Of a stretch of DNA of 64,000 bases, positions 1-64,000 are shown in pieces (the first letter of the stretch is position 1; every line of letters begins with the position of its first letter). A model generated the notes under the pieces. It did not search any database. It saw only the letters and a program-made list of their open reading frames with translations, and had not been told where the DNA came from. The position numbers were made by a program, and so were the translations under genes. Source of the DNA: Sulfuricaulis sp. (GTDB taxonomy: Bacteria > Pseudomonadota > Gammaproteobacteria > Acidiferrobacterales > Sulfurifustaceae); NCBI RefSeq assembly GCF_024653915.1, contig NZ_JANLGY010000020.1, positions 1 to 64,000 on the forward strand, written 5' to 3'.

Positions 1-1
1 T

Positions 2-208
2 TTCCTGGGGATTCTGGGTAAAGTCATCAAACAGTGTCACTGGCTATGCCACGCCTACTGTCTGATGGACAATCACTACCACCTCCTGATCGAGACCCCC
101 GACGCCAATCTGTCGGTCGGCATGCGCCAGCTCAACGGCACCTACACCCAAACCTTCAACCGCGGTCAGTTAAAGGGGTCAGTACCCTTAAACGATCCTT
201 TGCTCTAA
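2..208 (+). pseudogene. REP-associated Y1 transposase, internal fragment
   Basis: The open frame runs in from the window edge and reads CHWLCHAYCLMDNHYHLLIE, the HUH-containing core of a Y1/RAYT (IS200-like) transposase, followed by MRQLNGTYTQTFNR. At position 171 the frame enters the 20-bp end repeat of another element and stops at 206-208. The part of the family after the TQTFNR segment is missing here. This is therefore a transposase broken by insertion of the neighbouring element. The 5' end lies outside the window, so its total length is unknown. Confidence 0.8.
171..190 (+). repeat. Left inverted repeat of RAYT element
   Basis: taaaggggtcagtaccctta, a perfect 20-bp inverted match to 945-964. 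GGTCAGT also occurs just upstream (164-170) as a short direct repeat. Confidence 0.85.
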
Positions 209-254
209 ACTACAATCCGAATAACACAACAACAAACATGACAAGAGCAGGCAC

Positions 255-947
255 ATGCCAAGAAAGCCTCGCTTCTATCTGCCGGGCATCCCCGCTCACA
301 TCGTCCAGCGCGGCAATTGTCGTCAAGCCACGTTTTTTGGCGACGAGGATTATGCCGCCTACCTAAGCTGGCTTCACGAAGGCGCGAAGCAACATGATTG
401 CGCCATCCATGCCTACGTGCTGATGACCAATCATGTTCACCTCCTGGTCACACCGCAGGACACCGAATCCATCAGCCGACTCATCCAATATGTCGGCCGT
501 CATTACGTGACGTATGTGAATCATGCCTATAGAAAAAGCGGCACACTTTGGGAAGGACGGCACAAAGGATGCCTGATCTCCAGCGATAACTACCTGCTCA
601 CCTGCATGCGTTATATCGAACTCAATCCGGTGCGTGCGGGCATAGTCGCCTCTCCGGGCGACTATCGCTGGTCAAGCTATCGAATCAATGCCAGCGGCGG
701 CGAGCATGCCACCATTACCCCGCATCCCTTGTATCTGGCACTTGGTCGGGGTTATGAAGAAAGAGGTTACGTCTACCGGGAATTGTTTCGAATCGCACTG
801 GATCAAGACCAAGTGCGTAATATCCGGGCCACAGTGCAAACTGGGACTCCGCTGGGGAATGATCGTTTCAAGCAACAGATTGAGCAAACCTTACAACGCA
901 AGGTTGGGCAATCGCGTCGAGGCCGACCTGAGAAAATTTCAGAATAA
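255..947 (+). CDS. REP-associated tyrosine (Y1) transposase
   Basis: A 230-residue protein of the IS200/RAYT transposase family. These are HUH single-strand endonucleases that form a covalent tyrosine link to DNA at REP-like hairpins. The N-terminus MPRKPRFYLPGIPAHIVQRG is the family hallmark. The HUH motif is H60-V-H62 (TNHVHLLVTP). The likely catalytic tyrosine is in GRHYVTYVNHAYRKSGTLWEG, at Y84 or Y87. The block YIELNPVRAGIV and the C-terminal GNDRFKQQIE are also present, so the gene looks complete and potentially active. It lies alone between perfect inverted repeats, and its stop codon belongs to the right repeat. Confidence 0.93.
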   Translation: MPRKPRFYLPGIPAHIVQRGNCRQATFFGDEDYAAYLSWLHEGAKQHDCAIHAYVLMTNHVHLLVTPQDTESISRLIQYVGRHYVTYVNHAYRKSGTLWEGRHKGCLISSDNYLLTCMRYIELNPVRAGIVASPGDYRWSSYRINASGGEHATITPHPLYLALGRGYEERGYVYRELFRIALDQDQVRNIRATVQTGTPLGNDRFKQQIEQTLQRKVGQSRRGRPEKISE

Positions 948-964
948 GGGTACTGACCCCTTTA
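945..964 (+). repeat. Right inverted repeat of RAYT element
   Basis: taagggtactgaccccttta, the exact reverse complement of 171-190. Its first three bases are the transposase stop codon. Confidence 0.85.
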
Positions 965-968
965 GTAA

Positions 969-1133
969 ATGACCGTCAATCTCATCCGCGAATCGACGAA
1001 TAAGTCTTGGGCCTTGGGCAGTGACCGGTTCCGGGAGGAAATTGAGAGAGCATTACAACGTCGTACGCGTCCGTTACCGCGCGGCGGGGCGCGACGGCGT
1101 AATACAGAAACCGAAACGTCTGGGCTGGCATGA
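969..1133 (+). pseudogene. Y1 transposase C-terminal remnant
   Basis: A 54-codon frame containing IRESTNKSWALGSDRFREEI followed by ERALQRRTRPLPRGG, the typical C-terminal tail of a Y1/RAYT transposase. It starts immediately after the right inverted repeat. It could be the other end of the gene broken at 171, with roughly 120 central codons lost, or the tail of a further copy. It has no start region of its own and is not expected to be functional. Confidence 0.7.
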
Positions 1134-1135
1134 GC

Positions 1136-1157
1136 AATCGAGTCTGACCCTATTGCT
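1136..1157. repeat. GGGTCAGA-type RAYT end motif
   Basis: On the minus strand this reads aatagggtcagactcgattg, another GGGTCAG-type motif, directly after the transposase remnant and different from the 20-bp ends of the inner element. The glycosyltransferase stop codon TAG (1150-1152) lies inside it, so the element insertion appears to define the end of that gene. Confidence 0.55.
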
Positions 1158-2361
1158 TTGCTCTCGCCTTCAACCGTCTCACTCCCGAAAACAGCTTGCG
1201 CACGGCGAGGCGCGTGAGGTCGATGGGTCCCAGCCCCTCCGAGGTGATACGGCCGACAACGTAGCGCAGGTAAAGATTGAAACAGTACAAACCGCTCGCG
1301 ATCCGGATTGACGGGATGATTCGCACAAATAAACCCAGCCAACGAGCCTGCCACAACCCGGGTACGGCGTCGGACGCTTCGCGCAGGTGAACGAGTGCTT
1401 CCTTCCTTTTTCCATGTTCCAGCGCGGTGCGGCCAGCATAATATTGATAAAGTCCGCGGATGCGTTTGATTTCGGGATCCGTTTTGCGTTCGTTCCAGAA
1501 CAATTCATCGAACAGCGGCAATCGATGTACAGCATAACGGTATTCATTCACGCCCGTGGCGAGATGAGCCTCGGCGAGATCACGCCCACCCACGGCCTTG
1601 TTGTGCTTGATGGCGCCGGGAAGCGAGATCATGTTGGCACGAAAGTTACGATACAGGAGCCCCAGAAACCGGTAATCCGCCGCGGTGCGGTAGTTCTCCG
1701 GAAACAGGCCGATGGTGTCCAGCGCCTTGCGCGTGAGTATGGTGATGGGTAGCCAGCCCAAATGACGAAAGCGCAAGTACTCGAAGATGTGGCCACGGTA
1801 GAGGGCGGCATCGCTGTAACCGGCCCGGACGGCGATATTCCGACCCCAGTCGCCGAGTGGCTCGCTAGTATCGTAGACACGCAGGTAATTATCGGATTCG
1901 CCGGGTGGCAACTCAACCAGCTGCGATCCGACCGTGCGCGCCATGCGCGGAAACTTGTTGGAGATTTCGTATATATCGTGTCGCACCCGCGAACCGACGC
2001 CCCAATCCTCGAGAAACTCGGTCATCACGAATTGATCTTCCGGGGACCATTTGAGGAAGGCCAGCGTGATTTCGAGAAAGTACGGCAGCCATTCGTCGTC
2101 CGAATCAATGAAGGTAAGATAACGCCCGCGGCTGTTGCGCAGCCCGTTGTTGCGCGCAACATAACAGCCTGCGTTTTCCTGGCGGATGAGCCGGACGCGC
2201 GGGTCCAGGCCCTCGACAAGGGACGCCGTCCCGTCGGTGGAGCCGTCATCGACAATAATCAACTCCCAATCCTGGAAGGTCTGGCGTCGGACACTGTCAA
2301 TGGCGCGCCCGATGGTGTCGGCGCGATTGTAGGTCGGCATGATGATGGAAACTTCGGGCAT
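1150..2361 (-). CDS. Family 2 glycosyltransferase
   Basis: A 403-residue GT-A glycosyltransferase. The N-terminus VSIIMPTYNRADTIGRAIDS, then IIVDDGSTDGT (residues 35-45) and the metal-binding FIDSDDEW (84-91), are the GT2 signature. The protein would transfer an activated sugar to a surface glycan or lipid acceptor; the substrate cannot be told. The C-terminal part (about 280-400) is helical, with YQYYAGRTALEHGKRKEALV resembling a TPR hairpin. It is soluble, with no clear transmembrane segment. The gene stands alone, so no polysaccharide operon is visible. Its last codon and stop run into the RAYT-associated motif. Confidence 0.88.
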   Translation of the reverse strand: MPEVSIIMPTYNRADTIGRAIDSVRRQTFQDWELIIVDDGSTDGTASLVEGLDPRVRLIRQENAGCYVARNNGLRNSRGRYLTFIDSDDEWLPYFLEITLAFLKWSPEDQFVMTEFLEDWGVGSRVRHDIYEISNKFPRMARTVGSQLVELPPGESDNYLRVYDTSEPLGDWGRNIAVRAGYSDAALYRGHIFEYLRFRHLGWLPITILTRKALDTIGLFPENYRTAADYRFLGLLYRNFRANMISLPGAIKHNKAVGGRDLAEAHLATGVNEYRYAVHRLPLFDELFWNERKTDPEIKRIRGLYQYYAGRTALEHGKRKEALVHLREASDAVPGLWQARWLGLFVRIIPSIRIASGLYCFNLYLRYVVGRITSEGLGPIDLTRLAVRKLFSGVRRLKARAKQ

Positions 2362-2615
2362 AGCGGGGCGTTACATTCAGCTTCTTATTGGTAGTCTCGC
2401 AAAACCCACCGCGAACACTCCAAGCCCGCGTCAGGCCCTGGAAGTGTAGCATGAAAGTTGGGGCCCCCCGGTGACGACACGATGGCGCAACACGGGTGCG
2501 CCGGAAAACCCCGTGGACGTGCGGCTGATATTATTCTCGTCTAAGATGATTATAGACAGGCCGGCATGTACCATTTCAGCGCCTTAATTGACAAGCACCT
2601 TGGCCTATTCCTGAC

Positions 2616-3296
2616 ATGATCAACGCGTTTCTCAGACATCTGCGAACTGACGGCCTGCGGGGCACCCTGGCCGCCTTGATCGACTTCAGCCAGCACCTGT
2701 GGCGGCGCTGGGCCGATGCCAGCTTTGACCGTCGGTATGGTACCGACACGCAGGGCATTACCGATGACATGACCGAGCTCGGCGTGTTCACGGAACATCG
2801 ACTCAATGCTTTCGGCTACGAAGGAATACAAATTCCCGTGTTCCAGAAAATGCTGCGCGAGCTGAAGCTTGATCCATCTGAATATGCCTTCGTGGATTTT
2901 GGATCGGGCAAAGGGCGCGCGCTTATGATGGCTGCTGAATATGGCTTTGCGCGAACCTATGGCGTGGAATTCTCACCCGTGTTGCACGAGATTGCACAAA
3001 AGAATATTGCGATATTCGGACAACGCAATCCACGGGCGTGCCCGATTGAGTTGCGTCTTCAGGATGCGATGGAGTTTTCGATACCGGATGAGAATCTGGT
3101 GTGTTTCTTTTACAACCCGTTCGACGACAAGGTAATGCGGCAAGTCGTTGGCAACATCGCCGACTCTTATGCGCGCCACCCGCGAAAGCTTGCCGTGGCC
3201 TATCGCAACCCTCTCTGCGCTGAACTGTTCGACAATCTCGGGTTTCTGCAGCTGGTCAGCTCTACACATCGCTACCATATCTATAAAAGTCGCTGA
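2616..3296 (+). CDS. Class I SAM-dependent methyltransferase
   Basis: 226 residues. The SAM-binding motif I is VDFGSGKGRALMMAA (residues 93-107), followed by the acidic strand end YGVEFSP, and a motif IV-like FFYNPFD near residue 170. This resembles small class I methyltransferases of unassigned substrate often found near glycan or lipid genes. It is divergent from the glycosyltransferase, with about 250 bp between the two starts. It has no signal peptide, so it is expected to be cytoplasmic. The target molecule is unknown. Confidence 0.75.
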   Translation: MINAFLRHLRTDGLRGTLAALIDFSQHLWRRWADASFDRRYGTDTQGITDDMTELGVFTEHRLNAFGYEGIQIPVFQKMLRELKLDPSEYAFVDFGSGKGRALMMAAEYGFARTYGVEFSPVLHEIAQKNIAIFGQRNPRACPIELRLQDAMEFSIPDENLVCFFYNPFDDKVMRQVVGNIADSYARHPRKLAVAYRNPLCAELFDNLGFLQLVSSTHRYHIYKSR

Positions 3297-3321
3297 AGCG
3301 GAGCAGTGTCTGGCAACTGGT

Positions 3322-4338
3322 TTATTGTGCGTAATCGATCGCCACGCCCTGCGACAGCAATTCATCCCGTCTGGCGGCGTTGTAGGAAGAGAAGGTGGCA
3401 TGCTTGTGGTAATGCTTGCCGCTGACGTAGCGCAGCAGTTCCTTGAAATGAAAATGGTACTGCATGCCGTCCATGCGCATGCGCTCCTTGCCTTCGTTGA
3501 AAAACACCACGCCCGGCCGGTAAATCAGGTTCAGTCGCTGCGCCCAAGCCCTGGGCGTGGTTTTGCGCCCGTCAATATCGACCATCGCTGAATCCGAATA
3601 GGCATCAAGTCGGACGATTTTGTATTTGGCCAGCTCCGGCTGGACCTCGGCATGATTCAGCACCTTGGCATGAAACTCGTCGCAATCCGCACAATCCTTG
3701 TCCTCAAAAATCACTGCAAGCGGTTTTGAATAGCCCTTGAAATCAGTCATGTCGGTAAATCGCGCATCCGGCCGGAAACGGTAAACCGCGGCCTTGTTCA
3801 GTTTTTCCACATAACTTGCCAGCGATTGTGACTGATAGTGCTTGCCGTGCACGTAGTCGAGCGCCTGACGCAGGACGGCCGGCTTGCGGTAACCGTTCAG
3901 CTGCAGCACGGTTTTGCCTGTGGCATCGAAAAACACCATGGTCGGCGTGGCCACGACCTTCAGTTTTCGGGCCAGTTCCGTCTCCGAGTTGGTCTTGCCG
4001 TCGAACCACTCCACGCTGTTGCCGCCTCGAATATTAATGGCGATGACGTCGAAATATTTTTCTGCGAAATCTTTCGCCTCGCCACGACGAAAGTTCTCGT
4101 CCAGAAGCCGCGCGCAATAGGGACACTCGTCGAGGTACATGAATAACATCACATGCCGGCCCTGCGCTTTGGCTTCCTCCACGTCCTCATGCAACACGAG
4201 AAAGCTTTTCTTGAACCAGTCGGGTAATTCATAAATCTGTCCGCCGGTCAGCTGGCCACGCGGCGCCTCATCCCCCGCGGCCGACGCCAGGCTAAAAACT
4301 GTCATGGAGATTATTGCCACGACGATTCTGATCAACAT
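3322..4338 (-). CDS. Periplasmic tandem thioredoxin-fold protein
   Basis: 338 residues from the ATG at 4338, which has a good AAGGAG site 9 nt upstream; the longer open frame has no homology before this. Residues 1-20 form a signal peptide ending in SASAAG. Two thioredoxin folds follow, each with an active site: CPYC (72-75) in ECPYCARLLD, and CADC (216-219) in DKDCADCDEF. Each domain ends in a similar YVxGKHY helix, pointing to internal duplication. The first domain resembles SoxW/DsbE-like thioredoxins and has the cis-proline segment VVATPTMVFF. It probably reduces or handles cysteines of exported proteins. It sits 20 bp downstream of lptG on the same strand. Confidence 0.82.
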   Translation of the reverse strand: MLIRIVVAIISMTVFSLASAAGDEAPRGQLTGGQIYELPDWFKKSFLVLHEDVEEAKAQGRHVMLFMYLDECPYCARLLDENFRRGEAKDFAEKYFDVIAINIRGGNSVEWFDGKTNSETELARKLKVVATPTMVFFDATGKTVLQLNGYRKPAVLRQALDYVHGKHYQSQSLASYVEKLNKAAVYRFRPDARFTDMTDFKGYSKPLAVIFEDKDCADCDEFHAKVLNHAEVQPELAKYKIVRLDAYSDSAMVDIDGRKTTPRAWAQRLNLIYRPGVVFFNEGKERMRMDGMQYHFHFKELLRYVSGKHYHKHATFSSYNAARRDELLSQGVAIDYAQ

Positions 4339-4358
4339 CACAATTGACTCCTTACAGT

Positions 4359-5438
4359 TCACTGGCCGCGCGCGGCACGGCGCAACAGGAACAGGGCCAG
4401 AGCAAAAAAGGCCACGATCGGCAACAACGAGGCGGCCACGGGAGGCAGCGCGTAGAGCGCGCCAAAATAACCCAAGCTCTTGTGAATAATCATAAACATC
4501 AGTCCCAGCATGATGCCGATGAACACCCGCTGGCTCAGTCCCCCGCTGCGTATCTGCCGGAAAACAAAGGGCGTGGCCAGCAAAACCATGATGAGAATGG
4601 CGAGCGGCATGAAGCACTTCTGCCAGAATGCCAGCTGGAAGCTGCGCGTGTCCTGATTGTTCTGCTGCAAATGGCCAATGTAATAATGGAGTTGCTGAAT
4701 CGAAAGGCTCCCGGGCCGGATCGCGAACACCGACACCACATCGGGTGTGATCGCCGAGTGCCAGTCCTCTTCCGGGACACGACGAGTCTGCACCGCCTCG
4801 TTGCCCACAATCAGGCTTTCGCTCACATTCTGCAGGCGCCATACCCCGCCTTCGTAGTGGGCACGTTGCGCGCTTGTCTGGATGCGCAGTCGGGAACGAT
4901 GATCGAAGTCGTATAGGTTCATTTGCAGAAGGCTGAAGTCCGGCAGCACCTCGCCGATATTCACGAACGTCGTGCCGCTGCGCAGCCAGATGCCCGAGCT
5001 TTTTTTCTGTAACGGGGTTTCCAGGGCACTGGCACGTCCGGTCTGGGCCATGTTTTCCGATACCGGCACGACGTATTCGCCCAGCAGCAGGATCACCAGC
5101 GCAAACAGCAATCCCACTTTCAGCGTCGCCAACACTATGCGCGTTACCGACACCCCGGCGGCGCGCATGGCGGTCAGTTCGGAATTGAGCGCGAGAGTGG
5201 ATAAACCCATGATCGTGCCGATCAAGGCGCCAATGGGCGCCAACTCATAGACCTGTTGCGGTTGCTTCAGGACAACATACTTGACCATCTCAAACAGCCC
5301 GAAATTTGCCTGGCCGTAATCCTTCAGGGCACTGATCAGGATAAAAAACGCCGCCAACGCCACCAGCACGTTAAGCACCAGCAGAGTGCTGTAAAGAATC
5401 TGCCGGGCGATCAACCGATCGAGCAATGAGGGCATCAT
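4359..5438 (-). CDS. lptG: LPS export permease LptG
   Basis: 359 residues, close to the usual 360. LptG with LptF forms the inner-membrane core of the LptB2FG ABC exporter, which extracts lipopolysaccharide toward LptC-A-D. The N-terminus MMPSLLDRLIARQILYSTLL leads into the first membrane helix. TALNSELTAMRAAGVS-like residues form the cytoplasmic coupling region, a periplasmic beta-jellyroll occupies the middle, and the last helices include GIMLGLMFMIIHKSLGYFG. The start ATG at 5438 overlaps the lptF stop as ATGA, so the two are translationally coupled. An in-frame ATG at 5435 is an alternative. Confidence 0.95.
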   Translation of the reverse strand: MMPSLLDRLIARQILYSTLLVLNVLVALAAFFILISALKDYGQANFGLFEMVKYVVLKQPQQVYELAPIGALIGTIMGLSTLALNSELTAMRAAGVSVTRIVLATLKVGLLFALVILLLGEYVVPVSENMAQTGRASALETPLQKKSSGIWLRSGTTFVNIGEVLPDFSLLQMNLYDFDHRSRLRIQTSAQRAHYEGGVWRLQNVSESLIVGNEAVQTRRVPEEDWHSAITPDVVSVFAIRPGSLSIQQLHYYIGHLQQNNQDTRSFQLAFWQKCFMPLAILIMVLLATPFVFRQIRSGGLSQRVFIGIMLGLMFMIIHKSLGYFGALYALPPVAASLLPIVAFFALALFLLRRAARGQ

Positions 5439-6589
5439 GCGCGCTTCAACCTCATGGGCAGGGTAAACAACGGCAGGTTCTGCAGACGCCGCCGCAACAG
5501 GTAAACAGCCGCCAATCCCATGCCGCCATGCACCCACCACAGACCCACGCTGGCAGGCACGCTCCCGCTCTGCAACATGGTCTCGCCGATGCCGAGCAGG
5601 TTGGAATAAATAAAATAAATCACGATGGCGACAAAAAAATTGGACATGCGCCCACGGCGCATGTCGGTAAACGCGAACACCATGGCATACAGGGCCAACA
5701 CAAACAGGACGACGGTCTTGCCCAGTCGCCAATGCAATTCCGCGCTGGCTTTCGGGTTGCCAAGCTGGCCCAGCAGCGACATATTCGGCAATCCCTCCAT
5801 CGGCACCAGCGGTTCGTCGATCATCTTGGGCTCGATGCGCAGGTTATAGACGCCGAATTCAAGAATGCGGTAGTTGGCCGCACCGGGTTCGCCTTCATAG
5901 AACGTTCCGTCATGCAGCGCGATGAACTTGTCGCCGGTTTTGGCATCGGTAAACGGTCTGCCGGTTTTCGCCACCAACACGCCCTGGTTGCCCTGCTCCA
6001 GACTGCTGACGAATACACCCTCCAGACCACCGTCCCGGCGTGTTCTTTCAGCGTAGAAAATGCGCCCCGCACGCGCGGACTCGGTAAACACGCCGGGGGC
6101 CACCTGATCGGGCTCCAAGCGCTGGGAGCTTTCGACTTTGACTCTTTCAATCTGTCGCACCGTCAGCGGTGTGGTGTAGAACGACGCCACCATGACCACC
6201 ACGCCCAATGACAGCCCGATTAACATCACCGGGCGCAGGAAGTGCATGAGCCCGATACCGCAAGCGGCCAGCACCGTCATCTCGCTATCGCGATACCAGC
6301 GTGACAGCGTCAACAGGATGCCCAGATAAAACGCCAGCGGCAGCAGAACGTCGATTTTCCCGAGCATCTGGTAGCCGAGCAGGACATAAAGCACGCTTTC
6401 AGAAGTGCCGCCCCGCACCACCCGCCCCAGGAGCCAGGTCAGGTTCATCATGGACATGACGATCAGCAGCACCACCGCAATCCCCAAGGTGGTGACGGCG
6501 GTTTCCCGGTAGAACGCGCGATTAATGATCAAGGCGTGAACACCGGGCAAGGCTTTGACAACGGGCGCGCAAACATTGGAAAATGCCAC
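5435..6589 (-). CDS. lptF: LPS export permease LptF
   Basis: 384 residues from the ATG at 6589. It is the partner of LptG in the LptB2FG transporter. Six membrane helices flank a periplasmic beta-jellyroll. Recognisable features are LIINRAFYRETAVTTLGIAV at the N-terminus, YQMLGKIDVLLPLAFYLGIL and the coupling segment RDSEMTVLAACGIG. Family members usually begin near LIINRAFY, so the TTG at 6532 is an alternative start that removes about 20 residues. The gene is divergent from pepA across a 158-bp gap that must hold both promoters. Confidence 0.95.
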   Translation of the reverse strand: MAFSNVCAPVVKALPGVHALIINRAFYRETAVTTLGIAVVLLIVMSMMNLTWLLGRVVRGGTSESVLYVLLGYQMLGKIDVLLPLAFYLGILLTLSRWYRDSEMTVLAACGIGLMHFLRPVMLIGLSLGVVVMVASFYTTPLTVRQIERVKVESSQRLEPDQVAPGVFTESARAGRIFYAERTRRDGGLEGVFVSSLEQGNQGVLVAKTGRPFTDAKTGDKFIALHDGTFYEGEPGAANYRILEFGVYNLRIEPKMIDEPLVPMEGLPNMSLLGQLGNPKASAELHWRLGKTVVLFVLALYAMVFAFTDMRRGRMSNFFVAIVIYFIYSNLLGIGETMLQSGSVPASVGLWWVHGGMGLAAVYLLRRRLQNLPLFTLPMRLKRA

Positions 6590-6747
6590 TCAATGGCCGG
6601 AATGGAGGGTAACCCATCAAAAATACCACTTTCTCACGCACAGTCACACCTAATGGCTTGATTGCAAAACGGAACCGTGACCCGAAGTCGACAAAAATAT
6701 ACCATATCCTGCAGCGTCGGGGCGTGAAATAACTACAGGGAATCGGC

Positions 6748-8259
6748 ATGGAATTCATCGTCAAAAGCGGCACTCCCGAAAAACAGCGCACGGGCTGTGT
6801 TGTGGTCGGTGTTTTTGAATCGCGCAAGCTGTCTGCCGTAGCGCACCAGATCGATGAAGTCTCGGGCGGCGCCATCAGCGCGATACTGCGGCGCGGCGAT
6901 CTCGACGGCAAATCCGGCCACACCCTGCTGCTGCACAACATTCCAAATCTTCCCAGCGAACGCGTATTGCTGGTCGGCTGCGGCAAGGAAAAAGAATTCA
7001 ACGAAAGTCGTTACCGTGATACCACCGCCAAGGCGGTTAGCGTTCTGAAGAACACGGGCTCCACCGAAATCACTTCTTACCTGACTGAAATTGACGTCAA
7101 GGGCCGCGACATCGCCTGGAAAGTGCGCCAAGCCGTGGAAGTAATGGAAGCCACGTTGTACCGCTTCGACCAGCTCAAGAGCAAACCAGATAATCAGCGC
7201 CGCGCCTTGCGGCGTGTGGTGCTCGCCGTACCCAAGCGTAGCGACCTCGGTCCCGGTGAACAGGCGATTCGTGAAGGCCAGGCCATTGCAGAAGGCGTGA
7301 AACTCGCGCGCGATCTCGGCAATCTTCCCGGCAACCTTTGTACCCCCAGTTATCTCGCCGAACAGGCCGTTGAGATCGGCAAACAATACAACCTGAAAAC
7401 AACCGTGCTGGAAAAGGAGGACATGCAGAAACTCGGCATGGGCGCGCTCTTGTCCGTGTCACGCGGCAGCCGCCAACCGCCCAAGCTCATCGTGCTTGAA
7501 TACCAGGGCGGCAAGGAAGGCGAGTTGCCCGTGGTGCTGGTCGGCAAGGGCCTCACCTTCGACGCCGGCGGTATTTCGATCAAGCCGGCGGCCAACATGG
7601 ATGAGATGAAATTCGACATGTGCGGTGGCGCCTCCGTGCTGGGGGCGGTGAAGGCCGCGGCCGAACTGAAATTGCCGCTGAATATTGTCGGCATCGTACC
7701 AAGCTCGGAAAACCTGCCCGACGGCGATGCCAACAAGCCCGGTGATATCGTCACCAGCATGTCCGGCCAAACGGTGGAGGTGCTCAATACCGACGCCGAG
7801 GGCCGACTGATTCTGAGCGATGCCCTCACCTACGCCGAGCGCTTCAACCCGGCGGCGGTGATCGACATCGCCACGCTCACCGGAGCCTGCGTCATCGCGC
7901 TGGGCGCGCACGCCAGCGGACTGCTGTCCAACAATGACCCGTTGGCGCGTGAAATCATCAATGCCGGCAAGTACACCCACGACCGTGCCTGGCAGTTACC
8001 GCTGTGGGATGAATACCAGAAACAACTCGACAGTAATTTCGCCGACATGGCCAATATCGGCGGACGCGAGGCCGGTACCATCACCGCCGCCTGCTTCCTC
8101 TCGCGCTACGCCAGGAATTTCAAATGGGCGCATCTCGACATTGCCGGTACCGCCTGGAAAACCGGCAAGGAAAAAGGCGCCACCGGTCGGCCGGTTCCGC
8201 TGCTGGTGCAATTTCTTATCAACCGCGCGCACAAAAGCGACGCGGAAACCTCGGCATGA
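6748..8259 (+). CDS. pepA: Leucyl aminopeptidase PepA
   Basis: 503 residues, the normal length for M17 aminopeptidase A/I. The enzyme removes N-terminal residues from peptides using two metal ions. The signature NTDAEGRL is at residues 347-354, and the metal and catalytic Lys region [12 protein letters not shown] is near 266. The N-terminal macro-like domain covers roughly 1-165. In enteric bacteria PepA also binds DNA and aids Xer recombination; that role is not demonstrable here. An ACAGGGA ribosome site precedes the start. Its stop overlaps the holC start as ATGA. Confidence 0.97.
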
Positions 8260-8705
8260 CGCGCGTTGATTTCTATTTGCTCAACCATGCCGCCGATGGC
8301 AGCCAGGACGCCGCTGTTTGCAAGCTGGCCCACAAGGCCTTCCGCCTCGGTCACCGCATTTATATCCTGACCCCCGATTCCAGCCACGCTCAGCGGCTCG
8401 ACCGTATGATGTGGATATTCAGTCCCGGCAGTTTCATCCCCCATGGATTGAGTTCAAACACCACGGATGCCGACATGCCGGTATTGATCGGCTATGATGA
8501 ACCGGCCGCATCGCACGAGGATGTCTTGATCCAGCTCACGCCGCAGGTACCGGAGTGCTTTAGCCGCTTCCAACGCGTCGCCGAGGTGGTCAGCGGCGCC
8601 GACGCGGACAAGGCACAGGCGCGTGAACGTTTCCGTTTTTATCGCGACCGCGGCTACACGCTGCAAACACACAATATTTCCGCCGGTGATTTCGTCGAGG
8701 CCTGA
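8256..8705 (+). CDS. holC: DNA polymerase III chi subunit
   Basis: 149 residues. Chi binds SSB and, through psi, links it to the clamp loader. The sequence [10 protein letters not shown] opens the family fold, and [12 protein letters not shown] and [11 protein letters not shown] are conserved chi segments. I chose the ATG at 8256, which overlaps the pepA stop by four bases; the longer frame starts inside pepA. The pepA-holC-valS order is standard in Gammaproteobacteria, except that an extra gene lies between holC and valS here. Confidence 0.95.
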
Positions 8706-8708
8706 GTC

Positions 8709-10643
8709 ATGGAAACGCCCGATCCGAAATATAAACACAAACCTTCCGAGAAACACACGCTCGAAGAGGTGCTGAAGTCGCTACAGGACCTGATACGCAA
8801 CGATTTCTCCGAGAGTACGGCCGGCACAAACAAACCGATAACGTCAGCGACGGAAGCGCGCCACCCCGATACCACGCCGGAGCCGAAACAGCGTCGTGAA
8901 AGCAAGCCGGTGGCACGGGAAGATTTTGCTCCGGTGTCACCCGGATCGGGACCGGTCAATCTGGATGCCGTGATGCGGTCATTGAAAGACCTGATTGGAA
9001 ACGAACTCAACGTTGGCGATGCGCCCAAACCGGCGAGTGAGATGAAATCCGCGGCACATGACGAGTATTTGTCCGCTGAAGAAAAAATCGAAGAGTACAT
9101 CCCGGAAGAACTGGCAGATCTCGATAATGAACTGACCATCGACGAAGCGCCCGCCACGAAGGAAACCAAATCAGCGCCGTCACGCTATGAGTTTCCTGCG
9201 CCTGAAGAAATTACTGCAGCCAGCCTGCCGGAAGAATTAACTCCGTTCGGTGAGGACTTGACCATCGAAGCGCCATCGGCGCTCGAGTCTCCGTACACCT
9301 TGCCTGTTGAACCGGCAGAACCATCTGGTGAAATTGCAGCAGAGCCGACTCCGAGCATGGTGGAACCTGTCCCGGAGGAATTCACGCCGCTCGACGAGGA
9401 GTTGACGTTCGAGGAACCGCTGGAAGCGGCACCTCCCCCCGCCGTACCGACAGTGGCAGCAGAACTGCCCGGTGAAATCTCGCCGGAGCTTTTCGAAGAA
9501 CCTGTGACACCGCCACCAGCCGCGGTCACGTCCATGTCAGCGCCAGAGGTGAATCTCGCGGCAGGCACACAGCATGAAATGTTCCTTGAGACTTCGTCGC
9601 CACGTCCCTCTGAGCCCGAGGCGGTTGCAACAGACTCCGCCCCGGCAACGGCCGCGGACGCAGCGCCCGTCGATCAGCACGAACAACCCATGGAAGCGAA
9701 GCAGGAAAGCGTGCCCGAGGCCCTGCCGACCATTGAAGTCGAAGAAAGCTTCGATGATCACGATTATTTCGCCGCTACCCCGCCGTCAGCATCGGAATCA
9801 GAAGAGACCATTGCCGTGGACGCGGAAATCACCTCTGAACCGGAGATCGTTGCGACCCCGGCAGCAGAACCTACAGCGCCACCAGCGCCTCCGGAAATAG
9901 CGGCGGCTCCAGAATCACCTGTGGCGTCAGTCAAAACTACCGGGAAGAAAATTACCCTGGAGACAGCGAACGAGCCGACCCCGGAATGGCAGCGGGATGG
10001 TTATTCAGTAGACTTCAATTCGTCTGACCTGAGTCCGCCGCTGCCGGAAGAATCGGATATTGCCCCCCCTCAAACCAGCTCGACAATTGCTTCTGCCGAG
10101 GAAAAGTTTCAGCACAGTTATTCGGTGGATTTTGAATCGTCCGATTTGAGCCCACCGTTGCCGGAAGAATCGGATTTGGCCTCGTCAGAGGCAGGCGCGT
10201 CAGCGGAGAACGAACCCCCGGTCGAATTAGCCAAGGCCGACAGTTTCCCGGCACCGGAATCCAAACCCGCGGCACCGCCGCCGGAACCGCCCGCCGTTGA
10301 AACCAAGTCCGAAACTCCGGCTGAAACAGAATCGCCGCCACAGATCACGGATACGGCAGTACCAGAAGCGGAGGCATCGGCAGCGTCCAATCTCGATGAC
10401 ATTCCGGTACTGAATGAAGTGGTGGCGCCGCCCGCGGGGCGCGTGTCGAAAACCAAACCTTCCAAGCCCTCCCCCAAACCATCGTTGCCCGCGCCGGACC
10501 GCGCGCGCGAAATCGTGGTGCGGGCGGTGGCCAAGCTCAATGTCGAAATGCGCAAAACCGGCAGCGCCGGGCTCGACACCAAGACCATCCTGCGGCTGCA
10601 ACAGCTGATACGCCAGGAACTCGAAAAAGGCGGGGAGAAATGA
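8709..10643 (+). CDS. Long acidic Pro-rich low-complexity protein
   Basis: 644 residues with no enzyme domain recognised. Two related amphipathic helices lie at the N-terminus (TLEEVLKSLQDLIRNDF, 17-33, and LDAVMRSLKDLIGNEL, 85-100). A long Glu/Pro/Ala-rich and probably disordered region follows, with three copies of a PEExxxLxxELTxxEAP-like unit (about 132, 174 and 222). Two near-identical YSVDFxSSDLSPPLPEESD units sit near 432 and 469. A basic helical C-terminus begins at REIVVRAVAKLNVEMRKTG. Helix, acidic linker, helix recalls PopZ-type polar scaffolds, and the first helix is loosely like the PopZ N-terminal motif; this is inference. It starts 3 bp after holC, so it belongs to that operon. 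Confidence 0.8.
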   Translation: METPDPKYKHKPSEKHTLEEVLKSLQDLIRNDFSESTAGTNKPITSATEARHPDTTPEPKQRRESKPVAREDFAPVSPGSGPVNLDAVMRSLKDLIGNELNVGDAPKPASEMKSAAHDEYLSAEEKIEEYIPEELADLDNELTIDEAPATKETKSAPSRYEFPAPEEITAASLPEELTPFGEDLTIEAPSALESPYTLPVEPAEPSGEIAAEPTPSMVEPVPEEFTPLDEELTFEEPLEAAPPPAVPTVAAELPGEISPELFEEPVTPPPAAVTSMSAPEVNLAAGTQHEMFLETSSPRPSEPEAVATDSAPATAADAAPVDQHEQPMEAKQESVPEALPTIEVEESFDDHDYFAATPPSASESEETIAVDAEITSEPEIVATPAAEPTAPPAPPEIAAAPESPVASVKTTGKKITLETANEPTPEWQRDGYSVDFNSSDLSPPLPEESDIAPPQTSSTIASAEEKFQHSYSVDFESSDLSPPLPEESDLASSEAGASAENEPPVELAKADSFPAPESKPAAPPPEPPAVETKSETPAETESPPQITDTAVPEAEASAASNLDDIPVLNEVVAPPAGRVSKTKPSKPSPKPSLPAPDRAREIVVRAVAKLNVEMRKTGSAGLDTKTILRLQQLIRQELEKGGEK

Positions 10644-10768
10644 AGCAACCGGATAATCAAGTGAAATAAACCCGATAACTCACTAGAATTCCGCCCCCTG
10701 TTTCAACATTTACTGTTTCCTTGAGTAGTTTTCGGGAAGGGGTAAGGTACTTTCCCGAGCATCATAAA

Positions 10769-13585
10769 ATGAGCCAGAACCCACAAAAACCCGCTGGCGG
10801 CGACCCGACGTCCGAGAGCACCCTGAGCAAATCCTACGATCCGCACGCGATCGAAGCACGGATCTATGAAACCTGGGAGCGCGCAGGCTATTTCTCCGCC
10901 ACCGGTCAGGGTGCTCCCTACTGCATCATGATCCCGCCGCCCAATGTCACCGGTAGCCTGCACATGGGTCATGCGTTCCAGGACACGCTCATGGACACGC
11001 TCACGCGCTACCACCGCATGCAGGGCGACAACACCCTGTGGCAGGCGGGCACCGACCACGCCGGCATCGCCACCCAGATGGTGGTCGAACGCCAACTCGA
11101 GGCCGAGGGCAAAACGCGCCACGACCTCGGGCGCGAGGAATTCGTCAAGCGCGTGTGGAAGTGGAAGGCCGAATCCGGCGGCACCATCACGCGCCAGTTG
11201 CGGCGCATGGGCGCCTCGCTCGACTGGTCACGCGAACGCTTCACCATGGACGAAGGGCTGTCGCGCGCGGTCACCGAAGTCTTTGTACGGCTTCACGATG
11301 AAGGTCTGATTTATCGCGGCCAACGCCTCGTGAACTGGGACCCGGTGCTGCACACCGCGGTCTCCGACCTCGAAGTCGTTTCCGAGGAAGAAGCCGGCCA
11401 TCTCTGGCACATTCGTTATCCCATCGTGGGCACGAAGGAACATCTCGTTGTCGCCACCACCCGTCCGGAAACCATGCTGGGCGATACCGCCGTGGCGGTC
11501 CATCCGGAAGACGAACGCTATAAGAAATTCATCGGCAAGGTGGTCGAGCTACCGCTCACGGGCCGCAAGATCCCCGTTATCGCCGACGACTATGTAGACA
11601 AGGAATTCGGCTCCGGTTGCGTCAAGATTACTCCCGCGCATGACTTCAACGACTATGAAGTCGGCAAACGACACAACCTGCCGCTGATCAATATTTTTTC
11701 TATTGACGCACACATTGAACTATCGGGCTCTCCTTATCATGGGCTCGACCGCTTCAAGGCACGCAAGCAGCTCGTCTTGGATCTCGAAACTCAAAATCTG
11801 CTCGAAAGGGTCCAGGACCATAAACTCATGGTTCCGCGCGGCGACCGTACCGGTGCCGTGATCGAGCCTTTTCTCACTGATCAGTGGTACGTGAAGGTCG
11901 CGCCGCTCGCCGCTGAGGCCATCAAGGCGGTCGAAGATGGCCATATCAAGTTCGTGCCAGAGAACTGGACTAAGACTTACTACGAGTGGATGCGCAACAT
12001 TCAGGACTGGTGTATCTCACGCCAGATCTGGTGGGGCCATCGCATACCGGCGTGGTATGACGAGAATGACAAGTTCTACGTCGGCCGCACTGAGGCCGAA
12101 GTTCGCGCCAAACACAATCTTGGCGCTCGCGTCCTGAAACAGGACGAGGATGTGCTGGATACGTGGTTTTCTTCAGCACTGTGGCCATTCTCAACCCTCG
12201 GCTGGCCGGAGCAGACCAAAGAGCTGAAAACCTTTTATCCCACGAGCGTACTGGTTACCGGCTTTGACATCATTTTCTTCTGGGTTGCACGCATGATCAT
12301 GATGGGGCTCAAATTCACCGGCGAGGTTCCGTTCCAGCAGATATATATCACCGGCCTGATTCGCGATGCGCATGGTCAGAAGATGTCGAAATCCAAGGGC
12401 AATATCCTCGACCCGATCGATCTTATTGACGGCATCGATCTCGAATCGCTGGTACGCAAGCGTACCAGCGGACTGATGCAGCCGCAGATGGCGAAAAAGA
12501 TTGAGCAGGCCACGCGCAAGGAGTTCCCGCAAGGCATTCCGACCTTCGGCACCGATGCCCTGCGCTTCACCATGGCCAGTCTCGCCACCCAGGGACGTGA
12601 CATCAAGTTCGATCTCGGGCGTATCGACGGGTATCGCAATTTCTGCAACAAACTCTGGAACGCGGCACGCTACGTGCTGATGAACACCGAGGGTCAGGAT
12701 TGCGGGGTGAGCGCAAAAATTGAACTCAATGCCGCCGATCGCTGGATTATTTCGCGCCTGCAGGAAGTCGCCGCAGAAGTGGAAATGAATTTCCGCGACT
12801 ATCGCTTCGATCTTGCCTCGCAGGCGATTTACAGCTTCGTCTGGCATGAGTATTGCGACTGGTATCTGGAGCTCTCCAAGGTCGTGCTGACCGGCGTCGA
12901 CAGCCGGCCGGAACAACTGCGCGGCACGCGCCGGACCCTGGTACAAGTACTGGAAACTGCGCTGCGCCTGCTGCACCCCATCATGCCCTTCATCACCGAG
13001 GAAGTCTGGCAGCGCATCGCGAAACTCGCAGGTAAGGCTGGCGCCACCATCATGCGCGAGCCCTACCCTCGGTTGGATAAAAACCTGATCGATACCGAGG
13101 CGAGCGAGGAAATGCGCTGGGCCATGGCGGTGATCACCGGCGTGCGCAACATCCGCGGCGAAATGGACATCTCTCCCGGCAAACCGCTGCCGCTAATGTT
13201 CCAGGATGGTTTCGCGGCTGACAAAAAATATCTCGAAACCAACCGTCCGTATCTTTCAGCGCTGGCGCGGGCCGAATCCATTACCTGGCTCGACAAGGGG
13301 CAGGAGGCACCCGAATCCGCCACGGCCCTGGTCGGTCACATGAAAGTACTCATTCCGCTCGGTTCACTGATCGACAAGCAGGCGGAACTGGATCGGCTTG
13401 GCAAGGAAATGGAAAAAATCGAAAAGGACCTGTCCAAGGCCAAAACCAAACTGGCCAATGCTGATTTCGTCGCGCGCGCGCCAAAAAACGTGGTTGAGCA
13501 GGAGCAAGGTCGCGTGCAACAATTTGAAACGGCACTGGTCAATCTGCGAAACCAGCGCGCCAAGGTAGAAGCGTTGCCGGGCTGA
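10769..13585 (+). CDS. valS: Valyl-tRNA synthetase
   Basis: 938 residues from the ATG at 10769; a longer frame from a TTG at 10721 adds an unlikely tail. Class I synthetase that charges tRNA-Val and edits threonyl products. The HIGH motif is HMGH (65-68) in [15 protein letters not shown], and KMSKS is at 538-542. The CP1 editing domain contains the [17 protein letters not shown] block. The C-terminal helical arm ([20 protein letters not shown]) is the tRNA-binding coiled coil. The length matches the family. Confidence 0.97.
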
Positions 13586-13631
13586 GCCGGAGGCGCATCA
13601 TTATCCCTGACATTCACCACAAGGAGTCACC

Positions 13632-14345
13632 ATGAAAACCGGTTTTGTGTTCGGCTTGCTCGCCCTCTCCCTTTCCCTGAACGCCTGGGGCAAGGAGCCA
13701 GCGAGTTTCAAGACAGACAAACAGAAATTTAGTTACACCGCAGGTTACCAAATCGGACAGAACCTGAAGCGCCAGAACCTCGACCTGGATTCCAAGACCT
13801 TTAGCCAAGGTGTGCAGGACGCAATATCTGACGCCAAGCCCCGTCTCAAAACAGAAGAAATGCAGGCGGCAGTTCAATCTCAGCAGAAAAAAGATATGGA
13901 AAAACAGGAGGTACTGATGAATAAGAATCTGGAAGCCGGACAGGCCTTTCTTGCGACCAACAAGAAAAAGGATGGCGTGATAGCACTGCCCAGCGGTTTG
14001 CAATACAAGGTCATCACCGAGGGCAAGGGCAAGCAACCCAAGAGCACCGATTCGGTTGTCGCCCACTATCGCGGTACGCTGATCAACGGCACCGAGTTCG
14101 ACAGTTCTTACAAGCGCAATGAACCGGCGACTTTCCCGGTGGCGGGCGTGATCAAAGGCTGGCAGGAAGCCCTGCCATTAATGAAGGAAGGTTCCAAGTG
14201 GCAGGTATTCATCCCAGCCGATCTGGCCTATGGCGCGCGCGGTGCTGGCGCGGCAATCGGCCCGAATGAAGCGCTGATCTTCGATATCGAACTGCTTAGC
14301 GTGAAGAGCAACGCCGAAGGCGCGCAGGCCAAGGAAGATAAATAG
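13632..14345 (+). CDS. FKBP-type peptidyl-prolyl isomerase, exported
   Basis: 237 residues, FkpA/Mip-like. A signal peptide (MKTGFVFGLLALSLSLNAWG) is followed by the helical dimerisation domain containing FSYTAGYQIGQNLKRQNLDL. A FKBP domain then runs from about 115 to 228 with LPSGLQYKVITEG, GTEFDSSYKR, VIKGWQEALPLMKEGSKWQV and LAYGARGAG. It should catalyse proline isomerisation in periplasmic proteins and act as a chaperone. There is no lipobox cysteine. A strong AAGGAG site lies 7 nt before the ATG. It converges with the next gene, 10 bp away. Confidence 0.93.
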   Translation: MKTGFVFGLLALSLSLNAWGKEPASFKTDKQKFSYTAGYQIGQNLKRQNLDLDSKTFSQGVQDAISDAKPRLKTEEMQAAVQSQQKKDMEKQEVLMNKNLEAGQAFLATNKKKDGVIALPSGLQYKVITEGKGKQPKSTDSVVAHYRGTLINGTEFDSSYKRNEPATFPVAGVIKGWQEALPLMKEGSKWQVFIPADLAYGARGAGAAIGPNEALIFDIELLSVKSNAEGAQAKEDK

Positions 14346-14355
14346 AAAGAGATTC

Positions 14356-14766
14356 TCAGCCCCGGCGCTTGAGTTTATACGAGGTCATATCCTCCACCAG
14401 CGCCGGACAGGGAATAGCGTCGAGGTTGCCATATTGTCCTATTGCCTGATCGACGAGGGCATGGATATTCCTCACCTCGGCTGAATCGGCAGCACCGGAA
14501 CTCAGGAGCCGCTGCAATCCCAGCAGGCCGCCAAGCTGGATTTTGACCAGCACGCTGTGGGGCATGCTGAGCAGATCGTCCTCCACCCCAAACGCGGGCA
14601 AAGCCGCGGCTTTCATTTGCTGGTATAGCTTCTCGCAGCGTAGATGAGCCTCTTCAGATGCGCAGGCAATATCCGGCCCGCCGCGTCGTGTTACCTGTTC
14701 ACCCTTCTCACAGCCAAACTGTTTGGTGATCAGGGTGTTACTGAAGGCGCATTTGTACGGTTCCAT
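14356..14766 (-). CDS. Cys-rich hypothetical protein
   Basis: 136 residues from the ATG at 14766, preceded by a purine-rich AAGGCGA site; a longer frame overlaps the upstream gene out of character. The N-terminal third carries spaced cysteines in KCAFSNTLITKQFGCEKGE, GPDIACASEE and LRCEKLY. This pattern could bind a metal or an iron-sulfur cluster. The rest is helical, with LQLGGLLGLQRLL-like segments. I do not recognise the family's function. It lies 19 bp downstream of an Xre/MbcA/ParS-type gene on the same strand and is probably co-transcribed with it. Confidence 0.7.
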   Translation of the reverse strand: MEPYKCAFSNTLITKQFGCEKGEQVTRRGGPDIACASEEAHLRCEKLYQQMKAAALPAFGVEDDLLSMPHSVLVKIQLGGLLGLQRLLSSGAADSAEVRNIHALVDQAIGQYGNLDAIPCPALVEDMTSYKLKRRG

Positions 14767-14785
14767 GCATTCGCCTTGCCCTTGC

Positions 14786-15196
14786 TTACTTGGGTTTTTC
14801 GTCCGAACCGCTGATATGCCAGTCGTAGGCACAGTCCAGATGAGTGCGCACGGCAACAATGCCTCCCAATCCATCCTCAAGCATGGCGGCCAACGGTGAG
14901 CGGTTGTCGAAGCGATGATTCATCTTGTTCATCCAGATGTTTCCCATGTGCGCGTTGCGCGGATAGGACGTACGCAGGGCGTCGGCAATGCCGATCAGAT
15001 GCTCGATACGCTCCATGACTGGCTCGCCTTCCGGAAACGGGGTGCCCTGACGATATTGACGCACCGCACCGGGACGCGTGCCTGCCGGCAGTGCCAGCAA
15101 GGCGATCTGGTCGGCAGCGGCGATACCCCAACTATCCAACAGACCGACAATGGCGCGGGTCAAGGCAATGCGGTCTTCCAAGTTCATTTTCTGCAT
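14786..15196 (-). CDS. Xre/MbcA/ParS-type (DUF2384) protein
   Basis: 136 residues. The C-terminal half, with MERIEHLIGIADALRTSYP, then WMNKMNHRFDNRSPLAAML and GLGGIVAVRTHLD, matches the DUF2384 antitoxin domain, which in TA pairs contacts the toxin. The N-terminal part (residues 1-55) is helical and may be an HTH. In classical pairs the partner is a RES or related toxin, but here the neighbour is a Cys-rich protein without RES motifs. The gene might therefore be a regulator or sensor rather than an antitoxin. The start could also be the ATG three codons downstream. Confidence 0.75.
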   Translation of the reverse strand: MQKMNLEDRIALTRAIVGLLDSWGIAAADQIALLALPAGTRPGAVRQYRQGTPFPEGEPVMERIEHLIGIADALRTSYPRNAHMGNIWMNKMNHRFDNRSPLAAMLEDGLGGIVAVRTHLDCAYDWHISGSDEKPK

Positions 15197-15279
15197 GCTG
15201 AGACCAGCATGGTAAATCCCGCCAATGATGGCTGTAAACGCACATCATTCATAATGACATCCGGCCGAGTAAAGCCGTA

Positions 15280-16860
15280 TCAGTGCTCGCGCGTGGCGAG
15301 AAAACGGATCTGCGGCCAGCGCTCCATCGTGAGATGGAGATTAACCAGCGTCGGCGCCAGATAAGTCAGGTTGCCAGCCCGATCGAGAGCGAGACGGGCC
15401 TCGCCATTGCGACGGAACTCCTCAAGCTTCTTCGGCTCATCGCAGTCCACCCAGCGCGCGGTGGTTACGTCAATGTCATCGTAGGTGCATTCCACGCCAT
15501 ATTCGTGCTTCAGGCGATAGGCCACCACGTCGAATTGCAGAGCACCCACCGCCCCGAGAATGAGGTCATTGCTGATCAACGGACGGAATATCTGCGTGGC
15601 GCCCTCTTCACTCAGCTGATCCAACCCCTTCTGCAGCGCCTTCATGCGCAGCGGATCACGCAGCACCACGCGCCGGAAGAGTTCGGGTGCAAAATACGGA
15701 ATTCCGGCGAATTTCAGGTCCTCTCCCTCGGTGAAGGTATCCCCGATCTGGATTGTGCCGTGGTTATGCAAGCCGATAATGTCCCCGGCATAGGCCTCGT
15801 CGACCTGTTCGCGCTCGCGAGCCATGAAAGTAATCGCATTGGCGATCTGAACATCACGATTCAGGCGCACCTGATGCATTTTCATGCCTTTCACATATTT
15901 ACCGGAAGTAATGCGGAAGAACGCGATGCGGTCGCGATGTTTGGGGTCCATGTTCGCCTGGATCTTGAACACGAAACCGGTCAAGGCCGTCTCGTCCGGC
16001 GCCACCGTGCGCGTGTTGGTCGTGCGTGCCAGCGGCGGCGGTGCGTGCCGCGTAAAATCATCAAGTAATTCGCGTATGCCAAAATTATTGATCGCCGAAC
16101 CGAAGAATACCGGTGACAGCTCGCCGCGCAAATACTGCTCCGGATCAAACTCATGGCTAGCGCCCTTGACCAGTTCGATTTCCGTCCGCAGCTCAGTGAC
16201 CTGTTCGCCGAGTATAGCGTCCAGTTCCGGATTGTTGAGGCCGCGAATAACCACGCCTTGCTGAATCTTGCCACCATGTTGCGGGCTGAAAAAATGCACG
16301 CTGTCTTGAGCCAGATGATAGACACCCTTGAAGCGCCTGCCGCTGCCAATGGGCCAGGTCACGGGTGCGCAACGTATCTTGAGCACGGTCTCAACTTCAT
16401 CCATGAGTTCGACCGGATCGCGCGACTCACGATCGAGCTTGTTGATGAAGGCCATGATCGGTGTGTGCCGCAAGCGGCAGACTTCCATCAGCTTGATGGT
16501 GCGCTCCTCCACGCCCTTCGCCCCGTCGATCACCATCAGCGCTGAATCCACGGCCGTGAGCGTGCGATAAGTATCCTCGGAAAAATCCTCGTGGCCGGGC
16601 GTATCGAGAAGATTAATGATGTAGTCCTGATAGGGAAATTGCATCACCGAGGAGGTCACGGAGATGCCGCGCTGTTTCTCGAGCTCCATCCAGTCGGACG
16701 TGGCATGCCGCGCCGCCTTGCGTCCCTTGACCGAACCCGCAAGCTGGATCGCGCCACCGAACAGCAACAGCTTTTCGGTAAGCGTGGTCTTGCCCGCGTC
16801 GGGATGAGAGATGATGGCGAACGTGCGACGCCGGGCGATCTCGGACAGGAAATCGGTCAT
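15280..16860 (-). CDS. prfC: Peptide chain release factor 3
   Basis: 526 residues, the typical RF3 length. RF3 is a translational GTPase that recycles RF1/RF2 from the ribosome after termination. The P-loop is [13 protein letters not shown] (18-30), followed by switch and G-motif segments [33 protein letters not shown] and NKLDRESRD. The [13 protein letters not shown] segment and C-terminal domain are intact. A strong terminator separates it from the cold-shock gene upstream, so it must have its own promoter within about 40 bp of its start or rely on read-through. Confidence 0.97.
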
Positions 16861-16902
16861 GCCTGATATGAGAAAAATTGAGGCGTGCGATTATACAAAA
16901 AA

Positions 16903-16927
16903 GAAACCCCGCCATGGGCGGGGTTTC
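16903..16927 (-). terminator. Intrinsic terminator after cold-shock gene
   Basis: A perfect 11-bp stem gaaaccccgcc/ggcggggtttc with a 3-nt loop. On the minus strand it is followed by a T-run (positions 16902 down to 16895). It sits between csp and prfC and terminates csp. Confidence 0.9.
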
Positions 16928-16950
16928 CAAACAGACGGCTTATGCCAGTC

Positions 16951-17157
16951 TTAGGCGTCGACGACAACCTTGGTTGCCTGCATGCCTTTCGGACCCTTCT
17001 GGGACTCGAAGCTCACGCTCTGCCCCTCAGCCAGGGACTTGAAACCGCTGCCCTGGATGACGGAGTGATGCACAAACACATCTTCGCCGCCATCCTGCGG
17101 TTTGATGAAGCCAAAGCCCTTTGAATCGTTGAACCACTTAACTGTACCAGTACGCAT
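16951..17157 (-). CDS. Cold-shock domain protein
   Basis: 68 residues, a single CspA-type OB fold. RNP1 is KGFGFI (13-18) and RNP2 is VFVHHS (27-32). Such proteins bind single-stranded RNA or DNA and melt mRNA structure. The N-terminus [20 protein letters not shown] is canonical. A long AT-containing upstream region (17158 to about 17290, minus strand), with TATATT about 125 nt before the start, suggests a long 5' UTR as in cspA genes. A strong terminator follows the gene. Confidence 0.95.
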
Positions 17158-17348
17158 TAAATAACCTCGAATAAAAGTTGGTGTTGTGATGCAGAGCGTG
17201 AAAGGAATTTACGGGAGTGATCTAAGTTGCGGATCCACCGAAATACTGACAACAAACTGCAGTCAGGTAAAATATAGCCGATCATTTGGCGAAATGCCAC
17301 AAATTGATGACTTGAGGGGTCCCGCCCCTGGCAAGGGCCGGCCGGGCG

Positions 17349-17606
17349 TCAGACCCCGCGCCACAAGGCACGCAGGCGGAATCGCGCCCGCATCGGGAAA
17401 TCCAGTATCCCGCGGTGCCGGCGCACCTCGCGCAGATATAGCTTGGCGACCCGAAAACCGAGACGGAATGAGCGTCGAAAATATTCGACCTTGGTCAACT
17501 GGCCGCCCTTCAAGGCATGCTCGAAACCGGCATTGAAACGGGTCTCCCGCAGAGAAGGCGGTATTCGCAATCCTATGTCACGCGGCGTCGGATAGGTATG
17601 CAACAT
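17349..17606 (-). CDS. Small basic hypothetical protein
   Basis: 85 residues from the ATG at 17606, which has an AGGAGGT ribosome site directly upstream, the strongest reason to accept the gene. The protein is Arg-rich, for example YFRRSFRLGFRVAKLYLREV then RRHRGILDFPMRARFRLR, with no membrane segment or cysteine motif. I do not recognise a function; an RNA- or membrane-surface-binding role would be compatible with the charge. It lies upstream of csp on the same strand with about 190 bp between. Confidence 0.6.
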   Translation of the reverse strand: MLHTYPTPRDIGLRIPPSLRETRFNAGFEHALKGGQLTKVEYFRRSFRLGFRVAKLYLREVRRHRGILDFPMRARFRLRALWRGV

Positions 17607-17704
17607 GATGACCTCCTGCATCAAGGGGCTTATTTTAAATATAGACTCTCACCAACCCGGTTGCTGCCTTGTGTCCTGGTCGGGTCTTTGTAATATCGTA
17701 AAAC

Positions 17705-18380
17705 ACGGCCAATTCCCCTTACGTCTTCGACGCCACGGCGGATAATTTCCACAAGTTGGTGCTGGAAAATTCCGACAAAGGTCCGGTGCTGGTGAACTAC
17801 TGGTCGCCACGTGCCGGCCCGTGCCTGATGCTGATGCCGCGCCTCGTCCGCCTCGCCACCGAGTTTGGCGCGAGCTTTCTGCTCGTGATGTTAAACACCG
17901 ATGACCTCGGGCGTCTGGCGCGTGAGCACGGCGTCAACAGTCTTCCCACGGTCAAGGTGTATCGACGCGGCAAAGTGGTCGACACGCTGCATGGCGCCGA
18001 GTCAGAAACGATATTGCGCAAGTTCATATCTAAACACGTGTAATATCGCTGCCCGAAGAAACCCGACAACATCCGGAAATCCGCATTCTGTCCACACATG
18101 TGGGCTTTATCCGCACGTCACAGGACGCCCCGCCCATCGAAACGCTCGAACGCGCTGTTACTGATAATCCCGATGACCTCGAGACACGTTACAACTGTGC
18201 GCGGTCAATATGACACAGGACAATTTTGAAGAAGCCATGAAACAGTTGCTGGAAAACGTCCGACGCGACAATACGTTTCGTCATCAGGCCGGTCGTGACG
18301 GCTTGTTCGCCATTTTCAGTCTGCTGGGTAAGGATGACGAGCGTGTTCAACGGTACCGCACCCTGCTGAACCAGGCGATG
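17705..18380 (+). pseudogene. ybbN: Decayed cnoX/ybbN co-chaperone gene
   Basis: Three pieces of CnoX (YbbN; thioredoxin domain plus TPRs) lie in order but cannot make one protein. Piece 1 begins ACG GCC AAT TCC CCT TAC at 17705, reading (T)ANSPYVFDATADNF where homologues have MANSPY; a TAA lies two codons upstream and no other start exists. It covers the thioredoxin fold, with SPRAGPC where other thioredoxins have a CxxC. It ends at a TAA at 18041. Piece 2, from about 18052 in another frame, resumes in the late TPR region (THVGFIRTSQDAPPIETLER). Piece 3, from 18192, shifts frame again by one missing C and reads QLCAVNMTQDNFEEAMKQLL to RYRTLLNQAM. Roughly 50 central codons are deleted. Confidence 0.88.
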
Positions 18381-18576
18381 CCCTGGATTGGGGCAGTAAA
18401 CCAACTAATCTTTTCTCGCACATTTGTATGTGCGCCTTCTCCCAATAAAACATCAATTTACTGATACCTCGACGGTCAAAAGTGGCCGTTCGTCGGTCGC
18501 GAGGCATAACCCGATACCTTCATCGTCTATATATCAATAGGTAGATGAAAATAAGGGGTCATTTTCAGGGGGTTCC

Positions 18577-19107
18577 ATGTCAGCCAGATCCACGTGTTTA
18601 TTTCTGATTCTATTCCTGTCGATGTCGGGCATACCGGCATTCAGCGCCGGCCTGGAAGACGCCGATGAGCGACTGTTCAAGGTGCAATTGGCGATGGCGG
18701 AGAATGGCAGCTCACGGGCGCAGTATTATCTGGGCGAAATGCACGAAAACGGATTGGGCACCAAGCAGAACGTCGACGAGGCATTTAAATGGTACGCCAA
18801 GGCCGCGGAACAAGGCGACTCCCTGGCCAAGCGGAAAATCGCGCTTCGTCGGGAGATCATCAGTGAGATACAGAAGGAACAAGAAGCCGAGAAAACGAAA
18901 TCTCCCAGAACCACTGTATTCTCAGGGAAACCAGACAACGTGTCCCGAAAAAACAACATCTCGACGCCAGTGACTGTGGCACAGACTGATCACGCCCGGC
19001 AGACGGAAGACAGCATCAAGGCCGCAGAGAAAGCAAAACGACGTGCCGCGGTACGCGCAATGATTCTCGAGCGCATGCGTCATCCGGTTGGCGAGCTGTT
19101 TGAATAA
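18577..19107 (+). CDS. Exported Sel1-repeat protein
   Basis: 176 residues. A signal peptide (CLFLILFLSMSGIPAFSAG) precedes one clear Sel1/TPR-like repeat (about 44-80), with AQYYLGEMHENGLGTKQNVD and EAFKWYAKAAEQGDSLAK. The rest is polar, Lys/Glu-rich and ends in a helical RRAAVRAMILERMRHPVG segment. Sel1 proteins act as protein-protein adaptors; the partner is unknown. A GGGGG-type ribosome site precedes the ATG. It converges with the next gene. Confidence 0.78.
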   Translation: MSARSTCLFLILFLSMSGIPAFSAGLEDADERLFKVQLAMAENGSSRAQYYLGEMHENGLGTKQNVDEAFKWYAKAAEQGDSLAKRKIALRREIISEIQKEQEAEKTKSPRTTVFSGKPDNVSRKNNISTPVTVAQTDHARQTEDSIKAAEKAKRRAAVRAMILERMRHPVGELFE

Positions 19108-19135
19108 CTACTGCTGATCGGTGTTTAAAGCAGGT

Positions 19136-20329
19136 TTACGCCACATCACCAAGGCGGCGCTTGGGCGCATCCGAGCTCTTGACGATTTCATCTACCAGCC
19201 CGTCATCTATCCATAAAAATACCGCTCGCGTTACCGCGGAAACGGTGTACATACGAGGCTTGAGGCAGGAGACCGGGTTACTGGCCGTGGGTGTGCCGCC
19301 CTCGATGTTTTTCGGCACACCGTCAGCCGCCACCAACTGCACGGTTCCGTCGACGAGATAGAGATTCCAGGTGTCCTTCGTTCCCCTTTCGAGCAACTGC
19401 GTTCCGGGCGGCACTTTATATACCAGGCATTGCTCGGCAAGCATTTCCAGCTTGCCATGATCCAGCTCGCGAAAGCGGGTGAATAGCTTCAGAATCTGTG
19501 GATCTGCCGGCTCCGGATGACCAAGCAGCGATGAGCCGATATTCCTGATAAGAGCACTATCGCTGGCATGGCCCGCCACTTTACCGTCAGACTTTGAATT
19601 CAGCGTTACCTGGCGTTCTGCGCGTTTGCCGACATCTCCATAAGGATCGTTGGTTGTTTCAGCATTCGCGCTTACGGCATTGCGGCGGATATCCTCAATC
19701 AACGTAAATTCCGCGGACTTGCGCATGCCTTTCTTGACGATGCCCTGGTAAATCTTGTCTTTGAGAATGGCAATCTCGGGTGTATGACGCTTGCCCATCG
19801 GGATACCGGCCAGCAAATTGAGAATTTCAACCACCGGCGTTTCCCGATCGGCCGGCGTTACCGGACGATCAAGAATCGCCGCATATTTTTCCAGCGTCGC
19901 ACCTCTGTCATAAAGAACAGGGCAATACACCGGCATATCGGGACTTGAAACATCCTTGTAGTCAAGGAAAATCTCCATGCCACGGTATATGCTTTTTTCC
20001 CGATTCTTTTTTTGAAATGAGGTTAGATCGATTTCTGCTGTCATCCCTGAAACGGGGTATAGCCGCCGGGCAATATTTCTTTCAAGGAACAAGGTCTCAA
20101 ACCCCCATGGCCTTTTCTCCGGCGTCCGGTGAATAATGGCCAGACGGAAATTTCCCTGCATGGGATTTTGCAGATAGGTCATCAGGAAACGGCGATTGTA
20201 TTCGGCAAAGGCCTCGGTGAGCTTGGCGTCCACGACAAATTTCTTGTCCTGGTCATGCGTACCAAGCTGACCGTCGGGTGTCAGCACATAGAACCCGATC
20301 AATCCGGTAAATGTTTCGACCGTTTTCAT
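19136..20329 (-). CDS. cNMP-binding-like domain protein of unknown function
   Basis: 397 residues from the ATG at 20329; a TTG start at 20446 would add 39 poorly supported residues. The C-terminal 110 residues (FRELDHGKLEMLAEQCLVYK, then VPPGTQLLERGTKDTWNLYL and VDGTVQLVAADG) have the spacing of a cyclic nucleotide-binding or Crp-type effector fold. The phosphate cassette is not obvious and may be lost. The N-terminal 270 residues match nothing I recognise, and no HTH or membrane helix is evident. It may sense a small molecule or serve as a regulatory subunit. Confidence 0.65.
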   Translation of the reverse strand: MKTVETFTGLIGFYVLTPDGQLGTHDQDKKFVVDAKLTEAFAEYNRRFLMTYLQNPMQGNFRLAIIHRTPEKRPWGFETLFLERNIARRLYPVSGMTAEIDLTSFQKKNREKSIYRGMEIFLDYKDVSSPDMPVYCPVLYDRGATLEKYAAILDRPVTPADRETPVVEILNLLAGIPMGKRHTPEIAILKDKIYQGIVKKGMRKSAEFTLIEDIRRNAVSANAETTNDPYGDVGKRAERQVTLNSKSDGKVAGHASDSALIRNIGSSLLGHPEPADPQILKLFTRFRELDHGKLEMLAEQCLVYKVPPGTQLLERGTKDTWNLYLVDGTVQLVAADGVPKNIEGGTPTASNPVSCLKPRMYTVSAVTRAVFLWIDDGLVDEIVKSSDAPKRRLGDVA

Positions 20330-20728
20330 ATTTTCATTATTACCCAAGACAGAAATTTCATTCTCCGTCGATGCCGAAACACAAAATCCGCAAACCGCCG
20401 GCAGCGGGTTTGCGATCCTGATCCGGCCTGATCCCTGCCGTTTCAATTACCTCATTACTTAAGCTTAGGTAAAAGCAAGGAACATGCCAGGAACACCCTG
20501 ATTTACCGATGTTTTTCTGCGACGTATTGCATGAAAAGCCCGGATAACTAAGGGAATTTTCAGGCGAGGAACTGATGGGTGGTGGGTGCTACGGGGCAAA
20601 AATCGTCATGCGACACAAATGTCGCCCATAGCCGCCCAAATAGGGCACGGTCACAAGGGCCGACAACTTCAGGGGACAAAACGGCCACGGAGTTAGCGAA
20701 GCGGGACAACGGGTACGCTAGCGAACGC
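20330..20728. other. 399-bp stretch without a convincing gene
   Basis: It lies between the stop of the nitroreductase and the start of the cNMP-like gene, both minus strand. A short imperfect hairpin (gcaaacc...ggtttgc, 20388-20412) and the TTG-started extension of the downstream gene are present. I see no tRNA, promoter of high quality or known repeat. Confidence 0.5.
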
Positions 20729-21325
20729 TTACTCGACGCGACACGCCTCGGTGAAATCCAGTCGTGGACCACGCGGGTGTATACGGGAGACATCCGCATG
20801 ACCGATGGCGCAGATGAAATTCGACATTACTTTTCCATCGGGGAAGAATTCCGCGTCCAGTTTTTTCTTGTCAAAACCCGACATTGGTCCACAATCGAGG
20901 CCGAGGCTGCGCGCCGCCAGAATAAAATAGGCGCCTTGCAGCGAACTGTTGCGAAAGGCGGTTTCCTGGATTTTCTCCGGCTTGCCCGCAAACCAGGATC
21001 TTGCCTCGAGGTTGTGCGGGAACAATTGAGAAAGCTTTTCATAAAACTCCATATCCATGCCGATAATAGCTACGACGGGCGCCGTCATGGATTTATCGAC
21101 ATTGCCAGAATCCAGGCAGGGTTTGAGACGTTCCTTGGCCTTCTGGCTGCGTACGAAAACCAACCGCGCGGGTGTACAATTTCCGCTCGTAGGGCCCCAT
21201 TTCATCAGATCGTAAAGATTATGGAGCATGTCGTCGCTGACCGGCTTATCGAGCCAGTAACTGTGGCTGCGGGCAGAGCGAAACAAAGTATTCAGCGCGT
21301 CATCGCTGAGAGGTTTAGTGCTCAT
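20729..21325 (-). CDS. Nitroreductase family protein (RutE-like)
   Basis: 198 residues from the ATG at 21325, which has a GGAGA site; the longer frame only adds five residues. The family fold is shown by LFRSARSHSYWLDKPVSDDM, the FMN-contacting MKWGPTSGNCTPARLVFV, and GAYFILAARSLGLDCGPMSG near the C-terminus. The closest relatives by motif are RutE/HadB-type reductases (malonic semialdehyde reductase). It would use FMN and NAD(P)H to reduce a small aldehyde or nitro compound. No rut genes are nearby, so the substrate is unassigned. Confidence 0.88.
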   Translation of the reverse strand: MSTKPLSDDALNTLFRSARSHSYWLDKPVSDDMLHNLYDLMKWGPTSGNCTPARLVFVRSQKAKERLKPCLDSGNVDKSMTAPVVAIIGMDMEFYEKLSQLFPHNLEARSWFAGKPEKIQETAFRNSSLQGAYFILAARSLGLDCGPMSGFDKKKLDAEFFPDGKVMSNFICAIGHADVSRIHPRGPRLDFTEACRVE

Positions 21326-21457
21326 GGTGTCTCCAATCATGGAATGCCATGTCTATTTATCAGATAACCAACATTCATTCAAAGAATGTCCACGAATAAT
21401 CCATTGGAATCCGGCATCCAAGACCCCATTAAGAGTTTTTAACCATACAAGGAAATC

Positions 21458-22426
21458 ATGTCATTCATTCAGCAGGCCATCCTGACCAAAAAAGCAGCAC
21501 TCGCCGACACCATCAGCGAACCGATGGCAAGGCTCGGCAACCGCTGCGCCGACGTCTGGCCTGACGCGGGCGCGCTTGATCGTCTCCTGGGCGAGGCGAT
21601 TGGGTCAATCCCCCACTGTCATCTGCTCTATGCCTGGGACCTCAACGGCATCGAAATATCGTCCATGGTCCAGGCCGGCGGCGCCGACCCCTCTTGGCGC
21701 GGACGCGATCTGTCGCAACGCCCCTACCTGAAAAACCACCTGCCATTCAAGGGCGTGATGCTGTCGTCGGTGTACATGAGCCAGTATCTGCCCAAGCAGT
21801 GCATCACCGCGCTGCAGGCCGTGACAAAAGACAACAACCTGCTTGGCTTCATCGCCGCGGATTTCGCACTGGACGATCTGCTGCATGACTCACGCCTGAC
21901 GGCGCCCGAAATGCACTGGCAGCAGTTCCGTGGCGATCCCGCCGTGCGCGGCACGATGTTCATGCAGGAACGCGTACCCAGCCTGCTGGACCAGCGCATT
22001 GACGAGGTACTCGATCTCATACACCGCCTGATGTGCGACCACGGCGTGTTTCACAGCAAGATTCACTTTTCCAGCGGGCGCTGTTCTTTGTGGCTGTTTA
22101 ACGACCCCTATAACTACCGGCTGCACCGGGTGGACGAAATCATCAATCCGGATTTCTGCCTGGCCTACCCGGTTTGCCCTTATCCAGAGAACGCCAAGGT
22201 CTCGCCGGATCAGATCCGACAAGTCCTGGATGAGCTCAAGGCCCTGCGTTTTGCCGATGAAACCATTTACCTGCGCTCCAGTTCCATCAACATCATGAAC
22301 GGTCTGGTGGGTCTTACCTTCTCCTGCGACGGCTCACACTACATGCCGGTCGAGGAATTCCTGGAGAAGGACCTCTCTTTCTGGCTCGGTTCGCTCAATA
22401 TCAAACCAGAAGTTGCTGCGATTTGA
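21458..22426 (+). CDS. PDC sensor domain protein
   Basis: 322 residues. Residues about 45-140 carry a PDC/Cache-like ligand-binding fold (LYAWDLNGIEISSMVQAGGA, DLSQRPYLKNHLPF, SSVYMSQYLPKQCITALQAV and LLGFIAADFALDDLL). Unlike most Cache proteins it has neither a membrane segment nor a signalling output domain. The C-terminal half is a separate unknown domain (HGVFHSKIHFSSGRCSLWLF). It could be a soluble sensor or a carrier. It is divergent from the nitroreductase and appears monocistronic. Confidence 0.75.
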   Translation: MSFIQQAILTKKAALADTISEPMARLGNRCADVWPDAGALDRLLGEAIGSIPHCHLLYAWDLNGIEISSMVQAGGADPSWRGRDLSQRPYLKNHLPFKGVMLSSVYMSQYLPKQCITALQAVTKDNNLLGFIAADFALDDLLHDSRLTAPEMHWQQFRGDPAVRGTMFMQERVPSLLDQRIDEVLDLIHRLMCDHGVFHSKIHFSSGRCSLWLFNDPYNYRLHRVDEIINPDFCLAYPVCPYPENAKVSPDQIRQVLDELKALRFADETIYLRSSSINIMNGLVGLTFSCDGSHYMPVEEFLEKDLSFWLGSLNIKPEVAAI

Positions 22427-22601
22427 TCCACAGCCTAGCGGCACTTGAAATACGTCTAAGTAATGATGCCAGTCGCATGTGTTTGACCGTTTCTCTTCCG
22501 GATTTGTCTATACTTGGAATCGGGTGCAGTCAAAAATCACCCACTTGAGTCTACGGATGTCCGGTACCTCGAACGTGCAGTAACCGAACGGGAGGTAGAC
22601 G

Positions 22602-22826
22602 ATGAAGACGGTAAATTTGCAGCTCATCACCATTGATCTGGAGAACGGGCAACAAGGGGTTTTCATTGGTTTCCCCCTGATCACGGAGGAAAACAGCGAA
22701 TTGGACAGTCAGGTGGAGGAGATCTGGTTTTCCAATATACAGGAAATTCCGGACGACCTTAGCGTCAAAAAACTCATGTCTCTGATCGCGATACAGCTCT
22801 GCCGGTGTAGAGCCTCACTGCAATAA
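22602..22826 (+). CDS. Small hypothetical protein
   Basis: 74 residues with an excellent GGGAGGT ribosome site 6 nt before the ATG, which supports translation. The sequence (MKTVNLQLITIDLENGQQGV, then FSNIQEIPDDLSVKKLMSLI) has no motif I recognise; it is acidic and lacks membrane segments. Two hairpins follow the stop and probably terminate the transcript. Confidence 0.6.
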   Translation: MKTVNLQLITIDLENGQQGVFIGFPLITEENSELDSQVEEIWFSNIQEIPDDLSVKKLMSLIAIQLCRCRASLQ

Positions 22827-22834
22827 CGGCTGAT

Positions 22835-22884
22835 CGCGATCTTCGCGTTTTTCTCCGCCGGTCACACCGGCCTGAAGCTTCTTT
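22835..22884 (+). terminator. Terminator region after small gene
   Basis: A short cgcga/tcgcg hairpin is followed by TTTTT (22848-22852). A gccggt-cac-accggc hairpin (22857-22871) is then followed by a TTTTTT run. It lies between convergent genes. Confidence 0.55.
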
Positions 22885-22891
22885 TTTCGCA

Positions 22892-23416
22892 TTACATCTC
22901 TATGCTCATCTTGTCGGCCCGGAACAAGCCCACCAGTGTTTTAGCGTCCATAATTTCACCCGCCCGCGCCTTTGCCAGGGCCTTGGCAAAGGGAACCCAG
23001 TGCACCTCAAATACCTCATGGGCCTCAGCGCTGGCCGACACTTCGCTGAGATTACGCGCCAGGAACAGATGCACGACTTCCGTGAAAACACCGGGTGAAC
23101 TGATGATTTTACCCAAGGGTTCCCAGCGAGTAGCCAGCACACCGGCCTCCTCCTGCAACTCACGTTGCGCGCTAGTGAGCGGCGATTCACCAAGATCCAG
23201 CTTGCCGGCAGGCAACTCCCACAGCCATCCGCCGGCGGCATGCCGGTACTGGCGCAGCAGGCAAACCTGATTTTCAGAATCCAGAGCCACGACAGCCGCA
23301 CCGCCCGGGTGTCGCACGATTTCCAGCTCGGCAACCGCGCCATTGGGGAGTGTCACCTGCTCAAGATAGAGATCGATGATTTTTCCACGGTAAACAAGCG
23401 TTTCTCTGTCAGCCAC
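22892..23416 (-). CDS. Nudix hydrolase, ADP-sugar pyrophosphatase type
   Basis: 174 residues. The Nudix box is complete: GKLDLGESPLTSAQRELQEE followed by AGV, with the G-x5-E-x7-REUxEExGU spacing. The upstream VYRGKIIDLYLEQVTLPNG and RQYRHAAGGWLWELPAGKLD resemble NudF-type ADP-ribose pyrophosphatases, which split ADP-ribose into AMP and ribose 5-phosphate. Substrate preference cannot be fixed from sequence alone. The gene is divergent from the M48 protease gene. Confidence 0.9.
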   Translation of the reverse strand: MADRETLVYRGKIIDLYLEQVTLPNGAVAELEIVRHPGGAAVVALDSENQVCLLRQYRHAAGGWLWELPAGKLDLGESPLTSAQRELQEEAGVLATRWEPLGKIISSPGVFTEVVHLFLARNLSEVSASAEAHEVFEVHWVPFAKALAKARAGEIMDAKTLVGLFRADKMSIEM

Positions 23417-23599
23417 TTTTCCCCCTCGGCAGTGTGAATCGAGACGTTAATTCTATCGGCAAAAGCTATTTTTGACTGCCGCCAGATGAACAGTGGGATA
23501 AGCGGAAGGCAACAGGTAAAATCGACCATACCCTGTTCCTCGAGAGATATCGTGTTCGTGTTAGGGAACAACAGCGCCAATCACCGGACAAAAGAAATT

Positions 23600-24388
23600 A
23601 TGCCTTATCGTCTATCCACGCTGCTTGTTGTCGGTATATTGGCAACTTTTCTCGGTGCCTGTGCCACGGTGCCCGAAACCGGTCGCTCGCAATTACTTCT
23701 CGTCAGCCCGGCCCAGGAAACTCAGCTCGGTCTCCAGGAGTTTGAAAAACTCAAGAAGTCCGTGCCCATCTCCAAAGATGCGGCGGCCAACGCACAATTA
23801 CAACGCGTCGGTCAGCGCATCGCCGCCGTGGCGCCGCTGCCCAATGCACAATGGGAATTCGTGCTGTTCGAAAAATCCGACACCCCTAACGCGTTCTGCC
23901 TGCCCGGGGGCAAGGTTGGCATCTACAGCGGCATTCTTCCCATCACAAAAGACGATGCCGGGCTGGCAACCGTCATCGGGCATGAAGTCGCGCATGCCGT
24001 GGCGCGCCACGGTGCCGAGCGCATGTCCGAAGGCATGATGCTTCAAATCGGCGGCCAGCTGCTGGAACAGGCGACGCTCGGCCGCTCTAATACCAGTCGC
24101 GTGCTGTTGCAGCAGGCCTATGGGATCGGCGCCACCATTGGCGTGGCGCTACCGCATTCGCGCGGGCAGGAACTGGAGGCGGATCGTCTTGGAGTTTTGT
24201 ACATGGCGCGCGCCGGCTATCAACCGCGCGAGGCGCTCGGTTTCTGGAGGCGCTTTGCGGAATACAAGGAAAAAAAAGGTGGCGGAAAACAGGTCGAGTT
24301 TCTCAGCACGCACCCGCTCGATGAACAGCGTATCCGGCAAATCGAAGGCATCATCCCGCAAGCCGAGATGGAATACCGGAAACCCTGA
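23600..24388 (+). CDS. M48 family metalloprotease lipoprotein
   Basis: 262 residues from the ATG at 23600. A lipoprotein signal ends in the lipobox LGAC (Cys21). The zinc motif is HEVAH (128-132), and the third ligand is in ELEADRLG (191-198). This is the LoiP/YcaL/BepA-like group of outer-membrane-facing proteases that act on misassembled envelope proteins. The TPR domain of BepA is absent. The upstream open frame is longer but lacks a signal peptide, so the internal start is preferred. Confidence 0.92.
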   Translation: MPYRLSTLLVVGILATFLGACATVPETGRSQLLLVSPAQETQLGLQEFEKLKKSVPISKDAAANAQLQRVGQRIAAVAPLPNAQWEFVLFEKSDTPNAFCLPGGKVGIYSGILPITKDDAGLATVIGHEVAHAVARHGAERMSEGMMLQIGGQLLEQATLGRSNTSRVLLQQAYGIGATIGVALPHSRGQELEADRLGVLYMARAGYQPREALGFWRRFAEYKEKKGGGKQVEFLSTHPLDEQRIRQIEGIIPQAEMEYRKP

Positions 24389-24401
24389 AGGTCCTCCCGG
24401 A

Positions 24402-24884
24402 CTATCGGTCCCGGACAGTCAGGTCCCGTGCGAGAATAATCGCGTCTTCGCGGCCCTGGCGCGCTGGGTAATAGCTCTTGCGCAACCCGACTTCGTCGAA
24501 TCCCAACTTGGTGTAAAGCTTGTAAGCAGCGGCGTTGGACAGCCGCACTTCCAGCAACGCCACACGCGCCTTGTTCTGCCGGGCAAAATCGAGCAGGAAC
24601 AGCACCATGCCCTCGCCCAGCCCCTGTCGCTGATAATCCGGGTGAATACAGATATTCAGGATATGGCACTCACCCACGGTCACCGTCATGATGCCGTACC
24701 CAATAATTCCTTCCTGAGGGGATTCGTAGACATAACAATGGCAGCCCACACGCAGACAATCGCGGAAAATGGGCAGAGTCCAGGGAAATTCGTAGGCGAA
24801 ATTTTCCACCTCCATCACCGCCGCCAGGTCATGCCCGGTCATGGGACGCAGCAAGGGCAGGTTTGAAATGACGACAGCACTCAT
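24402..24884 (-). CDS. rimI: Ribosomal protein S18 alanine N-acetyltransferase
   Basis: 160 residues with a GNAT fold. The acetyl-CoA loop is HPDYQRQGLGEGM (Q/RxxGxG/A type), followed by ALLEVRLSNAAAYKLYTKLG and FDEVGLRKSYYP, which are typical of RimI. It acetylates the N-terminal alanine of S18. The start overlaps the stop of the uracil-DNA glycosylase gene as ATGA, so the pair is translationally coupled. Confidence 0.92.
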   Translation of the reverse strand: MSAVVISNLPLLRPMTGHDLAAVMEVENFAYEFPWTLPIFRDCLRVGCHCYVYESPQEGIIGYGIMTVTVGECHILNICIHPDYQRQGLGEGMVLFLLDFARQNKARVALLEVRLSNAAAYKLYTKLGFDEVGLRKSYYPARQGREDAIILARDLTVRDR

Positions 24885-26653
24885 GATTTTTCCATCTCGG
24901 CCTTGGCACGGCAGAGGTCGTCCCAGACCTTGCGCTTGTCGACCGGGTTGCGCAGCAGATAGGCCGGGTGATACGTCACAAACAGCGGCGTGCCGTGGTA
25001 GGACAACTTTTGCCCGCGTAATTTCCCCAACGGGACGTCAGTCTTGAGCAGGCTGTGCGCGGCATGCCGTCCGAGCGCCACGATCAGGCGCGGCTTGATC
25101 AGCCCAATCTGGCGCTGCAGATACGGTTCGCATTGCGCCACCTCTTCCGGCTGTGGATCACGGTTGCCGGGAGGACGACAATTATGCACGACGCCACCGG
25201 CAGTCACGAAGTTGTGTGTCTCCTCAACGTCAATGCAGAAGAAGGTCTTGTCCGTGCGCGGTCGATCGGTGATATCCTCGATTTCAAAGTCGTCGTAGAA
25301 CACTTCGGCCGGCCCGAGAGACAGACGGTCAGGGCAAAACGGGATGCGGCGAGCAACCTCAGGATGCAGCTTGTAGCGCATCGTGGGAGGAACATAAGGC
25401 GCGATTTGCTCGGAAAGCGCTCTCGTCGTCTCCACATCGAAATATAACCGCCCACGCGCCGCCTTGGCGCGAAGGCCGAGCTGTGACAGTCCCTGCTGCA
25501 GAATCAGCAAATCCTCTTCAGGGAAACCGCAAGTGGCAATCTCAGCAAGCGGCTGCCGCCTCGGGCGAATCCGCGTGTAACCATCATCCATGAACCAGAA
25601 CGCCAGCATCCGTTCGTTAAGCTGCGTCGCCATCCACGCTGGAACGCGTTTTCTGGAGGGATAGAAGTCCTTGCGAAGAATCCGCAGGGCGCGGTGCGCC
25701 AGAGTCCTGACCTGTATTACCGGATATGTCTTCTGTCCGCCGACCACGGCGGAGACGGAAAGCTCATCCACCCGTGGATCGAGCTCCTTGAGCAGATCGG
25801 CCTTGAACAGAGCATATTCACGTTGAACCGCCGAATGACCGAACGAGAGCATGGTCTTGTCCGCGGCCAGATATCCGTCACCGAGCAGCGTGCCACACAC
25901 AACGTCAAAAACGAGTGGACTCAGTCCCTGCCCTGTGGCGATCCGATCACCAGGTTGCAGGGCTTCCACGGCAACAAAGCCGCGTTGTGTGAGAACCTCA
26001 TGGTCCCCCGTTAACTGTATACCCACCCGGCTCTTGCCCGCGTTTTTTGCCAAGCGATAGGTCATGCGGAAAACGCGCCGGTTGCCGAGCGGTGATTCGT
26101 GCCAACCGGTGACACGGCGCGGCACCAGCCGGCCGACCGCATCCGCGGACATCACCAAACCGTCATAGCGGGAACGAACCAAACGGCCAATCCGCTCCCA
26201 AGAACCGTCGCCGAGCTGAACCAGGGCGTTGTACCTCAGACATTTCAAGACGTTCGCTATATAGACCTCCTCACGCTTCAGGCCCAGTGCAAACAGAATC
26301 GCATTCAGCAGCTGACCGGCCTTGCCCACGAACGGCTCGCCCTGCCTGTCCTCTTCCGCCCCGGGAGCCTCGCCGATGAACATCCACTTGGCCTGGCGAT
26401 GACCGACACCGAAAACCGTTTGCGTGCGCGTGGTGTGCAACGAACACTTTGTGCACGCGCGCACTTCCGCTTCCAGCTTTGTCCAGTCCTGGGTGTTGGT
26501 TGTGTCACTTGGCGCTCTGGACAGAACCGGTTCAATGGCTGTTTCCGGTGCGGCCAAATCCGGTGTATGACGCGGTTCCCAGCGCGTAATGCCGAGCGCG
26601 TCGAGATACTGCCGACGACGTATCTCCTCCTGTACGTTCATGGCTTTAAGCAT
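24881..26653 (-). CDS. Family 4 uracil-DNA glycosylase with intein
   Basis: 590 residues, of which 236 are host protein. Extein motifs are motif A GEAPGAEEDRQGEPFVGKAG (94-113) and motif B HPAYLLRNP (562-570). Four cysteines for a 4Fe-4S cluster are seen: C67 and C70 (CTKC), then C492 and C508. The enzyme excises uracil from DNA to start base-excision repair. Residues 138-491 form an intein, described separately. Splicing would join NVLK to CRPPGNRDP and restore a normal-length enzyme. The start could also be Met5. It lies 25 bp after leuA on the same strand and overlaps rimI. Confidence 0.93.
   Translation of the reverse strand: MLKAMNVQEEIRRRQYLDALGITRWEPRHTPDLAAPETAIEPVLSRAPSDTTNTQDWTKLEAEVRACTKCSLHTTRTQTVFGVGHRQAKWMFIGEAPGAEEDRQGEPFVGKAGQLLNAILFALGLKREEVYIANVLKCLRYNALVQLGDGSWERIGRLVRSRYDGLVMSADAVGRLVPRRVTGWHESPLGNRRVFRMTYRLAKNAGKSRVGIQLTGDHEVLTQRGFVAVEALQPGDRIATGQGLSPLVFDVVCGTLLGDGYLAADKTMLSFGHSAVQREYALFKADLLKELDPRVDELSVSAVVGGQKTYPVIQVRTLAHRALRILRKDFYPSRKRVPAWMATQLNERMLAFWFMDDGYTRIRPRRQPLAEIATCGFPEEDLLILQQGLSQLGLRAKAARGRLYFDVETTRALSEQIAPYVPPTMRYKLHPEVARRIPFCPDRLSLGPAEVFYDDFEIEDITDRPRTDKTFFCIDVEETHNFVTAGGVVHNCRPPGNRDPQPEEVAQCEPYLQRQIGLIKPRLIVALGRHAAHSLLKTDVPLGKLRGQKLSYHGTPLFVTYHPAYLLRNPVDKRKVWDDLCRAKAEMEKS
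25181..26242 (-). other. Intein with LAGLIDADG homing endonuclease
   Basis: 354 residues inside the uracil-DNA glycosylase. Block A starts at Cys138 (CLRYNALVQLGDGSW). Block B is LTGDHEVLTQ, with the TxxH motif. Two LAGLIDADG-type helices follow: VVCGTLLGDGYLA (251-263) and AFWFMDDGYTR (351-361). Block F/G is FCIDVEETHNFVTAGGVVHN (472-491), followed by Cys492 as the +1 nucleophile. All residues needed for protein splicing are present (Cys1, block B Thr/His, His-Asn end, Cys+1). The endonuclease helices keep acidic residues, so homing may be active. Confidence 0.93.
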
Positions 26654-26678
26654 AAGGCAGTGTCATGGAATAACAAGA

Positions 26679-28226
26679 TTATATCGGCTGGCCCACCTGC
26701 GGGTGCGTGCGCTCCGCCGGTGCAACCAGCTTGTTCAGGGCATTGAGATAGGCCTTCGCAGAAGCGATTACAATGTCGGTATCCGCCCCATGGCCATTCA
26801 CAATGCGCCCGCCCCTTTCCAGACGCACCGTCACCTCGCCCTGTGAATCGGTGCCACTGGTGATGTTGTTAACCGAATAAAGGAGCAACTGGCCCTGGCC
26901 ACCCGCGATGCTGTCGATCGCCTTGAACGCGGCGTCCACCGGGCCGCTGCCCGGCGCACCCGCCTGCTTTTCCGAGCCGTTGACGGCCAGCGTGATATTG
27001 GCAAAAGGCGTCTCGCCGGTCTGGGAACAGACCTTGAGCGATACCAAGCGGAAGTGTTCATTTTCCAGCTCCAGATCGGTCTCGGTCACCAGCGCCTGCA
27101 AATCCTCGTCGAAGATTTCGTGTTTCTTGTCAGCCAAATCCTTGAATCGCTCGAACGTCGCGTTCAGCTCCTGCTCGGTCTTGAACACGATGTTCAATTC
27201 CTTGAGGCGGCTCTTGAAGGCGTTGCGCCCGGAATGCTTGCCGAGCACCATGCGATTCGCGATCCAGCCGACGTCCTCGGCGCGCATGATTTCGTAGGTC
27301 TCGCGCTTCTTGATAACGCCGTCCTGGTGAATACCGGACTCGTGCGCGAAGGCATTGGCCCCCACAATGGCCTTGTTGGGTTGCACCGGAAAACCGGTGA
27401 TGCTGGATACCAGACGGCTCGCAGGAACGATCTGGGTAGCATCAATACGCGTGTCGCAAGAGAAGATATCGCGACGCGTACGCACCGCCATGACTACCTC
27501 CTCCAGTGATGCGTTACCGGCACGCTCGCCCAACCCATTGATGGTGCATTCCACCTGGCGCGCCCCGTTCAGTACCGCTGAGAGCGAATTGGCCACTGCC
27601 AATCCAAGATCGTTGTGGCAATGTGTCGACCAGATGGCCTTGTCTGCATTCGGCACACGTTCGATCAGGGTCTTGATGCGCTCCCCCCAGACATGGGGAA
27701 TGCTGTAGCCAACGGTATCGGGCACATTGACGGTCCTGGCACCGGCGGCAATCGCGGCCTCGAACACACGACACAGGAAATCCATTTCGGAACGCACGGC
27801 GTCTTCGGCCGAGAATTCCACGTCGTCTGTGTATTGACGCGCGCGCTTCACCATGGACACCGCGCGTTCGAGCACCGCGTCCTCCGTCATGCGCAACTTG
27901 TGTTGCATGTGGATCGGGCTGGTGGCGATAAAGGTGTGGATGCGGCCGCGCTTTGCCGGCTTGAGGGCCTCGGCGGCGCGATCGATGTCTTTCTCCACGG
28001 CGCGCGCCAGGGCACATACGGTGCTGTCTTTCACTTCTTCGGCCACCGCCTTCACGGCCTCAAAGTCACCGGGGCTGGCCACCGGAAATCCGGCCTCGAT
28101 AATGTCCACGCGCATACGTTCCAGCACCTTGGCGATGCGCACTTTTTCCTCGCGCGTCATGGAGGCGCCAGGGCTCTGTTCGCCATCGCGCAATGTCGTA
28201 TCAAATATGATTAACGGATCGTTCAT
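26679..28226 (-). CDS. leuA: 2-Isopropylmalate synthase
   Basis: 515 residues, the normal length of LeuA type 1. It condenses acetyl-CoA and 2-oxoisovalerate in the first leucine-specific step. The HMGL-like catalytic barrel begins [16 protein letters not shown], with the metal ligands in [17 protein letters not shown]. The C-terminal LeuA regulatory domain (about 390-515) is present, so leucine feedback inhibition is expected. A leader peptide rich in Leu codons lies about 140 nt upstream, suggesting attenuation. It follows the pssA gene in the branched-chain cluster. Confidence 0.97.
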
Positions 28227-28284
28227 GGTCTTCTCTCTGCGAAAATGTAGCCCTGCTTCGCTCGTCTTGTCATCATAATAGTAG

Positions 28285-28306
28285 GCATGATTCTTTCAAA
28301 TCATGC
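28285..28306 (-). other. Hairpin in leuA leader
   Basis: A perfect 8-bp stem gcatgatt/aatcatgc with a 6-nt loop lies 59 nt before the leuA start. No strong T-run follows, so it may be one arm of an attenuation switch rather than a terminator. Confidence 0.45.
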
Positions 28307-28369
28307 GGGCTAAAAACAGGTTCTGGGTTGCGTATTATATTCCTCGCCAGGAAGGGGGTTAATTTGCGC

Positions 28370-28477
28370 CTAGCGGCGCAGCAGCAGTCGGGAAGACAGC
28401 GCAGAAGGCGCACAAACCGGCGACACCACGTGGCGGTGCTGCCGGGTGCTGAAGAGAATGGAGGATTGGCCCTGCAT
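28370..28477 (-). CDS. Putative leu operon leader peptide
   Basis: A 35-codon ORF (ATG at 28477, TAG at 28370-28372) between pssA and leuA. It ends SRLLLRR-stop, with three consecutive CTG Leu codons four codons before the end. It also has the segment STRQHRHVVSPVCAPSALSS. Stalling at Leu codons of such a peptide is the classic sensor of leucyl-tRNA in leu-operon attenuation. A hairpin lies downstream before leuA. No strong ribosome site is visible before its ATG, which weakens the call. It is too short for standard gene finders. Confidence 0.68.
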   Translation of the reverse strand: MQGQSSILFSTRQHRHVVSPVCAPSALSSRLLLRR

Positions 28478-28507
28478 GGTCAAAGCTTAAATCAAAGCTC
28501 GACAAAT

Positions 28508-29290
28508 TTAAACCCGGCCGTGGGGGTGTTTTTCAGGATGGTCCTCTTTCTCCCGGCGCGCACGCCGGAACAGAAACGCCATCGGGCCGGATAGCGCGTA
28601 CACGAGGAAGGTCAGGAACAGCACCTGCGGGGGATCCTGGAACAGCAACACAAACACCAGCGGCAGTGTCAGGATAGTCATAAATGATACCCGCCCGCGC
28701 AAATTCACGTCCTTGAAGCTGCGGTAGCGAATATTGCTCACCATCAGCACGCCGGCCACGACAGTCACGATCAGCGCCGCAATGCTGATCTCCCGACCCG
28801 GCACGCCATTGGCGTGCAACACCCAGACCAGACCGACCACCACGGCCGCGGCCGCCGGACTCGGCAGGCCACGGAAAAATCGCTTGTCCGCTATGCCAAC
28901 TTGCGTGTTGAAACGAGCCAGTCGCAAACCAGCGGCAGCCGTGTAAATAAAGGCCGCCAGCCACCCGAGTTTACCCATGCCGGAGAGCGCCCATTCATAC
29001 ATGATGAGCGCGGGCGCAAGCCCGAAGGACACCATGTCCACCAGACTGTCGTATTCAGCGCCGAAATCGCTTTCCGTGTGGGTCATTCGCGCAATCCGCC
29101 CGTCGAGAGCGTCCAGAATCATCGCGATAAAAATGGCGAGGGGCGCGTACTCGAAACTGCCGTTCATTGCCTGCACGATGGCATAGAAACCGGCAAAGAG
29201 ACTGGCCGTGGTGAACAGGCTCGGAAGAATATAAATACCCCGACGCCGTTGCTTCTCCTCGGGGGCGGGTGTGTCGTCAAAACGATCCAT
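28508..29290 (-). CDS. pssA: CDP-diacylglycerol-serine O-phosphatidyltransferase
   Basis: 260 residues with about eight membrane helices. The CDP-alcohol phosphotransferase motif DALDGRIARMTHTESDFGAE followed by YDSLVD (D-G-x2-A-R-x8-G-x3-D-x3-D) is intact. The enzyme makes phosphatidylserine from CDP-diacylglycerol and serine. This is the integral-membrane (type II) PssA, not the E. coli PLD-like form. Its ATG overlaps the psd stop by one base (TAATG), coupling the two enzymes of phosphatidylethanolamine synthesis. Confidence 0.95.
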   Translation of the reverse strand: MDRFDDTPAPEEKQRRRGIYILPSLFTTASLFAGFYAIVQAMNGSFEYAPLAIFIAMILDALDGRIARMTHTESDFGAEYDSLVDMVSFGLAPALIMYEWALSGMGKLGWLAAFIYTAAAGLRLARFNTQVGIADKRFFRGLPSPAAAAVVVGLVWVLHANGVPGREISIAALIVTVVAGVLMVSNIRYRSFKDVNLRGRVSFMTILTLPLVFVLLFQDPPQVLFLTFLVYALSGPMAFLFRRARREKEDHPEKHPHGRV

Positions 29291-29952
29291 TATTTCTCCT
29301 GCGCCGGCGGCGCAAAGCGGGCGATTACGTCGACGGCGCCCTTCACCTTGTCACCCAGTGAAACCTCGAGTTGAGCGTTTCGTGGAAGATAGACATCCAC
29401 ACGTGACCCGAACCGGATGAATCCATAACGTTCGCCACGCGCGATCCGTGCGCCCGGCTGTACATAACAGAGTATACGCCGTGCAATCAGACCGGCAACC
29501 TGCACCACCACAATATCCTGACCGTCATCGGTCCGTATCCACAAGGCATTGCGCTCATTGTCGAGAGAAGCCTTGTCGAGGGCCGCATTAACGAATTTGC
29601 CCGTGCTGTACCAGCGTTCCATGATTTTGCCTGCGACCGGGCTGCGGTTGGAATGAACGTTGAAAACGTTCATGAATACACTCACACGCCGGGCCGGGCG
29701 CTTGAGATAAGGATCCTCGACTTCGCCGAGCGCGATTACCTTTCCGTCTGCGGGACAGATCACAACGCCGGAAATATCGGGAATTTGACGAGGAGGATCG
29801 CGGAAGAACTGAACGATAAAAACCAGAATTATCCAGAATGGTGCCGCCCACACGGGTCCGGCGAAATAATGCACGCCCAGCGCCACGCCTGTGGCAAACA
29901 CCATGTGCCACTGGCCCTCACGGGCCAGTATGGGGTAGCTCCCGTTAGTCAT
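29290..29952 (-). CDS. psd: Phosphatidylserine decarboxylase proenzyme
   Basis: 220 residues, the short Psd type. It decarboxylates phosphatidylserine to phosphatidylethanolamine with a pyruvoyl group produced by self-cleavage. The predicted cleavage site is the Gly-Ser in [15 protein letters not shown] near residue 182. N-terminal membrane helices ([20 protein letters not shown]) and the substrate-contact block [17 protein letters not shown] are present. It is coupled to pssA downstream. Confidence 0.95.
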
Positions 29953-29970
29953 ATTCGAATATGAGTGTTT

Positions 29971-30043
29971 ACCACGGAGATCGCAGGGTTCGCAGAGAGA
30001 AATTAAGAAAAAAAACTCTGCGCTCTCTGCGTCCTCTGCGGTG
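29971..30043. repeat. Palindromic CGCAGAG repeat, copy A1
   Basis: The left arm accacggagatcgcagggtt (continuing cgcagagaga) and right arm aactctgcgctctctgcgtc (continuing ctctgcggtg) form a long imperfect hairpin made of about 9-nt CGCAGAG-like units. It sits between ilvC and psd and belongs to the same family as 50339-50414 and 51738-51823. Confidence 0.8.
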
Positions 30044-30050
30044 AAATTTA

Positions 30051-31079
<1,029 letters not shown>

Positions 31080-31092
31080 CTATATATTTATG

Positions 31093-31175
31093 TAACCGCT
31101 GATAAACGCAGATTAACGCGGATTAAAAAATAAAATCAGAATTTAGATGCTTATATCCGCGTTAATCTGCGGTTT
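31093..31175. repeat. Palindromic CGCAGATTAACGCGGAT repeat, copy B1
   Basis: The left arm contains aaacgcagattaacgcggat and the right arm atccgcgttaatctgcggtt. They pair over about 20 bp around an AT-rich loop. It fills most of the ilvH-ilvC gap. A related copy lies at 40333-40437. Confidence 0.8.
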
Positions 31176-31186
31176 CAAAATCAATA

Positions 31187-31678
31187 TTAAACTCGCAGGC
31201 TTTTCTCTCCGCGGGCAATACCGGAAACACCGGAACGTACCACCTCGATAATGCCATTGTGATTGACGGCCTTAACGAAGGCATCCAGCTTTTCGCTGGT
31301 ATCGGTAAGCTCAATTGTGTAAGTAGCGTCAGACTCATCGATGATGCGTCCCTGATAATCCTTGATCAGCTGGCCGACCTTGGCGCGAGCGGCGCCACTG
31401 GCATTCACCTTGATCAGAAGCATTTCACGTTCGATATGCTGCCCTTTCGTGAGATCGACCAGCCTGACCACGTCCACCAGCTTGTTAAGCTGCTTGGTGA
31501 TCTGCTCGATGACATCTTCCGAACCGCTGGTCACCAACGTCAGGCGCGACAGGGTGGCATCTTCGGTGGGCGCCACGGTAAGCGATTCGATATTGTAGCC
31601 GCGCGCGGAAAACAGGCCCGCCACGCGCGACAGCGCGCCCGACTCGTTTTCCAGCAACATGGAAATCGTGTGGCGCAT
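31187..31678 (-). CDS. ilvH: Acetolactate synthase small subunit
   Basis: 163 residues from the ATG at 31678, which overlaps the large-subunit stop (TGATG); the longer frame starts inside ilvB. The N-terminal ACT domain ([20 protein letters not shown] then GLFSARGYNIESL) binds valine for feedback inhibition, and the C-terminal ALS_ss_C domain is complete. It activates and regulates the catalytic large subunit. Confidence 0.97.
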   Translation of the reverse strand: MRHTISMLLENESGALSRVAGLFSARGYNIESLTVAPTEDATLSRLTLVTSGSEDVIEQITKQLNKLVDVVRLVDLTKGQHIEREMLLIKVNASGAARAKVGQLIKDYQGRIIDESDATYTIELTDTSEKLDAFVKAVNHNGIIEVVRSGVSGIARGEKSLRV

Positions 31679-33411
31679 CAGGCCAGCTCCCGGTCGGTCG
31701 GCACCACTGCCTTGCAAGGCTTCAAATGCATTTCATGCTGTCCCTTGCCGGCCGCGATCATGGGGTAGACGTTCTCGGTCTGGTCGGTAATGAAATCCAG
31801 AAACACCAGACGATCTTTCATTTTTAGCGCTTCCTTGATAGCGCCTTCCACGTCGCCCGGTTTCTCGATCTTGAACCCGACATGTCCGTAGGCCTCGGCC
31901 AGCTTCACGAAGTCGGGCAGGGCATCCATGTAAGAATTCGAATAACGCCGGTCATAAAAGAATTCCTGCCACTGACGTACCATGCCCATGTAACGATTAT
32001 TGAGATTCACAATCATGATCGGCAGATCGTACTGCTTGCAGGTGGAGAGTTCCTGGATGCACATCTGGATCGAGGCCTCGCCGGTGACGCAAGCCACCGT
32101 CGCCTCGGGGAAGGCGAGTTTCACGCCCATGGCAGCCGGCAGTCCGAAACCCATGGTGCCAAGACCGCCGGAATTGATCCAGCGCCGCGGCTTGTCAAAC
32201 TTGTAATACTGCGCCGCCCACATCTGGTGCTGACCGACATCGGAAGTAATGTAGGCATCGCCTCCGGTGATTTCGTAAAGCCGTTCGATAACGTACTGCG
32301 GCTTGATGAGCTTGCTGTCGTGGTCGTAGTCGAGGCAATTCATGGCGCGCCATTTGTCTATCTGCTGCCACCAGGCTGCCAGCGCCGTCTGATCGGGTTT
32401 CTGTATTGAGGCCTTGATCAGCCTGATCATCTCGCGCATCACCGATTCCGCGCCGCCCACCACGGGAACTTCCACCGGGACATTCTTCGAGATCGAGGCC
32501 GGATCCACGTCGACATGAATAATGCGCGCATGCGGGCAAAATTTGTTGAGATCGCCAGTGACGCGGTCGTCGAAGCGCGCGCCGATGGCGATCAGCACAT
32601 CGCATTCGTGCATCGCCATGTTGGCTTCATAGGTGCCGTGCATGCCGAGCATGCCGACGAAGAGCGGGTCGGTCGCAGGGTAGGCGCCCAACCCCATGAG
32701 CGTGTTGGTGCAGGGGTAAGCGAGCAAGCGAACCAGCTCGGTCAACGCCGCGGAGGCCTCACCAAGCACAATCCCGCCGCCGGTGTAGATCATCGGGCGC
32801 TTGGCCGCGAGCATCAGATCCACGGCCTTTCTGATCTGCCCCGGATCACCTTCATTCACCGGAGCATAAGAACGCATGGAGACACTCTTGGGATAGGCGT
32901 ACTCACATTTATGCGCGGTAATATCTTTCGGGATATCCACCAGCACCGGGCCGGGGCGGCCGGTGGTGGCGATGTAGAACGCCTTCTTCACCGTGGCCGC
33001 GAGGTCCTTCACGTCCTTCACCAGAAAATTGTGCTTCACGCACGGGCGCGTGATGCCGACTGCGTCCACTTCCTGGAACGCGTCATCTCCAATGAGGCTG
33101 GTGGCCACCTGACCGCTGAACACCACGAGCGGGATGGAATCCATGTACGCCGTGGCGATGCCGGTGATGGTGTTGGTCACACCCGGACCGGAGGTGACGA
33201 GCACCACGCCGGGGCGGCCGGTGGCGCGCGCATAGCCGTCGGCCGCGTGCGCCGCGCCCTGCTCATGCCGCACCAGAATGTGTTTTACCTTGTCCTGCCT
33301 GTAGAGCGCGTCGTAAATGTGCAAGGCCGCGCCGCCAGGGTAGCCGAAGACATGTTCCACGCCTTCGTCAGCCAGGCAACGGACAAAAATATCTGCGCCA
33401 GTTAATTCCAC
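31678..33411 (-). CDS. ilvB: Acetolactate synthase large subunit
   Basis: 577 residues, biosynthetic type. A ThDP enzyme that makes acetolactate and acetohydroxybutyrate from pyruvate. The catalytic glutamate lies in [20 protein letters not shown] (about 48-67). The FAD-binding middle domain and the ThDP/Mg motif region with [14 protein letters not shown] and [14 protein letters not shown] are present. The start codon is GTG, with a GAGG site. A promoter and terminator-like hairpin lie in the 135 bp upstream, suggesting attenuation. Confidence 0.97.
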
Positions 33412-33424
33412 AAAAACCTCAGGG

Positions 33425-33463
33425 AAATAAAAACCCGCGTACGCCCCAAACCGGGCGCGCGGG
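33425..33463 (-). terminator. Terminator-like hairpin in ilvB leader
   Basis: cccgcg (33434-33439) pairs with cgcggg (33458-33463), with an inner gccc/gggc pairing and a TTTTTATTT run on the minus strand. It ends 14 nt before the ilvB start. It could attenuate ilvB or terminate cysS. Confidence 0.6.
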
Positions 33464-33490
33464 CCTTGGCGGTTGCCGGTTTAAAATAAG

Positions 33491-33519
33491 AAATTACTTA
33501 TAAGTATCCGCAGGGTCAA
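33491..33519 (-). promoter_or_regulatory. Candidate sigma70 promoter for ilvB
   Basis: TTGACC (33519-33514) and TAATTT (33496-33491) are separated by 17 nt on the minus strand. This places transcription start near 33484, upstream of the hairpin at 33425-33463. Confidence 0.45.
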
Positions 33520-33546
33520 TAGCGAAGAGCCACAAACAGCGGTTTA

Positions 33547-34980
33547 TTACTGTCGGCGCCAGCTGGTCCGGCCACCGGCATCCTCCAGAATGACTCCCTG
33601 AGCCTTGAGTTCGTCGCGCAAGCGGTCCGATTCGGTCCAATTCTTGTTCTTGCGCGCCTCTGAACGCCGGGTAATCAGGGTCTCGATTTGCGCATCGCTC
33701 AGGCCACCGGCGGCACCACCACGCAAAAAGGCCTGGGGGTCCAGCTGTAAAAGACCGAGTATCCCGCCCATGCGACGCAGGGCCGCACCCAGCGGAGCGG
33801 CCGCCGTTGAGCCATCCTCGCGTAGCTTGTTGATGACACGCGCCAGCTCAAACAACACCGCGAGCGCACCGGGCGTATTGAAGTCGTCATCCATGGCGGC
33901 TTGAAACTTGTCCTCGTACTCCGCTGCTGCCCCTCCCTCATCAGCCGGAGTCAGATCCTTGAACGCCAGATAAAAACGGGTCAAGGCGGCTTTGGCGCCC
34001 TGCAAATTCTCGTCGGAATAATCGAGCGGGCTGCGGTAATGGCTCCCCAGAATGAAATAGCGTACTACTTCCGGCTCGAATTTCTTCAGTACTTCGCGCA
34101 CCGTAAAGAAATTGCCGAGTGATTTCGACATTTTTTCTTCGTTGAGTCGCACGAAGCCGACATGCATCCAGGTGTTGACGAAGCTCTCGCCCGTCGCTGC
34201 CTCGCTCTGGGCAATTTCGTTTTCATGATGCGGAAACTTGAGGTCCATACCGCCGCCGTGGATGTCAAAGTGACTGCCGAGACAGGCAGTAGACATGGCC
34301 GAGCATTCAATATGCCAACCGGGACGGCCCGGCCCCCAAGGAGATTCCCACTGCGGTTCGCCGGGCTTGGCCGCCTTCCACAGGACAAAATCAAGCGGAT
34401 CGTCCTTGTCCTCATCGATCTCCACGCGCGCCCCGATTTTCAATTCATCCAGAGTCTTGCCGGAAAGCGCGCCATAGGGCTTGAATTTTCGCACACGATA
34501 ATAGACGTCCGTCGCTCTCGACGTCCTGTCTCCCGCGACACTTGTGCGTCCCTGCACATCGTTGTTTTTCGCGGCGTAGGCAAAATCAAGCTCAACCAAC
34601 CGGGCGATCATGTCGCGAATCTGGGGCATGTGCACCGTCGCGCGTGGCTCCTGATCCGGCGGGATTACACCCAAAGCCGCGGCGTCTTCATTCATAGCCT
34701 GAATAAAGCGTTCCGTAAGCGCGCTGATATCTTCGCCGTTCTCTTTCGCCCGATTAATGATCTTGTCATCTATGTCGGTGATGTTGCGAATATAAGTCAC
34801 CGCGTAACCGCGCGAGCGCAAATAGCGCGCCACCATGTCGAACACCACCATGACGCGTGCGTGGCCGAGATGACAGTAGTCGTACACCGTCATGCCGCAC
34901 ACGTACAGGCGGACCTGTCCGGGTGTGATGGGGGTAAAGGTTTCTTTCTTCCGGGTAAGGCTGTTGTAAATCTGGAGCAT
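33547..34980 (-). CDS. cysS: Cysteinyl-tRNA synthetase with in-frame 17-residue insert
   Basis: 477 residues. Class I synthetase that charges tRNA-Cys. HIGH is CHLGH (36-40) in [11 protein letters not shown]; zinc ligands include C28 and the C of [15 protein letters not shown] is KMSKSLGNF. Residues 141-157 ([17 protein letters not shown]) interrupt the family segment that normally reads ...[10 protein letters not shown]. The same peptide element occurs in trpF, so it is an inserted repeat. The protein frame stays open and all catalytic motifs are intact, so the gene is presumably functional. Confidence 0.96.
34510..34560 (-). repeat. 51-bp in-frame coding insertion element, cysS copy
   Basis: On the coding strand it begins gatgtgcagggacgcacaag and ends gagcgacg, encoding 17 residues ([17 protein letters not shown]). 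It contains gtgc-agggac-gcac and gtcgc...gcgac pairings. Its partner at 54854-54904 in trpF has the same length and about 80% identity. Confidence 0.85.
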
Positions 34981-35002
34981 AGTCTTGTTTTTTTGTTACC
35001 TG

Positions 35003-36418
35003 CTATATTGATAGTCTTTTCCGGGCACGTTCCACGCCGATAAGCGGCAGGAGCTTGGCCATCTCCGGCCCGTCCAGCTCGCCCATGAGCGCCGCGCGCA
35101 AGGGCTGAAACAGAGACTTCCCGCTCACGGACCGTGCCTGCTTTACCGTATCGCTGATGGCCTTGAAATCGGCGCCATGCTTTTCCAATGCCTGGCGCGC
35201 ACTCGCGAAAAATTCCGGGCCGGCCGTCGCCATGGCCTCCCTGGCCGCATGGCTGAGAGCAAGCTTATCCGTAAACACAATCTGCGCCCAGTGCTGCGCG
35301 TCCGCGGGAAAAGAAATATTGCCCCGCACTGCCTCAATGAACGCAGCAAAGCTGTCGGCGGGCACCAACGCCTGCACCGCCTCACCCATCCATTCCCGTA
35401 TCGCTGCGGACGGCAGATGCAACACCGCCTCGCGCTGCCAGTGCATCAGCTGCGCCTCATCATAACGTGCGGGCGCCCGACCCAGCCGTGACAAATTAAA
35501 ATATTCTGCCAGAATTTCCAGATTCATAGAGGCATTGGCATCGTAGGTATGTCCCAGACGCGCCAGATAGTTGTTGATGGCGGACGGCAGAAATCCGACG
35601 GAACGTAACTCCTCGACTGATTTCGAGCCAGACCGCTTGGACAGCGGCGCGCCGTCGGCTCCAACCACGAGCGCGATATGCGCATACTCCGGCAGCGGCA
35701 GTCCGAGCGACTTGAGCAGTAAAATCTGGCGTGGGGTATTGGTCAGGTGATCCTCGCCACGCACGACCAGAGTCACCTCCATCAGTGCGTCATCAATGGC
35801 GTTACAGAAAAAAAATGCCGGCGTGCCATCGGAACGGCGGATAACATAATCGCCGATATCATCCGTGTTGAATGTCAGCCGCCCGCGCACCTTGTCTTCG
35901 AATTCGACGGTATTTCCCTCTTCCACCCGAAACCGCAGCGTCGCGGGTTCTCCCTTGGCAAAACGGGCCTGTACCTCCTGTGACGACAACGCACGACATT
36001 TGCCGGAGTAGCGCGGCGGGCGATGCGCGGCCAGGGCGGTTTTGCGCGCAATAGCCAGCTCATGCTCGCTGCAGAAACACGGGTAGGCCTGGCCTTTGGT
36101 TTCAAGGGCGCTGAAGTATTCCTTGTAGATTGAATCGCGTTCGGACTGCGCATAGGGCCCATGCTGGCCACCGGCCTCCGGTCCTTCATTCCAGGCCAAG
36201 CCCAGCCAACGCAAATCCTGCTCCAGCGCGCGGGCGTATTTCTCATGCCCGCGCATGGCGTCGGTATCTTCCAGGCGCAGCAGGAAGGTCGCGCTTGCCT
36301 GTCGTGCCAGCAGGAAATTGAAAAGCGCCGTGCGGATATTGCCGAGATGCAGCAGGCCCGTGGGGCTGGGTGCGAAGCGGGTCTTGAAGGGTCGTGAAGT
36401 CATCGTGAAGGGCGCCAT
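35003..36418 (-). CDS. gltX: Glutamyl-tRNA synthetase
   Basis: 471 residues. Class I synthetase. The HIGH region is RFAPSPTGLLHLGNIRTALF, with LHLGN in place of HIGH. The KMSKS loop is LSKRSGSKSVEELRS. Cysteines CFCSEHELA sit in the zinc-like region. The C-terminal anticodon-binding helices are complete. Some proteobacteria carry a second GltX with altered tRNA preference; this copy cannot be assigned to either group from the window alone. The start may be the ATG five codons later. It lies 22 bp upstream of cysS. Confidence 0.94.
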   Translation of the reverse strand: MAPFTMTSRPFKTRFAPSPTGLLHLGNIRTALFNFLLARQASATFLLRLEDTDAMRGHEKYARALEQDLRWLGLAWNEGPEAGGQHGPYAQSERDSIYKEYFSALETKGQAYPCFCSEHELAIARKTALAAHRPPRYSGKCRALSSQEVQARFAKGEPATLRFRVEEGNTVEFEDKVRGRLTFNTDDIGDYVIRRSDGTPAFFFCNAIDDALMEVTLVVRGEDHLTNTPRQILLLKSLGLPLPEYAHIALVVGADGAPLSKRSGSKSVEELRSVGFLPSAINNYLARLGHTYDANASMNLEILAEYFNLSRLGRAPARYDEAQLMHWQREAVLHLPSAAIREWMGEAVQALVPADSFAAFIEAVRGNISFPADAQHWAQIVFTDKLALSHAAREAMATAGPEFFASARQALEKHGADFKAISDTVKQARSVSGKSLFQPLRAALMGELDGPEMAKLLPLIGVERARKRLSI

Positions 36419-36547
36419 GTTAGCGGAAACCGCCCTTCCGGCGAAGTCCCGGCATTACGACAGGCACGCCAATCCAGTGTAAACTTCGGTACAGAAGCCC
36501 GCCATCGGCGGGTTGACTCGGCCACCAGTACAAAAGAGCGCCCACTG

Positions 36548-37048
36548 ATGATTCACATGAAAACCAACTTCGGCACCATCGTCCTGGAGCTCTATCCGGA
36601 AAAGACGCCGAAGACCGTGGAAAACTTTCTCGCCTATGCGAAAGACGGTTTTTATGACGGCACGCTGTTTCACCGAGTCATCGACAAGTTTATTATCCAG
36701 GGCGGCGGTTTCGGCCCGGGCATGACCCAGAAAATGACGCGACCCCCCATCGAGAATGAAGCGAACAACGGTATGCGCAATGCGCGGGGCACGCTTGCCA
36801 TGGCGCGCGCCACCGATCCGCACTCCGCCACCAGCCAGTTCTTCATCAGCATCGTGGACAACGATTTCCTGAATTACACCGCGCCCACGCCGGCGGGTTG
36901 GGGTTATTGTGTGTTCGGCAAGGTCATTGACGGCATGCATATCGTCGACCAGATCAAGGGAGTCGCCACCGGCTCCAAGCTTGGTCACAAGGATATACCG
37001 CTGTCCGACGTGCTCGTCGAAAAAGTACAGGTCGTTGAAGAAAAATAG
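36548..37048 (+). CDS. ppiB: Peptidyl-prolyl cis-trans isomerase B, cyclophilin
   Basis: 166 residues, cytoplasmic cyclophilin. Conserved blocks are FHRVIDKFIIQGGGFGPGM (with the catalytic Arg), MARATDPHSATSQFFISIVD and VFGKVIDGMHIVDQI. It accelerates proline isomerisation in folding proteins. No signal peptide is present. It is divergent from gltX and followed 18 bp later by lpxH, the usual gammaproteobacterial neighbour order. Confidence 0.96.
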   Translation: MIHMKTNFGTIVLELYPEKTPKTVENFLAYAKDGFYDGTLFHRVIDKFIIQGGGFGPGMTQKMTRPPIENEANNGMRNARGTLAMARATDPHSATSQFFISIVDNDFLNYTAPTPAGWGYCVFGKVIDGMHIVDQIKGVATGSKLGHKDIPLSDVLVEKVQVVEEK

Positions 37049-37066
37049 GAGGCCAGAAGAAAAGAG

Positions 37067-37837
37067 ATGCCAGCTGTCACACTCTTCATCTCCGACTTGC
37101 ATCTCTGTGGCACCCGCCCTGCCATCACTGGACTGTTTCTCGACTTTCTCCAGCACCGTGCGCGCGCCGCTGACGCGCTTTATATCCTCGGCGACCTGTT
37201 CGAGTACTGGATCGGCGACGAGGCCACCGAGCAGGAGGAATTTCGCCCCATCGTGCACGGCCTGCGCAGGCTGACAACGAGCGGGACACCGGTATTCGTC
37301 ATGCACGGCAATCGCGATTTCCTGATGGCGGACGGTTTTGAAAAAGCTACTGGCTGCCGCCTGCTGGCCGACCCGACGCGTATCGATCTCCACGGTACAA
37401 CCACTCTGCTGATGCACGGCGATTCGATGTGTACCGACGACGTCGAATACATGGCCTTCCGCGCACAAGTGAGGAATACCGCATGGCAGCAGGCGTTTCT
37501 GGGAAAGCCTGTCGCCGAGCGCGACAAGATTGTGCGTGACTTCCGGGAGATCAGTAAAAATTCGACCGCCAGCAAAAAACCGGAAATCATGGACGTCAAT
37601 CAGAAGGCCGTCGAGGCGGTCATGCGCGATCACGGTGTACAGCGCCTGATCCACGGCCACACGCACCGGCCCAACGAGCATATCTTCACGCTCGACGGCC
37701 AACCCGCACGCCGCATGGTGCTCGGTGACTGGTACGAACAAGGCAGTGTTCTCAGCGTGGATGCGCGCGGCTGGGCATTAAAGGGTCTGCCGCTCGAAAA
37801 AACACTAACAAATGAAAAGATGAAAGTGAAAAGCTGA
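37067..37837 (+). CDS. lpxH: UDP-2,3-diacylglucosamine diphosphatase
   Basis: 256 residues. A metallophosphoesterase of lipid A synthesis that splits UDP-2,3-diacylglucosamine to lipid X and UMP. The metal motifs SDLHLCG (D8, H10), GDLFEYWIGD, MHGNRDF, MHGDSMC and HGHTHRP are all present. The last residues (TNEKMKVKS) are encoded by a repeat-like stretch that forms part of a downstream hairpin, so the C-terminal tail is probably not conserved. Confidence 0.96.
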   Translation: MPAVTLFISDLHLCGTRPAITGLFLDFLQHRARAADALYILGDLFEYWIGDEATEQEEFRPIVHGLRRLTTSGTPVFVMHGNRDFLMADGFEKATGCRLLADPTRIDLHGTTTLLMHGDSMCTDDVEYMAFRAQVRNTAWQQAFLGKPVAERDKIVRDFREISKNSTASKKPEIMDVNQKAVEAVMRDHGVQRLIHGHTHRPNEHIFTLDGQPARRMVLGDWYEQGSVLSVDARGWALKGLPLEKTLTNEKMKVKS

Positions 37838-37879
37838 ATCCATTCAGCTAATCGCTTTTAGCTCTGCACTTTTCACTTC
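37821..37879. repeat. Hairpin between lpxH and lipoprotein gene
   Basis: agctgaat-cc-attcagct (37832-37849) is a perfect 8-bp hairpin, and the outer gtgaaaag/cttttcac arms also pair. It lies between convergent genes and may act as a bidirectional terminator. The left arm encodes the end of LpxH. Confidence 0.6.
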
Positions 37880-38580
37880 GTTCGCAACTCCTCGATCATC
37901 AACCGTTTGTATTCCCCCGGCAAGCGCAGCATGGCGGCCGTGGCGCGGAACTCCGTGTTGTAATCCACCAGCTCAATTGTCTTGCCGGCCATGTCCACAA
38001 GCCGGACTGGAAAACCATGTTCCAGATGGCGCGCGGGGAGAAACACGTTATTCGCGAGGTCGCAGGCCGTCTGCATTTCCCGGGGGGTCATCGGCAGTGT
38101 TTTTGCCTGCTGTCCCGCCAGCACCTCGCGGTATTGGCGCATCGCTACCACCGCCTCCGGCATCAACCCCGCGGCCGCGTAGAGGTCATAGCAACGCTTT
38201 CCATTTGTCAGCAATTCATAGTGGCTAACCGGGTGTGTTCCGACGGCGGGAAACGCGGCACTGTCGCGAACCACCTTGTGTGCCAGGTTGACCGGGGATT
38301 TGGCGTCCATCGGTCGTGGCCGGAAGACCAGAATCTGCCGGTCCGCACTGCTGACGCTGTAAAGGGTTCCATCGGCCCGATCGAACAGCAGGAAATCCTC
38401 GCTATCGATCCCGCCGTCCATGCGCAGAAAACCCGCCGTGACGACCATGCGCGTGCGGTAGGGCTCAGCGCCCGGTTCGTGTTCGATAAAATACAGTACC
38501 GCCGCCGGTGTCGTTGGCTCGGAGCAGGAGACCAGCGCCAGCCACATCAGGGGGGCGAGCAGAAAAAAACGCCGGATCAT
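37873..38580 (-). CDS. Putative lipoprotein, function unknown
   Basis: 235 residues. The signal peptide MIRRFFLLAPLMWLALVSCS ends in the lipobox LVSC (Cys19), so it is predicted to be lipid-anchored. The mature part has VTAGFLRMDGGIDSEDFLLF and DRADGTLYSVSSADRQILVF, a beta-rich start resembling outer-membrane-associated proteins, and a helical second half. I do not recognise a specific function. It is convergent with lpxH and follows the glycerate kinase gene. Confidence 0.7.
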   Translation of the reverse strand: MIRRFFLLAPLMWLALVSCSEPTTPAAVLYFIEHEPGAEPYRTRMVVTAGFLRMDGGIDSEDFLLFDRADGTLYSVSSADRQILVFRPRPMDAKSPVNLAHKVVRDSAAFPAVGTHPVSHYELLTNGKRCYDLYAAAGLMPEAVVAMRQYREVLAGQQAKTLPMTPREMQTACDLANNVFLPARHLEHGFPVRLVDMAGKTIELVDYNTEFRATAAMLRLPGEYKRLMIEELRTK

Positions 38581-38586
38581 TAGCCT

Positions 38587-39825
38587 TCAGCTTCCGCCTG
38601 TTACTTTTAATCCCAGCATGATGTCCATGACGTTGGTGCCGGTGGGTCCGGTCTGGATCAGATCACCACTCGCTTCCAGAAAACTTCCGGCGTCGGCCCG
38701 CGCCAGCATCTGTTCCGCGTTTAGTCCGGACTGTTCCCCGCGCGCAATCGTGCCACCATCCACCAGTGCGCCGGCATCGTCCGTGGGACCGTCCGTGCCA
38801 TCGGTGCCGGCCGAAAGGAACCACGCATCGTCATGTCCACGCAGCATCATGGCGGCGGCCAATGCCAGACTCTGGTTGCGCCCCCCGCGGCCCGGCGATT
38901 CCGGAAGCCGTATGGTGGTCTCGCCACCCCAGATATGAACCGTGCCGGGTTCGGATCGTAACAATTTTTTTGCCAGGCGTGCTCCCGCTTCCAGGGCATA
39001 GCCGGATATAAAACCGGTCTCGAGCATGGCCAAATAACCCAATTCCTTGGCCGCTTCCAGCGCGGCACTCTTGGCGTTATCGAGCGTGGCGACAATCTCA
39101 CGTTTTACGTTCTGAAAACAGACGTCGTCGGGAGCCGGCGCCGGCGGCATGTGTTTCAGGGCCTCGGTAATAAAATCCGGGAGGCCCCGTACTGTCAAAG
39201 GCCGGCGCATGTCTTCGTCCGCCACCAGCGGACCGGAACCGATGGCACGCAAATCGTTTCCCGGCACATCTGAAACCACGAGGCACAGAACTCGCCGCGG
39301 ATAAAGCAGTTTGGCCAAGCGACCGCCCTTGAGGCGCGACAGGCGCCGGCGGATGCGATTGTAATCGTTGATGTCCAGCCCCGAACCGAGTATCCAGCGG
39401 TTGATCTCCTGAAACTGGTCGAGGCTGATCTGCGACGGCAATACCTCCACCAGCGCCGAGGCACCACCAGAGATCAATACCAGCACCGATGCGTCTTTGG
39501 GAATCCGGTCCACAAACACCAGCAACTTGCGGCCGGCTTCCAGACTGGATTCATCCACCAAAGGATGCCCCGCCTCCAGCACCGGCCACGGCAACGCTTC
39601 GGCGTGCCCTTTTTTGGTGATAATCAGGGCATCAGCGATAAGATTGCCCATCACGTCCTGCGCGCCCTGCGCCATGGCACAAGCGGCCTTGCCCACCGCC
39701 ACCATGTATACCTTTCCGGGCAGCGGCCTTTCCTTCAGCCGCTCACGCACGCAGGCGCGGCCGTTGACCGCGGCGAGCGCAGACTGGAATATCTGTAGAA
39801 GTTTTTTTCGACTATCGTTCATCAT
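38587..39825 (-). CDS. Glycerate 2-kinase
   Basis: 412 residues of the GckA/TtuD (DUF4147-MOFRL) family. ATP-dependent phosphorylation of D-glycerate feeds hydroxypyruvate or tartronate-derived carbon into glycolysis. The N-terminal domain has YMVAVGKAACAMAQGAQDVM, ISGGASALVEVL and VVSDVPGNDLRAIGSGP. The C-terminal MOFRL domain carries GGRNQSLALAAAM and SAGTDGTDGPTDDAGALVDG. Its start overlaps the stop of the phosphatase-like gene as ATGA. Confidence 0.93.
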   Translation of the reverse strand: MMNDSRKKLLQIFQSALAAVNGRACVRERLKERPLPGKVYMVAVGKAACAMAQGAQDVMGNLIADALIITKKGHAEALPWPVLEAGHPLVDESSLEAGRKLLVFVDRIPKDASVLVLISGGASALVEVLPSQISLDQFQEINRWILGSGLDINDYNRIRRRLSRLKGGRLAKLLYPRRVLCLVVSDVPGNDLRAIGSGPLVADEDMRRPLTVRGLPDFITEALKHMPPAPAPDDVCFQNVKREIVATLDNAKSAALEAAKELGYLAMLETGFISGYALEAGARLAKKLLRSEPGTVHIWGGETTIRLPESPGRGGRNQSLALAAAMMLRGHDDAWFLSAGTDGTDGPTDDAGALVDGGTIARGEQSGLNAEQMLARADAGSFLEASGDLIQTGPTGTNVMDIMLGLKVTGGS

Positions 39826-40295
39826 GCGTTGTTATGTTTCGGCGCAACCTGTCGCGCCATTTCCAGAAACTCCTGCCACACCGAATCCGGCTCCCAGATC
39901 GCCAGCACATCAGGCATAGTAACATCCGGCAGCCAACCCTGCCGCCGCAGACGATAAAGCGCCATAAAAACCGAAACGCGCTTGTTGGCGGCACAATGAA
40001 CAAATACACGCTTGCCCGCCAGCTCATCCATGATTTCAAAAAAATCCTCAAGATCGTCTTGCGTGGGGTGCTCCCAGACGACAGGAAGATGGATATAACG
40101 CATACCGAGGGATTCAACAGTCTTGCGTTCGTCGGGCAGGGAATATTCCGCGTCGTGCAGGGCGAGATTCACGACAACCTCAAATCCTGCTTCCGTGACG
40201 GTGGTCAGTTCTTCTTCCGTCGGTTGGCCGGCCGTCGCAATCATATCGCTCAACCGGCGATAGTTGTAGATTTTCTCCAGGGTGCCTTCATCCAC
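39822..40295 (-). CDS. Protein tyrosine phosphatase-like protein
   Basis: 157 residues with a DSP/PTP-like fold (VVVNLALHDAEYSLPDERKT, then YIHLPVVWEHPTQDDLEDFF). The catalytic loop is HCAANKRVS, with Cys101. Classic phosphatases need C-x5-R; here the arginine is C-x4-R, one residue early, which is common in this particular subgroup. It may still be a phosphatase or may bind rather than hydrolyse. It is coupled by a 4-base overlap to glycerate kinase. Confidence 0.8.
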   Translation of the reverse strand: MDEGTLEKIYNYRRLSDMIATAGQPTEEELTTVTEAGFEVVVNLALHDAEYSLPDERKTVESLGMRYIHLPVVWEHPTQDDLEDFFEIMDELAGKRVFVHCAANKRVSVFMALYRLRRQGWLPDVTMPDVLAIWEPDSVWQEFLEMARQVAPKHNNA

Positions 40296-40332
40296 GGTAT
40301 GGCCGTATGCTAAAACTCAGCTCAAAATATCT

Positions 40333-40437
40333 TAAACCGCAGATTAACACGGATTTATTTTTAAGATGAACGCGGATAAAAAATTCCTATAAGCTATCTG
40401 CGTTTATCTCTTCTTCATCTGCGTTCATCTGCGGTTG
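40333..40437. repeat. Palindromic CGCAGATTAACACGGAT repeat, copy B2
   Basis: The left arm has aaaccgcagattaacacgga and the right arm atctgcgttcatctgcggtt, with further internal units (gaacgcggataaa, tatctgcgtttatct). It is a larger version of the family at 31093-31175. It lies between mmsA and the phosphatase-like gene. Confidence 0.78.
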
Positions 40438-40459
40438 CTTTATTTTTTTGAGATGGATT

Positions 40460-41965
<1,506 letters not shown>

Positions 41966-41988
41966 GACTGCGTTCCTCTGCAAAATTT

Positions 41989-42618
41989 TCAGCCGACGAT
42001 AATGATCAGTACCCGATACGGTCCGTGCGCGCCGAGCGTGACGGTCTGTTCGATATCCGCCGTGCGTGAAGGACCGGAAACGAAATTAACCGCACGCGGC
42101 AGTGTGCCCCGTTCAACGCGCAGCCGGTCCCAGGCCTGCTCCATGTTCGCTACAATGCGCCCGGACTCGATCACGGCAATATGCGTTTCCGGCAACAGAC
42201 TGACCGTCGCCGGTGTCTCGGGTCCGGAGAGCAGCATCAAGGTGCCGGTTTCGGCAATGCCGACAAAGGCGCCGGTGACGCCCACCAGATCATCACCGCG
42301 CGCGGCGCGTGTCTGTAGCTCAATACCCACGGAATTCCAGCCGTAGGGCGCCAGCGCCGGCCAGCATACACCCTGCATCGGCAACTGGCGTTCGCCCAGA
42401 TACCGTGCGACCAAAGCGGGCACTTCCGTTATCGTCCGAGCCTGTGCCACGTCGCTCGCCAGGCTCACGGCGCGCGCGCCAAAACGCTTGATCAGATCAT
42501 CTTCCAGCGGTGGAATCGGTCCGCGTTGATGGCGTCGGATTTCAGCGCTGATATCGGCAACAACACTTGAACCACGTGCCTTGCTGATCCGCGCCAGGAT
42601 GTTTTCACGCGCGCTCAT
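41989..42618 (-). CDS. lutC: Lactate utilisation protein C (LUD domain)
   Basis: 209 residues from the ATG at 42618, which overlaps the lutB stop as ATGA; the longer frame is inside lutB. The LUD domain has VTGAFVGIAETGTLMLLSGP and LPETHIAVIESGRIV. LutC is the third component of the LutABC iron-sulfur L-lactate dehydrogenase complex (YkgG in E. coli). The last gene of the three, it is separated from mmsA by 23 bp. Confidence 0.9.
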   Translation of the reverse strand: MSARENILARISKARGSSVVADISAEIRRHQRGPIPPLEDDLIKRFGARAVSLASDVAQARTITEVPALVARYLGERQLPMQGVCWPALAPYGWNSVGIELQTRAARGDDLVGVTGAFVGIAETGTLMLLSGPETPATVSLLPETHIAVIESGRIVANMEQAWDRLRVERGTLPRAVNFVSGPSRTADIEQTVTLGAHGPYRVLIIIVG

Positions 42619-44006
42619 AAGGAACGCCTCGCCTGATACAGTTCGCGGAACGTCCGGCCGGCCGGCGCGGGCATGTCGCGCCCTTTGGTCCAGCCGGAGG
42701 CGCCCGGCAGATGACGCAATCTTTTTTCTTTTCCACCCAGTAAACATAGTAATCGCACCGCCGCACGCGTGAGCAGCGCGTACACCGCCGGATGCCGTGC
42801 CGCCCACGACCATAGCCTAAGCGCGACGCGCTCGGTCCAGGGACGCAAATGACGTACCACCTGCTGATGGCGCAGATGGCGCATCAGGTCCGGTAACGGA
42901 ATCTTCACCGGGCAGACCACGGCGCATTCGCCGCAGAAGGTCGAGGCATTGGGCAGATCGATGGCGTTCTCCAGTCCCACGAAGGACGGCGTCAGCACCG
43001 ACCCCATCGGGCCCGGATAGACCCAGCCGTAGGCGTGCCCGCCGATGTTCTGGTACACCGGACAATGATTCATGCAGGCGCCACAACGGATGCAGCGCAG
43101 CATCGGTTGCAGCTCGGTGCCAAGCAGGCGGCTGCGACCGTTATCGAGCAGAATGATATGAAAATGCTCCGGTCCGTCGGATTCGTCCTGGCCCCGAATT
43201 CCGGTCAGGACCGAGACGTAATTGGTGATGGGCTGGCCGGTGGCAGAACGCGGCAGCAAGCGCAGAAGCGTGCTTGCATCCTCCAGTGTGGGCACAACCT
43301 TTTCGATGCCGGTAATGGCCACATGCACGCGCGGCAGCGTGGTGGTCAACCGGCCATTGCCCTCGTTGGTGACGATCAACACTGAACCGGTCTCGGCAAT
43401 AATGAAATTCGCGCCGGAGATGCCCATGTCGGCCGACAGGAATCCCGGGCGCAGCACCTCGCGCGCCTCGCGGCACATTTCAGTAATCTCCGTTTTGCGC
43501 GTGCGCTTGTGCTTTTCCGCGAACAGGTCGGCGATCTCTTCCTTGCTCTTGTGCACCACCGGGGCCACGATGTGTGATGGCGGTTCGTGCGCCAGTTGCA
43601 GGATGTACTCGCCCAGATCGGTCTCCAGCACCTCCACGCCGACGCTCGCCAGATAATCGTTGAGCGCACATTCCTCCGTGACCATGGATTTCGATTTGAC
43701 GACCTTGCGCACACCGTGGCGCTGGGCAATTTCCACCACGATGCGATTGGCCTCCTCGATGTCTTCCGCCCAGTGCACCACCGCGCCACGCGCGGTTGCC
43801 TCCTGCTCGAAACGCAACAGGTAACTGTCGAGGTGATTGACCACGCGCTCGCGGATGTCAGTCGCGGCATCGCGGATTTCGGTGAAATTCGGCAGCTCTG
43901 TAATCGCCGCCGCGCGCTTGTCGACGAATTTCGATTGCATCTTTTTCAGGGCGTGCTGCAACTTTGCGTTTTCCAGGCTTTCCGCCGCCTTGCGCCTGAA
44001 ATGCAT
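42615..44006 (-). CDS. lutB: Lactate utilisation iron-sulfur protein B
   Basis: 463 residues from the ATG at 44006, which has a GGAAG site; a GTG at 44021 is an alternative. The N-terminal LUD domain has the segment GANFIIAETGSVLIVTNEGN. It is followed by two 4Fe-4S motifs: CIRCGACMNHCPVY and CGECAVVCPVKIPL. A C-terminal DUF3390-like tail completes the YkgF/LutB architecture. It passes electrons from lactate oxidation. Coupled to lutA upstream and lutC downstream. Confidence 0.94.
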   Translation of the reverse strand: MHFRRKAAESLENAKLQHALKKMQSKFVDKRAAAITELPNFTEIRDAATDIRERVVNHLDSYLLRFEQEATARGAVVHWAEDIEEANRIVVEIAQRHGVRKVVKSKSMVTEECALNDYLASVGVEVLETDLGEYILQLAHEPPSHIVAPVVHKSKEEIADLFAEKHKRTRKTEITEMCREAREVLRPGFLSADMGISGANFIIAETGSVLIVTNEGNGRLTTTLPRVHVAITGIEKVVPTLEDASTLLRLLPRSATGQPITNYVSVLTGIRGQDESDGPEHFHIILLDNGRSRLLGTELQPMLRCIRCGACMNHCPVYQNIGGHAYGWVYPGPMGSVLTPSFVGLENAIDLPNASTFCGECAVVCPVKIPLPDLMRHLRHQQVVRHLRPWTERVALRLWSWAARHPAVYALLTRAAVRLLCLLGGKEKRLRHLPGASGWTKGRDMPAPAGRTFRELYQARRSL

Positions 44007-44011
44007 CGCGG

Positions 44012-44758
44012 TTACTTCCACGTGCTGCCCTCCTTGCCTTCCCCAGCCAAGACCTCAGCGATATGCAGCACCCGGGTTTGCAGGTCGCCGCGACGGCGCA
44101 GACGGCCCTCGATATTCAGCAGGCAGCCCAAGTCGCCAGCCACCACGGCGCTGGCGCCGGTCTGGGCGATGTTGGCGCATTTCTTGTCCGCCATGCGCGT
44201 GGAAATAGCGCCGAACTTGACCGCGAAGGTTCCGCCGAAGCCGCAGCAGGTGGCGCATTCGGTCATTTCTGTCAGGGTCACGCCCGGCATCTTTGCGAGC
44301 AGCGCGCGCGGCTGCGCCTGTACGCCGAGTTCGCGCAGTCCCGAGCAGGAATCGTGATACGTCAACGAACCGGAATAACGGCCGGGAATTTTTTCAATCT
44401 TGAGGACATTGACCAGAAAATCGGTCAACTCGTAAGTACGGGAGGACAGGCGATTGACCGATTCGAGAACGCTTGGGTCGTCTTTGAGCAAGGCCGGATA
44501 ATGCACTTTTATCATGCCGGCGCAGGAACCGGAGGGCAGGACAACATAATCGCAGTCCTTGAATTCCCCCAGGAGTTTCAGCGCCAGTGCCTTGGCGGAT
44601 GCGTAATCGCCGGAGTTGTAACCGGGCTGCCCGCAGCAGGTCTGGCTTTCCGGCACCACCACCTCGCACCCCGCGTTTTCCAGCAGGCGTAAGGCCGCAA
44701 AGCCGATGCTCGGCCGCATCAAATCCACCAAACAGGTGACGAATAAACCAACGCGCAT
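44012..44758 (-). CDS. lutA: Lactate utilisation protein A (CCG domains)
   Basis: 248 residues. Two cysteine-rich CCG domains: CCGQPGYNSGD in the N-terminal half and CCGFGGTFAVKF in the C-terminal half. These bind iron-sulfur clusters in LutA/GlcF/HdrB-type proteins. The protein N-terminus MRVGLFVTCLVDLMRPSIGF is canonical for YkgE/LutA. It heads the lutA-lutB-lutC run; no lactate permease is adjacent. Confidence 0.93.
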   Translation of the reverse strand: MRVGLFVTCLVDLMRPSIGFAALRLLENAGCEVVVPESQTCCGQPGYNSGDYASAKALALKLLGEFKDCDYVVLPSGSCAGMIKVHYPALLKDDPSVLESVNRLSSRTYELTDFLVNVLKIEKIPGRYSGSLTYHDSCSGLRELGVQAQPRALLAKMPGVTLTEMTECATCCGFGGTFAVKFGAISTRMADKKCANIAQTGASAVVAGDLGCLLNIEGRLRRRGDLQTRVLHIAEVLAGEGKEGSTWK

Positions 44759-44811
44759 GATGTGGCATTCTACAGCGTGCCGCTGCTTTGTTCAGCGCAT
44801 ACCGCTTCGCA

Positions 44812-45993
44812 TCATGAAAGCCCGCGCGTCAGGTCTTTCTTCAAATCCTCCACGTCTTCCAAACCCACCGAGATCCGCACCAGGCCATCGCTGATGCCGG
44901 CGTCCTGACGTTGCTCGGGCGTGATGCGCCCATGCGTAGTCGTGGCCGGATGCGTGATGGTGGACTTGGTATCGCCCAGATTGGCGGTGATGGAAATCAC
45001 ACGCGTGCTGTCAATCAGTTTCCAGGCCGCGTCCTTGCCACCGTCCAGCTCGAACGACACGATGCCACCGAAACCCGATTGCTGCTTCTTGGCCAGTTCG
45101 TGCTGCGGATGCGACGCCAGACCCGGATAGTAAACGCGTTTCACGCGCTTCTGCTTTTCCAGCCATTGCGCCAGTTCCAGCGCATTCGTGCTGTGCGCCT
45201 TCATCCGCAAACCCAGCGTTTCCAATCCTTTCAGGAACACCCAAGCATTGAACGGGCTTAGGGACGGTCCGCAGGTGCGCATAAAACCATAGACCTTCTC
45301 GCCCACCAGTTCTTTATTGCCGACGACAGCGCCGCCAATACAACGGCCCTGGCCGTCGAGGTATTTGGTCGCGGAGTGGATCACGACATCCGCGCCCAGC
45401 TTTAGTGGCAGCTGTAGAGCGGGCGTGCAGAAGCAATTATCCACCACCAGCAGGCAGCCCTTGGCATGCGCCAGTTTCGCCAGACGCGCGATATCGGAAA
45501 TTTCGGTGAGCGGATTGGACGGCGTTTCCAGGAACAGCAGTTTCGTATTCGGCTTAATGGCCTTTTCCCACGCGCCGTAATCCGAAAGCGAAACATAAGT
45601 CGTCTCGATGCCGAACTTGCCGAGGTAATTATTGAACAGCAGCACCGTCGGCCCGAAGATATTGCGCGACGAGACGATGTGATCGCCGCTCTTCAGCAGC
45701 GCGAGACAGGTCGAGAGAATCGCCGCCATGCCGGAGCCGGTGGCGACGCATTTCTCGCCACCTTCCAGCGCCGCGAGGCGTTCCTCGAAGGCACGCACGG
45801 TGGGATTGGTGAAACGCGAGTAGATGTTCCCCGGCTCCGCACCGGAAAACCGCGCCGCCGCCTCCGCCGCGCTTTTGAACACGTAGCTGGACGTGACAAA
45901 AATCGGTTCGGAATTCTCGCCCTCATTGGTTCGATGCTGCCCCGCCCGCACCGCGCGGGTATCGAAGCCCCATTGGTCAAATTCGTCAGACAT
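44812..45993 (-). CDS. metZ: O-succinylhomoserine sulfhydrylase
   Basis: 393 residues from the ATG at 45993, which has an AAGGAG site. A PLP enzyme that makes homocysteine from O-succinylhomoserine and sulfide, the direct sulfhydrylation route to methionine. The PLP lysine is in VVIHSATKYLDGQGRCIGG (about residue 210). YSRFTNPTVRAFEERLAALE is the substrate-side signature. It has its own promoter, a SAM-II-like riboswitch and a terminator, so it is regulated by SAM independently of purF upstream. Confidence 0.95.
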   Translation of the reverse strand: MSDEFDQWGFDTRAVRAGQHRTNEGENSEPIFVTSSYVFKSAAEAAARFSGAEPGNIYSRFTNPTVRAFEERLAALEGGEKCVATGSGMAAILSTCLALLKSGDHIVSSRNIFGPTVLLFNNYLGKFGIETTYVSLSDYGAWEKAIKPNTKLLFLETPSNPLTEISDIARLAKLAHAKGCLLVVDNCFCTPALQLPLKLGADVVIHSATKYLDGQGRCIGGAVVGNKELVGEKVYGFMRTCGPSLSPFNAWVFLKGLETLGLRMKAHSTNALELAQWLEKQKRVKRVYYPGLASHPQHELAKKQQSGFGGIVSFELDGGKDAAWKLIDSTRVISITANLGDTKSTITHPATTTHGRITPEQRQDAGISDGLVRISVGLEDVEDLKKDLTRGLS

Positions 45994-46040
45994 GGCCCTG
46001 CTCCTTAAATTACTGTTACGGCGCAAGCTTGCGGTGGGCT

Positions 46041-46068
46041 AAAAAAGAAAAGCCACGAATGCGGCTAG
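46041..46068 (-). terminator. Terminator of metZ riboswitch platform
   Basis: agccgc-attc-gtggct hairpin (46066-46051 on the minus strand), 6 bp with one G-T pair, is followed by TTTTCTTTTTT. It lies between the SAM-II-like aptamer and the metZ start. Confidence 0.65.
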
Positions 46069-46080
46069 AGCGGGAACTCT

Positions 46081-46133
46081 CGCTTTAGCGGCATTTGTAT
46101 CGCGCCCGCAAGCTGAAGCTCAAATCGGCGCCA
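46081..46133 (-). promoter_or_regulatory. SAM-II-like riboswitch aptamer upstream of metZ
   Basis: On the minus strand it contains, in order, gcgccgatttga, agcttgcgggcgc, acaaatgc and cgctaaagcg. These match the SAM-II consensus blocks GAUUUG, GCUUGC-R-G and GCUAAAG. P1 is formed by gcgcc (5') with ggcgc (3'). It starts a few nt after the predicted transcription start and is followed by a terminator, then metZ, a usual SAM-II target. Binding of S-adenosylmethionine would turn metZ off. Confidence 0.78.
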
Positions 46134-46145
46134 ATCGAGACAAAA

Positions 46146-46172
46146 GTTATATCACCGACCCTGCTATGTCAA
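46146..46172 (-). promoter_or_regulatory. Candidate metZ promoter
   Basis: Consensus TTGACA (46172-46167) and TATAAC (46151-46146) on the minus strand, spaced by 15 nt. This predicts a start near 46138, just before the aptamer. It lies 13 bp beyond the stop of the Mrr-like gene. Confidence 0.6.
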
Positions 46173-46184
46173 TATACGACCGAT

Positions 46185-47114
46185 CTAGGTGCCTGGCCTG
46201 TAATCACTTTTCAAATAATCTCTAGCAATCGAGAAAAGTTTAATGTTGTGCTCTTTGGCAAATTTTTTAGCTGCACCCGAATAATCGAATAGGCTAGCAA
46301 GAATTGCTTCTTCGGCATGTGGCCAAGATGCTCGAACACCAGCAAGCTCTCTTATTGCAGCTACTCCGATGTTTTTTGCATGCGCCTTACACTGAACAAT
46401 CCTAACTTTTCCATTCTTTTTGAGAATTAAATCTATGTCTTGGTCATTTGACCGTGGCGTAAATTCGACTTCAAAACCTTGATCTTTGTAGATTCTTGCT
46501 ACAGCACGCTCAAATCCAATGCCATCTAACGATGCCCATGCGTGAACATCTCGCATAGCCAAACGGAGTTCTTTTTCAGCCAAGTCCCTAATTCGATTCT
46601 TAGCGTCTTTAACTTCTTGAATCTTGGTGGCGTCCCCAGGGGTTTTTGTAAAATAGAGAACCAACAAACCACTGATAAGTGCGACAAGGGGTGGCCACCA
46701 GCCCCAAACACCGATCATAAAGATAGAAAAAAAAGTAAAGACAAATAGTACTGTGCTGATTGCGTGACCATCAGACTGGCCAACATATATTTTCTCAGAA
46801 TTACTTAATTCTTCGGATGGGCTTATATCAATCCGTTTCTCAAGAGGCGCATTAGGATCGGTTACTTTTCGAGGGAGCTGGTCTTCATTCCATGTCCGGA
46901 CAATTTTATACGAGTTATCTTTTCCAGCATCTTGTATTTCAACCTCCACTCGATAAGGAGTTATCTCAATAAGTGTATCTCGATTGACTCTATGCGGACC
47001 TTTACCTGAAAAACTTAAATCGCTATTCAAAGGAAACACAAGGTTTCCTTGGCCCAAGGCAGCAACCAATTTACCTGTAACTGTGTAGCGGTAAACTTTT
47101 AGAACCTTCAGCAT
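46185..47114 (-). CDS. Membrane-anchored Mrr-type nuclease-domain protein
   Basis: 309 residues, AT-rich compared with all neighbours. An N-terminal soluble domain (1-110) has no family I recognise. Two membrane helices follow at about 118-135 and 141-156. The C-terminal 110 residues form an Mrr/restriction-endonuclease-like PD-(D/E)XK fold: GIGFERAVARIYKDQGFEVE, then D226/D228 in DQDIDLILKK, then VQCKAHAKN with Q241 and K243. Mrr domains cut modified DNA, and membrane forms are less common. No ribosome site is obvious. It lies between purF and metZ, adjacent genes in related genomes, so it looks acquired. Confidence 0.8.
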   Translation of the reverse strand: MLKVLKVYRYTVTGKLVAALGQGNLVFPLNSDLSFSGKGPHRVNRDTLIEITPYRVEVEIQDAGKDNSYKIVRTWNEDQLPRKVTDPNAPLEKRIDISPSEELSNSEKIYVGQSDGHAISTVLFVFTFFSIFMIGVWGWWPPLVALISGLLVLYFTKTPGDATKIQEVKDAKNRIRDLAEKELRLAMRDVHAWASLDGIGFERAVARIYKDQGFEVEFTPRSNDQDIDLILKKNGKVRIVQCKAHAKNIGVAAIRELAGVRASWPHAEEAILASLFDYSGAAKKFAKEHNIKLFSIARDYLKSDYRPGT

Positions 47115-47328
47115 ACGGGCGATAGCTATGACGTTCAGTTAACAGTAACACTAGGCTTTAGTGTTGCAGCACATGTTTGTGCTTATTACTTCTTGAGTCA
47201 AGCCGGCCCCTGAGTGTTTTTCAAACCCCGTATGGCGCGCCCGAGCATCGCAAACCTCGGGCCGGGCGACCGCCGAGGCCGAGGCGCGAAGCGCAGGGAG
47301 GTGTCGCGCCATCCGGGGGAGTGGTTTT

Positions 47329-47356
47329 GGTGACTTCTGCCGAAACAAAAGTCACC
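47329..47356. repeat. GGTGACTT hairpin repeat
   Basis: ggtgactt (47329-47336) and aagtcacc (47349-47356) pair perfectly over 8 bp around a tgccgaaaca-like loop. Similar GTGACTTTTGTTTCGG sequences are widespread intergenic repeats in Gammaproteobacteria, from general knowledge. Confidence 0.6.
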
Positions 47357-47423
47357 CAGGGTGCGGGGCGGGAGCCACCCGCAATTATGCTTTTGAGTCA
47401 CGGCCGCAGGCCGCTCGACAAAA

Positions 47424-47448
47424 AAAAGCCGCCCATCGGGCGGCTTTT
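47424..47448 (-). terminator. Intrinsic terminator after purF
   Basis: A perfect 11-bp stem aaaagccgccc/gggcggctttt with a 3-nt loop, followed on the minus strand by a run of eight T. It separates purF from the Mrr gene and metZ. Confidence 0.9.
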
Positions 47449-47512
47449 AGTAAAATAATAGTGCGCTTCGCTATCGCACAGCACACCCTACCTTAAGAAG
47501 GAAAAGAAAAAA

Positions 47513-49042
<1,530 letters not shown>

Positions 49043-49075
49043 GCCGAGGGAATCTCCAGCGCTTAAAGACCGATT

Positions 49076-49570
49076 TTAGCCGTAACGGAGGTGCCGGGCA
49101 ATATCGCGCGGGATATAACTGGCTACATACACCGCCGCGCGCTCGAAAAATGGCGAGAAAGCAGAGTCGCGCCACCAGTCACGCTGCGGAACCGAGGTCA
49201 ACCCGGCAACCAGGAACACCGCGATCACGATTACGGCACCGCGCGCTACCCCGACCAGTCCGCCCAACGCGTTATTGACCATACGGAAGTGACGCCGGAG
49301 CGGGAAATATTTGTGCAGCAGCCACGAGCCCACCAAACCCAACACGAAAACCGCGACGAAGATCAGCACGAAGGCGAACAACTGGCGCAGCGCAGCATCT
49401 TCGAAGACGCCCCGGAACAATAATGAAACCGGCGCAGCATAAAACCATGCCAGTGCGCAGGACAAAGCCCAAGTCAGCAGCGAGATAACTTCACGCATCA
49501 TGCCGCGCCACGCACCGATGGCAGCGAAGATGGCGACAATTCCGAGAATAAGCAGATCAAAACTGTTCAT
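49076..49570 (-). CDS. cvpA: CvpA family membrane protein
   Basis: 164 residues with four predicted membrane helices (FDLLILGIVAIFAAIGAWRG, LTWALSCALAWFYAAPVSLL, LFAFVLIFVAVFVLGLVGSW, ALGGLVGVARGAVIVIAVFL). Colicin V production protein family. In enteric bacteria it is needed for envelope homeostasis and colicin V export, and it sits upstream of purF as here. Its molecular activity is unknown. Confidence 0.93.
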   Translation of the reverse strand: MNSFDLLILGIVAIFAAIGAWRGMMREVISLLTWALSCALAWFYAAPVSLLFRGVFEDAALRQLFAFVLIFVAVFVLGLVGSWLLHKYFPLRRHFRMVNNALGGLVGVARGAVIVIAVFLVAGLTSVPQRDWWRDSAFSPFFERAAVYVASYIPRDIARHLRYG

Positions 49571-49593
49571 GTATTAATAATCAAAAGAAAAAT

Positions 49594-49668
49594 AGACAGG
49601 ATTAACAGGATTTACAGGATTAAAAACTTTGCGAATTAAAATCTTGTTAATCCTGTGAATCCTGTCCA
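49594..49668. repeat. Palindromic ACAGGATTAAC repeat, copy C1
   Basis: The left arm gacaggattaacaggattta and right arm cttgttaatcctgtgaatcc form a hairpin made of 8-9-nt ACAGGATTx units around an AT-rich loop. It fills the cvpA-dedD gap. Similar sequences are known as intergenic repeats in diverse bacteria. Confidence 0.78.
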
Positions 49669-49685
49669 TTTGTTTTTTCAAAAGT

Positions 49686-50300
49686 TTAAGTCTGCGAATG
49701 CACCACGCCGGCAACGCCGGTTTCCTTGCGGATTTGCGCCTGCGCCTTGTCGGCTTTGGCGCGATCGGCGAACGGACCAACCGTCAACCGTAATGCCTTT
49801 TTACCGCCGACCGTTACTGAATCGGTATGAACGGTATGTCCGGAACTCTTGAGTTTGTCGCGCAGTCGCAAGGCATTTTGCGTATTGGAGAAGGTGCCAA
49901 CCTGCACCATCCAGCCGTCCTCCATCTTGCTTTCCGGGGCCGGCTTCGCCGTTTTCTCTGGCGCGGGTTCCGGTTTTTTCACCACGGCCGGTTTTTCCGT
50001 CGGTGCCACCGATTTGGCTTCCGGCGCCGTTTTACTCTCGACCGATGGCAGCGTGACTTTTACTGCTTCGCTGTTTTCCATGGGCTTTACTTCGCTGCCG
50101 GGCACCGGCGTAACGACAATCCGGGTCTCGGAAATCCCCGCGCGCGGCAGAGCCTCGCGCACGCCCTTTAATTCCGGTGGCGGCTCACGCTCGTCGAGTA
50201 TCATGGGCACGAAGATCACCACCAGCGCGACCAGCACGATCGCACCGACAATACGGTGTTTGGGATTGAATTCGGGACGGGCGTCGTCTCGGTCCGCCAT
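49686..50300 (-). CDS. dedD: SPOR domain cell-division protein DedD
   Basis: 204 residues from the ATG at 50300. One N-terminal membrane helix (RIVGAIVLVALVVIFVPMIL) follows a short cytoplasmic stretch. A Pro/Lys/Ala-rich periplasmic linker (about 60-125) leads to a C-terminal SPOR domain (GWMVQVGTFSNTQNALRLRD, then GGKKALRLTVGPFADRAKAD). SPOR domains bind denuded septal peptidoglycan. The folC-dedD-cvpA-purF order is standard. Confidence 0.92.
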   Translation of the reverse strand: MADRDDARPEFNPKHRIVGAIVLVALVVIFVPMILDEREPPPELKGVREALPRAGISETRIVVTPVPGSEVKPMENSEAVKVTLPSVESKTAPEAKSVAPTEKPAVVKKPEPAPEKTAKPAPESKMEDGWMVQVGTFSNTQNALRLRDKLKSSGHTVHTDSVTVGGKKALRLTVGPFADRAKADKAQAQIRKETGVAGVVHSQT

Positions 50301-50338
50301 GAGAATCAAGCAACCATAATTAAGAAAGTATGAGTTTT

Positions 50339-50414
50339 TACCGCAGAGATCGCAGAGAGTTTCCAGTTAATTTTCATGATTCTTTTCTCTGCGTGCTCTG
50401 CGCTCTCCGCGGTT
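50339..50414. repeat. Palindromic CGCAGAG repeat, copy A2
   Basis: The arms ccgcagagatcgcagagagt and tctctgcgtgctctgcgctc (continuing tccgcggtt) pair around ttccagttaattttcatgat. About 73 bp are identical to copy A3 at 51738-51823, on the other side of folC. Confidence 0.85.
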
Positions 50415-50436
50415 GATAATCATACACAAGAAACTC

Positions 50437-51723
50437 TCAGTCCTTTCCGAGAGCGGCGAGTATATCACCGACCGTGTGAAAGGAGCCAAAGATGACGATG
50501 CGGTCAAACTCACCGGCATCGCGCCTGGCGGAGGCATAAGCGCGGTGCACATCGTCAAACTCCTGCGCGGGTGCGCGTACGCCCGCCGCCGTCAGTGCTT
50601 CGATCAGTTGCGCCGCCGTGGCCCCGCGCGGCACGTTCAAGGTCGCTGGATACCAGTGATCCACCACGCCTGTCAGCGGGCCGATCACGGAAATAATGTC
50701 TTTGTCCTTGAGCATGCCGAACACAGCCAGCGTCCGGCCCGGGATGGTCTGTTGCTTCAGCGTCGCCGCCAGCGAACGTGCCGCCTGCGCGTTGTGCGCC
50801 ACGTCCAGCACGCACACCGGCCGGCCAGGCAACACCTGGAAACGTCCCGGTATCACCCCTGACAGTAACCCCTCGCGTACGTCCGCCTGTGTCACCGGGA
50901 AGCGGTCCGCCAGCGCATCGAGCGCCGCCAACGCGCAGGCGGCGTTGTACAGCTGATAATCGCCGCGCAGCGAAGGGTGCGGCAGACCGGAACGCAGGCG
51001 CATTCCCATGCGCCAGGTCCACTCTGTATTGGTGCGCTCAATTTGAAAATCACGTCCAACTTGCAGCAAGTTCGCACCGAGGCGCTTGGCCTCAGTGGCG
51101 ACGATTTCCGGCGGATGCGGGTCACCGCAGATGGCAGGACGTCCGTGGCGGAAAATACCAGCCTTTTCGCGTCCGATGGCCTCGCGAGTGTGGCCCAGCC
51201 AGGCGGTGTGATCGATATCCACTGCCGTTACGATCGACACATCGGGATCAATCGCATTCACTGCGTCCAGACGTCCACCCATGCCGATCTCCAGCACGGC
51301 GATGTCAATTTTTGCTACATGAAACAGATAGAAGGCGGCGACGGTGCCGAACTCGAAATAGGTCAGCGGCACATTTCCGCGCGCGGCATCGATGCGCTCG
51401 AACGCATCGCACAGTTCGACATCGGTCGCGGTACGGCCGTCCAGGCGAATTCTTTCGTTGTAAGTGATGAGGTGCGGCGAGGTATAGGCGCCGACCTTGT
51501 AACCCGCCCGGCGCAACATGGTTTCACACATCACCGTGGTCGAGCCCTTGCCATTGGTGCCGGTAATGGCGATGACAGCATACGGCGGGCGGCGCAACCC
51601 CAGATTGTCGAGCACGGCATGCGCCCGCTCGAGCCCGAGCTCGATGGTGCGCGGATGCAGCGTCTCGATCCACGCCAGCCAGTCGGAGAGCGTCCGGGTG
51701 TTCAGAGAATTAACGAACCCCAT
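50437..51723 (-). CDS. folC: Dihydrofolate/folylpolyglutamate synthase
   Basis: 428 residues. Adds glutamate to dihydropteroate and to tetrahydrofolates with ATP. The Mur-ligase-type P-loop is VIAITGTNGKGSTTVMCETM (about 51-70). The YTSPHLITYNERIRLDG block, FEFGTVAAFYLF and EIGMGGRLDAVN follow. The C-terminal ligase domain contains VLDVAHNAQAARSL. It is flanked on both sides by near-identical palindromic repeats (50339 and 51738). Confidence 0.96.
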   Translation of the reverse strand: MGFVNSLNTRTLSDWLAWIETLHPRTIELGLERAHAVLDNLGLRRPPYAVIAITGTNGKGSTTVMCETMLRRAGYKVGAYTSPHLITYNERIRLDGRTATDVELCDAFERIDAARGNVPLTYFEFGTVAAFYLFHVAKIDIAVLEIGMGGRLDAVNAIDPDVSIVTAVDIDHTAWLGHTREAIGREKAGIFRHGRPAICGDPHPPEIVATEAKRLGANLLQVGRDFQIERTNTEWTWRMGMRLRSGLPHPSLRGDYQLYNAACALAALDALADRFPVTQADVREGLLSGVIPGRFQVLPGRPVCVLDVAHNAQAARSLAATLKQQTIPGRTLAVFGMLKDKDIISVIGPLTGVVDHWYPATLNVPRGATAAQLIEALTAAGVRAPAQEFDDVHRAYASARRDAGEFDRIVIFGSFHTVGDILAALGKD

Positions 51724-51737
51724 GAAATATGAGTTAT

Positions 51738-51823
51738 TACCGCAGAGTACGCAGAGATCGCAGAGAGTTTCCAGTTAATTTTCATGATTCTTTTCTCTGC
51801 GTGCTCTGCGCTCTCCGCGGTTA
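51738..51823. repeat. Palindromic CGCAGAG repeat, copy A3
   Basis: Same as copy A2 but with one extra 9-nt unit (cgcagagta) in the left arm, showing that the family grows and shrinks by whole units. It lies between accD and folC. Confidence 0.85.
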
Positions 51824-51838
51824 AGCATTAATAGAATC

Positions 51839-52756
51839 TTAGGGGGATTCGGAGATCCCGGATTCGGTTTCCGCAGTCCGGGATCGCTGGTCAGAAGGCG
51901 CGGCCTGGCGCGTCAGCATCGCCAGCAAGTTGGCAAGTTTGTCGCGCATTTCGCGTCTATCTATTATGAGGTCAATGGCACCGTGCTCCACCAGAAATTC
52001 CGAGCGCTGGAAGCCCTCCGGCAGTTTCTGGCGCACAGTCTGCTCGATCACGCGCGGGCCGGCAAAACCGATAAGCGCGCGCGGTTCAGCAACATTGATG
52101 TCGCCCAGCATGGCGAAACTCGCCGACACGCCGCCCATGGTCGGATCCGTCAGCACCGAGACAAAGGGAACACCGGCGTCACTCAGATGCGTCAGCGCGG
52201 CGCTGGTCTTGGCCATCTGCATCAGCGACATCAGCGCCTCCTGCATGCGCGCCCCGCCGCTCGCGGAAAAACACACCAGCGGGATTTTCTTTTCGAGACT
52301 GACATTCACGCCGCGCACGAAACGTTCGCCCACCACCGCACCCATGGATCCGCCCATGAAAGCGAACTCGAAGGCGCCCGCCACCAGTGGCATGCCCTTA
52401 AGCGCACCTTCCATGACAATCAGCGCGTCGCGCTCGCCGGTGTTCTGCTGCGCCTCGCTAAGACGGTCACGGTATTTCTTGGTGTCCTTGAACTTCATGG
52501 GATCGACCGGGAACAGGTTCGCGCCGATTTCCGTGCGCGGTTCCGGGTCGAGAAAAATATCCAGCCGCCGGCGCGCGCCGATGCGCATGTGGTGCGCACA
52601 CTTGGGACATACCTCGAGGTTGCTTTCGATTTCGGCGTTGTACAACACCGTGGCACAGGCTGGGCATTTCTTCCACAGGCCCTCGGGCACCGAGGTCTTT
52701 TTGACGCCGCTCTGACTCTTGATCTTGGGCGGGACCAGCTTGTCGAACCAGCTCAT
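51839..52756 (-). CDS. accD: Acetyl-CoA carboxylase carboxyltransferase beta subunit
   Basis: 305 residues. With AccA it transfers carboxyl from biotin to acetyl-CoA for fatty acid synthesis. The zinc ribbon is C31-x2-C34 and C50-x2-C53 ([10 protein letters not shown]...VCPKC). The carboxyltransferase core has [20 protein letters not shown] and [16 protein letters not shown]. Its start overlaps the trpA stop by 4 bases. Confidence 0.97.
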
Positions 52757-53595
52757 CGGCTTGCTCCGGTGGCGGATGTCGGGGCCAAGGTGGCATGGTC
52801 CATGGCCGCGCGCAAGCGGGCGATAAAGGCCGGCACCTCGCTCAGGATTTTATCCGGATTCGTGGCCATTTCCTCCATGCGCTTGACCACGGCACTGCCG
52901 ACGATGACCGCGTCCGCCACGGTCGCCATTTGCGCGGCTGTTTCGGGGCTGCTGATGCCGAAGCCGACGCCGAGCGGCAGCTTGGTATGACCGCGAATTT
53001 CCTTGAGCTTGGCCGTCACTTCGCGCACATCCAGGTTGGCCGCACCGGTCACGCCACGCAGAGATACATAGTAGATGAATCCGCTGGCGGCCTTGGCAAT
53101 GATCTTGATGCGCTCGGCCGAACTGGTCGGGGCCAGCAGAAAGATGGTATCCAGATGTCGCGGCTTCAGTGCGGACTGGAACGCCTGCGCCTCTTCCGGC
53201 GGCAGGTCCACGGTGAGCACGCCATCCACCCCGGCATCAGCGGCTTCCGAAGCGAAGCGCGTGTAACCCATCGCCTCGATGGGATTCAAATAACCCATGA
53301 GCACCACCGGTGTGGTTTTGTCCTTTTCGCGGAACTCACGCACCATCGCCAGCACACGCGTGAGACTGATCTGGTGTTTCAAGGCACGCTCGGAGGCACG
53401 CTGGATCACCGGTCCGTCGGCCATCGGGTCGGAAAACGGCACGCCGAGCTCGAGAATATCCGCGCCGCTTTTGACCAGCGCGTGCATCAGCGGCACCGTC
53501 ATCCACGGTTCAGGATCCCCCGCCATTATATAAGGTATGAGGGCGCGGCGGCCGGCTTGCTTCAACGTCTCGAATTTCTGCGCGATGCGCGACAT
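52753..53595 (-). CDS. trpA: Tryptophan synthase alpha subunit
   Basis: 280 residues, TIM barrel. It cleaves indole-3-glycerol phosphate to indole, which is channelled to TrpB. The catalytic Glu is in [20 protein letters not shown] and the Asp in the same loop. The phosphate-binding [13 protein letters not shown] and the [11 protein letters not shown] segment are intact. It overlaps trpB by one base and accD by four. Confidence 0.98.
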
Positions 53596-54794
53596 CAGAA
53601 TTTGATTCCTTCAAGGGTTGCGACCGTGTGGATGTCCTTGTCGCCACGGCCGGAGAGATTGACCACGATGATCTTGTCCTTCCCGAGCTCCGGCGCGAGT
53701 TTTTTCGCGTAGGCCAGCGCGTGACTGGATTCCAGCGCCGGCATGATGCCCTCGGTGCGGGTCAGTTCGTGGAATGACTCAAGTGCTTCCTTGTCGGTAA
53801 TGGAAACATACTGCGCGCGTCCCGTATCTTTGAGGTAGGCATGTTCCGGACCCACGCCCGGGTAGTCGAGCCCGGCAGAGATGGAATGGGTTTCGGTAAT
53901 CTGGCCGTCATCGGTTTCCAATAAATAGGTGCGATTGCCGTGCAGCACGCCGGGCCTGCCGGCACACAGGGTCGCGGCATGCTTGCCCGTCTGCACACCT
54001 TCGCCGGCGGCTTCGACGCCGACCATGGCAACACCTTTATCCTTGATGAAGGGATAAAACAGGCCGAGGGCATTGGAACCGCCGCCGACACAGGCGACCA
54101 GTGCGTCTGGCAGACGTTTTTCCAGTTCCTTGATCTGCGTGCGCGTCTCGCGCCCGATCACGCTCTGGAAATCACGCACCATCATCGGATAGGGATGCGG
54201 GCCGGCGACGGTGCCGATAATATAAAAGGTGTTCTCGACATTTGTCACCCAGTCGCGCATGGCTTCATTCAACGCGTCCTTGAGCGTTTTCGATCCGGAT
54301 TCGACCGGTACCACCTCGGCGCCCAGCAGCTTCATGCGATAGACATTGATCGCCTGACGCTTCATATCCTCGGAACCCATGTACACCACGCATTGCATGC
54401 CGAAGCGCGCGGCCACGGTGGCCGTCGCCACACCATGCTGGCCAGCACCGGTCTCGGCGATCACACGTTTCTTGCCCATGTGACGCGCCAGCAACGCCTG
54501 GCCGATGGTGTTGTTGATCTTGTGCGCACCGGTGTGGTTCAGGTCTTCGCGCTTCAGATAAATCTTTGCTCCGCCCCAGTTTTCAGTCAGGCGCTTGGCG
54601 AAATACAGCGGGCTGGGACGACCGACGTAATGGCGCAGGTCGTTGTCGAACTCTTTCTGGAATGCCGGTTTGTCACGCAGGCGCTCATACGCCTCACGCA
54701 ACTCCTTCAGCGGCTGCATCAGGGTTTCGGAAACGAAGATACCGCCATAATCGCCGAAGTGGCCGCGCTTGTCCGGTAGATCATAGGCGCTCAT
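53595..54794 (-). CDS. trpB: Tryptophan synthase beta subunit
   Basis: 399 residues. The PLP lysine lies in [19 protein letters not shown] (about residue 88). The phosphate-binding [10 protein letters not shown] and the TrpB1-type [16 protein letters not shown] block are present. It condenses indole and serine to tryptophan. It overlaps trpF and trpA by a few bases, so the whole set is translationally coupled. Confidence 0.98.
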
Positions 54795-55465
54795 ACCACC
54801 CCTCTCACCGCTTCGATGAAGGCAGAAATTTTCTGAGCATCTTTGATGCCTTTGGTCGCTCCTGCGCGTCCTGCACCCGCGACATTTGTGCGTCCCTGCA
54901 CATCAGCCTGCACCTCCACGCCGCTAGAAACATCCACGGCAAAGGGGCGCACCGTGCGTACCGCCTCGGCGACGTTCTCCGGTGTGAGGCCGCCAGCCAG
55001 AATCACTGGCTTGCCGAGATCGGAAGGCACCCGGCTCCAATCGAAGGCTTGACCGGAACCGCCGTCGACATGCGCCACTGCCGTGTCGAGCAACAGGCCT
55101 TCGGCATCGGCGTAGCGGCGCGCATTGTCGTGCAGATTGACATCGGCTTGCATGTGGATGGCTTTGATGTAGGGCCGGTGATAGCGGCGGCACTGTTCAG
55201 GGGTTTCGTTGCCGTGAAATTGTAACAGATCGAGCGTTACGTGTTTGAGGACGGTTTCCACGGTATCGGGCGCGGCATTCACGAACAAGCCCACCACGGT
55301 GACGAACGGCGGCAGCGCACGTACGATGGCTGCCGCCTGATCTGGCTTCACGTAACGTGGGCTCTTCGGCTCGAACACGAAACCGATGGCGTCAGCCCCG
55401 GCCTGCGCCGCCGCCATGGCATCCTCAATGCGGGTGATGCCGCATATTTTCACGCGTGTGCGCAT
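54791..55465 (-). CDS. trpF: Phosphoribosylanthranilate isomerase with in-frame 17-residue insert
   Basis: 224 residues; without the insert it would be the usual 207 or so. TIM-barrel enzyme; catalytic Cys8 (VKICGITR) and Asp127 (LLLDTAV) are present. Residues 188-204 ([17 protein letters not shown]) split the conserved end VDVSSGVEV...[13 protein letters not shown]. The same peptide occurs in CysS. The insert falls in the beta8-alpha8 loop region close to the phosphate-binding site, so the protein must tolerate it there. The reading frame is intact. Confidence 0.96.
54854..54904 (-). repeat. 51-bp in-frame coding insertion element, trpF copy
   Basis: On the coding strand it begins gatgtgcagggacgcacaaa and ends gagcgacc, encoding 17 residues ([17 protein letters not shown]). 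It has the same length and the same gtgc...gcac and gtcgc...gcgac pairings as the cysS copy at 34510-34560. Confidence 0.85.
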
Positions 55466-55535
55466 GTGCCCTCCGGAAGGTCGCGAAGCTTACCAGAGGC
55501 CGGGAATCGGCGGAAGGCAACGGGGTAATCAGCGA

Positions 55536-56639
55536 TTACACTTTCTCGATATCCAGCTGGTGCGCCTTGCGGCCGCCACGCTCGGTTTTCTCGACCACGC
55601 CGGAATGCTCCAGCAGGAGTCGGGCGAACTCCACCTCGCGGTGAACAAGTTCGCGCGCGCCACGGCGCAATTCCTCGCTGTGCTGCACGTGCAGGACATT
55701 GCGCTCCATGTCCTCAGCCGACCAGCCGCGTGAATGGGCGATATAGGGAAACGGCGGGAACTGAAAACCCAGCTCGGAAAAGAATCCGAGCAGGTGTCCG
55801 GCCACGTCCTGCACGTTATCTTGGCCACCCATGATGATGAACCCGGCAACCTTGTTGCGAATCAACACACGGTCCTTGATGGTGATCTGGTTCTGCACAC
55901 AGTTGAGCCGCTCGGCCATCTTGTAATAGAGCGAACCGGAGGCGCCCCAGCGGATCGGCGTGGCCAACAGCACGACGTCGGCCCAGTGCACCAGCGCTTC
56001 GTAAACCTGCTCCATCTGGTCTTCCGGATCCATCTGCGTGATGGAGCACGGCCAGGTGCAAGCGCGCGCGCTCTTGGAGTAATAACCTTCGCAGGTGCGA
56101 AAACGCAGTTGATCCAACTGGATCAGGCGTGTCTCGCACTTGAGTTCCGCGGCCGCATGATCGAGCGCTACCTGCAACAATGCTTCGGAAGTTGAGTAAC
56201 GCGGATATTCCCGGTCCATGGCCGTGGTGGAAATGCCCACAACACGCACCGGCCCCGGTTCACGCTTGATGGGTCGGTCGAGCGGGTGTGGTGGATGCGG
56301 CTTCTTGCGGCGTGGTGTCTGCGGCTCCAGCTGTACGTGAAGATGACCGCCCTCCTCCTTCACGACATGTCTCGGTACCGCGTCTTCCTCGTACCCGGGT
56401 TCGCCCAATCCGGTGCGGCAGTGGAATTTCCAGTGATGCCACGGACAAACGATGTATTCGCCGTCCAGCTGTCCCTGCCCCAATGGGCCGCCGGCATGGT
56501 TACAAATGCCCGAGACCGCGCCGAACTTTCCACCCTGCCACGTAATCGCGAGTTTAGTATTCCCCACGCTGACTTCCGTGACCGGTACTTTTCGGTATTT
56601 CTCGACAGAACCCAGATCGTGCCATGTCGTTTTTTCCAT
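55536..56639 (-). CDS. Rieske ferredoxin-flavodoxin-like fusion protein
   Basis: 367 residues. Residues 1-105 are a Rieske 2Fe-2S domain: ligands C46-x-H48 in CNHAGGPLG and C65-x2-H68 in CPWHHWKFH. A Pro/Lys linker (107-125) follows. Residues 128-330 resemble NADPH-dependent FMN reductase/flavodoxin (VRVVGISTTAM, then VVLLATPIRWGASGSLYYKM and GFIIMGGQDN). Cysteines in RTCEGYYSKSARACTWPCS sit where iron-sulfur flavoproteins bind a cluster, but the spacing is degenerate. It would move electrons between NAD(P)H, flavin and the Rieske cluster; the partner is unknown. It splits the usual truA-trpF pair. Confidence 0.85.
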   Translation of the reverse strand: MEKTTWHDLGSVEKYRKVPVTEVSVGNTKLAITWQGGKFGAVSGICNHAGGPLGQGQLDGEYIVCPWHHWKFHCRTGLGEPGYEEDAVPRHVVKEEGGHLHVQLEPQTPRRKKPHPPHPLDRPIKREPGPVRVVGISTTAMDREYPRYSTSEALLQVALDHAAAELKCETRLIQLDQLRFRTCEGYYSKSARACTWPCSITQMDPEDQMEQVYEALVHWADVVLLATPIRWGASGSLYYKMAERLNCVQNQITIKDRVLIRNKVAGFIIMGGQDNVQDVAGHLLGFFSELGFQFPPFPYIAHSRGWSAEDMERNVLHVQHSEELRRGARELVHREVEFARLLLEHSGVVEKTERGGRKAHQLDIEKV

Positions 56640-56689
56640 TGTTCGCTCCTCCTGTCATAACAAAGACAACAACATGAACGATATTGCAG

Positions 56690-57478
56690 TCAGTAAATAT
56701 CCGGAAACGGCAAGGCATGAACAAACTCAGGAATCTTCGCCGAATTCGGATAGCTAACCGATACCAGATACAGCCCATCGGGCGCGGCGGTCACACCACC
56801 AGCCTTGCGGTCGCGCGCATCAAGCACTTCCTTCGCCCAATCCGGTTCGCGCTCACCCGCACCGATGGTCATCAGCACGCCAGCGATATTGCGCACCATG
56901 TGGTGCAGGAAAGCATTGGCATGAACGCGGATGTGGACAAACTCATTCTGACGCACCACCTCAAGCGCACGCAACTCACGCACCGGACTCTTCGCTTGGC
57001 ACTCGGTGGCGCGGAACGACGTGAAATCGTGCTTGCCGAGCAGATGCTGCGCCCCCTGCAGCATCCGTTTGATGTCGAGCGGACGGTATTCGTGCGTTAT
57101 GCGCCGAGCAAGATACGTCGGCCGTGCGGGGCGATTCAGAACGCTGTAGTGATAATGCCGACCTGTAGCGGAATAACGCGCATGAAAACTGTTATCCACT
57201 GGTCCGGCCCACAGGAAAACAACGTCGGGAGGAAGATTGCTGTTTACGCCACGCACCCACGAATAATCGCTGCGCTCGGCGCTGGTATCGAAGTGGATCA
57301 CCTGCCCGGCAGCATGCACGCCGGCATCCGTGCGCCCGGCCACCGTCACCTGGATTGGTTCGTCCGCCACTTTGGACAGCGCTGCTTCCACGATGCCCTG
57401 CACCGAACGCGCCTGGTTCTGCCGTTGCCAGCCGGAAAAGTTTGAACCGTCGTATTCAAGGATCGCGGCAACACGCAT
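56690..57478 (-). CDS. truA: tRNA pseudouridine(38-40) synthase
   Basis: 262 residues. Makes pseudouridine at tRNA positions 38-40. The catalytic Asp is in AGRTDAGVHAAGQV (about residue 51). EYDGSNFSGWQRQ, FHARYSATGRHYHY and FLHHMVRNIAGVLMTIG are the family blocks. It is the first gene of the superoperon that leads through trpF and beyond. Confidence 0.97.
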   Translation of the reverse strand: MRVAAILEYDGSNFSGWQRQNQARSVQGIVEAALSKVADEPIQVTVAGRTDAGVHAAGQVIHFDTSAERSDYSWVRGVNSNLPPDVVFLWAGPVDNSFHARYSATGRHYHYSVLNRPARPTYLARRITHEYRPLDIKRMLQGAQHLLGKHDFTSFRATECQAKSPVRELRALEVVRQNEFVHIRVHANAFLHHMVRNIAGVLMTIGAGEREPDWAKEVLDARDRKAGGVTAAPDGLYLVSVSYPNSAKIPEFVHALPFPDIY

Positions 57479-57550
57479 AAGGGGCGTATTCTACCTGCTC
57501 ATTTTTTCCCTGGGTGGAATTAAAACCACAGCGGATGGCGCCTGCTGAAC

Positions 57551-58225
57551 TCAGTCAATGCCGTCACGTAACAGCATTTTCATGGTCGTGGAATGATGTT
57601 CGCGCAGGTACAGCACCACGGTCACGAGCGTGGTCGCGGCCACGAACACCCACGGGTGCACGAACCAGCCGAGCGCGGCAAGGCTGAAATAATACGCGCG
57701 CAACCCCTGATTGAAGTCCTTCGAGGCATGAGTACTGACTTTGGCGGCACGCTGCGCATAATCGCTGTCCACGGTTTTTGGCGCAGCGCCAATCAGAACC
57801 GAGCAGTAATTAAACTGGCGCAACGCCCAGGTGAACTTGAAAAACGCATACACAAAGATGATACCCAGCACGAGCAGTTTCAGCTCCCACTGTCCCAGCG
57901 TGGTGCTGGCCGCGAATGGCAGCGCACGCACGATTTCAATGCCTCGGTCGCTGGCGCCAAGAATGGCCAGTAATCCGGCGAGAATCAGTAGCGTAGTCGA
58001 GGCGAAGAACGACACCCCCTGCAACAGATTGCGCAGAATATTGACATCGGCAACACGGTTGTCGCGCAATACCATCTGGCGCATCCATTCCTCACGATGC
58101 GCATGCATGACGGCGCGCAGTGAACGTTTGCGCCAGGGTCCGCGGTCCGCGTACCAGGTGTAACCAACCCAGATGATGACGAACCACGACAGGCTCAAGA
58201 TATCAGCGGTGGGGATGTCGAACAT
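57551..58225 (-). CDS. DUF599 family membrane protein
   Basis: 224 residues with four predicted membrane helices (ILSLSWFVIIWVGYTWYADR, then ASTTLLILAGLLAILGA, LLVLGIIFVYAFFKFTWALR and WFVHPWVFVAATTLVTVVLY). DUF599 signatures are RHAHREEWMRQM-like (MHAHREEWMRQMVLRDNRVAD) and FNYCSVLIGAAP. Function is unknown; the family is widespread in proteobacterial inner membranes. It stands between truA and the next hypothetical on the same strand. Confidence 0.85.
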   Translation of the reverse strand: MFDIPTADILSLSWFVIIWVGYTWYADRGPWRKRSLRAVMHAHREEWMRQMVLRDNRVADVNILRNLLQGVSFFASTTLLILAGLLAILGASDRGIEIVRALPFAASTTLGQWELKLLVLGIIFVYAFFKFTWALRQFNYCSVLIGAAPKTVDSDYAQRAAKVSTHASKDFNQGLRAYYFSLAALGWFVHPWVFVAATTLVTVVLYLREHHSTTMKMLLRDGID

Positions 58226-58261
58226 GCCTGCCTCCGTTTTTACCGTCCGGATGACACTGTC

Positions 58262-58624
58262 TCATGCCTTGAGCTTTTGTTCCACGAGCTGCTTCAGTTC
58301 CTCGAGCGAGGCGCAACGGTTGATTTCCTCTCGGGTAATCCACTCTTGCAGGCCGTTTTCAGCTTTGCGGAATATCGCCGGCAGCTTTGGATCACGCAGA
58401 CCATAGCGCTGTGCCAGTTCGTCCCGGTGCAGGAATTCCACCGGCACAGCGATCCCGGCGACGAAGTTTTTCCATTCGTCGCGCATGCTGAAGGTGGAGT
58501 GCGTGATCGCGCAGAGATTGCAGGAATAGGTTTTCGGCGAGACGATCTTGTGACCGATATCAAGCAGCGCGCTTACGAATCCGCTGTCGGCGTTATATAC
58601 GAAAACGAGGGTTGGTTGTCTCAT
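58262..58624 (-). CDS. Conserved hypothetical protein with CxxC motif
   Basis: 120 residues. The segment YSCNLCAITHSTFSMRDEWK contains CNLC and a following His, a possible metal site or redox pair. The N-terminus LVFVYNADSGFVSALLDIGH and C-terminal helix EEINRCASLEELKQLVEQKL are conserved-looking. I recognise the pattern as a widespread small family without assigned function. No signal peptide. Confidence 0.7.
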   Translation of the reverse strand: MRQPTLVFVYNADSGFVSALLDIGHKIVSPKTYSCNLCAITHSTFSMRDEWKNFVAGIAVPVEFLHRDELAQRYGLRDPKLPAIFRKAENGLQEWITREEINRCASLEELKQLVEQKLKA

Positions 58625-58693
58625 GGCGAAACCGCCTCCCGCAATTCGACAAATTGTTTAGAGAGCGCCAAGGCCGCTCGCGCGGCCTGACTA

Positions 58694-61012
58694 TTACTCT
58701 TTCACTTCGATCCCCTGTACTTCCTGATATCCCTTGGGCAATCTTGATCCACGCTGGGCGCGTTCGCCTTCGTAAAGCTCGATCTCCTCGCGCGAAACAG
58801 TGAGGTCGCCCTTGCCGGTATGAACCACGAGCGGTTTGCCCTCGCTGAAGACAACCACACCAGCGATGGCTTCCTCGCTCTTGGCGAATTTCGCCGTGGG
58901 TACATTGAGAATCTTGTTGCCCTTGCCCTTGGGCATTTGTGGCAAATCCTTCACCCTGAATACCAGCATCTGGCCAGTGGTCGTGGCTGCCGCGAGGTAA
59001 TCCTTTTTAATATCGGTCACGAGCCGCGGCATGAGTACTTTCGCGCCCTTCGTCGCCTTGAGCACCGTCTTGCCGGCCTTCTTGTTCGCGACCAGATCTT
59101 CGAGCTTGGCGACGAAACCATAACCGGCATCGGTCGCGAGCAGGAACAAGTCCTCGGGGTTGCCCATCATCACGCCGGCCCAGGTTGCACCGGGAGGGGG
59201 ATTCAGGCTGCTCGAAAGCGGCTCGCCATGGCCGCGGGCGGACGGCAGCTTGTGCGCCGGCAATGAATAAGTACGGCCCGTGGAGTCGATGAACACCGCC
59301 AGTTGATTGCTCTTGCCGCGCGCGGCCTGGTGGAATTTATCGCCGGCCTTGTAATCAAGCGTCCTGGGGTCCATCTCGTGGCCCTTGGCGGCGCGCACCC
59401 AGCCCTTCTCGGACAGCACCACGGTAATCGGCTCGGTCGGCAGCAGCGCGGTCTGGTCGATCTGTTGTGCGGCTTCGCGTTCGACGAGCGGCGAACGGCG
59501 TGTATCGCCGAATTCCTTGGCGTCTTCGATGATCTCGTCGCGCACCAGCTGCTTCAGCAGCCGCGCGGATTTGAGCGTTTTTTCGAGGTGGAGGCGCTCG
59601 CGCGTGAGCTCGTCCTGCTCGCCGCGGATTTTCATCTCTTCGAGTTTGGCCAAGTGACGCAACTTGGTCTCAAGTATTGCCTCAGCCTGGATCTCGGTCA
59701 GCTTGAAGCGCTTGATGAGCTTCGGTTTGGGCTCGTCCTCGTGGCGGATGATGCGGATGACCTCGTCCAGATTCAGATAGGCGATCAACAAGCCGTCAAG
59801 GATGTGCAACCGCGCCGTCACGCGATCGAGCCGGTGCGTGAGCCGCCGGCGCACGGTCTCGATGCGGAACTTGATCCACTCCTTGAGCAGGTCCTTGAGG
59901 TTGTACACCCGCGGCCGGCCGTCGAGGCCGATCATGTTCATGTTCACACGGTAGCTGTGCTCGAGATCGGTGGTCGCGAACAGGTGTGACATCAGCTCTA
60001 CCGGGTCGATGCGGTTGGAGCGCGGCATGATCACCAGGCGCGTCGGATTCTCGTGGTCGGATTCGTCGCGCAGGTCCTCGACCATGGGCAGCTTCTTCTG
60101 CTGCATCTGCTGTGCGATTTGCTCGATGACCTTGGAGCCCGACACCTGATATGGCAGTGCCGTGATGACGATGGCGCCGTCCTCGCTTTCCCATTTGGCC
60201 CTGGCGCGGATCGAGCCGTTGCCGGTTTCGTACATCGCGCGGATTTCGCTCTTCGGCGTGATGATCTCGGCCTCGGTTGGATAGTCCGGACCCTTGATGT
60301 GCTTGAACAAGTCCTTGAGGCCGGCGTCCGGCTCCTCGAGCAGGTGCACACAGGCGGCAGCGACTTCGCGCACGTTGTGCGGCGGGATATCAGTCGCCAT
60401 GCCAACGGCGATACCGGTGGTACCGTTCAGTAGCACGTGCGGCAGACGTGCCGGCATGATTTTCGGCTCCTCCAGCGTGCCGTCAAAATTGGGCGTCCAT
60501 TCGACTGTTCCATGTTCGAGCTCGGACAGCAGGATTTGCGCGAAACGCGTGAGTCGCGACTCGGTATAACGCATGGCGGCAAACGACTTGGGATCGTCGG
60601 GCGAGCCCCAGTTGCCCTGGCCATCGATCAGCGGATATCGGTAGCTGAACGGCTGGGCCATGAGCACCATGGCTTCATAACAGGCGGAGTCGCCATGCGG
60701 GTGGAACTTGCCGAGCACGTCGCCCACGGTGCGCGCCGATTTCTTATGCTTGGAGGCGGCGTTGAGGCCCAGTTCCGACATGGCGTAGATGATGCGCCGC
60801 TGTACGGGCTTCAAACCGTCGCAGATGTTCGGCAGCGCGCGGTCAAGAATGACATACATGGAATAATCCAGGTACGCCTTTTCGGTGAAGGCCGCGAGTG
60901 GCAGGCGCTCAATCGAGACGGCGCGTGGACGCGCAATCGGCTGCGCCTTGCCACGCTTGCCAGTGGATTTTTTACTGGCGGTGCTTTCCTTGCTGGAGGT
61001 TTTCTTGGCCAT
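58694..61012 (-). CDS. parC: DNA topoisomerase IV subunit A
   Basis: 772 residues. Type IIA topoisomerase that decatenates daughter chromosomes with ParE. The catalytic tyrosine lies in [14 protein letters not shown] (about residue 151, counted from the Met at 61012). The winged-helix region with [20 protein letters not shown] is intact. The C-terminal beta-pinwheel is present ([20 protein letters not shown] and similar blades). N-terminal residues 1-25 are Ser/Lys-rich. Its start overlaps the SRPBCC gene stop by one base (TGATG). Confidence 0.97.
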
Positions 61013-61449
61013 CAGCGTTTCGCTTCGGCGGTTCGTTTCAACGCCAGATTCATCAGGCTGAATGCCTTAAGTGTTTTCTTGTTAATAAAAGGCATTATCA
61101 GTGATGCAAGCACGCCGGAGAAGTGCTCGCGCTGGATGAAGCGCACACCGTCTACGCCATTCGGGATGATGAAAAATGCCTGTTCGCGATCGAAAATCCC
61201 TTCGAGCACGCGCCGACGACGCCAGCGCAGTTCGGTGGCGGGGATGGCCTTCACCACGCGCGCCGTAAACTGCGAAGGATGTCCGCCCGGATAGCGCTCC
61301 TGAATTTTCAGGCGCTGACCCGGCACCGGTGGACCGTATATGGAAACCAGAAACGGGTTCCAGTGCGGGTAAGCGTTAAAATCGGTCAGCACGCGCCAAA
61401 CAATTTCCGCCGACGTGGCAACGTCAATGGCAGTCTTGATGGTTGGCAT
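61012..61449 (-). CDS. SRPBCC domain protein
   Basis: 145 residues with a START/polyketide cyclase-like fold: [20 protein letters not shown], then [16 protein letters not shown]. Such domains hold a hydrophobic ligand. No catalytic residue can be assigned. Its start overlaps the parE stop (TAATG), and its stop overlaps the parC start, so it is translated within the topoisomerase IV operon. A functional link to ParCE is not known to me. Confidence 0.85.
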
Positions 61450-63341
61450 TAGATGACCTCTGCCTTGTTACCATTCTTCTCGAGCCAGTTCTTGCGGTCG
61501 GACGCGCGTTTCTTGCCGAGCAGCATGTCGAGCAGCTTGTTGGTGTTGTCGCCGGACTGGATTTCCAGTTGCACCAGACGGCGCGTTTTCGGGTCCATGG
61601 TGGTGACGCGCAGCTGGTCGGGATTCATCTCGCCCAAACCCTTGAAGCGCGTGACCATCGGCTTGGCGCGTGAGCCGCTTGATTCGATACGCTTGAGTAC
61701 TGCCTTTTTCTCTTCATCATCCAGCGCGTAATGAATTTCCTTGCCCGCGTCGATACGGTACAGCGGCGGCATGGCGACGCACACACGGCCGTCCGCCACC
61801 AGCGGCCGGAAGTGACGCACAAACAGCGCGCACAGCAGTGTCGCGATGTGTGCGCCATCGGAATCGGCGTCAGCAAGAATGCAGACCTTGCCGTAACGCA
61901 GGCCTTCGAGATTACTCGAGCCTGGATCGACGCCGAGCGCGACCGCGATATCGTGCACTTCCTGTGAGCCCAGCACCTCGGCCGATTCCACTTCCCAGGT
62001 GTTCAGAATCTTGCCGCGCAGCGGCATGATCGCCTGAAATTCACGGTCGCGCGCCTGTTTGGCCGAACCGCCGGCGGAATCACCCTCCACCAGGAACAGC
62101 TCGGTGCGTGACAAGTCCTGGGCCACGCAATCGGCGAGCTTGCCGGGCAGTGCCGGGCCGGAGCCAATTTTCTTGCGCGCGACCTTTTTATCGGCGCGCT
62201 GGCGCTCCTGAGCGGATTCAATAGCGAGGGCGGCGATCTTCTCGGCATCAGCCACATGATGATTGAGCCACAGGCTGAAGCTGTCTTTGGCCACGCCCTG
62301 CACTAAACCAGCCGCCTCGCGCGAGGTCAGGCGCTCCTTGGTCTGCCCCGAAAACTGGGGATCGCGCAGCTTGAGGGAGAAAACATAACTCGACTTGCCC
62401 CAGATGTCCTCGGGCGCGAGCTTCACGCCGCGCGGCAACAGATCGCGGAACTCGCAAAATTCGCGCATGGCATCGGTGAGGCCGGCGCGGAAACCGTTGA
62501 TATGCGTGCCATCCTGCGTGGTCGGAATGAGATTGACATAGCTCTCCATGATCGGCTCACCGCCCGCCGGTAGCCACACGATGGCCCAGTCCACCTCGCC
62601 GTCATCGCCTTTCTGGTGACCGACAAAGGGTTCAGCCGGCAAATATTCCCAACCCTCAATCTGAGTTTTCAGATAATCCTTGAGGCCGTCTTCGTAATGC
62701 CACTCTTCGTTGTCCTTGGCATCGGACTCGTGGGTAAAGCTGATGTAGAGGCCCGGACACAGTACCGCCTTGGCGCGCAACACATGCTTCAGGCGCGGGA
62801 CGTGGAATTTCACCGTGTCGAAGAACTGGGCATCAGGCCAGAAGCGAATGATGCTGCCGGTGACGCCTTTTTCCGCCTTGCCGACCGCCTTCAATTCCGA
62901 GGTCTTCTGTCCGTCGGCATAGGACATGCGGTATTCCTTGCCGTCACGCCGCACCGTGACTTCGAGTTTGTGCGACAGGGCATTCACCACGGACACGCCC
63001 ACACCATGCAGGCCGCCGGAATAGGTGTAGTTCTTGTTCGAGAATTTTCCGCCCGCGTGCAGGCGCGTGAGAATCACCTCGACGCCCGACACGCCCTCTT
63101 CCTTGTGCTTGTCCACCGGCATGCCGCGGCCGTTGTCCGCGACCGAGACCGAACCGTCGACATGCAAAGTGACGTCTACCGCGCTGCAATGGCCGGCGAT
63201 GGCCTCGTCCACGCTGTTGTCGACTACTTCCTGGGCGAGATGGTTAGGCCGGTCCGTCTGGGTGTACATGCCCGGACGGCGACGCACCGGCTCGAGTCCG
63301 GTCAGGACTTCAATCGCAGAGGAATCGTAGGCGGTGCTCAT
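61449..63341 (-). CDS. parE: DNA topoisomerase IV subunit B
   Basis: 630 residues. The GHKL ATPase part contains VVDNSVDEAIAGH, VADNGRGMPVDKHKEEG and GGLHGVGVSVVNAL. The TOPRIM domain contains LVEGDSAGGSAKQARDREFQ and the metal-binding ADADSDGAHI. The N-terminus IEVLTGLEPVRRRPGMYTQT is typical of ParE. It supplies ATP-driven strand capture for ParC. Confidence 0.97.
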   Translation of the reverse strand: MSTAYDSSAIEVLTGLEPVRRRPGMYTQTDRPNHLAQEVVDNSVDEAIAGHCSAVDVTLHVDGSVSVADNGRGMPVDKHKEEGVSGVEVILTRLHAGGKFSNKNYTYSGGLHGVGVSVVNALSHKLEVTVRRDGKEYRMSYADGQKTSELKAVGKAEKGVTGSIIRFWPDAQFFDTVKFHVPRLKHVLRAKAVLCPGLYISFTHESDAKDNEEWHYEDGLKDYLKTQIEGWEYLPAEPFVGHQKGDDGEVDWAIVWLPAGGEPIMESYVNLIPTTQDGTHINGFRAGLTDAMREFCEFRDLLPRGVKLAPEDIWGKSSYVFSLKLRDPQFSGQTKERLTSREAAGLVQGVAKDSFSLWLNHHVADAEKIAALAIESAQERQRADKKVARKKIGSGPALPGKLADCVAQDLSRTELFLVEGDSAGGSAKQARDREFQAIMPLRGKILNTWEVESAEVLGSQEVHDIAVALGVDPGSSNLEGLRYGKVCILADADSDGAHIATLLCALFVRHFRPLVADGRVCVAMPPLYRIDAGKEIHYALDDEEKKAVLKRIESSGSRAKPMVTRFKGLGEMNPDQLRVTTMDPKTRRLVQLEIQSGDNTNKLLDMLLGKKRASDRKNWLEKNGNKAEVI

Positions 63342-63382
63342 GGACGGTCAGATAATCATGAAATGAACAAAGTTCATCGGCA

Positions 63383-63952
63383 TTACTGGGTCAACAGGCG
63401 CACGAGATCTTCGGGCGCCCGGGCAGATGCATGCGTGTCGCACATATAATGACGGTAAAGATGATAACGGAATGCGTTTATCGCAGGCTGTGGAATTCTT
63501 CGCCACGCCGCCTCTTTAACCGGCGTGAAAACATGCTCCGGGCTTCCAAAAGCATAGGTCTTGTATTCCCGGGTTTCACAGCGCAGACCGTCATAGAAAA
63601 CACTGCGCGCACCGGAGGGGCTTTCTACCACGAGCGAAAACCGGGCGACGCGATCGACACCGCGCGAAAGAGACGCACGGTCAATATAAATTTTAAGGTT
63701 GTCTGTGGCCGGTAAGGGCACCGCCAGGAGGTCCTGGTCCTTCGGATAAGGCGGGAGGATTATCTCGCTTTCCTTCCACTTCTCCACCAGGCTTTCATCG
63801 AAATCGAATTGCTCCGGTCCAGTTCCGTATTGATCGCGCTTGGCATGGAGTGGATGAATGGCGGCGAACAACGCCAAGGACAGCAGCAGACGACCGAAGA
63901 AAAATCTTTTCCCTCCGATACGACGGACAATAAAACGAGTGGCTCCTTGCAT
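63383..63952 (-). CDS. CNP1-like family exported protein
   Basis: 189 residues from the ATG at 63952; a GTG at 63988 is less likely. A signal peptide (GRLLLSLALFAAIHPLHAKR) is followed by the CNP1-like domain: WKESEIILPPYPKDQDLLAV, VESPSGARSVFYDGLRCETR and WRRIPQPAINAFRYHLYRHY. The family is found in beta- and gammaproteobacteria and has no established function. A TATACT box lies just before the ATG, compatible with a very short leader. Confidence 0.8.
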   Translation of the reverse strand: MQGATRFIVRRIGGKRFFFGRLLLSLALFAAIHPLHAKRDQYGTGPEQFDFDESLVEKWKESEIILPPYPKDQDLLAVPLPATDNLKIYIDRASLSRGVDRVARFSLVVESPSGARSVFYDGLRCETREYKTYAFGSPEHVFTPVKEAAWRRIPQPAINAFRYHLYRHYMCDTHASARAPEDLVRLLTQ

Positions 63953-64000
63953 CGGGCGCGCAGTATACAGCAGATGTGCGTCGTGCACGAGGAATCACCC

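Follow-up and report, generated by a model that had tools for sequence, protein, structure and literature searches.

Rickettsia palindromic elements (RPEs) are dispersed palindromic DNA units that lie between genes and also in frame within conserved genes, where the insert is tolerated. PMC2229807 gives them a length of 105–146 bp, 12-bp terminal inverted repeats, and Rickettsia as host. The same paper attributes terminal inverted repeats, target duplication, and terminal TA to the bacterial MITEs Correia/NEMIS, ERIC/RU-1, and RUP (PMC2229807). Among REP sequences, PMC3733652 describes the GTAG REP/RAYT group as short DNA hairpins whose mobilisation is presumed to proceed through a single strand, with known intragenic units, and the CGTC REPs as having stems of 8–9 bp, loops of 4–5, intragenic units, and no dedicated transposase found.

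The window analysed here, a 64,000-nucleotide stretch of a Sulfuricaulis sp. contig, carries two copies of a 51-bp element, one in cysS and one in trpF. We consider it probable (roughly 0.7) that these belong to a family of non-autonomous mobile DNA, with a top strand of two hairpins, that is moved in trans and survives in genes as a bland loop. The copies are dispersed, nearly fixed in length, and present in coding genes; their stems show compensatory change, and they are inserted precisely, without duplication, even into one another. Within the literature reached, the family appears to be undescribed: searches of main texts, by the sequence of the peptide and of the DNA as well, yielded no description of it. 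Palindromes inserted in frame are best known from Rickettsia and from scattered intragenic REPs, and the element is a repeat of that known kind.

The initial annotation had compared the element to RPEs, and the comparison holds for behaviour, i.e., in-frame insertion in conserved genes (146 of 252 copies lie in coding frames), but not for membership. Unlike RPEs, the element is 51 bp long, comprises two unlike hairpins, has no such terminal repeats, and occurs in Gammaproteobacteria and one family outside that class rather than in Rickettsia. Correia/NEMIS, ERIC/RU-1, and RUP are likewise non-autonomous, with some in-frame fusions reported; in contrast to these classical MITEs, the 51-bp element has neither terminal inverted repeats nor any target duplication that we could find. 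The IS200/IS605-type family is defined by the absence of target duplication and by insertion beside a left-flank target, and the 51-bp element displays both features. Like the CGTC REPs, the element has intragenic units, and no dedicated transposase was found for it; its copies that start with GACG show the CGTC tag at that end, though only when the opposite strand is read. The element differs in that its hairpin 1 combines a stem of 4 bp with a loop of 6 bases, its second hairpin has purine internal loops, and many copies start with GAT or GCC. Overall, the element works like RPEs and intragenic REPs but departs from them in tag, size, terminal repeats, or linkage to a transposase wherever these were tested.

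Two in-frame copies and their empty sites

The cysS gene (33547..34980, reverse strand; PF01406 at E 6e-132, with PF09190 and PF23493) carries the first copy at 34510..34560 (reverse strand), occupying codons 141–157, directly after which the protein continues with DVYYRVRKF. The second copy (54854..54904, reverse strand) occupies codons 188–204 of trpF (54791..55465, reverse strand; PF00697 at E 1.6e-50). The covariance model matched these copies with 75.8 bits (E 3e-16) and 64.7 bits (E 1.3e-13), respectively; when run over the window with filters off, it returned both along with one further match at E ≤ 1 (E 0.94). The copies are identical at 19 of their first 20 bases and end in GAGCGACG and GAGCGACC, as had been claimed from the sequence. 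Alignment and covariance model together confirm the earlier claim that a single 51-bp, 17-codon element lies in frame in both genes.

Alignment with homologues, the check that the initial annotation had proposed, showed that homologues lack the insert in both families, with a precise empty site in CysS. At the CysS site, exactly 17 residues are missing in 16 of the 16 family homologues that cover it (one further homologue, too short to reach the site, was left out), and no other gap occurs there. A 17-residue gap is also seen at the insert in 3tqo, a solved CysRS and the best match to CysS among solved structures. The TrpF insert is missing in all 17 of the other homologues; here the net difference amounts to 18 residues, such that its edge is less clean than the exact edge in CysS. 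The outcome that had been named as contrary to a mobile element, the same segments in homologues from many unrelated lineages, did not occur.

An AlphaFold 2 (AF2) model of TrpF (mean pLDDT 84.6, 17 sequences) places residues 188–203 between a strand (176–179) and a helix (210–221), as the one long stretch with pLDDT below 50, the other low stretch being residues 134–136; the insert is thus modelled as a disordered loop. The corresponding model of CysS was poor (mean pLDDT 59.2, 15 sequences) and was not used. For annotators and structural biologists alike, these copies serve as a warning that a 17-residue segment of this kind is not part of the protein family.

Elsewhere in the window, we noted an ORF of 590 a.a. 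encoding a family 4 uracil-DNA glycosylase (24881-26653, reverse strand), in which the UDG match is split into two stretches. By eye, the intervening block appears intein-like, starting with C-L-R-Y-N-A-L-V and ending with V-V-H-N followed by C.

Hairpin anatomy and a possible regulatory RNA

The consensus, GAYGTRCAGGGAMGYACWARTGYCGCGGGAGRCAGGAYGYCGGGAGCGRCC, has the ends GAYGTRC...GCGRCC and contains two hairpins. Hairpin 1 consists of a 4-bp stem and a 6-base loop (GTGC / AGGGAC / GCAC in the cysS copy, 34544..34557, reverse strand), while in hairpin 2 a GGGA/GGGA internal loop separates a 5-bp stem from a 3-bp stem that is capped by a 5-base loop (GTCGC..GAC / AGGAC / GTC..GCGAC with purine internal loops, 34511..34539, reverse strand). 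Across the 80 distinct copies, standard pairs fill 97.4% of 960 cells (99.4% for helix 1, in hairpin 1, and 98.8% and 92.5% for helices 2 and 3, in hairpin 2), and pairing falls to 17.5–42.4% when the partner is slid out of register. Double changes were counted in 101 cells, compared to 26.7 in shuffles, with both-side changes in eight of the 12 pairs, an excess whose weight is limited by the kinship of the copies; further pair types did not exceed shuffles in these copies (17 vs. 15.8). Only eight of the 960 cells are G-U. Such compensation by double change with so few G-U pairs suggests that the structure is needed in DNA.

The cysS copy folds better than expected both as RNA (z −2.78) and as DNA (z −2.61). 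Both hairpins of the cysS copy form in its RNA fold; in its DNA fold hairpin 1 is retained, and two smaller hairpins take the place of hairpin 2 as drawn. A variant with an extra hairpin block within the loop of hairpin 2 was seen at four loci (L050, L056, L083, and L102), two of which (L083 and L102) still appear in frame, with 33 residues in total by reading of the sequence.

The same hairpins could instead be those of a functional RNA, in which two GGA loops form a portable CsrA/RsmA site and copies spread or are kept through Csr/Rsm control of the host mRNA or through titration of the protein. PMC4005645 describes the high-affinity Csr/Rsm motif as an ANGGAX hexaloop that sits immediately on top of a stem. 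Hairpin 1 has this feature, as its hexaloop A-N-G-G-A-N (conservation of 0.99, 0.84, 1.0, 0.94, 0.96, and 0.36 over 234 copies) sits on a closing C-G pair that is 94–100% conserved in the same copies. Hairpin 2, which resembles a CsrB repeat, shows A-GGA-N on its stem, and the two GGA are 22 nt apart on the consensus. Copies in genes also lie more often in sense than in antisense (115 vs. 31), and third positions of the insert in valS are more conserved than those of its flanks (discussed below). However, the sense bias is also accounted for by a benign peptide, and the hairpin 1 motif is as intact in antisense ORF copies (1.0, n = 28) as in sense copies (0.947, n = 113). The same holds for Watson-Crick pairing (0.958 antisense, n = 28, vs. 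0.948 sense, n = 113), while copies outside ORFs are less intact (0.866, n = 93). The scarcity of G-U pairs also speaks against an RNA, as does the loss of the loop-2 GGA in copies of one shared site (L052, L067, L074, L083, L100, and L365). We regard a regulatory RNA as unlikely.

In a search of the window against Rfam at gathering score, no family fell over either copy. The sole match was the cspA thermoregulator (RF01766; 16899-17283, reverse strand), which scored 82.6 bits, its gathering score being 78.

Distribution, host genes, and reading frames

A search of the genome and its relatives had been proposed as a check, and further copies were found. The covariance model, built from 80 copies, returned 29 matches at E ≤ 0.1 in the own genome, 25 of them at E of about 1e-8 or better; given these 25 matches and the z-scores of the cysS fold, the element is not a product of chance. 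As a DNA query, the cysS copy gave 13 matches at E ≤ 0.01 in the own genome; across the genus, family, and order, 21 of the 41 genomes were positive, counting the own genome. Within the genus, seven of nine genomes were positive at E ≤ 0.001 by the covariance model, one of which (G008) held 58 matches, some overlapping. An even draw across the class yielded 35 of 274 genomes at E ≤ 1e-10 (self included), representing 30 of 221 genera and 28 families, and a phylum draw yielded seven of 398 at E ≤ 1e-9 (self included), with the four outside the class all belonging to one family. Approximately 21 and 14 candidates were scored per genome in the class and phylum draws, respectively, so copy numbers from these draws are lower bounds. 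Both further copies and empty sites occur in relatives, their joint absence having been named as evidence against mobility. One genome of the class draw (G152; 1.4 Mb, listed as complete) gave 20 matches at E ≤ 1e-10 from only 21 candidates scored, a situation similar to that of Rickettsia, with many repeats in a reduced genome.

Among named genomes, an exact 25-base degenerate pattern, which is biased towards intact copies, was present in 68 contig stretches. These include records of Halomonas, Vreelandella, Salinicola, Rhodanobacter, Methylovulum, Methylomonas, Sedimenticola, Thiodiazotropha, Endozoicomonas, Neptuniibacter, Thiohalophilus, and Sulfuricaulis, further records named only Gammaproteobacteria, Proteobacteria, or Pseudomonadota, and one labelled as a Halobacteria archaeon MAG, which may be misbinned; Ca. 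Muproteobacteria is also a carrier.

Phages and plasmids were considered as vehicles and ruled against: no viral contig held an exact 24-base pattern, and with one copy as the query (E ≤ 0.01), phage records gave one match, over 28 of 51 bases, and plasmids gave one, in Lonsdalea populi. With the same query and threshold, no match was found among 5,426 E. coli genomes. The L. populi plasmid match (NZ_CP072857.1, L382 2501-2546) is partial, covering 46 of 51 bases at 85.1%, and lies antisense in an annotated primase gene.

From the loci collected, we compiled the distinct copies that scored 30 bits or more, 252 in all, leaving out run-off copies, weaker overlapping matches, and repeats of one copy with the same 12 bases of context. 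As the initial annotation had proposed, copies were sought both in genes and between them: 146 lie in coding frames and 106 outside, as judged by a codon score that was trained on 19 window genes and may misjudge other genomes. In the own genome, 23 distinct copies reach 30 bits, and 15 of them lie in ORFs. The hosts identified there by family match are CysS, TrpF, Aat, CoaBC, MoaA, DnaG, an Ogt-type methyltransferase, PurD, a ZIP transporter, CopB, a multicopper oxidase, a GltB-like glutamate synthase, and a UPF0004/radical SAM/TRAM protein; a BenC-like reductase scored below its family cut-off, and one host ORF had no NCBIfam match. In other genomes, the family test identified ValS, GcvT, and RecG, and flanking peptides read by eye point to MurC, MurD, MetH, Lon, TsaD, Tgt, and CysN as likely further hosts. 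A compact unit is thereby found in core enzymes (tRNA synthetases, primase, and amino-acid and nucleotide enzymes) across at least 28 families.

Copies in ORFs are strongly biased in orientation and frame, with 115 in sense (100, 10, and 5 in the three frames) and 31 in antisense (20, 9, and 2). When grouped into 111 site clusters, 83 are sense and 28 antisense (P 1.7e-7), and 68 use frame +0 (P 6e-26 against 1/6); the merging of tandem copies of several genes into single clusters lowers the number of sense sites. Length is 51 bp in 141 of the 146 ORF copies, compared to 93 of the 106 outside, a comparison that is partly circular, as a frame-breaking copy would score as outside. Frames +0, +1, −0, and −1 are stop-free in 138, 127, 139, and 140 of the 141 ORF copies of 51 bp and in 80, 79, 91, and 93 of the 93 non-ORF copies of that length. 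In the consensus, the favoured-frame peptide is free of cysteine, which occurs in all five other frames. Survival in genes would follow from these properties, namely 17 whole codons (51 = 17 × 3), four of six frames without stops in most copies, and, in the commonest frame, a small peptide lacking cysteine that would form a bland loop tolerated by folded proteins. Openness of all six frames was also considered as a special design and was not upheld; all six are open in 68 of the 141 ORF copies and 38 of the 93 other copies of 51 bp, and in 6.6% of compositional shuffles.

The predominance of one peptide frame (100 of 115 sense ORF copies) and the occurrence of some sites in several species would also be expected if protein function had maintained ancestral coding segments or a peptide motif that arose by convergence. 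We consider this very improbable, given that the host genes are unrelated, all six frames are used, 106 of 252 copies lie outside ORFs, close relatives have empty sites, and changes in the DNA are compensatory. The earlier claim of a mobile palindromic element that survives inside ORFs is supported by the further copies, the copies outside ORFs, the empty sites, the nesting described below, and the unrelated hosts. Movement itself was not observed, and sites shared between species indicate that some copies were inherited or transferred with their gene.

A few sites that recur in several species, which the initial annotation had not foreseen, were found in valS of Halomonadaceae-type genomes and in a gene carried on contigs of Methylovulum, Methylomonas, and Methylomicrobium. 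In the G352 family, Halomonadaceae-like by its match to a named Halomonas ValS, 61 genomes had a match and 30 had the locus, with the insert present in two. Two clades of this family include genomes with the site filled, amid relatives without the insert. The valS copy is the only copy in these two genomes, and ten of ten tested non-carriers have none. When six named carriers were added to the valS tree, carriers and non-carriers were mixed in both clades. Altered codons beside the insert were read from the alignments in eight of eight carriers and none of 28 non-carriers, from which the valS allele seems to have had a common origin, and then either to have moved or to have been lost many times.

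Third positions are unusually conserved within some of these inserts. In one valS pair, found irrespective of the element, 15 of 17 are conserved within the insert, compared to 320 of 515 in the flank (P 0.02), or eight of nine when restricted to positions outside the searched 25-mer (P 0.09). Across all 28 pairs, which are not independent, eight or nine of nine are conserved outside the 25-mer, with P under 0.05 in ten. At a second shared site (L052, L067, L074, and L100), 16–17 of 17 third positions are conserved against 28–41 of 58, a figure subject to the same search bias as valS; at L365, a locus of this site found by the model alone, the values are 12–13 of 17 against 23–30 of 58. The host gene at these four loci appears HsdM-like by reading, and no NCBIfam family was found for L067 at 1e-20. 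Such conservation could reflect selection on nucleotides. An element that joins both readings, i.e., a mobile double CsrA/RsmA site carried in housekeeping mRNAs as 17 harmless codons, with some copies (valS and at least one other site) kept by nucleotide selection, or passed from lineage to lineage at a single fixed site with a short flanking tract in the manner of a homing element, is a speculative proposal to which we give a low, though not negligible, probability.

Insertion sites and a putative mobilising enzyme

Returning to non-autonomous mobile DNA as the preferred reading, the flanks of 194 copies were compared in a sample that includes tandem and orthologous copies. The base at −1 is C (0.75) or T (0.22), i.e., a pyrimidine in 97%, with near-identical values in 71 non-ORF copies (C 0.73, T 0.21); a purine is present at −2 in 77%, and the right flank shows a weak bias. 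No target-site duplication was found, as identity between the element end and the flank is close to expectation for one or two bases. At three to five bases, an excess is seen (26 vs. 16.3 expected for three, and 17 vs. 6.8 for five), which probably stems from tandem copies left in the sample.

Copies are also inserted into other copies. The coaBC gene of the own genome holds a single copy (L121), while that of G008 holds the same copy with a second, reversed, inside it (L184), the insertion point being GCC|GCGGG, without duplication. The same point of the outer copy is used at L178, L179, L180, and L200 (G008) and at L013 (own genome). Tandem copies at exactly 51 bp were noted in ten named contig stretches among the pattern matches, two of which are poorly resolved or degenerate. 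Several of these arrays are in frame, including one of three copies within the GcvT gene of a Rhodanobacter MAG (L064, by family test); L065 and L101 hold two in-frame tandem copies in similar genes.

Mechanistically, the element would move in single-stranded form, its hairpins serving as the recognition site for an enzyme acting in trans, and would insert after a pyrimidine, usually with a purine before it (often GC or AC). Y1 HUH enzymes make no target duplication and have a one-sided target preference. Given that the element shows the same two features, a Y1 (HUH) type transposase is the most likely mobiliser. The window encodes one (255..947, forward strand; PF01797 at E 1.3e-12), with no element copy in its locus (L306). 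In total, 31 Y1 matches were found in seven of eight carrier genomes, of which 30 have a locus (about 1.5 kb on each side, some cut by contig ends), and 29 of these 30 are without an element copy. At the remaining locus (L322), a weak copy (28.9 bits) lies directly behind the Y1 match; by reading, it may interrupt the Y1 gene, or it could be a flanking copy. In G277, which gave ten element matches in the class draw, no Y1_Tnp match was found, and no ORF of at least 60 a.a. at the element loci resembled the Y1 of the window at E 1e-4. A Y1 transposase as a linked partner is therefore unsupported, with one doubtful locus among 30.

The same loci bear on the possibility that this is an ordinary GTAG-type REP family with a dedicated RAYT transposase. 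Such a family would likewise be palindromic, dispersed, and partly in genes, and Y1 genes are indeed present in seven of eight carrier genomes, one of them beside the weak copy. In contrast, the consensus has no GTAG (or GTGG) tetranucleotide beside a hairpin, the unit consists of two unlike hairpins, and RAYT-flanking copies, a feature of such families, were seen at none of 29 Y1 loci and doubtfully at one (the 28.9-bit copy). REPs are also mostly intergenic according to PMC3733652, whereas the present element has many in-gene copies and in-frame 51-bp tandem arrays. An ordinary REP family is accordingly improbable. Taken as mobile DNA moved in trans, the element opens two old questions to direct testing, namely by what route folded proteins gain new loops and what enzyme mobilises short hairpins.

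Two larger repeat contexts were also noted. At L289, L290, L292, L293, L294, and L295 (G277) and at L077, the two arms of a larger inverted repeat enclose copies (GGCGGCAGGGAC [element] GCCGCC), which suggests a composite repeat. At L214, L282, and L297, copies lie within similar flanks, CTCCGCGC or CTCTGCGC on one side and CTCCGCG or CCTCTGTGG on the other, which we take to be a common dispersed repeat and which would make an independent empty site.
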